Shown in pieces: positions 1 through 24,541 of a stretch of DNA of 24,541 bases. The notes beneath the pieces are model-generated. The model did not search any database. It was not told the DNA's origin and worked only from the letters and a program-made list of their open reading frames with translations. How positions within the stretch are numbered: position 1 is the first letter of the stretch; every line of letters starts with the position of its first letter. Made by a program: the position numbers and the translations under genes. Source of the DNA: a virus; the IMG/VR virus record IMGVR_UViG_3300027824_000019, positions 1 through 24,541 of that record. The stretch is one strand, 5' to 3'.

Positions 1-2
1 TC

Positions 3-137
3 GATCCTTTTGTAGCTCCTACGGGAAATGCAGAACAACCAGCTACGATCGCACCTAACGGATCGAGAAATTTACAATATACGAATGGTACATCCCTAAA
101 TGTGCCTTTCCAGAGTTTTAACAACCAAGGAAATTAG
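3..137 (+). CDS. C-terminal end of an upstream phage structural gene (partial)
   Basis: An open frame enters from the left edge and runs 44 codons to a TAG stop at 135-137. The visible tail is rich in Asn, Pro, Thr and Gly, without charged clusters, and ends in FQSFNNQGN. It sits directly upstream of virion genes on the same strand, and the next gene begins 2 bases after its stop. Its position makes a capsid or other head protein likely, but no family can be recognised from so short a piece. The other two forward frames are closed within the first 60 bases. Confidence 0.6.
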   Translation, partial: DPFVAPTGNAEQPATIAPNGSRNLQYTNGTSLNVPFQSFNNQGN

Positions 138-138
138 C

Positions 139-576
139 ATGGCTAAGCAACAATTAACATTAGCAACAGCAAGCGGCGAGATGCACGGCTTGATCAACAC
201 GCTCACTAACAGCGTACCGAATGATGAATTTAAGAACTTTAAGCCCGAACATAAGAAAGAGATGGAAAGGCAAAAAAAGGAAGATTCCAGAGTTGTTAAA
301 GTGGAATATATAAATTCTAGAGGAAGGCATGAAAGACTTACTAAGCCTTATTGCAGATATGCTGGAGACCCTATCTTGGTTTACCATTTGATTCCTGGAC
401 ATATCTATGAGCTGCCTATGGGCTTTGTGAAAGAAGTTAATGATGTGAGCAAAAGAATTCCTAAACGTAGTGGACTCATAAGCATTGATGGACAAGCCGT
501 CAATAAAGATGAATCTCCCCTTGCGCAAGATCAAGAAGGGGAACAATTGCATCGTTTGGTTCCGGCTGGTTTCTAA
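139..576 (+). CDS. Conserved-type phage virion-region protein, function unknown (145 aa)
   Basis: The start is placed at ATG 139 because AAGGAA lies just upstream and the preceding gene stops at 137. An in-frame ATG at 100 would overlap that gene and has no ribosome site. The protein is soluble and highly charged in residues 30-60 (Lys/Glu-rich). A more ordered centre follows, containing KPYCRYAGDPILVYHLIPG and a GFVKEVN segment. No signal peptide or membrane segment is seen. It lies between a probable head gene and the adaptor-like gene, as small head-completion or decoration proteins often do. I do not recognise a named family, so this role is positional inference. Confidence 0.7.
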   Translation: MAKQQLTLATASGEMHGLINTLTNSVPNDEFKNFKPEHKKEMERQKKEDSRVVKVEYINSRGRHERLTKPYCRYAGDPILVYHLIPGHIYELPMGFVKEVNDVSKRIPKRSGLISIDGQAVNKDESPLAQDQEGEQLHRLVPAGF

Positions 577-605
577 ATGTAAAGCGGATTTACGTAAGGT
601 AAAAT

Positions 606-1793
606 ATGACCTTTCCAATAGTCAACAACACCTATAGCTACATAGAGCAGAAAGTGCGGAGGCTTACGGCTTCCGCGAGTCAATCGGCTCTATCTAGCGC
701 AGATTGCGAAGACTATATTAATCGCGCATATACAAATGATTTCCCCTATGCGATAAAGATCGACCAGCAACGGTCAGTTTATAAGTTTCTGACTATTCCT
801 AACGTCGATCGTTATCCTGTTGATGTTAATAATCTACAGGGGTTTCGTGCCCCTGTTTATTTTCAAGGGATACAAGGGAATCTCTTTAAGAATAGAGATC
901 AGCTTTTCAACCTTTATCCACGATATCCTACGCAATTTCAGATAGGATATGTGGCTCCTCCAGCTAACACCCCCTTCACGTTTACTCTATTTGGAAACAA
1001 TGTAAATCCTTTCCCCCAGGCCAATTTCGGCATATTAAGCACTCAATTGGTTATAGGAGGTATAGATGTCAATGGGAATCCTATACGAATTATTGACGAT
1101 GGGGGTGCAGTTGTTAACTCCAATGGAATTGGAAGTAACACAACCACCGGACAGCTCCTGTTCCTTAACCAAAATGCTGTTGGCGATAATGTTTTCCTAG
1201 ATCCTAGTGGAAATCAGCAGCCAGCCGTTCCTAATTTATCTCCATTGGGTGGCCAGCAAAACGCGAATATCGGTACTACTCAAGCTTACCCTCCTGCTCC
1301 TTTTCCCAACGTAAACCAACCCCAATATTGCGGATCTGTTAACTACGTAACCACACAGATTTCAGTTACCTTTCCAGTAGCTCCCGCTCCTGGCACAATG
1401 ATTAACGTATGGGCTGCAACCTATCAGGTCGGCAGGCCCTACAACATGCTCTTCTGGAATAATGAGATCACAATACGTCCAGTCCCAGACAACGTTTACC
1501 TCGTTGAAGTAGAGACCTTCCAGACGCCTTCGCAGTTCATGAAAACCGGAGACTATCCCATCCTAAACCAGTGGATTCAGTACATAGCGTACTTAGCAGC
1601 GGCTGAGATACTCAGAGACAGGCAGGATATGGAAGGCGTAGAGAATCTTATGGAAGGGCTTAAAAGACAGGAAGCCCTCGTTCTAGAACGCCAGGCGGTA
1701 GAGGAGATCTTTCAACCCAACATAACCCTCTTTAATTCCACTCAAACCGGATTTGGTATTGGTGGAGGATGGGGAATAGGACAAGGTTTCTAA
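606..1793 (+). CDS. Putative head-to-tail adaptor / tail tubular protein (395 aa)
   Basis: ATG 606 follows the sequence AAGGTAAAAT. The N-terminal 50 residues (YIEQKVRRLTASASQSALSS, then YINRAYTNDFPYAI) resemble the start of adaptor-type proteins in podovirus-like genomes, which place a short helical region before a beta-rich body. Residues about 60-290 are rich in Asn, Pro, Gly and Phe with alternating beta patterns. Residues about 310-370 look helical (NQWIQYIAYLAAAEILRDRQ), which also fits a connector that packs against the portal. The C-terminus is a Gly-rich tail. The stop overlaps the next start by one base (TAATG), so the two genes are translationally coupled. The adaptor assignment rests on motif impression and gene order, not on a diagnostic residue. 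Confidence 0.55.
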   Translation: MTFPIVNNTYSYIEQKVRRLTASASQSALSSADCEDYINRAYTNDFPYAIKIDQQRSVYKFLTIPNVDRYPVDVNNLQGFRAPVYFQGIQGNLFKNRDQLFNLYPRYPTQFQIGYVAPPANTPFTFTLFGNNVNPFPQANFGILSTQLVIGGIDVNGNPIRIIDDGGAVVNSNGIGSNTTTGQLLFLNQNAVGDNVFLDPSGNQQPAVPNLSPLGGQQNANIGTTQAYPPAPFPNVNQPQYCGSVNYVTTQISVTFPVAPAPGTMINVWAATYQVGRPYNMLFWNNEITIRPVPDNVYLVEVETFQTPSQFMKTGDYPILNQWIQYIAYLAAAEILRDRQDMEGVENLMEGLKRQEALVLERQAVEEIFQPNITLFNSTQTGFGIGGGWGIGQGF

Positions 1794-4180
1794 TGGCCGG
1801 ATACCAGCCGTTAAAGATTACCGGAATGAAAACAGGGCTCGTCCAAGAGCGTGAAGAGTTCATCCTCCCCAATGACGCATATCCTGTTCTACAAAACGCC
1901 TATGTGTGGCGCGAGCGTATTCTACGCAAGCAAGGATATAGGCTTGTTGGAAGACTTCAACGAACTATAGGCACTACGGATGGATCAGGCAATCAATCAA
2001 TCACTATCGCACCCCTTCCAATCCAAATAGGGCTGGCTTCATTTGTCATAGGAACGGACATATTCAATGATCCGGGCGGAGCTAGCCCTGTGACACTTTT
2101 AACGAACAGCGCAGGCTCTGCAACGTTAGATCGGGCAACCGGCGTTTTGACAATCACGGGGTCAATACCAGCGACAGCCATCCAATATTTCCCCGGCCTT
2201 CCAGTTATGGGAATCAGGATTGAAGAGTTAGCAGATTCAGCGAACGACTTAACAGTAATATTTGATCAAAATTACGCGTACACATTCGATACGACAGCAA
2301 ACCAATATAAGGAATTCATCCCCGGCACAACATGGAACGCCAGCGCGCTTGGGGTATCAAGCACCCGATTCTTTTGGAGCACTAACTACTGGGTGAGTTC
2401 AACCACTATTCCTAATACGGGATCACCGGGCACTGCTTTTTTTACAACTTCCAATGTTAAGTTAATGTGGGTGACTAACAATTCAGGAGCAGACGTAACA
2501 CCCGATCCCATTCGGATCACAGATGGCACGACATGGGTTGATTTTAAGCCTCCCAATTTTGGGCAGATTGACACAACCAACTTTCTTGTGCAATGCCTGG
2601 CCCTTCTTCCTTATCGGGGTAGGATGGTAGCATTTAATACCTATGAAGGCCCCGCTCTTTCAGGTGCAACGCACTTTTACAATCGTATTCGCTGGTCAAC
2701 TATTGGCAACCCTTTCATAGCCTATAGCAATGCGGTTCCTCCAAATACCCCATCAAAAGGGTCCTGGAGAGATGACATTAGGGGACAAGGGGGATTTCTT
2801 GATATTCCCATCAACGAAGACATCATCTCCGTGGGCTATGTCCGCGACAATCTCGTTGTTTATTGCGAGAGAAGCACATGGCAACTAAGGTATACCGGAA
2901 GGTCTATTTCCCCTTTTCAGATCGAGAGGATCAACAGCGAATTGGGTGCACAAGGGCCTTTCTCTACCATTCAGTTTGACACCTCCCTTGTAGGGATCGG
3001 CGATAAGGGTATTGTAGAGTGCGATAGTTACAAGTCCGAATTGATCGATATCAAGATCCCTGATTTCGTTTATAAGTTCCAAGGTTCATCAAGTACGAAT
3101 GAATCCACTTATCGCGTACATGGCATTAGGGATTTCCAGAAAAGACTAGCGTACTGGACAATCCCAATTCAATCCCAATTTGACGGCAATTTATCGTCTG
3201 CAAATCAGATTTTTCCCAATACACGCCTGGTTTACAATTACGAAAATGATTCTTGGGCAACTTTTAACGATTCGCTCACAGTTTTGGGAACCTATCAGCC
3301 GCTCGAAGCTAGCCTTTCCTGGCTCGAAATTCCACAAACGTGGTTAGAGTGGCCCTACCCCTGGATCAACCAACCTGGGGGCGTTCCTTTGATTATAGCG
3401 GGCAACCAGCAGGGATTCATTGAGCAGTTAGACGGATTAGATACCAACGACGTAAGCCTTTTCATATCGAACCTTACACAAGGCACAACCGTCACGGTCA
3501 CCTCTCCTAATCACAACTTGACGACGCCGCAAAACGATTACAACGTAGATTATGTCATAGGCATTAGCGGTATTCCGACTGGATCCCCCTTCTCTAGTCT
3601 GAACGGCGGTATTTATGCCGTTGAGGTTATCGACGCCAACACCTTCAACATCTTTGGTTATGACATGGGCGATAACGTCTTTGATGTCGTTATAGTTGCC
3701 ACGCCAGCGGGAACATATCAAGGCGGTGGGCTAATCAACATAGCCGAAAACTTCTATGTCAACAGCAAGAAGTTCAACTTCCTAGATGAAGGGCAGAACA
3801 TCCAACTTGGGTATATAGACGTTTTGACGACCTCGGGAACCAATGCAGCGGCAGCTATAGCATTAAATGTGTTCTTGAACTACGACACACTCAATCCTTC
3901 CAACGTCTTACCAAACAACCTCATCAACAGCGTAACCGATCCAAACACAGCCGACGACTTTTTTAATACTGTCATTCCTCTAATACCTTCGGTTTATGCA
4001 GTAGCCCCAGAGGGAACAAAGTTTTGGCAAAGAGTTTATTGCGCCACACGTGCCAACTTCCTCACGATTCAATATTGCTTCACGAACGCACAAATGGCGA
4101 GCAACGCACAAGTTACAACCGTGCAACTAGACGCACAAATTTTATGGATTCGCAAAGCGGGCAGAATGACCCAGCTATAA
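1793..4180 (+). CDS. Large tail hub/nozzle-like protein (P22 gp10 / T7 gp12 type) with an FCCH-like insert (795 aa)
   Basis: ATG 1793 overlaps the previous stop by one base and is preferred to an in-frame ATG at 1769 inside the upstream gene. The protein is almost entirely beta. It has repeated Trp/Tyr-rich strands such as RLVYNYENDSWATF and LAYWTIPIQ and a central segment about residues 275-540 reading RMVAFNT, RIRWSTIG, DNLVVYCERSTWQLRY. This pattern is typical of the large propeller-like podovirus tail proteins that form the nozzle beneath the adaptor. Residues about 560-645 carry TVTVTSPNHNLTT, then GGIYAVEVIDANTFNIFG, which matches the FCCH-like beta module often found inside phage tail proteins. 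Its size, neighbours and lack of signal sequence fit. The exact family call is inference. Confidence 0.6.
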   Translation: MAGYQPLKITGMKTGLVQEREEFILPNDAYPVLQNAYVWRERILRKQGYRLVGRLQRTIGTTDGSGNQSITIAPLPIQIGLASFVIGTDIFNDPGGASPVTLLTNSAGSATLDRATGVLTITGSIPATAIQYFPGLPVMGIRIEELADSANDLTVIFDQNYAYTFDTTANQYKEFIPGTTWNASALGVSSTRFFWSTNYWVSSTTIPNTGSPGTAFFTTSNVKLMWVTNNSGADVTPDPIRITDGTTWVDFKPPNFGQIDTTNFLVQCLALLPYRGRMVAFNTYEGPALSGATHFYNRIRWSTIGNPFIAYSNAVPPNTPSKGSWRDDIRGQGGFLDIPINEDIISVGYVRDNLVVYCERSTWQLRYTGRSISPFQIERINSELGAQGPFSTIQFDTSLVGIGDKGIVECDSYKSELIDIKIPDFVYKFQGSSSTNESTYRVHGIRDFQKRLAYWTIPIQSQFDGNLSSANQIFPNTRLVYNYENDSWATFNDSLTVLGTYQPLEASLSWLEIPQTWLEWPYPWINQPGGVPLIIAGNQQGFIEQLDGLDTNDVSLFISNLTQGTTVTVTSPNHNLTTPQNDYNVDYVIGISGIPTGSPFSSLNGGIYAVEVIDANTFNIFGYDMGDNVFDVVIVATPAGTYQGGGLINIAENFYVNSKKFNFLDEGQNIQLGYIDVLTTSGTNAAAAIALNVFLNYDTLNPSNVLPNNLINSVTDPNTADDFFNTVIPLIPSVYAVAPEGTKFWQRVYCATRANFLTIQYCFTNAQMASNAQVTTVQLDAQILWIRKAGRMTQL

Positions 4181-4189
4181 GGAGACTTT

Positions 4190-4837
4190 ATGACTCTATA
4201 TCAACCTGGAATTCCAACGGGAACAGTCCCTTTAAACCAGGATTATCTCAACATTCAAAAGAATTTCACTCAACTTAATAATACCTACCTTATTGATCAT
4301 GTAGCTTTTAATGTACTTTTGAATAATGGTTATCATAAATCTGTTCACTTGGTTTCGCAATCAACAACAGCGTCGAATCCTCCTAATAACCAGCCAGTCG
4401 TTCCTCCAGCAACAACCGCAGGAGTAGGACAGGTATTTAGCTCTCAGATTAACAACGGGTTGGTTACAGATACAGCACTTTATTATTTGAGCGGAAATGG
4501 GATTGTGACTCAACTTACTACTCCTACAACCTTAGCACCTTCGCCTATTGCTAACGGTTATACATATTTACCTGGCGGGTTGATTTTGCAATGGGGAACC
4601 GTTACCACAGCTCCTCCCTCGTCAGCGCTAACAGGCACAGTTACTTTTCCCATAAATTTTCCTAATAATATATTTATGGTTAATGCAACAAGCCACGGAA
4701 ATACTTCAGGGGGACTTGCTTCAGTAAATATAAGAACAACAGCAATTGGGCCTCCTTCAACATTTGGATGGCTATACTCAAGCACTGGTGGCAGTGCTGG
4801 CTTTAATGGTTTCTACTGGGTAGCAATAGGCAACTAA
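4190..4837 (+). CDS. Small tail fibre with gp53-like C-terminal domain (215 aa)
   Basis: The start is supported by AAGGAG nine bases before ATG 4190. The N-terminal 60 residues (PLNQDYLNIQKNFTQLNNTY, then NNGYHKSVHL) look like the attachment segment shared by many small phage fibres. The C-terminal half reads NGYTYLPGGLILQWGTV, then VTFPINFPNN, and ends FNGFYWVAIGN. This is the recognisable layout of the gp53-like tail-fibre C-terminal domain: a Leu-Pro-Gly-Gly-Leu turn, LQWG, FP..FPN, and a terminal W.AIG strand. Such domains cap fibres and often take part in receptor contact. The TAATG overlap at 4835-4839 couples it to the next gene. Confidence 0.75.
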   Translation: MTLYQPGIPTGTVPLNQDYLNIQKNFTQLNNTYLIDHVAFNVLLNNGYHKSVHLVSQSTTASNPPNNQPVVPPATTAGVGQVFSSQINNGLVTDTALYYLSGNGIVTQLTTPTTLAPSPIANGYTYLPGGLILQWGTVTTAPPSSALTGTVTFPINFPNNIFMVNATSHGNTSGGLASVNIRTTAIGPPSTFGWLYSSTGGSAGFNGFYWVAIGN

Positions 4838-5328
4838 TGACAACCCTCTCTTCCGACAGCCAAAACCTAGAAAGCTACATCCCAGTATACGACACCGTCC
4901 CCGAAAAGTGGGAAGATGGCAGGCCTTTTATCGTAGAGCAGTTGAAGGCGTTGGCGAATGCTGTAAACGTTCGAGAAATAGGCTTTTTTCTAGATCAAGA
5001 ACTCTTGACGGGAAAGGCGTTCATACCTGGAACGAATGATATCGCCCAGGGAGGCACCTCCCAAACTCTAAGAACTGTGCTACGTAAAGTTATAATCTTT
5101 CCAGGCTTGACAGTGGGATTAAATACACAGGCGCATGATATCACGATTGATTTCAACTTTACGCTTATTCAAATGTTTGGGGGAGCAACAAACGCAACAG
5201 CTTTCACGGGAGAGCCATTGCCCAATGGGCCGGATACGATTAGTTATGACGCCAACAACGTTTACGTTACTGTTGCTGCTGCTTATGATAGATGTTATAT
5301 AGTTATTGAATACCTTCAGGAATTATAG
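4837..5328 (+). CDS. Phage tail-region structural protein, function unknown (163 aa)
   Basis: The start codon overlaps the upstream stop (TAATG). The protein begins with a polar segment (DTVPEKWEDGRPFIVEQLKALANAVNVREIG) that looks helical. It continues as a compact beta-rich domain with GLTVGLNTQAHDITIDFNF and ends in strands (YDRCYIVIEYLQEL). There is no signal peptide or membrane segment. Its location between a fibre gene and internal-protein genes, and its coupling to the fibre, suggest a baseplate, fibre-adaptor or collar component. I do not recognise a specific family. Confidence 0.7.
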   Translation: MTTLSSDSQNLESYIPVYDTVPEKWEDGRPFIVEQLKALANAVNVREIGFFLDQELLTGKAFIPGTNDIAQGGTSQTLRTVLRKVIIFPGLTVGLNTQAHDITIDFNFTLIQMFGGATNATAFTGEPLPNGPDTISYDANNVYVTVAAAYDRCYIVIEYLQEL

Positions 5329-5337
5329 GAGAATTTT

Positions 5338-5964
5338 ATGGCAGATTTTTTTGATTGGATAAACCCCTTTAGCAAGAAAAACCCATTTCACCAAGCAGCT
5401 TTTGGGACAGACGAAATTAGAGAAAACGTATCTACGCTAAGACCAGAGCAGGAGCCGCTATATCAACAAGCAGTTAATTCCGGTTTGACAAGAGGAGCAG
5501 GCGGTGCTTTTGGAGAATCGGCAGATTATTACCGAGATCTCCTGAGTAATGATAGTAAAGACTATCAAGCTTTTGCGGCCCCTGAAACGAGAAACTTTTA
5601 TGAAAACACTATCCCAAATCTTTCAGAGCAGTTTGCCGGAGGAGGAGGGGGACAGGGTAGCTTTTCGAGTTCAGGCTTTCGAAATGCGGGGATTCAAGCG
5701 GGTACAGACTTATCAGAAAGGCTGGGCGCCATAAGAGCTAATCTAAGAATGGCAGGCGCTCAAGGTTTACAAAATGCGGGTCAAATTGGCCTTCGTCCAT
5801 ATAGTCAGAATATGGTTACAGAACCAGGAACTACTGGTTGGGTCGCTCCTTTCGTTGGTGCGGCAGGAAATGCAGCCGGCGTTGCAGCAGGTCAAGGTCT
5901 TGCTAATGCGTGGGGAGGCAATAAGGTAGGCGGCGGAAATTACAATGGACAGAAGATGTTTTAG
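5338..5964 (+). CDS. Probable internal virion / ejection-type protein (208 aa)
   Basis: ATG 5338 follows AGGAG. The N-terminus MADFFDWINPFSKKNPF is amphipathic. Residues 30-100 are polar and helical, followed by a Gly-rich hinge (FAGGGGGQGSFSSSGFRNAG). The second half is Ala/Gly-rich with small-residue segments (VGAAGNAAGVAAGQGLANAWGG) that could insert in or cross a membrane. Small proteins with an Ala/Gly-rich C-terminus just before longer coiled internal proteins are typical of the set ejected with DNA in short-tailed phages. That role is inferred from composition and position, and no catalytic motif is visible. Confidence 0.6.
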   Translation: MADFFDWINPFSKKNPFHQAAFGTDEIRENVSTLRPEQEPLYQQAVNSGLTRGAGGAFGESADYYRDLLSNDSKDYQAFAAPETRNFYENTIPNLSEQFAGGGGGQGSFSSSGFRNAGIQAGTDLSERLGAIRANLRMAGAQGLQNAGQIGLRPYSQNMVTEPGTTGWVAPFVGAAGNAAGVAAGQGLANAWGGNKVGGGNYNGQKMF

Positions 5965-5973
5965 GAGGTTTTT

Positions 5974-7344
5974 GTGGCCCAAAGAATTAAACAAGGTAAT
6001 ATTTTCGGACGGATAGGAACAGAATTCGGCAGGGGTTTAGCTGAATCTATTCCAAAAGAGATTGAAAGGACAAGGCTTGCTCAAGGCCTTGAGGATCTTA
6101 ACAGCCAAAGCAATTTAACTAACCGAGAGTACTTTACTCGCGCCCTTAGCGTTCCTGGGCTTTTGGATCGCCCTCAAGTTGTACAAAGCTTAGGACAGTT
6201 GGCAAGAGAACAAGGAGCGAAAGAAGGATTTAAAAAAGGGTTCGCCCGTGGGGAAACGACTACTTCAGCATCTCCCAACGCCGCACAACCAGGAACTCCA
6301 ATACCTGTTGGAACTATTCCTGGGCAGCCCGCAAGTAAACCTCATGCAGGTTTAAAATCCGAAACGACCAAACTTGTTGAGCCAAATGAAGTAGGACAGC
6401 CCCAAGTTGTCCCCGATAATCCAACAAACAAGAAATATCTGCCAGCTAAACCATGGACTCCCGAGGAAATGTCGAATGAAATTGGAAGATTAGCCGAACA
6501 ACATCCCAACTTAACATATCCTGAAATAAGAGATTTAGCAAAAGAAAATGAACAAAGATTTATAAATGCCCCTGAAGCGGAAAAGGCTCAATTAAATCAA
6601 AAGAGAGAAACCCAAGATAGGTTAAGAGATAAATTTAAAGGTTTGTTAGAGCTAAAATTACAAAAAGAAGGCAAAGAAGTTTTTGGTGACATTTCTGGTC
6701 CTATGCAAAACAATATTATTAGAGGGATGGAAAGGGATATCGTTGAGCATCCCAATCGCTCCGAGGATGATGTAGTAAATACTTGGACGGAAAGAGCTTT
6801 GGACTTGGCAAAAGCAAATACACAACTTAAGGCAAAAGGTGCGCAAAGCATTTTTGCTACACCCATACTTTTGAATAAAGAGGGGTACAGAAAAGATCTT
6901 GAACAATTAGGTGAAATTTACAAACGCGCAGGAAATTCCGAGGAGTTTTATAATCAGCTACAGGAGCTTTTTGGAATGTCACCAATAGGTGCGGCTTCAA
7001 TTGCTTATGCAAGAAATAAAAACATTAAATCTTATATCAGCAATATTTCTCCAGCATCATTTCAAGCAACACCCGACCCAGAAAAGAATACAAAAAAAGG
7101 CAGATCTAGGGCCGTTGAAATTGAAAGGCTAATTACCCCCCAAGACAGTATATTAGGAATAGTTAGAGATTTGATGGAAAAAGATCCTTATTTTGACAAA
7201 ACGGCTTTTGTGTCTCAATTAATAGAAGATCAAGATCAAATCGGATTGACAGAAAGACAAAGAAGAGAACTGGGCAATGCCGGCCAATTCTCATCTTCTT
7301 GGGGAGACTTATTCATACTACCATTCTTTAGGAGCATCAAATGA
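5974..7344 (+). CDS. Probable internal virion / DNA-ejection protein (456 aa)
   Basis: The start is GTG 5974, supported by a strong AGGAGG five bases upstream. There is no competing ATG near this point. The protein is highly charged and largely helical, with a Pro/Gly/Thr-rich linker at about residues 85-160 (TTSASPNAAQPGTPIPVGTI). Long Lys/Glu/Gln helices follow (RDRLRDKFKGLLELKLQ-type segments) at about 175-300. No signal peptide or catalytic motif is seen. It ends in an ATGA overlap with the next gene. Its size, helicity and place after the tail hub match large internal proteins of podoviruses. It shows no lysozyme or peptidase signature that would give it an enzymatic role. Confidence 0.6.
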   Translation: MAQRIKQGNIFGRIGTEFGRGLAESIPKEIERTRLAQGLEDLNSQSNLTNREYFTRALSVPGLLDRPQVVQSLGQLAREQGAKEGFKKGFARGETTTSASPNAAQPGTPIPVGTIPGQPASKPHAGLKSETTKLVEPNEVGQPQVVPDNPTNKKYLPAKPWTPEEMSNEIGRLAEQHPNLTYPEIRDLAKENEQRFINAPEAEKAQLNQKRETQDRLRDKFKGLLELKLQKEGKEVFGDISGPMQNNIIRGMERDIVEHPNRSEDDVVNTWTERALDLAKANTQLKAKGAQSIFATPILLNKEGYRKDLEQLGEIYKRAGNSEEFYNQLQELFGMSPIGAASIAYARNKNIKSYISNISPASFQATPDPEKNTKKGRSRAVEIERLITPQDSILGIVRDLMEKDPYFDKTAFVSQLIEDQDQIGLTERQRRELGNAGQFSSSWGDLFILPFFRSIK

Positions 7345-8015
7345 CAGGTTACTTAAGACCCGATGAAAGAGCGGCGAATGCTAAAACCAAAAGGGTTGAA
7401 GGCGCCAAAAGGCTGTTAGAAGGAGGAATAAAAGGAGTTGCTGGAGCTGCCGCAGGCACTGCATTAGCTTCTAAGGTTTTACCTTGGTTAAGCGAATACA
7501 TTCCCACAGATCTAGCCATGAAAGGACTAAATAAGATTTCTCCTAAACTTGGAGAGATTTTGAGAAAGGGACAAGAAGCAGGATTAGACCTTAAAGAGGG
7601 ATTCGATTTCATTAAAAGCAAAGCAGAACCAAAAGAAGAGGAAACCCCCAAAGAAAATCGCAGCATCATCGAGCAATATTCTCCCGAGCTTCACCAATTT
7701 TTAGACCAAGAGATCAAGAAAGGCCGTGACGTTCTACAAGCCGGTGCGCTCGCCCAAAACGATAAGCGTTTCATGAAGATCATCGATAAGATCCAAAAGG
7801 ATCATAAAACTCCATGGTCTGCCATTCTTCAAAGCGTCTTCGGTGGTGGCCCTAGTCAGGCTACGCAATCACAGCAAGCAACGCCTACGAGAGACCTGCT
7901 GAGGCAACAAGGCCAACAGCAGCAGCCACAACAAGGCGGATTAGACCCTGAGTTAGCTTCCTTATTGCAGCAAGGAAACTCGATCTTAAGTAAATTCAGA
8001 GGCAACCGTGGATGA
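7341..8015 (+). CDS. Probable internal virion protein with Gly/Ala-rich segment and Gln-rich tail (224 aa)
   Basis: The start overlaps the preceding stop by four bases (ATGA). Residues 30-50 (GGIKGVAGAAAGTALASKVL) form a small-residue hydrophobic stretch that could associate with membrane. Residues 60-110 are charged, with an acidic Lys/Glu/Pro patch (KAEPKEEETPKEN). Residues 170-205 are a low-complexity Gln/Thr/Gly segment (QQGQQQQPQQGG). The last seven bases overlap the next GTG start. I recognise no family. The composition and operon position resemble the neighbouring ejection-type proteins, and no enzymatic motif is present. Confidence 0.6.
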   Translation: MTGYLRPDERAANAKTKRVEGAKRLLEGGIKGVAGAAAGTALASKVLPWLSEYIPTDLAMKGLNKISPKLGEILRKGQEAGLDLKEGFDFIKSKAEPKEEETPKENRSIIEQYSPELHQFLDQEIKKGRDVLQAGALAQNDKRFMKIIDKIQKDHKTPWSAILQSVFGGGPSQATQSQQATPTRDLLRQQGQQQQPQQGGLDPELASLLQQGNSILSKFRGNRG

Positions 8016-8478
8016 GCTGATTGATTTTGTCGAGAGACTTATGGATTACATTCAAAGAAATGGCTCTCGATTAAATCCCGAAACTCAACGCGCTCTTGCT
8101 GAATTTTTGAGGCAAGCGTTTGAGATAATAGAACTTGCAGGAGCCGAACAGGAGCCTCCAATCCAAGGAGGCGGCCAGCGTCCAGCCGTTCCAGCAGGAA
8201 TGCCAAGCAGCAACGTAAAGGGCATGAACTACGACCCAAAAACAGGTAACATGTTAGTCCAATTCCTCGGCAAGCACCCCAACCAAAACGGGCCTGTCTA
8301 TCAATATCCTAACACTCCTCCCGTTATAGCCGAACTCTTGCAATCGGGAGCTGTCCCGGCTAGAACGGATGGACAAAACAAATGGGGCAAATGGTGGAAG
8401 GGTAAAGTCCCGAGCGCAGGCGCTTCCGTGTTCACGCTTCTAAAGGATAGAGGGGCTCCGTATCAAAGATTAAGCTAG
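8008..8478 (+). CDS. KTSC-domain phage protein (156 aa)
   Basis: Translation appears to begin at GTG 8008, overlapping the upstream gene by eight bases. The first 45 residues are helical (ELIDFVERLMDYIQRN, then AEFLRQAFEIIEL). From about residue 67, the sequence SSNVKGMNYDPKTGNMLVQF, then YQYPNTPPVIAELLQSG and KWGKWWKGKV, follows the KTSC domain pattern. That is: a Ser start, a Y-D turn, a beta strand, an aromatic strand, a helix, and a final K-x-Y/W segment. KTSC domains are common in phage and bacterial proteins but have no settled function. The TAG stop shares its bases with the stop of the converging gene on the other strand (CTAG at 8475-8478). The domain call is moderately secure. Confidence 0.7.
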   Translation: MDELIDFVERLMDYIQRNGSRLNPETQRALAEFLRQAFEIIELAGAEQEPPIQGGGQRPAVPAGMPSSNVKGMNYDPKTGNMLVQFLGKHPNQNGPVYQYPNTPPVIAELLQSGAVPARTDGQNKWGKWWKGKVPSAGASVFTLLKDRGAPYQRLS

Positions 8479-8957
8479 TCCAATTCTTGCGCAACGGTAT
8501 ATCCAAGCTTTTCAAGACGTTCAATAATGCCATCGCGGGTGAAAAAAAAATAATAACCTTTATGTTTTCCTTTAAGCATATTAGTCGCTTCATGAAGAGT
8601 AATATCAAACAATTCTGCTACCTGTTCGCGCGTAAACTTTCTCTCTCGCAAGAGAATACATAAAACAGTCTCAAGAAAATATCCGTTGATGTTATTGACT
8701 ATATAAGAAAGTTTTGAATCTTGTGAAGAAAACCCTTTTTCTAATTTGTGCTTTCTAAGCTTAATAACATTGGGTTCAATGGTATCATCAAATTTCTTTA
8801 TTTCTCTCTTCTTCTTAGGAAGAGGCCAGCGTTGATTAGGGACAGTTTCGAATTTAAGGGGTTTTTCTGGTATCAAGCCGGCGTCTTCAAGTTTTTGCTT
8901 ATTCTCTTCTTCCGACTGTTTTATTTTTCCATATCTAGCTCTTCCAAATTCTTTCAT
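8475..8957 (-). CDS. HTH-containing protein closing the reversed cassette (160 aa)
   Basis: This is the last gene of a four-gene reverse-strand cassette. Its start overlaps the upstream stop by four bases (ATGA at 8954-8957), so translation is probably coupled. Residues 1-75 are basic and Lys/Glu-rich. The C-terminal segment from about residue 107 (FTREQVAELFDITLHEATNM, followed by LKGKHKGYYFFFTRDGIIER and LEKLGYTV) fits an XRE/HTH_37-type helix-turn-helix: a Q-VAELF helix, a recognition helix, a Gly-Lys turn, and the closing LEKLGY strand. Proteins with this domain are often DNA-binding regulators or antitoxins. The N-terminal half has no recognised family. Regulation of the cassette or of flanking tail genes is inference. 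Confidence 0.65.
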   Translation of the reverse strand: MKEFGRARYGKIKQSEEENKQKLEDAGLIPEKPLKFETVPNQRWPLPKKKREIKKFDDTIEPNVIKLRKHKLEKGFSSQDSKLSYIVNNINGYFLETVLCILLRERKFTREQVAELFDITLHEATNMLKGKHKGYYFFFTRDGIIERLEKLGYTVAQELD

Positions 8958-9271
8958 TTTTTTGCCAAGCGTTTAATAAGCTCATGATTTTTCTTAAGGA
9001 CTTTTCTAATAGCCCGATCGCGCAAAGCGTCTAATTCATCTGCTGGCGTAATGTCATCAAGCCCTTCGCCAAGAGTAGTATCCCACAGTGCAATTTCAGC
9101 ATTTCTTTCTTCGTTGTCGCTAACTTCAAGAAAATCTTTTATGACTTTCTCGTATGTCTCTTCTTTAATAAGATTAAGATCTCTTAGATCTTTGCCCATT
9201 TCAATAAGATTATTTTTTAAACGACTTTCATTTTTCGTAAAATGTTTTTGATCATTCTTCTGTTTTTCCAT
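8954..9271 (-). CDS. Small helical cassette protein, unknown function (105 aa)
   Basis: The start is put at ATG 9271 because a strong GAGGAG lies four bases upstream; an earlier in-frame ATG at 9316 has no comparable site. The protein is almost all charged helix, with Lys-rich ends (MEKQKNDQKHFTKNESRLKN and RKVLKKNHELIKRLAKK) and an acidic centre (NEERNAEIALWDTTLGEGLD). It overlaps the upstream gene by 20 bases and the downstream gene by four. I recognise no family. Its charge pattern would suit a DNA-associated or protein-partner role, but that is not demonstrated by any motif. Confidence 0.65.
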   Translation of the reverse strand: MEKQKNDQKHFTKNESRLKNNLIEMGKDLRDLNLIKEETYEKVIKDFLEVSDNEERNAEIALWDTTLGEGLDDITPADELDALRDRAIRKVLKKNHELIKRLAKK

Positions 9272-9581
9272 ATTTCTCCTCAAAACATTTAAGAGTATTC
9301 GCAAATACATCATCAAATCCTGAAGGAACTAAAGAATTAATTACATATCTATAGAGATGTGTTTTTTCTTTATGAGGGCTACTCATTATTATGCGCTGAA
9401 TGGTTGTAGTAAGGAGCATGATGGCATATAAGTCATTAGCTTGTTTTCCTTCTAGAGCCTCGGGTATATAACAATTATATATATTATTTTCAATTCTGTC
9501 TGAATCGGCTCTTATCTGAAATTCTAAAACTTTTTTAGATATATGATCCAAAGTGTCTAAATAATAATCTTCTTTTTTCAA
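9252..9581 (-). CDS. Small cassette protein with a TTG start, unknown function (109 aa)
   Basis: The only start near the upstream gene's stop is TTG at 9581, preceded by GGAG with five-base spacing. The next in-frame ATG would remove half the protein. The TTG shares bases with the TGA of the upstream gene, so it is probably read by coupled initiation. The protein looks helical, with LDTLDHISKKVLEFQIRADS and a less charged middle (NDLYAIMLLTTTIQRIIMSS). No signal peptide or clear membrane span is present. No family is recognised. A rare start codon at a stop/start junction suggests it is meant to be made at a low ratio to its neighbours. Confidence 0.6.
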   Translation of the reverse strand: MKKEDYYLDTLDHISKKVLEFQIRADSDRIENNIYNCYIPEALEGKQANDLYAIMLLTTTIQRIIMSSPHKEKTHLYRYVINSLVPSGFDDVFANTLKCFEEKYGKTEE

Positions 9582-9793
9582 ATGTGCTCCAGATAAACAG
9601 TAATAGCGTCAAGTATCCATTGATTTCTAGAAAAATTGCCGATGCGCTTTTTCCTATTCTTGTCGATCTTATCGATCAGCTTTTGGGGGATTCTCAAAGT
9701 GAACCGAATCTCCTCCTTTTGGGGTAATACTGGAGGCCAATTTTCAAGATTGCTTAACATTTTTTTAAGCGCAGAGATTTTATCGGGTTTCAT
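9578..9793 (-). CDS. Arc/MetJ-type ribbon-helix-helix DNA-binding protein (71 aa)
   Basis: The C-terminal 43 residues show a ribbon-helix-helix fold. They have an alternating strand RFTLRIP, a helix QKLIDKIDKNRKK, a G-N-F-S-R-N turn (the usual helix-B cap), then QWILDAITVYLEHI. Such proteins dimerise and insert the paired strands into the DNA major groove, and many repress their own operon. The start is uncertain. ATG 9793 is chosen because the alternative ATG 9877 would translate a WCHWCQ-like segment from DNA that instead looks like tandem TGACACC repeats. Neither start has a strong ribosome site. As the first gene of the reversed cassette, it is the natural autoregulator. Confidence 0.7.
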   Translation of the reverse strand: MKPDKISALKKMLSNLENWPPVLPQKEEIRFTLRIPQKLIDKIDKNRKKRIGNFSRNQWILDAITVYLEHI

Positions 9794-10012
9794 TTGACAC
9801 CAGTGACACCATAATTTGTGCAACAGCATCTGCAAAAACTCAATTGATGTCAAGCAGTCCACAATTTTCCTAGTCATTAAAATAAATATTTGATAGCGTG
9901 AATTTAGCGTATATGGAGTCGCTCTCCAAGGGCTGTAGTACGAAATCGCCCCCGTAGTAGTTGAAGTATCTAATTAGATGAACTTATTCAAATAACTCTA
10001 TGGAGGCAATTT
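9794..10012. promoter_or_regulatory. Divergent intergenic control region between the reversed cassette and the long-fibre gene
   Basis: This segment lies between a - strand and a + strand gene, so it should hold both promoters. Visible elements are: tandem TGACACC copies at 9795-9801 and 9804-9810 (nine-base period), just upstream of the ribbon-helix-helix start; a perfect 12-bp palindrome ATCTAATTAGAT at 9968-9979; and two GTAGTA copies near 9935 and 9954. A + strand promoter-like pair, TTGATA at 9891 with TATGGA 16 bases later, is possible but weak. Tandem sites about one helical turn apart suit ribbon-helix-helix repressors. Which protein binds here is inference. Confidence 0.4.
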
Positions 10013-12586
10013 ATGACCGCAGGTCTAGGTAATACCGCTCAAGGAACTCCCTTCGCAACGGGCGTTGACGCTTATGTTTACCCACAATTCATCGGTTACG
10101 CTCAAAGAGCGCCGACCACAAAAGATATCTATAACCCAGGGACGAGATGGCAAAACAACGCAGTCAATCCTCCCCTCATTTATGAAACAACAGGCGCAGG
10201 CGTTTGGAATACAGCGGGAGGCAATTTAGCTACAACCACAACCGCCGGAGAAGTCTTCCTTGCTACGCTTGCTCAGACCGAAGGCGGAACAGCCCCAAAC
10301 TCAACCTACGTGGCTTCTGCTAACAACGTTTTCACTTATGTTCAATCCGTAGTCCTTGCCGGAGCAAACATTGCTCAGACAACCGTTACAGGTATCGTTA
10401 ACCTCGCCACTAATGCTCAGGCTGTAGCCGGAACGGCAACCGTTCCTGGTGTTACTGCTCTAGCGGTTCAACCCTCTAACTTAGCGTCTGTATTTGCTGC
10501 CGCTCCAGCTATTGGAGGCACAACTCCAGCAGCAGGAACATTCACAACCCTAACATCCGTTGGTACTACAAGCCTTAACGCGACGGGTACAGCAGCGACA
10601 ACAATTGGCGGCTCTTCTGGAGCAATCACAATCGCAACAGGTGCCGGTAACTTTTCGTTGACTGGTGGAGGAAATACTGTAGGCATTGCCAATGACGCAG
10701 CCGCCAACATCGTCACTATCGGTTCGACCACGGGCGCGGCATCTCTTGCCTTACAGGCCGGAACAGGAAACTTCACGCTGAATGGAGCGGCGACAACAAC
10801 TTACGCCGTAGGTGCTTCGACTACTTCAGGTACTATCACCATCGGTGGAACGGCACAGACTGGTAACATGATCCTAGGCAGCTCTTCCGGCGCAAATACT
10901 TTGGCTCTCGCTAATGGTACAGGTGCTACAACCTTGAATCTGGCAATCAACCAGGCAGCTGGAGCAATTGTAGCCGGAACAGGCATGACCACAGGAACCA
11001 TCACTATTGGCGGTACGGCCCAGACTGGTACAATAACATTAGGCAGCTCATCGGGGACAAATAGTATTCTGATTGGTAACGGCGCAGGCGCATCAACCGT
11101 TAACATTGCCAACGTTCAGGTTGCGGGCGCAGTAAACGTAGGCGCAGCCATGACAACTGGGGTTATCACCATTGGCGGCACTGGTGCCATGACTGGAAAC
11201 TTTGTCTTAGATCCATCTACAGGCGCACAGACAGTTACCTTGGCCAACAATAACGGCGCTAAGACTATCAACATTGGTAACGGCGTTTCAGGAAACACAA
11301 TTTCCTTAGGCAACGGCGTCAATACCTCTGCTCAAGTTGTTAATATCGCTGGTGGTGCAGCAGCGGCAAACTCTACAGTAAATATCTTAAGCGGTGTTTC
11401 GACCGCAGGAACCCAAACCGTAAATATCGCAACGGGTGCCGCAGCATCTACGACAAACATTGGTAATGCAACAGGAGCATCTGCCCTTGTACTTAAGACT
11501 GGTACCGGAAACTTTTCGCTAGACGGAGCAGCGGCTACAACTTATTCGGTTGGGCCAAGCACTACAACAGGTACTATCACCGTCGGTGGAACGGCCCAGA
11601 CTGGTACAATGACCCTCGGCTCTTCTTCCGGAACTAATATCGTTGCAATCGGAGCAGGCGCGGGAGCTACAACCGTTAATATCGCCAACGCCAACACAGC
11701 TGGTGCTATAAACGTAGGTGCAGGATTTACTACCGGAACCATCACCATCGGTGGAACAGCACAGACTGGTAATATGGTTTTGGGTAGTTCTTCAGGAACA
11801 AATACCTTCACTATCGCAGGCGGTGCAGGGGCCACAACCCTTAACATTGCTAACGCCCAGGTGGGCGGCGCGGTCAACGTCGGCGCAGGCATGACCACAG
11901 GAACCATCACCATCGGTGGAACAGCACAGACTGGTACAATGACTCTAGGTTCTTCTTCCGGCACTAACAATTTATTGATTGCTAATGGATCTGGAGCTAC
12001 AACTCTAGCCCTTGCCAACGTACAAGTTGCCGGATCGGTTTCGATCGGGGCGGCCATGACTACTGGTACTATGACCATTGGATCGACGGCGGCAGGAACG
12101 GGCCTAATAACCCTATGGGGCGGCACTGGCGCACAAACCATCAACTTCGCCAACTCAACCGGCGGAAAAACAGTTGCGATAGCGACAGGCGCCGGAGCCA
12201 ATACGGTTTCTATAGGATCTACAAACACCACTTCGTCAACCACAATTAACGCAGGAAGTGGCGACACTCTCGTTACTGGTTGCAACTTAAGAATTGTGAC
12301 GGCTGGTCACCAATTGCAAGTTAAGGGTAGCACAGTAACGGACTTTATCGGATCAGGTACGCTTACTTTAGGCACCGTAACGATTGCCAACACCAACATC
12401 GCGGCGGCTGATAAGATATTCTTGCAAAGAACAGCTTCTAATGGCTCTGTAACGTTAGGTGAACTCACTTATACGATAAGTGCTGCAACGAGTTTCACGG
12501 TGACTAGTTTGATTTTAGGAACGCCTGCGTCAACGCAAACGGCGGATGTCTCAAGCTTTTCATATTTCATCGTTCGTCAAATATAG
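10013..12586 (+). CDS. Long repetitive tail fibre, beta-helix type (857 aa)
   Basis: GGAGG six bases before ATG 10013 supports the start. The protein is extremely rich in Gly, Thr, Ala, Ser and Asn. Residues 1-110 are a non-repetitive N-terminal segment that probably anchors to the tail. Residues about 165-190 carry IGGTTPAAGTFTTLTSVGTT, a motif common in phage fibres. Residues about 273-739 contain seven 55-residue units with T-I-T-I-G-G-T-A-Q-T-G followed by LGSSSGTN and NIAN strands, as expected for a stacked beta-solenoid shaft. Residues 740-857 form a different C-terminal domain ending in VSSFSYFIVRQI, probably the tip or trimerisation cap. No chaperone or endosialidase motif is seen. 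It heads the + strand fibre array downstream of the reversed cassette. Confidence 0.8.
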   Translation: MTAGLGNTAQGTPFATGVDAYVYPQFIGYAQRAPTTKDIYNPGTRWQNNAVNPPLIYETTGAGVWNTAGGNLATTTTAGEVFLATLAQTEGGTAPNSTYVASANNVFTYVQSVVLAGANIAQTTVTGIVNLATNAQAVAGTATVPGVTALAVQPSNLASVFAAAPAIGGTTPAAGTFTTLTSVGTTSLNATGTAATTIGGSSGAITIATGAGNFSLTGGGNTVGIANDAAANIVTIGSTTGAASLALQAGTGNFTLNGAATTTYAVGASTTSGTITIGGTAQTGNMILGSSSGANTLALANGTGATTLNLAINQAAGAIVAGTGMTTGTITIGGTAQTGTITLGSSSGTNSILIGNGAGASTVNIANVQVAGAVNVGAAMTTGVITIGGTGAMTGNFVLDPSTGAQTVTLANNNGAKTINIGNGVSGNTISLGNGVNTSAQVVNIAGGAAAANSTVNILSGVSTAGTQTVNIATGAAASTTNIGNATGASALVLKTGTGNFSLDGAAATTYSVGPSTTTGTITVGGTAQTGTMTLGSSSGTNIVAIGAGAGATTVNIANANTAGAINVGAGFTTGTITIGGTAQTGNMVLGSSSGTNTFTIAGGAGATTLNIANAQVGGAVNVGAGMTTGTITIGGTAQTGTMTLGSSSGTNNLLIANGSGATTLALANVQVAGSVSIGAAMTTGTMTIGSTAAGTGLITLWGGTGAQTINFANSTGGKTVAIATGAGANTVSIGSTNTTSSTTINAGSGDTLVTGCNLRIVTAGHQLQVKGSTVTDFIGSGTLTLGTVTIANTNIAAADKIFLQRTASNGSVTLGELTYTISAATSFTVTSLILGTPASTQTADVSSFSYFIVRQI
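10829..12229 (+). repeat. 165-bp in-frame tandem repeats within the long fibre gene
   Basis: Units begin at 10829, 10994 and 11159 and again at 11570, 11735, 11900 and 12065, each exactly 165 bp (55 codons) after the previous one within its block. Each starts with codons for G-T-I/M-T-I/V-G-G/S-T. The DNA itself is similar, for example the repeated CATCGGTGGAACAGCACAGA. The two blocks are offset by 741 bp. About 30 residues before each block also match (GTGNF, then TTY.VG), so a larger unit appears to have been duplicated. The segment 11324-11569 between the blocks is a diverged spacer. Confidence 0.85.
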
Positions 12587-12593
12587 ATTTTAA

Positions 12594-12629
12594 TTAGGAA
12601 TTCCTGCTACAAAACGCAGGAGTTCCTAA
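12594..12629 (+). terminator. Strong hairpin after the long fibre gene (terminator-like, no U-tract)
   Basis: The 14-base arms TTAGGAATTCCTGC and GCAGGAGTTCCTAA pair completely, with one G-U wobble, around the eight-base loop TACAAAAC. The hairpin lies eight bases after the fibre stop codon. It is not followed by a run of T, so it may act as a weak or factor-dependent terminator, a processing site or a 3'-end stabiliser that sets fibre mRNA level relative to downstream genes. The structure is certain from sequence; the role is inferred. Confidence 0.55.
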
Positions 12630-12650
12630 ACCACAATGTAAAGGTAAAAT

Positions 12651-12836
12651 ATGAAATTCATCAACAGAATCGAGTTAAAATTAGAAAACTTCGAAAAATG
12701 TTTCATCGTATGCGATCAAGATTGCCAATGGGGAAATATTTATGACTTTGCTACAGGTATAAAGACGTTTGCCGCACAAAAGATCCAAGAAGCCGAAGAA
12801 ACAAAATTGCAAGAGAAGCAAGAAAACAAGGAATAG
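12651..12836 (+). CDS. Small soluble protein with charged C-terminal helix (61 aa)
   Basis: ATG 12651 is preceded by AAAGGTAAAAT, an initiation context also used at two other genes here. Residues 1-40 are mixed and contain two Cys residues and a Trp (CFIVCDQDCQWGNIYDF). Residues 42-61 are a Gln/Glu/Lys helix (QKIQEAEETKLQEKQENKE). It lies three bases before the next start. I recognise no family. The position between fibre genes suggests a small accessory or assembly protein, though nothing in the sequence proves this. Confidence 0.55.
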   Translation: MKFINRIELKLENFEKCFIVCDQDCQWGNIYDFATGIKTFAAQKIQEAEETKLQEKQENKE

Positions 12837-12838
12837 TT

Positions 12839-13183
12839 ATGTCCGATGAAACAAGCAGAGTTCAATGCGTTTTAAAAGCTCAGTTTAACCCTGCTTCGTT
12901 GACGGGGACATATCAGGCCATGAATGGCGGGGGATTCAGCGATACGGTTAAGATCTTGAAAATCTATAACCCGAGCGTTTCCGTTTCCATAGATGTCAGC
13001 TTAGATGGTGTCAACGACCATGATTTTATCCCCCCTCTAGGCACTTTGATAGTGGATTTCCAGACAAACCATTACGACGGTGCAAACTGGGGATCGGGCA
13101 CTCTGAATATAGCTAGAGATCAAATCCTTTATGGAAAAACAGCAGCACAACCGACCTATCTACAAATCGTAGGTTATCGCTAA
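12839..13183 (+). CDS. Small beta-rich tail-region protein (114 aa)
   Basis: AAGGAA lies seven bases upstream of ATG 12839. The protein is a compact beta domain with alternating strands (VKILKIYNPSVSVSIDVSLD, then GTLIVDFQTNHYDGANWGSG) and no charged tails, signal peptide or membrane span. Its stop is immediately followed by the next ATG with no spacer. Beta-sandwich proteins of this size inside fibre gene runs are often fibre connectors or decoration modules. That is positional inference, and I cannot name a family. Confidence 0.65.
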   Translation: MSDETSRVQCVLKAQFNPASLTGTYQAMNGGGFSDTVKILKIYNPSVSVSIDVSLDGVNDHDFIPPLGTLIVDFQTNHYDGANWGSGTLNIARDQILYGKTAAQPTYLQIVGYR

Positions 13184-13702
13184 ATGAGCCAGTTTTCTGT
13201 TGGTACAGCAGCTTATGTTCTCCCAGGAAGTGTTGCGCAAAGCTTTGTCACGCAATCCGGCACAGCCGTTCCTGTTGCAAATTCTCTGACAATTAATGGA
13301 GCCAACGGCATAACTACTAGTGCATCAGGAAGCACGGTTACCATAACGTTGGCGGAAAACACGCTCACAGGAACCGTAACAACGGTGGGGGCTGTTGGGG
13401 GAACTTTGATTTCATTTACTCCCGTAAATAATAAAGGATTTTCATTACAAGGGTTAGTCGTTGGGTATGACACGACAAACAATGTCGTTATAGGTGGAGA
13501 GGTTATAGCCGTTGGTAGGAACTCTAGCGGAAATGTGGTAATAGTTTCGCCCCAAAACAACTCAATATCTTATGATCCCGCTTTAGCTCCAGGAAACTTT
13601 TTTGTATCCCAAAGCGCCGGAAATGTGACTTTAGTTGTCGCCGGAGTGTCGGGGTATACAATAAATTGGAGCGGCTATTTGAATGTTAATCAATCTCCAT
13701 AG
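13184..13702 (+). CDS. Fibre-type tail protein with shared N-terminal module (172 aa)
   Basis: ATG 13184 directly abuts the previous stop. Residues about 20-56 read SFVTQSGTAVPVANSLTING, then NGITTSASGSTVTITL. This module recurs in the proteins encoded at 13710 and 15956, and is a familiar phage-fibre element that alternates short strands with Gly/Ser turns. The rest is beta-rich (GFSLQGLVVGYDTTNNVVIG and a C-terminal NITLVVAG-like strand). There is no enzyme motif. It is most simply a short fibre or a fibre-branch protein that shares an attachment module with its neighbours. Confidence 0.65.
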   Translation: MSQFSVGTAAYVLPGSVAQSFVTQSGTAVPVANSLTINGANGITTSASGSTVTITLAENTLTGTVTTVGAVGGTLISFTPVNNKGFSLQGLVVGYDTTNNVVIGGEVIAVGRNSSGNVVIVSPQNNSISYDPALAPGNFFVSQSAGNVTLVVAGVSGYTINWSGYLNVNQSP

Positions 13703-13709
13703 GTAAAAT

Positions 13710-14696
13710 ATGAGTGGCTTTAGCAATGGCACAGTCTATGGGAGTAACGTAGACTTCACGGGAAACACACAACCCACACCTCAAATTATATCCAATGGAC
13801 AATTGCTCATCGGTTCTACCACATCTCCAAATATTCGCGCTGGAAGCTTAACATCTTCTGATTCTTCTATAAATATAACTGTAGGCGCAGGAACAATAGA
13901 CCTTAGAAGTAGTAGCGCATTACCAAATAGTTTTACAACAGATTCTGGAACGGCGAATCCTTCAGGAAACGTTCTCAAGATTGTGGGAGGAAACGGTCTT
14001 AATACAACAGGATCATCAAATATTGTAACCGTTTCACTACCCTCTGCTGCTAGTACTGGCGTTATTCTTAGAGCAAGCGGCACTAACTGGGTCGCTACTA
14101 CGACAACCTATCCCACGACGACTACGATTAACCAAATACTTTATTCCTCATCCGCAAGCGTTGTGGCGGGCCTAACAACGGCCAATAGTGCGGTTCTTAC
14201 TACAACATCTTCGGGCATTCCACAGCTGACAACATTAGCTACTGATGGGCAACTGATTATTGGGTCAACTGCGGGAGCACCTGCTGCCGCAACTTTATCG
14301 GCCGGTACAGGAATTACAATCACGAATGCATCCAACTCAATTACGATTTCTTCATCTTCAAGCGGTTTTAGTTGGACAGATGTAACAGGTGCGACTCAAA
14401 CAATAGCCGCAGAAAACGGTTATATTACAGATAGAGGAGGAGGTGTAACTTATACACTTCCTGCTTCTGGATCCCTTGGAGATACCTTTATTATTGTGGG
14501 CAAATCGGGAATAGCAACGATTACACCATTAGCACTTCAACAATTATTAATTGGCTCGGTTTCTGGTACAGCTGGAATAACAGGCACGGCTGTTTCAAAT
14601 AATGCGGGTGATTGTATAACTTTTGTATGTACAACATCTGGCTCTTCTACGGTTTGGCGCGCCACTTCAGTTGTTGGAAACTGGACTTTAAGTTAA
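13710..14696 (+). CDS. Tail fibre protein with repeated NGQLLIGST-type motifs (328 aa)
   Basis: The start follows AGGTAAAAT. The protein has SNGQLLIGSTTSPNIRAGSL near residue 28 and a second version, DGQLIIGSTAGAPAAATLSA, near residue 180. Each is followed by a GTG/GTI-type strand, a widespread repeat in tailed-phage fibres. Residues 73-112 hold the shared SFTTDSGTANP module. The C-terminal about 95 residues form a separate beta domain (TYTLPASGSLGDTFIIVGKS, then NAGDCITFVCTTSGSSTVWR), which resembles C-terminal tips of other phage fibres. It is Thr/Ser/Gly-rich with few charges, as expected of a trimeric fibre. Target specificity cannot be read from sequence. Confidence 0.7.
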   Translation: MSGFSNGTVYGSNVDFTGNTQPTPQIISNGQLLIGSTTSPNIRAGSLTSSDSSINITVGAGTIDLRSSSALPNSFTTDSGTANPSGNVLKIVGGNGLNTTGSSNIVTVSLPSAASTGVILRASGTNWVATTTTYPTTTTINQILYSSSASVVAGLTTANSAVLTTTSSGIPQLTTLATDGQLIIGSTAGAPAAATLSAGTGITITNASNSITISSSSSGFSWTDVTGATQTIAAENGYITDRGGGVTYTLPASGSLGDTFIIVGKSGIATITPLALQQLLIGSVSGTAGITGTAVSNNAGDCITFVCTTSGSSTVWRATSVVGNWTLS

Positions 14697-14704
14697 AGGA
14701 ATTT

Positions 14705-15334
14705 ATGGCCGGAACAAATAATGCAGCTAATTATCAAACAACGCAACATAATACCCTTGTTGGTGCTGCTAATAATCTTATTACAAATGTATCTACAGGA
14801 ACTACTGGTCAAGTATTAACAAGTAATGGCGCATCTTCTGATCCAACATATCAAAACGCAGTAAATTTAACTTCATCGAATGGTTATTTTTATCTTAATA
14901 CTGCTGTCACAAACGTTACCGGAGATGGAACTACATATACTATTTTATATGATACTACAAGATTTCAGAATGGATCTGACATAAGTTATAATTCTGGAAC
15001 TGGAGTTTTCACAATTAATACAACAGGTATATATTATTTCTGTTGGTTTATCAGTGTAGGAAATCTTGGTTCTGGACATACTCAATTACTAGCCAACTTA
15101 GCTTTTCCTTTTAGTGGTCCGAGTTTTTATGCAAACCCTTATGCTATGTCCAATCAAACGACAAATTTACAAGCTTGTTATGGAGCTTCGGCGGCGATAT
15201 CTATAAGTTCGACGAATACATTTAAGGCTATTGTGCAAGTAAGCGGTAGTTCGAAAACTGTAACAGCTTCCGGAAATACTGGCTCTTCTACATTTAATGA
15301 TACAAATTACTTAACATATGTAAGGTTATCATAA
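14705..15334 (+). CDS. C1q-like receptor-binding fibre protein, copy A (209 aa)
   Basis: The start is ATG 14705, behind AAAGGAA with suitable spacing. An ATG at 14612 would begin inside the previous gene. Residues 1-55 (NYQTTQHNTLVGAANNLITN, then GQVLTSNGASSDPTYQ) are a common phage-fibre lead-in. Residues about 75-209 resemble a C1q/TNF-like jelly roll: TYTILYDT, a FTINTTGIYYFCWFISVGN strand pair, a middle with small polar residues, and the final TYVRLS strand. Such domains trimerise and bind surface ligands. Its stop overlaps the start of a clear paralogue (TAATG). The domain call is by pattern, not residue-level proof. Confidence 0.65.
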   Translation: MAGTNNAANYQTTQHNTLVGAANNLITNVSTGTTGQVLTSNGASSDPTYQNAVNLTSSNGYFYLNTAVTNVTGDGTTYTILYDTTRFQNGSDISYNSGTGVFTINTTGIYYFCWFISVGNLGSGHTQLLANLAFPFSGPSFYANPYAMSNQTTNLQACYGASAAISISSTNTFKAIVQVSGSSKTVTASGNTGSSTFNDTNYLTYVRLS

Positions 15335-15954
15335 TGGCCGGTACAAACAATTGTTTAAATTATCAGACCACCACTCATAATGTTCTTGTGGGGGGGGCTA
15401 ATAATGGTATTACAAACGTTTCTACAGGATCTTCAGCTCAAGTATTAACAAGTAACGGAGCTTCTGCAGATCCTGCTTTTCAAAGTGCTTTTACGACATC
15501 CACTAGAGGATTTGGATTAAGATCTGGAATAGCTAACGGAACTGGTGATGGGACTGTTGAAAATATAGTTTATGACACTGTGATACATACTAGCGGAACA
15601 GATATAACGCTTAGTTCAGCAACATTCACTGTTAACACGACAGGAATTTATCAATTTGATTGGCTTGTAAGTATGAACAATCTCATTTCATCTCATACTC
15701 AATTTATTGGAACCTTTAATTTTACTGCTGGTGGTCCTCAAATCTTTTGCAATCCATTTGCAATTTCAAATCAAACCACAGGAAAGCAATTTTGTTTAGG
15801 CGCCTCTTTTTCTTTATCATTAGCTGCAACAAATACTTTCACGCTTCAAGTTCAAGTTAGTGGTGGCACAAAAACAGCTCGTATTTCCGGATGGAATAAT
15901 GGATCTCCAGCAAATACTTACAACAACTATTTCACGTATTTTAGGATAGGATAA
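15334..15954 (+). CDS. C1q-like receptor-binding fibre protein, copy B (206 aa)
   Basis: This is a tandem paralogue of the preceding gene, joined to it by a one-base overlap. Matches are strongest in the lead-in (MAGTNN, NYQTT, ITNVSTG, QVLTSNGAS.DP) and in the core strands (FTVNTTGIYQFDWLVSMNN, HTQ, NPFAISNQTT, NTF, VQVSG..KT). Surface-loop segments between these, such as residues 56-90, differ strongly. Conserved core with divergent loops is what duplication followed by selection for different receptors produces. It ends in the YFRIG strand equivalent to YVRLS of copy A. Confidence 0.65.
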   Translation: MAGTNNCLNYQTTTHNVLVGGANNGITNVSTGSSAQVLTSNGASADPAFQSAFTTSTRGFGLRSGIANGTGDGTVENIVYDTVIHTSGTDITLSSATFTVNTTGIYQFDWLVSMNNLISSHTQFIGTFNFTAGGPQIFCNPFAISNQTTGKQFCLGASFSLSLAATNTFTLQVQVSGGTKTARISGWNNGSPANTYNNYFTYFRIG

Positions 15955-15955
15955 C

Positions 15956-17008
15956 ATGAGCCAATTTTACGTTCAATCAAACTCTGGCGGGGGCCTTCCT
16001 AGCAATGTTCCGACTAGCTTTGTTACAGACATGGGAACAGTTATCCCTGCCGCAAACGTTGTTAATGTAAATGGGGGTCCAGGAGTTACTGTAAGTGCAA
16101 ACCCTAACAACAGCAATAACATGGTTATTTCTGTGTCAGCATCTGGAGGCCCTCACTGTTTAGTAACCCAATTCTCTTCAAACGGATCATTTACCCCTAA
16201 TGCGGGATCTGTGTTAATGGCTGTTTATGCAATAGGTGGCGGCGGAGGAGGCGGTTCTGGCAGAAGAGGAGCTATCGGCTCAAATAGAGCCGGAGGAGGA
16301 GGCGGAGGAGCTGGCGGAGTTTCTTTTGTTTATTTAAATCCTGCCCGCGTTATAGCCGGAACTTCTGTAGTAATAGGACAAGGGGGGACAGGCGGAGCGG
16401 CTATAATGACAGATGACACTGACGGAAATGCCGGAAATATAGGCACATCAACAACCTTTGGCGGTAGAACTTTAGGAGTTTTCGGACAAGGGGGTGGTGG
16501 TGGATCTACTTCTGGAGGACAAGGAGGAAGTGGCGCAATAGGTACAATGATTATGATGCCATCGACCGAACAAGATGGAGCATCAGGATCTGTAACCGCA
16601 GGCAACTCTCCTTTAAGCGGATTTATTGGCCCGTCTGCGGGGGCTGGTGGTGGCGGCATAGATACTTTTAATACTTCCTACAATGGGGGAACGGGTTCCA
16701 ATGTGTTATTAGGAGAAGCTCCAAATAACACAATTTTTCCTCAAGTTTTTGGTGGTGCTCCAGGAGTTGCTCCTGGAGGAAATGGAGTTTCGGGATCAAA
16801 TACTAGTGGTGTTTCTTCTTACTTTGCTACGGGTGGAGGTGGAGGCGGGGGTGGAGCTGGTAATAATGCGGGTATAGGAGGAAATGGCGGAGCTGGAGGT
16901 TTATATGGCGCTGGCGGTGCTGGTGGAGGCGCTTCAGTCGATAGTTTTAATTCCGGAGCTGGAGGCAATGGTGCTAATGGATTTCTAATGGTTTTAGAAT
17001 GGTTTTAG
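15956..17008 (+). CDS. Glycine-rich tail adhesin (350 aa)
   Basis: Residues 1-60 carry the shared fibre module (SFVTDMGTVIPAANVVNVNG). From about residue 70, a lead strand (FTPNAGSVLMAVYAIGGGGG) opens a long poly-Gly domain. Short hydrophobic strands alternate there with Gly blocks (RAGGGGGGAGGVSFVYL, GQGGGGGSTSGGQGGSGA, ATGGGGGGGGAGNNAG), and the domain ends in GANGFLMVLEWF. This is the layout of the Gly-rich adhesin domains seen in tailed phages, where polyglycine-II helices pack as a sandwich and the connecting loops contact the receptor. It is the last fibre gene of the array. The Gly blocks are encoded by repeated GGA/GGC/GGT codons that could recombine easily. Confidence 0.75.
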   Translation: MSQFYVQSNSGGGLPSNVPTSFVTDMGTVIPAANVVNVNGGPGVTVSANPNNSNNMVISVSASGGPHCLVTQFSSNGSFTPNAGSVLMAVYAIGGGGGGGSGRRGAIGSNRAGGGGGGAGGVSFVYLNPARVIAGTSVVIGQGGTGGAAIMTDDTDGNAGNIGTSTTFGGRTLGVFGQGGGGGSTSGGQGGSGAIGTMIMMPSTEQDGASGSVTAGNSPLSGFIGPSAGAGGGGIDTFNTSYNGGTGSNVLLGEAPNNTIFPQVFGGAPGVAPGGNGVSGSNTSGVSSYFATGGGGGGGGAGNNAGIGGNGGAGGLYGAGGAGGGASVDSFNSGAGGNGANGFLMVLEWF

Positions 17009-17015
17009 AAAGTCT

Positions 17016-17198
17016 ATGAAATATATTTATCTGATCGCATTCATCCTTATATCTTGCCAATCTCTTCCCCTCATCATCAAAGAAGCCGAAGAAATAGCCG
17101 TCGACGAAGCTATAGAAATGAAGGTCCACAAAGAAAAAGATTCCTTAAATTTCTCGCTTGATGTAAAGAAAGAAGAAACATCAGCAACAGAAAAGTAG
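17016..17198 (+). CDS. Small predicted lipoprotein (60 aa)
   Basis: The N-terminus MKYIYLIAFILISCQS has a Lys, a hydrophobic run and an L-I-S-C lipobox, so signal peptidase II would be expected to cleave before Cys14, leaving 46 residues anchored by lipid. The mature part is charged and helical (KEAEEIAVDEAIEMKVHKEK), without the Pro-rich character usual for Rz1-type outer spanins. In the envelope it could be a spanin-like or superinfection-exclusion lipoprotein. No partner gene that would support either is seen nearby. It directly follows the adhesin gene in the late operon. Confidence 0.6.
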   Translation: MKYIYLIAFILISCQSLPLIIKEAEEIAVDEAIEMKVHKEKDSLNFSLDVKKEETSATEK

Positions 17199-17204
17199 GT
17201 TTAT

Positions 17205-17357
17205 ATGCCATTAGAAAAAGGCAAATCAAAAAAAGTTATCGGGCACAATATCAAGGAAATGGAGGCGAGCGGCCACAAAAGGTCTCAAGCAATTGCTGCA
17301 AGTCTCAATGAAGCTCGTAAATCAGGAGCTAAAATTCCAAAAAAAGGTAAAAAGTGA
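17205..17357 (+). CDS. Small basic conserved-type phage protein (50 aa)
   Basis: This short frame begins six bases after the lipoprotein stop and ends in a GTGA overlap with the next gene. The product is strongly basic: MPLEKGKSKKVIGHNIKEME, then a Ser-Gln-Ala-Ile-Ala-Ala helix and a Lys-rich end. Proteins of this shape (MPLKKG...KVI..NI....G....QA.A.AL..A.K) are frequent in tailed-phage genomes and have no assigned role. A basic helix of this size suggests nucleic-acid contact, but nothing here shows it. Confidence 0.7.
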   Translation: MPLEKGKSKKVIGHNIKEMEASGHKRSQAIAASLNEARKSGAKIPKKGKK

Positions 17358-17587
17358 AACTTACTGAAACATTAGTGATTTTACCTGGAAAAGACCTTGA
17401 TACAATGTTAAAGAGGGCTTATGCCATGGGAAAAGAAAGACCAAAAGAAACTGATGATAATAGACATTCCATTAAGCAATGGGAAGAATGGAGACAACGA
17501 GCAGTTTGGGATCTGTATGATGACTTCAAAGACAGCATAAGTCGTTATGAATTTAAACTGGATTTTGGAAATAAAGAGAACTCATAG
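17354..17587 (+). CDS. Small soluble protein, unknown function (77 aa)
   Basis: The start is GTG 17354, overlapping the previous stop (GTGA), with AAAGG nine bases upstream. The product is charged and helical, with Trp residues at WEEWRQRAVWDLYDDFKD, and has no signal peptide or membrane segment. It is coupled to the basic 50-aa protein, so the two are probably made together. I recognise no family. Confidence 0.6.
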   Translation: MKLTETLVILPGKDLDTMLKRAYAMGKERPKETDDNRHSIKQWEEWRQRAVWDLYDDFKDSISRYEFKLDFGNKENS

Positions 17588-17597
17588 GAAAAAATAA

Positions 17598-17750
17598 ATG
17601 GATAAGTTAATCCGTAAAGTGGAACGCGAAGTTCCTAAAAAAAGTAAAGCCCACAAAGATCTTAAGCACCTCGAGCACGAGGATAAGAAACGCGATAAGG
17701 TTTGCGCGCTCGGCGCCAAGAAAATGGCCTTGAAGAAAAAATCGAAGTAA
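17598..17750 (+). CDS. Very basic small protein ending the late operon (50 aa)
   Basis: AGGAAA precedes ATG 17598. The 50-residue product is about one-third Lys plus Arg (MDKLIRKVEREVPKKSKAHK, then a K-H-L-E-H-E-D-K-K-R-D-K helix and KKMALKKKSK). Such a composition fits DNA or RNA binding, or a small virion DNA-associated protein. It is the last + strand gene before the intrinsic terminator at 17799-17835. No family is recognised. Confidence 0.55.
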   Translation: MDKLIRKVEREVPKKSKAHKDLKHLEHEDKKRDKVCALGAKKMALKKKSK

Positions 17751-17798
17751 TGTTATTCAGAGATTGAAGCAATTTTTCATCGTTCTCCCAAGGGGTCG

Positions 17799-17835
17799 AG
17801 GGAGGGTGCCTTAATCACCCTCCCTTTACTTTTTT
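17799..17835 (+). terminator. Intrinsic terminator of the late + strand operon
   Basis: The perfect 10-bp arms AGGGAGGGTG and CACCCTCCCT, separated by the loop CCTTAAT, are followed by TTACTTTTTT. The hairpin is 48 bases after the last + strand stop codon. The U-tract is present only in the + direction. The - strand operon ends at 17835, so the terminator sits exactly at the convergence point of the two transcription units. Confidence 0.85.
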
Positions 17836-18011
17836 CAGGGATGAAGGCGTATTTGAATAGGAGAAGAATAAGTTCCTTCCACTCGATGTATGTGTTCAAT
17901 GTGTAATTTGCCTCCTCTTAAAGGCAAAAGTTTTTCACAAGTAAATATCGAAATAAAGCAAAAGCAAATCGTAAATACAATGGATTTTCCGACAAAAATT
18001 GCTAGTGACAT
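17835..18011 (-). CDS. Small predicted membrane protein at the end of the recombination operon (58 aa)
   Basis: The start is put at ATG 18011 because GGAGG lies five bases upstream. An ATG 12 bases earlier would place that ribosome site inside the coding region. Residues 2-30 form a hydrophobic span with several Cys and Phe residues (MSLAIFVGKSIVFTICFCFI and onward). A short polar C-terminus follows (RGGKLHIEHIHRVEG). It overlaps the end of the nuclease gene by ten bases and stops at the edge of the convergent terminator. A single-span inner-membrane protein is likely; its function is unknown. Confidence 0.55.
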   Translation of the reverse strand: MSLAIFVGKSIVFTICFCFISIFTCEKLLPLRGGKLHIEHIHRVEGTYSSPIQIRLHP

Positions 18012-18865
18012 GTAATCCTCCAAGAGGTTGTTGTTGGTTTTCTAAATTGTTCTAGGTCTAAGTTTTTCAAAACAGGTATTTTCGTATAGTCTACATTGCC
18101 TTTCCTTTGATATGAACACAAGGATACACCTCCTCCCTTTGTGGCACATTCTCCACTTAAGAAAATGAGCTGCCTTCTTAGCTGTTCCTCTTCCTCTTCT
18201 AAGTCTTTCTTGGCTTGCTGTATCAATCTCCATTGTAAAGCATATCTTGACCATATGGGATCGTTCCTTTCGACGTAGTCGTTTTCTTCTGTTTCAGGAG
18301 GTATTTTATTCATCAAGCAATCATAAAACCTCTTTTCTTCTATAATCATTTTCTTGATGTATTCCTCATCCTTCTGGACTTCAACAATGACTCCGTCAGC
18401 ACCATCAAAGCTAAAATAATAGGCAAAAGAGACACCAGCAACATAAATCTGATGCTGTAACTGTGGATAATAATGGTCAGGCACTCGTCCTGATAAGGCT
18501 GTAGCATGGTCTTTTTCTCCAGGGCATTTTATTTCGATTATCTTTGTTCCGACTTCATTCATGCCGTCCAATGAAGCCATAACCCAATCTTTGACTAGGA
18601 CGACAGGTTTCATTGTAAGACGTGTTTTCATGTTGAACAGATCTCTAGCTATCGGCTCAAGATCTATTCCCCTTTGCATCCTTTCATTAGGTGGCATAGG
18701 GGGTTCATCCGAAAGCTTTTCATAATAAAGCTGGAGTTTTGTCTTCCAGGGATTGGCGCCCATTATGGAATTCGCATCCGTCGCCGTCACTTTTGTTTTT
18801 CTTAAAGCAAGCCATTCGTCACTTCCTTGGACTATATCTTCTAATATTTTTGCTGATGCTGTCAT
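18002..18865 (-). CDS. YqaJ / lambda exonuclease-family recombination nuclease (287 aa)
   Basis: Residues 12-40 (QGSDEWLALRKTKVTATDAN, then SIMGANPW) are the usual N-terminus of YqaJ-family nucleases. Residues 65-72 (RGIDLEPI) supply the conserved Glu. Residues 96-113 give the PD-(D/E)XK core: Asp100 in the MASLDGMN strand, then E111-I-K113. QHQ at 137-139 is the closing motif. Enzymes of this family degrade one strand of double-stranded DNA ends and hand single strands to an annealing protein, here the ERF protein two genes upstream. Residues 205-245 are a charged coiled helix specific to this protein. GAAGG precedes ATG 18865 with seven-base spacing. Confidence 0.88.
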   Translation of the reverse strand: MTASAKILEDIVQGSDEWLALRKTKVTATDANSIMGANPWKTKLQLYYEKLSDEPPMPPNERMQRGIDLEPIARDLFNMKTRLTMKPVVLVKDWVMASLDGMNEVGTKIIEIKCPGEKDHATALSGRVPDHYYPQLQHQIYVAGVSFAYYFSFDGADGVIVEVQKDEEYIKKMIIEEKRFYDCLMNKIPPETEENDYVERNDPIWSRYALQWRLIQQAKKDLEEEEEQLRRQLIFLSGECATKGGGVSLCSYQRKGNVDYTKIPVLKNLDLEQFRKPTTTSWRITCH

Positions 18866-19019
18866 AATTTAACCTTCTTTCCAAATACTCAATATGTTTA
18901 TTAAGCGCTATAACCTTGTTGGCGAGAATACCTGCGACAAAAGTCGCAGGACATTCTACAGTCTCGAGCCATTCGCTACTTTGCTCTTGAATTTCTCTGA
19001 TAATCTCTTCACCAGTCAT
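18819..19019 (-). CDS. Small helical protein between the annealing protein and nuclease genes (66 aa)
   Basis: ATG 19019 overlaps the stop of the ERF gene in an ATGA junction, which supports coupled translation. The product is helical, with EEIIREIQEQSSEWLETVEC at the start and NKHIEYLERRLNYDSISKNI near the end. The 47-base overlap with the nuclease start is long, so the last residues are less certain to matter. Small genes at this place in phage recombination operons sometimes encode partners of the annealing or nuclease protein, but no motif shows it here. Confidence 0.5.
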   Translation of the reverse strand: MTGEEIIREIQEQSSEWLETVECPATFVAGILANKVIALNKHIEYLERRLNYDSISKNIRRYSPRK

Positions 19020-19693
19020 CGGGCCTCCGCCAGAGACGCCTCTGTTTTAAATTCAACTCTCTGTGCCAAGTGGTTAGCCTCCATATTTTTTACCGCTGCC
19101 TCTTTCATTCTTTGGTACATTTCGCTTGGTAGGTCGGAAAGATTTTCGGTATTGTATTGTTTCTTGATGTGCGAGTAAACCCAAATTTTATATTGGGGTT
19201 CACATTCATCGAGCACATTTTTAAGGTCGTCGGCTTGCTCTTTGGATATCTTGGATATGGGGATAATAGCAGCGCTTGTTTTCTGCCTAAAAGGGGCTTG
19301 CGCTTTCTCTCCATCGTCATCTTCAGGAGCAACACCAACAAGAGCGGAAAGCGAATACCTACGAAAATAAGTAAGGGCCGATCCGGTTGTTTGGGGATCA
19401 TTCTTAGCTAAAGGAATGAGGACTTCACTTCTGATCCATTGGCCGCTTGCGTGACCCAATAGAGATATTAAGCAAAGGCCTTCTGGCTTCGTCTGTGGAA
19501 ATTGGATGATAGAAAGGCCATTATCGCTCAACGCGTCGCGGCAGGCGTCCCAAACGCTTGATAGGTCGGCATATTTGCTTTTGAAGAAGGGATTGGCTTT
19601 GTCTTTAGATGCTGGCTGGATCTTGCCTTGTGCCTTGGCTAAGGCTCCAAAGATCTCGTTAACATTTGGGCTCATTGTGGTTTCTAAATTCAT
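19016..19693 (-). CDS. erf: ERF-family single-strand annealing protein (225 aa)
   Basis: ATG 19693 is chosen because AGGAG sits four bases upstream. The core at residues 12-125 has VNEIFGALAKAQGKIQPASK, NPFFKSKYADLSSVWDACRD, then SIIQFPQ and the signature TGSALTYFRRYSLSALVGVA, typical of ERF proteins. A run of acidic residues (EDDDGEKA) follows. The C-terminal 95 residues are more variable, as in the family. ERF proteins anneal complementary single strands during phage recombination and genome circularisation. Together with the YqaJ nuclease two genes downstream, this forms a two-component recombination system. Confidence 0.9.
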   Translation of the reverse strand: MNLETTMSPNVNEIFGALAKAQGKIQPASKDKANPFFKSKYADLSSVWDACRDALSDNGLSIIQFPQTKPEGLCLISLLGHASGQWIRSEVLIPLAKNDPQTTGSALTYFRRYSLSALVGVAPEDDDGEKAQAPFRQKTSAAIIPISKISKEQADDLKNVLDECEPQYKIWVYSHIKKQYNTENLSDLPSEMYQRMKEAAVKNMEANHLAQRVEFKTEASLAEAR

Positions 19694-19824
19694 ATTGCTC
19701 CTGTGAACCATCCGGAAATTCCGGACAGTTGGTTAAGTTTTACTTTGCTAAAAACCAACCGCAGCAATATGATGATTGCCGCAGTGGCCTGATAAGTCTT
19801 GGCGGACTCCTTCTTTATGTTCAT
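19690..19824 (-). CDS. Short coupled gene between the leader gene and ERF (44 aa)
   Basis: The frame begins one base after the upstream stop (TGA C ATG) and ends in an ATGA overlap with the ERF start, the same junction style as the rest of the operon. The product has a basic N-terminus (MNIKKESAKTYQA) and a hydrophobic run (TAAIIILLRLVF) that could be a short membrane span or a buried helix. No strong ribosome site precedes it, so it would rely on coupling. An alternative reading is that it is a non-coding leader carrying the TCCGGA palindrome at 19711-19725. The exact stop/start fit favours a gene. Confidence 0.45.
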   Translation of the reverse strand: MNIKKESAKTYQATAAIIILLRLVFSKVKLNQLSGISGWFTGAI

Positions 19825-19825
19825 G

Positions 19826-20050
19826 TCACTGCTCTTTTTCTATGTAAAGCGGTTTTACCTCGTAATCTTTCCAATTACATGTCCACTCTTCATCTTCGGC
19901 ATCTTCGTTAATGATGGGCCATTTAACAAGATATTCATTTTCATCTTCATCTTTCGCAAATGCCACATAGTGGTAATCGTTAATTTCCTCTGAAAGATAG
20001 GCCTGTTGCTGTAGATACAATATTTTTTCTTTATATTTCACTGTATTCAT
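19826..20050 (-). CDS. First gene of the recombination operon, small acidic protein (74 aa)
   Basis: ATG 20050 is preceded by TTGGAGAACAAA, giving a GGAG six bases away. A TTG at 20062 overlaps the ribosome site and is rejected as the start. The protein is acidic, with Asp/Glu-rich stretches (FAKDEDENEYLVKWPIINED, then EDEEWTCNWKDYEVKPLYIE) and no basic domain. Acidic early proteins of this size are often inhibitors or DNA mimics, but no partner can be named. It is expressed from the promoter at 20148-20177. Confidence 0.6.
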   Translation of the reverse strand: MNTVKYKEKILYLQQQAYLSEEINDYHYVAFAKDEDENEYLVKWPIINEDAEDEEWTCNWKDYEVKPLYIEKEQ

Positions 20051-20147
20051 TTTGTTCTCCAAATTTTTTTGTTTTCACTTGGCTCACCGCTACAACCTGC
20101 TGCTTATTCGGCAGTCACCAGGGAGACTAGCTCGCTTTGATAACAGA
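20051..20147 (-). promoter_or_regulatory. Structured leader of the recombination operon
   Basis: From the predicted start near 20141, the - strand transcript has about 90 bases before ATG 20050. A stem CCTG/CAGG plus CTGC/GCAG, with a GTGA bulge and the loop CGAATAA, folds at about 20094-20122. GGTGA occurs twice in the leader. No known riboswitch class is recognised. Confidence 0.35.
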
Positions 20148-20177
20148 AATATAGCAAAAAACATAAATATATTTCAA
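20148..20177 (-). promoter_or_regulatory. Leftward early promoter
   Basis: Reading the - strand, TTGAAA (20177-20172) is followed after 18 bases by TATATT (20153-20148), with a TGC extension immediately before the -10 element. It points into the recombination operon whose first gene begins at 20050. The flanking DNA is AT-rich. The match is by eye to sigma-70-type consensus. Confidence 0.6.
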
Positions 20178-20209
20178 GCAAAAAAACAGGAATGCCAAAC
20201 TTTTTGTTT

Positions 20210-20238
20210 TTGACAAAAAAAATAGCATTGATTAGGAT
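20210..20238 (+). promoter_or_regulatory. Rightward promoter for the HTH regulator
   Basis: A perfect TTGACA at 20210-20215 is followed after 17 bases by TAGGAT at 20233-20238. It lies 24 bases upstream of the regulator's ATG. It diverges from the leftward promoter, with only 32 bases between the two -35 elements, so a single repressor bound in this gap (20178-20209) could control both directions. Confidence 0.6.
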
Positions 20239-20261
20239 GTAGTCGAATGCAGGAGGTATTT

Positions 20262-20477
20262 ATGAATTTACGCGTTTATCTTGCTACAAAAAATATGAAG
20301 GTAAAAGAGTTTGGCAAGCTGATAGATTATGCTCCTTCCTATATTTCGGGTGTAATGACCGGTAATTTTAAGCCAGGAAAAAAATTTATCAAGACCATAG
20401 AAAAGGCTACCGACGGCAAGGTGATAATTTTAGATCCAGTGCCCGAAACGATAGAAGAAATACAGAAAACAGGATAA
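20262..20477 (+). CDS. Cro/CI-like HTH transcriptional regulator (71 aa)
   Basis: The start is ATG 20262, since AGGAGG lies five bases upstream. An ATG at 20247 would put this site inside the gene. Residues 12-36 (MKVKEFGKLIDYAPSYISGV, then MTGNFKPG) match the XRE helix-turn-helix: helix 2 VKEFGKLI, turn DYAP, recognition helix SYISGVMTG, and the Phe-Lys-Pro that follows in many members. At 71 residues it is the size of Cro-type repressors and lacks the CI cleavage domain. It sits across a double promoter from the recombination operon, the classical position for a switch regulator. Operator sites could not be settled. Confidence 0.75.
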   Translation: MNLRVYLATKNMKVKEFGKLIDYAPSYISGVMTGNFKPGKKFIKTIEKATDGKVIILDPVPETIEEIQKTG

Positions 20478-20621
20478 GAAAAGGCAGATTATAAGGGCGA
20501 TTCTTTTGGGAGATTTCGGAACTTTAAACCATCCCGAACTCTTTATGTGAGAAAAAGCAAAAACATAAGGATGGTAAGTGATATCCCAATAAAGCTCATC
20601 ATCACCAAAAAGTCCGTCCAT
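20430..20621 (-). CDS. Possible small membrane protein on the - strand (63 aa)
   Basis: ATG 20621 follows AAGGTGG with eight-base spacing. The product has a polar front (MDGLFGDDELYWDITYHPYV) and a C-terminal hydrophobic span (RIALIICLFLSCFLYFFYRF) preceded by Lys/Arg. Its last 48 bases run antisense to the end of the HTH regulator gene, and no good promoter is visible. It fills most of the otherwise empty interval 20478-20750, so it is either a real small membrane gene (possibly an exclusion-type protein) or a chance frame. Confidence 0.35.
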   Translation of the reverse strand: MDGLFGDDELYWDITYHPYVFAFSHIKSSGWFKVPKSPKRIALIICLFLSCFLYFFYRFGHWI

Positions 20622-20750
20622 GACATATGCCACCTTTTTGTCATAGGTAACTTATCAAGCTTTTATTGACAACAGATATTTTTAAATAAAAATCTTCTTG
20701 TCCGGATTGGCCTTGATAGGATAAATATACGCTATCCAAAAAAGGAGCCT
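20622..20750. promoter_or_regulatory. AT-rich upstream region of the replication module
   Basis: A TTGACA at 20666-20671 lacks a good -10 element at normal spacing. TTGTCC at 20698-20703 with TAAATA 18 bases later (20722-20727) is a more usable + strand pair, pointing at the gene starting 20754. GGATA and TATCC arms flank AATATACGC at 20719-20737 and could be an operator overlapping this promoter. All are by-eye matches of limited strength. Confidence 0.35.
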
Positions 20751-20753
20751 ATG

Positions 20754-21035
20754 ATGATCCGCCAAGATTTTTCAGACCTGCCGCCTAGATATTTTCTTAT
20801 GCTTGCAATGGATAAGTTAGCAAAGATCTATTGCTTCCTGTGGGATAAGAAAGATGATCTAAACCGTGTATGTTTTACTTGGAACGACCTAACCAGGTAT
20901 TACAACAAAAACTCTTTTCGTACGAATCTTCGAAAGCTCAACGATGGAGGGCTATTGAATTACGATGAGAACGAAGAGGGCATAGCAATCGAATTGACAA
21001 GCTGGGAAGATATCGACAACGAATTCGAGGATTAA
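20754..21035 (+). CDS. Small winged-helix-like protein heading the replication module (93 aa)
   Basis: AAGGAG lies six bases before ATG 20754. An adjacent ATG at 20751 is closer to the site than usual, so the true start could be either. Residues 20-75 (KIYCFLWDKKDDLNRVCFTW, then NDLTRYYNKNSFRTNLRKLN, then DGGLLNYDENEEG) have the order helix, strand, HTH and beta-wing of a small winged-helix DNA-binding protein. The C-terminus is acidic (SWEDIDNEFED). In this position it may regulate the replication genes or assist the initiator. There is no closer family assignment. Confidence 0.6.
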   Translation: MIRQDFSDLPPRYFLMLAMDKLAKIYCFLWDKKDDLNRVCFTWNDLTRYYNKNSFRTNLRKLNDGGLLNYDENEEGIAIELTSWEDIDNEFED

Positions 21036-21039
21036 AAAT

Positions 21040-21092
21040 CTGCCAGGTGAGTTTCGGTGGTGAAAGCACCTGGCAGTAAATCCGAAGATTTA
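21040..21092 (+). ncRNA. Two adjacent perfect hairpins upstream of the initiator gene
   Basis: The perfect 10-bp arms CTGCCAGGTG (21040-21049) and CACCTGGCAG (21067-21076) enclose a loop that itself can pair TTTC with GAAA around GGTGGT. Immediately after comes TAAATC-CGAA-GATTTA (21077-21092), a perfect six-bp stem with a four-base loop. No U-run follows, so this is not an intrinsic terminator. It begins five bases after the preceding gene and could be an RNA element or a DNA cruciform. No known RNA class is recognised. Confidence 0.4.
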
Positions 21093-21180
21093 AGGGTTAT
21101 CTCGGCAAAGATGGATTAAGAATAATGAAAATCTGTCTTGATGTCAATGATTTGAAGTGTTAAGGTCTCAGAAAGTGAAA

Positions 21181-21204
21181 AACCCCACTCGCTAAAGTGG
21201 GGTT
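21181..21204 (-). terminator. Hairpin with - strand U-tract
   Basis: The arms AACCCCACT and AGTGGGGTT pair perfectly around a six-base loop. Read on the - strand the right arm runs into TTTTTC, which is a reasonable intrinsic terminator. On the + strand there is no U-tract. No - strand gene is seen just upstream, so it would stop antisense transcription of the initiator gene or an unrecognised RNA. Confidence 0.45.
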
Positions 21205-21263
21205 CTCGGAAACCAAAAAACTCGTCGTGGATGACTTGCTTAAAAGATACCAAGGTTTCCGAG
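21205..21263. repeat. Perfect 10-bp inverted repeat flanking 39 bases
   Basis: CTCGGAAACC at 21205-21214 and GGTTTCCGAG at 21254-21263 are exact inverted copies. The left arm starts directly after the preceding hairpin, and GGTT at 21201-21204 can alternatively pair with AACC at 21211-21214. The element could therefore switch between two folds. It ends 26 bases before the initiator start codon. Confidence 0.5.
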
Positions 21264-21289
21264 TTTAATGCAACAGCAAAAACAAGGAA

Positions 21290-22267
21290 ATGTCAAAAAT
21301 GTCCCAAAAAGTCTTTGGTTACTCTCATAGCTTTGATGTTCGCATAGCTAAAATCACCGGCAGCCTTGAAGCAGCCCTTCTTTTCAATCACATTGTCTTT
21401 TGGGTTGTACACAACAAAGCCCATGAAAAAAACCTTATTGAGGGAAGAACTTGGACCTTCCAAACGCTTTCTCAGATTGCAAAACAATTGGATTACCTCA
21501 GTGAAAAGCAGATAAAATATGCTCTCGCCAAGCTTGTTGATCAAGGGTTTATTATAAAAGGAAAATTTAATAAAAGCGCTTTTGATCACACCCCTTGGTA
21601 TGCTCTACCCGATGAGTCGATATTGGGATATTCAAATAATTCTTACGTTGGGACAAATTTGTCCCAACGACAGGACACTTCTGTCCCAACCACGAGCCAA
21701 AATTGTCCCGACTATATAGGAGAAGATACTAAAAAGAAGATACTGAAAGAAGATACTAAAGTTATCTTGTCCGAACATGCGTTCGGCCTCGCCTCTTTTT
21801 TTCTCTCTCTCTTGAAGAATAACAATCCAAGTATCAAAGAGCCTAATCTTGAAGCTTGGGCAAAAGAACTGGACAGGATGATCCGAATCGACAAGAGGGA
21901 CTCGCAAGAGATTCGCCATCTGATGACCTGGGCGACCGCAGACCCTTTTTGGCACAAAAACATTTTAAGCCCAGCAAACCTTCGGAAGCATTTCGACAGG
22001 CTTTTGCTGGAATCTACACAGAAAAGATCTGAGCCGTTCAAGGGCCGAAACGCTACCTACACACCACCCACCCCCGAACAGGCGCAGGAAGAGGACTTAA
22101 AACGCGAAATTAAGCCAGCGGAACCGATGCCGTTAGATCAAAGATTGTCAAACATGAAATTATGGTTTCCGGATGCCGAATGGTTAGAGCGCACCGAAAA
22201 GATAAAAAAATCCTACGAAAAAGAAGTTAAGGAGTATGAAAAAAGATGGAACGTGAAGCTTACTTAA
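21290..22267 (+). CDS. Replication initiator, lambda O / DnaD-like (325 aa)
   Basis: AAGGA lies just before ATG 21290. An in-frame ATG at 21299 is an alternative start with more normal spacing. Residues about 53-107 (RTWTFQTLSQIAKQLDYLSE, then KQIKYALAKLVDQGFIIKGK) form a winged-helix DNA-binding domain. Residues about 110-165 are a polar linker whose DNA contains the probable origin. Residues about 170-245 (AWAKELDRMIRIDKRDSQEI, then WATADPFWHKNILSPANLRK) resemble the C-terminal helical region of phage initiators that contact the helicase loader. The C-terminal end is a charged helix. Gene order (initiator then DnaC-like loader) supports the role. It overlaps the loader gene by 22 bases. Confidence 0.75.
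   Translation: MSKMSQKVFGYSHSFDVRIAKITGSLEAALLFNHIVFWVVHNKAHEKNLIEGRTWTFQTLSQIAKQLDYLSEKQIKYALAKLVDQGFIIKGKFNKSAFDHTPWYALPDESILGYSNNSYVGTNLSQRQDTSVPTTSQNCPDYIGEDTKKKILKEDTKVILSEHAFGLASFFLSLLKNNNPSIKEPNLEAWAKELDRMIRIDKRDSQEIRHLMTWATADPFWHKNILSPANLRKHFDRLLLESTQKRSEPFKGRNATYTPPTPEQAQEEDLKREIKPAEPMPLDQRLSNMKLWFPDAEWLERTEKIKKSYEKEVKEYEKRWNVKLT
21646..21786. other. Probable phage replication origin with 22-bp iterons inside the initiator gene
   Basis: TGTCCCAAC at 21660 and 21682 and TGTCCCGAC at 21704 are spaced exactly 22 bases apart. The first lies in a perfect 24-bp palindrome at 21646-21669 with half-site CGTTGGGACAAA. The second is flanked by an inverted GGACA at 21673. Then comes an A-rich, purine-rich stretch with AGAAGATACT at 21721, 21735 and 21748, followed by the inverted repeat CCGAAC-ATGC-GTTCGG at 21771-21786. 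Iterons, an easily melted AT-rich region and an inverted repeat inside the initiator gene match the layout of lambda ori. The sequence itself is unrelated to lambda iterons. Confidence 0.7.
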
Positions 22268-22848
22268 AGCAAAGTAGAAAAGGGATTGACCCACTCAAAG
22301 CTTTCGGATTTACTAACGGGGACAGAGATTCGAATTCTAGATATTATTCAGCAAATCTAGGAGATTGGAGGGCTAGTCCTGAAAGCCAGAAGAAGGTTAA
22401 TGAATGGCTTAAAAAACCAAGCAACTTTTTGGTCTATTTGGGAAATAGGGGAGTGGGAAAAACGTACTTTTTATGTGCCTTGATATGGTGGCTTTGGGAA
22501 AAGGGCGATGAGGTCTTTGCTATACGCTCACATGATTATTTTAATCACATACAGCAAGATATAAGCGAAGGCAAAAACCAATTTAACCAGAACATTAAGC
22601 TATCCGACCAGGCATTTTTGATCATTGACGACTTGGGAGCAACTACAAATACAGATTGGCAACAAAAAATGATCGGAGACCTCTTAGATCAGAGATATAA
22701 TTCTCGCATTCCTACGGTCGTCACCTCTAACCTTTCCCTCAAAGACATGGAAAAAGGATTAGGGTTTAGAACCGCCGATAGGCTTAGCGCATCCGAAAAC
22801 CTAATCATACAAGATTGGACTGATAGCAAACGCCAACAAGGAATGTAG
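22246..22848 (+). CDS. DnaC-like AAA+ helicase loader (200 aa)
   Basis: The start ATG 22246 lies inside the end of the initiator gene. Residues 66-73 (GNRGVGKT) are a Walker A motif. Residues 125-129 (LIIDD) are Walker B, followed by LGAT. Residues 157-162 (TVVTSN) are the sensor-1 strand, and RTADRL at about 175-180 supplies the arginine expected of DnaC/IstB-type ATPases. Such proteins deliver the replicative helicase to an origin opened by the initiator. The length of 200 residues is short for host DnaC but normal for phage loaders. No strong ribosome site is seen, so coupling to the initiator is likely. Confidence 0.85.
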   Translation: MEREAYLKQSRKGIDPLKAFGFTNGDRDSNSRYYSANLGDWRASPESQKKVNEWLKKPSNFLVYLGNRGVGKTYFLCALIWWLWEKGDEVFAIRSHDYFNHIQQDISEGKNQFNQNIKLSDQAFLIIDDLGATTNTDWQQKMIGDLLDQRYNSRIPTVVTSNLSLKDMEKGLGFRTADRLSASENLIIQDWTDSKRQQGM

Positions 22849-22852
22849 TGTA

Positions 22853-23122
22853 ATGAAAATGTCCAAAAAGACTACGGTCGCCATGAAAAGATTCGGGGCT
22901 TCTCTTAACAGACTTCGAGATGATAACGATCGACTTATTGGTGCTCTTTTTGATTTTAGAGAATATGATGATGGATATAATAAAAAATTGAATCCTGAAG
23001 ATATGGAAAAAATAAAAGAGTTTGAGTTCCACCTTGAAGAAATCGATCGACTTATTCAAGTTGCGAAACATATCTGGTGTTATTCTGGGTACATAGAGAT
23101 ATTTTTCGATGAGGAGGAATAA
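22853..23122 (+). CDS. Small coiled-helix protein in the replication module (89 aa)
   Basis: ATG 22853 lies four bases after the loader stop and AAGGAA is upstream. An in-frame ATG at 22859 is an alternative. The product is highly charged and helical (RFGASLNRLRDDNDRLIGAL, then EDMEKIKEFEFHLEEIDRLI) and ends in the acidic DEEE. Heptad-like Leu/Ile spacing suggests a coiled coil. No family is recognised. Confidence 0.6.
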   Translation: MKMSKKTTVAMKRFGASLNRLRDDNDRLIGALFDFREYDDGYNKKLNPEDMEKIKEFEFHLEEIDRLIQVAKHIWCYSGYIEIFFDEEE

Positions 23123-23128
23123 TTTGAT

Positions 23129-23440
23129 ATGATCGCCGGATTTCTTATTTTGGTCTTAATGACGTTGCTTTATTCTAGTAGAATCGGTGGAAAAAAATAT
23201 CCTTTTGAATATGTAGCCGAAAAGATCGGGGTTTTTGATGTCGATTTTTATAACTGGGCTTTCGGTAAAGACTGGGATATGAAGATGCCATTGATTAAAG
23301 TTCTAGAACTTTGGAACGAAAGACACCCCAACATGATACTAAATCCTAATCAGTCGGTATATGATGACATTGACAGAATGATAGCTTTATGGCTAAAAGA
23401 GAGACATGGAAAAGATCAAATGGGACCTTCCAAATTTTAA
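23129..23440 (+). CDS. Small protein with N-terminal hydrophobic segment (103 aa)
   Basis: AGGAGG ends 11 bases before ATG 23129, a rather long spacing. Residues 2-16 (IAGFLILVLMTLLYS) could be a single membrane span or a buried strand. The rest is soluble, with Trp/Tyr-rich parts (DVDFYNWAFGKDWDMKMPLI) and a helix DRMIALWLKERHGK at the end. Its last 35 bases overlap the resolvase gene in another frame. No family is recognised. Confidence 0.55.
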   Translation: MIAGFLILVLMTLLYSSRIGGKKYPFEYVAEKIGVFDVDFYNWAFGKDWDMKMPLIKVLELWNERHPNMILNPNQSVYDDIDRMIALWLKERHGKDQMGPSKF

Positions 23441-23849
23441 AACCGTAAGCGAAGGTAATAGTTCTCAACACTGGAGCGTGAAAGATGATCGGCGCAAATG
23501 GCAGCAATTTCTAATTCGTGCTTTATTTAACTCATGGAACGACGAAATAAAACTTCCTTGTATCGTCAAGCTGACCAGGTTATCTCCCCGCCGCCTTGAT
23601 GATGACAATAATATTTTTGCATTCAAAAAGATCAGGGACGAAATTAGCGAATGCCTTATTCCAGAAAAGAGAAAATCCTATGTCAACAAAAAGGGCAAGA
23701 TCGTTCCAATAAAGGGAAGAGCCGACTCAGACCCGAGGATTACTTGGCTTTATGATCAAGAGAAGAGCCCCAGCCTTGGAATACGCATAGAGATCGAGCC
23801 TATGCTGTCAGAACCAATTTGCCGGCGTCTGGCGAACGGTTTTGGTTAA
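23406..23849 (+). CDS. RusA-like Holliday-junction resolvase (147 aa)
   Basis: Residues 61-68 (PRRLDDDN) hold the Asp cluster of RusA-type resolvases, followed by the FKKIRDEI helix. Residues 105-118 (RADSDPRITWLYDQ) supply the third conserved Asp region and the T-W-x-Y-x-Q strand found in phage members. The magnesium-binding Asp residues are thus all present. RusA proteins cut four-way junctions before packaging. The start at ATG 23406 lacks a strong ribosome site and probably depends on coupling with the overlapping upstream gene. A family-typical length supports the assignment. Confidence 0.8.
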   Translation: MEKIKWDLPNFKTVSEGNSSQHWSVKDDRRKWQQFLIRALFNSWNDEIKLPCIVKLTRLSPRRLDDDNNIFAFKKIRDEISECLIPEKRKSYVNKKGKIVPIKGRADSDPRITWLYDQEKSPSLGIRIEIEPMLSEPICRRLANGFG

Positions 23850-24108
23850 CCTGAAAGAGGTATTCCCCTTCCCCATAAACCCACTCTATCTTCTCATTCT
23901 TAAGCTTCCTTAAGTCTTCTTTAGCCTTCTCATGCTCAAGATATAAGGCTAGATAGCCCTTCTTAAGCTCACCAAGCTCCGAAAACATTTTCCGCCTAAC
24001 TTTACCCATGCTCTCTTTCATGGCCTCTACTTCCTGCCTTAAAGAGAGTAATTCTGGGTCTTTCCCAGCGTCGTTATTAAGGTCAAATTCAAGCTGAATT
24101 GGATTCAT
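23800..24108 (-). CDS. Coiled-coil protein on the - strand (102 aa)
   Basis: ATG 24108 is the chosen start: AGAGG sits upstream in the loop of a hairpin, and the frame's earlier ATG codons have no ribosome site. Residues 1-20 are MNPIQLEFDLNNDAGKDPEL. Residues 20-80 form a long charged helix (LSLRQEVEAMKESMGKVRRK, then MFSELGELKKGYLALYLEHE) with regular hydrophobic spacing. The C-terminus (EYLFQVNQNRSPDAGKLVLT) is less regular. It converges on the resolvase gene with a 50-base overlap and diverges from the ParB-domain gene. It is a real-looking protein, but I cannot assign a function. Confidence 0.6.
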   Translation of the reverse strand: MNPIQLEFDLNNDAGKDPELLSLRQEVEAMKESMGKVRRKMFSELGELKKGYLALYLEHEKAKEDLRKLKNEKIEWVYGEGEYLFQVNQNRSPDAGKLVLTA

Positions 24109-24126
24109 TCGCCACCTCTTGGCGAA
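24108..24126 (-). promoter_or_regulatory. Hairpin placing a ribosome-binding site in its loop
   Basis: The perfect seven-bp arms TTCGCCA and TGGCGAA enclose AGAGG. On the - strand, AGAGG is the ribosome-binding site of the coiled-coil gene, and the first base of its ATG is the last base of the right arm. The structure could regulate translation of that gene, or the same palindrome could be a protein-binding site between divergent genes. Confidence 0.5.
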
Positions 24127-24219
24127 GAGAATAAAAAGCAACAGCAAAAAAAACAAGTGAAAATAAAGAGACCTATGATAAAAGGGCAAAAGGGAAGTTT
24201 GTACAATAAAGGAAAAGGC

Positions 24220-24541
24220 ATGATTAACTGGCACCTCGAAGTTCTACCCATCAAAGACCTGAAAGAGCATCCTAAAAATCCCAGACAGATCAGCAAAGAT
24301 CAGATGAGACACCTTGAGGAATTGATAAAGAAATTTGGTCTCATCGACAAGCCTATCGTTAACCTAGACAAAACAATCATAGGCGGTCATCAACGTATCA
24401 AAGTCTTAAAGAAGATGAAGGTCAAGAACATCGAGTGCTGGGTTCCAGATCAACAGCTTTCAGAAAAAGATATTGATGAACTTTGCGTAAGGCTTAACCT
24501 AAACCAGGGGCAATGGGATTATGATATACTGGCCAATCAAT
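24220..24541 (+). CDS. ParB-domain protein, N-terminal part, probably of a DNA methyltransferase (partial)
   Basis: ATG 24220 follows AAGGA. An in-frame ATG at 24175 would add 15 residues but has a weaker site. The first 107 codons are present before the window ends. Residues 5-20 (HLEVLPIKDLKEHPKNPRQI), then IVNLDKTIIGGHQR and IKVLKKMKVKNIECWV, are the ParB/Srx N-terminal domain with its G-G-H-Q-R nucleotide-binding loop. LNQGQWDYDILANQ is the linker that often joins this domain to an adenine methyltransferase in phage genes. No catalytic motif is visible yet. A stand-alone ParB-like protein remains possible. Confidence 0.75.
   Translation, partial: MINWHLEVLPIKDLKEHPKNPRQISKDQMRHLEELIKKFGLIDKPIVNLDKTIIGGHQRIKVLKKMKVKNIECWVPDQQLSEKDIDELCVRLNLNQGQWDYDILANQ

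Follow-up and report, generated by a model that had tools for sequence, protein, structure and literature searches.

A probable theta-type replication origin embedded in a phage initiator gene, and the 22-bp iterons of its relatives

To our knowledge, the replication origin is unmapped in most sequenced phages. The 24,541-bp virus record IMGVR_UViG_3300027824_000019 (positions 1 to 24,541; hereinafter the window, that is, the whole stretch of DNA analyzed) contains an initiator gene with short repeats packed into its middle part, and the question this locus raises is whether these repeats constitute the origin. Our answer, to which we assign a probability of roughly 0.9, is that the segment 21645-21760 is a theta-type origin of replication lying within the gene for its own initiator. 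This reading is based on three computational observations, namely the family-wide conservation of the 22-bp spacing, the covariation of the repeats with the recognition helix of the initiator and the constraint on the downstream element at the DNA level; computation also places the repeats within an interdomain linker.

Organization of the initiator gene and its surroundings

The initiator gene (21290-22267, plus strand) encodes an O-like protein of 325 amino acids, as indicated by phrog matches, BLASTP and the AlphaFold model, and its end overlaps the start of a plus-strand gene for a DnaC-like helicase loader (22246-22848; phrog_50, E 7e-31; IstB_IS21). Residues 12-115 of the initiator form a winged helix that matches phrog_11233 (E 1e-27, residues 13-116), with blocks within residues 11-110 modeled by AlphaFold at pLDDT 84-98, whereas residues from about 163 to 265 comprise a lambda-O-like C-terminal domain (phrog_2514, phrog_391 and phrog_277; BLASTP to lambda O, 168-247, with 31% identity over 80 aa and E 2e-13). 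Between the two domains lies a disordered linker (residues 116-157; pLDDT below 50 in the AlphaFold model), the coding DNA of which, 21635-21760, coincides exactly with the repeats. The location of the iterons between the winged-helix and C-terminal parts of the initiator, with a loader gene next, had been proposed from the DNA alone and is borne out by the AlphaFold and phrog results. Judging by these matches, the protein is a phrog_11233 winged helix joined to a putative loader-recruiting domain of the lambda O type. Neither BLASTP nor hhalign detected similarity between the winged helix and lambda O, hhalign showed no sequence homology to the pSK41 Rep protein, Pfam gave no match to the RepA_N domain (PF06970) in the initiator at E 0.1, and a sequence search of solved structures returned nothing credible. 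The Foldseek matches of the winged helix, including 4pql, 4pt7, 5kbj and 2v79, are all weak (E 0.02-0.1); such weak fold matches include the N-terminal domains of RepA_N initiators and DnaD. When viral and genome contigs were scanned with the single sequence, no close relative of the initiator emerged.

The coordinates given in the preliminary description all hold on rereading of the sequence. Three TGTCCC(A/G)AC cores, TGTCCCAAC at 21660 and 21682 and TGTCCCGAC at 21704, follow each other at distances of 22 and 22 bp, and the first of them is contained in CGTTGGGACAAATTTGTCCCAACG (21646-21669), a 24-bp palindrome that is the sole perfect palindrome of at least 20 bp in the whole 24.5 kb. In the register of the family, the three 22-bp iterons, all on the plus strand, occupy positions 21645-21666 (part of the palindrome), 21667-21688 (with the dyad GGACA-CTTC-TGTCC at 21673-21686) and 21689-21710 (AGCCAAAATTGTCCCG), or nucleotides 356-421 of the initiator gene; the dyad score of these units is 0.87, and their axis is one base off the family dyad axis. 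When the codons of the same protein were resampled synonymously, the three-copy score was reached in 1 of 300 trials and a palindrome with 12-bp arms in 0 of 300. The iterons are followed by ACTATATAGG (21711-21720, plus strand) and by an AT-rich purine stretch (21721-21760, plus strand) with three AGAAGATACT(A/G)AA repeats, in which the AGAAGATACT copies start at 21721, 21735 and 21748. The respective spacings of 14 and 13 bp shift the frame, and the middle copy is indeed in another reading frame, as had been noticed before. The G+C content of 21711-21770 is 27% by direct count, and the stretch 21721-21760 is likely to be the unwinding element. Farther downstream, the distance of a degenerate TGTCCGAAC at 21768 to the third core (21704) is 64 bp, which does not fit the phase of the iterons, and an inverted repeat read directly from the DNA, CCGAAC-ATGC-GTTCGG (21771-21786, with no strand assigned), is a further candidate element.

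Immediately upstream of the gene, a 254-bp intergenic stretch (21036-21289) holds three inverted repeats, CTGCCAGGTG (21040-21049/21067-21076), AACCCCACT (21181-21189/21196-21204) and CTCGGAAACC (21205-21214/21254-21263); it has no Rfam match, nor does any other part of the window, and may be regulatory. Promoter and terminator signals in 20500-22400 are no richer than in shuffled sequences, and the GC skew of this contig, a linear fragment, shows no clear switch at the candidate origin. The window also encodes, on the opposite strand, a YqaJ-type exonuclease (18002-18865) and an ERF single-strand annealing protein (19016-19711), which together represent a phage recombination pair. A 76-aa protein (20247-20477) matches phage transcriptional repressors (phrog_35, E 7e-6), which suggests that the phage is temperate.

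Spacing and downstream element among relatives

A comparison of related phages for conservation of the spacing beyond that of the codons had been proposed in the preliminary description. The relatives were collected from 80 viral loci and annotated phages by their winged-helix domains, which are 34-48% identical to that of the window, and 68 of them are non-redundant in the linker (window excluded). In the 130 bp past the winged-helix end motif, where the best 12-nt self-match at each lag was compared with codon shuffles, the signal at lag 22 is strong (z = 28), with further peaks at lag 44 (z = 16.7) and lag 12 (z = 10) and no excess at lags 20 and 25. At least 10 of 12 matches at lag 22 are present in 60% of the relatives vs about 0% of the shuffles, and outside the linker the signal is seen in 0% of the relatives in winged-helix coding DNA and in 1-4% further downstream. 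A period of 22 is not divisible by 3, which means that repetition in the protein cannot cause this signal. Under a wider criterion, the period is 22 in 40 of the 68 relatives, 23 in 1 and 24 in 12, with no strong repeat in the other 15. With ACCTATACC as the anchor, units from 41 phages, one of which is the window, can be aligned in a common register, AT(G/C)(G/C)A-half-site-AAAA-half-site-A, with a single dyad axis at which complementarity is 0.60, compared to 0.09-0.42 at other positions. The window fits this family of phrog_11233 initiators, as it has the winged helix and, in the linker, two or more dyad-symmetric repeats at a distance of 22 bp; the 22-bp iterons, initially described as novel, are typical of the whole family and not peculiar to the window phage. 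Longer arrays were observed in two loci, one with at least six units in a 44-bp higher-order pattern (L052) and the other with a 44-bp duplicated block (L035), which suggests that they arose by unequal recombination.

In the relatives, a shared junction, ACCTATACC, is followed by repeated units of CAGATATAAA or CAGATACTAAA, and conservation of this AT-rich downstream element, ACCTATACCAGATATAAACACAGATATAA, is seen at the DNA level. The version in the window has diverged: where the family has a ACCTATACCAGATA-type junction followed by GATA repeats, it shows ACTATATAGG and three copies of AGAAGATACT, and the repeat unit is 13-14 bp long as opposed to 12 bp in most relatives. By position-wise correspondence, ACTATATAGG appears to be the counterpart of the family junction element ACCTATACCA, and the stretch 21721-21760 that of the CAGATATAAA or CAGATACTAAA repeats. 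The diverged stretch retains GATACTAAA repeats, as does a relative with CAGATACTAAA repeats (L054). Inside the downstream element of the relatives, 77 of 85 isoleucine codons are ATA, compared to 221 of 612 in the remainder of these genes (odds ratio 17, p 1e-22, relatedness being ignored), and 57 of 57 aspartate codons are GAT (relatedness again ignored). Such strong codon bias implies selection on the DNA of this element, beyond the encoded peptide. A DNA-only search with an exact 29-mer of the element retrieved 16 viral contigs and 8 contigs of bacterial genomes, with titles naming Acetobacterium, Psychrobacter, Eubacterium and spirochaete, Robiginitomaculum and Patescibacteria MAGs, where the MAG labels may belong to misbinned prophage contigs. 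In 24 of 24 contigs, which represent several phyla by label, the 29-mer lies in such a linker, in frame after the D.T.WY winged-helix motif, and in nearly all of them it is preceded by 22-bp repeats, the exceptions being L113 (8/22) and L118 (10/22). In the former, a Patescibacteria MAG contig, the exact 29-mer (3085-3113) is located in the linker of a winged-helix initiator, and the upstream repeats are without the 22-bp period.

These data bear on the possibility that the repeats simply reflect a repetitive linker of low complexity in the protein, as its predicted disorder and richness in lysine and aspartate might indicate. We consider this explanation almost certainly wrong given that both the 22-bp and the 13/14-bp spacings shift the reading frame, that synonymous resampling fails to yield either the repeats or the palindrome, and that the relatives show strong synonymous codon bias.

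An additional iteron-like site, TGTCCCAAA, is found by its PWM match at the start of the gene (21300-21308, plus strand), and autoregulation had been suggested as its role. Within the contig, no other off-origin site matches the iteron matrix of the window better; however, gene-start sites are not enriched in the relatives (8 of 37 vs 5.2 expected), and an autoregulation site is possible for the window phage only. The same best off-origin site, along with the fact that operators are typically palindromic, could be taken to mean that the repeats serve as operators through which the initiator operon is autoregulated, or as a transcription or attenuation element, and that there is no origin here. 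Yet the sites lie 360-420 nt within the gene, their counterparts at gene starts are not enriched in the relatives, the conserved AT-rich repeat element is always on the same side, after the iterons, and embedded iterons function as origins in lambda, SPP1 and pSK41 (PMC7466680, PMC6316719, PMC5703833), which makes this reading very unlikely. Even less likely, in our view, is a scenario in which the embedded iterons bind the initiator mainly for replication control or incompatibility (titration) and initiation takes place chiefly elsewhere, for example, in the intergenic stretch 21036-21289 with its hairpins. Several inverted repeats are indeed present there, and a second origin located away from the gene is known from SPP1 (PMC6316719), but the intergenic stretch is without an iteron-like array, and the order of iterons and AT-rich element that is conserved here is the usual functional order of known origins.

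Half-sites, recognition helix and module composition

If, as we prefer, the repeats are an origin read by the product of the surrounding gene, the half-sites and the DNA-binding domain are of particular interest. The half-site letters differ between phages, and the association of half-site composition with columns of the winged-helix alignment is by far the strongest at window residue 73, followed by residue 76. After overall domain similarity was regressed out and the set thinned at 70% identity, K73 (z 7.5) and K76 (z 3.9) are at the top of 85 columns, the correction for phylogeny being partial and the sample comprising 41 phages; with thinning at 55% (14 sequences), residues 74, 76 and 73 are on top. 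All three residues are inside the recognition helix (residues 72-84; 21503-21541, plus strand) predicted from the AlphaFold model and the covariation. At position 73, lysine is paired with GGGC, arginine with TGTC and histidine with TGCA; the window has Lys-73 but the half-site TGTCC, a minority type in the lysine group. The covariation at the recognition helix makes the specificity of initiator for origin directly testable.

The phrog_11233 winged helix is present in 49 of 49 members of the family, whereas the C-terminal families of the lambda O type seen in the window occur in only 2-3 of the 49, which indicates that the iterons belong with the winged helix. Initiators of this kind include those of the cultivated Lactobacillus phage phiLdb and Bacteroides phage B124-14 and of BcepMigl, the elemo phages and Vibrio 1.091; they have the winged helix and the 22-bp linker layout in common with the window but differ in the half-site letters and mostly in the C-terminal domains. 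Evidently, the lambda-O-type C-terminal domain and the part comprising the DNA-binding domain and the origin are separate, exchangeable modules. In Ld25A (L012, 1965-2306) and UZM3 (L007, 214-534), stand-alone short winged-helix proteins of the same or a related family adjoin the initiator gene; one of them, UZM3_60, carries the annotation of a replication initiation protein, and they are possibly paralogous regulators or split initiators.

For the phrog_11233 family, a simple rule, the winged-helix motif D.T.WY followed by 22-bp dyads and then by ACCTATACCAGATA repeats, would make the origin readable from sequence in uncultivated phages. A broader proposal, which we advance tentatively and at somewhat less than even odds, is that phages of several bacterial phyla share a portable origin module consisting of the winged helix, 22-bp iterons and a near-invariant AT-rich element of 12-mers in the linker, with freely swapped C-terminal loader-recruiting domains. 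A code at position 73 relating amino acid to bases (K/GGGC, R/TGTC, H/TGCA) would tie each initiator to its own origin, and the AT-rich element would be a sequence-specific site of unwinding or single-strand binding, not merely AT-rich DNA.

Proposed mechanism and comparison with known origins

From the arrangement described above, we infer that binding, melting, loader recruitment and the start of replication all involve this locus. The winged helix of the initiator would read the 22-bp iterons via its recognition helix, with each dyad probably occupied by a dimer. With three in-phase units occupied, each about two helical turns long, the DNA could bend and the downstream AT-rich repeats open, upon which the lambda-O-like C-terminal domain might recruit the adjoining DnaC-like loader and thereby place the host helicase. 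The linker peptide encoded by the origin would act as a flexible tether, its sequence dictated by the DNA.

The preliminary description had called this a lambda-type origin, and the likeness is sound in part. In lambda as in the window, iterons followed by an AT-rich tract lie in the middle of the initiator gene (nucleotides 349-433 of gene O and 356-421 of the window gene, respectively), the C-terminal domains of the two initiators are homologous, and a loader gene comes next. The comparison fails for the N-terminal DNA-binding domain of lambda O, which belongs to another family than the winged helix of the window, for the loader, which is a DnaC-like AAA+ protein and not a homologue of lambda P, and for the spacing, which is irregular in lambda (20, 24 and 23) as opposed to exactly 22 in the window. 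The origins of RepA_N plasmids are an equally close model. These are located inside rep, between the N-terminal DNA-binding and C-terminal domains, with four Rep boxes in the rep gene of pSK41 (PMC5703833), and their iterons are described as semi-palindromes that converge on a poly-A tract (PMC7145576). What the window has in common with pSK41, pTZ2162 and the PLE RepA is the position of the probable origin, inside the initiator gene and between its two domains, and the dyads of the window, centered on AAATTT, CTTC and AAAATT, agree with the description of dyads converging on poly-A. The layout of pSK41 rep, tandem TGTCAAAAGGACA units followed by GATACT repeats, also resembles that of the window, although the period is 23 instead of 22. 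RepA_N elements further differ in being plasmid replicons with another C-terminal domain and no sequence similarity to the window, which has no Pfam RepA_N match. In the literature searched, coverage of which was limited so that priority is not established, we found no description of a phage family in which exact 22-bp iterons occur together with an AT-rich element that is near-invariant and a recognition helix that covaries. In SPP1 (gp38 and oriL) and in the lactococcal phages TP901-1 (ORF13) and Tuc2009 (Rep2009), the initiator binds direct repeats in its own gene, and SPP1 oriL also has an AT-rich unwinding element (PMC6316719, PMC8965321); judged from these descriptions alone, the likeness to the window consists of the gene-embedded repeats and, for SPP1, the AT-rich element. 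Given the embedded origins of lambda, RepA_N plasmids, SPP1 and lactococcal phages, the kind of origin proposed here for the window is already known.
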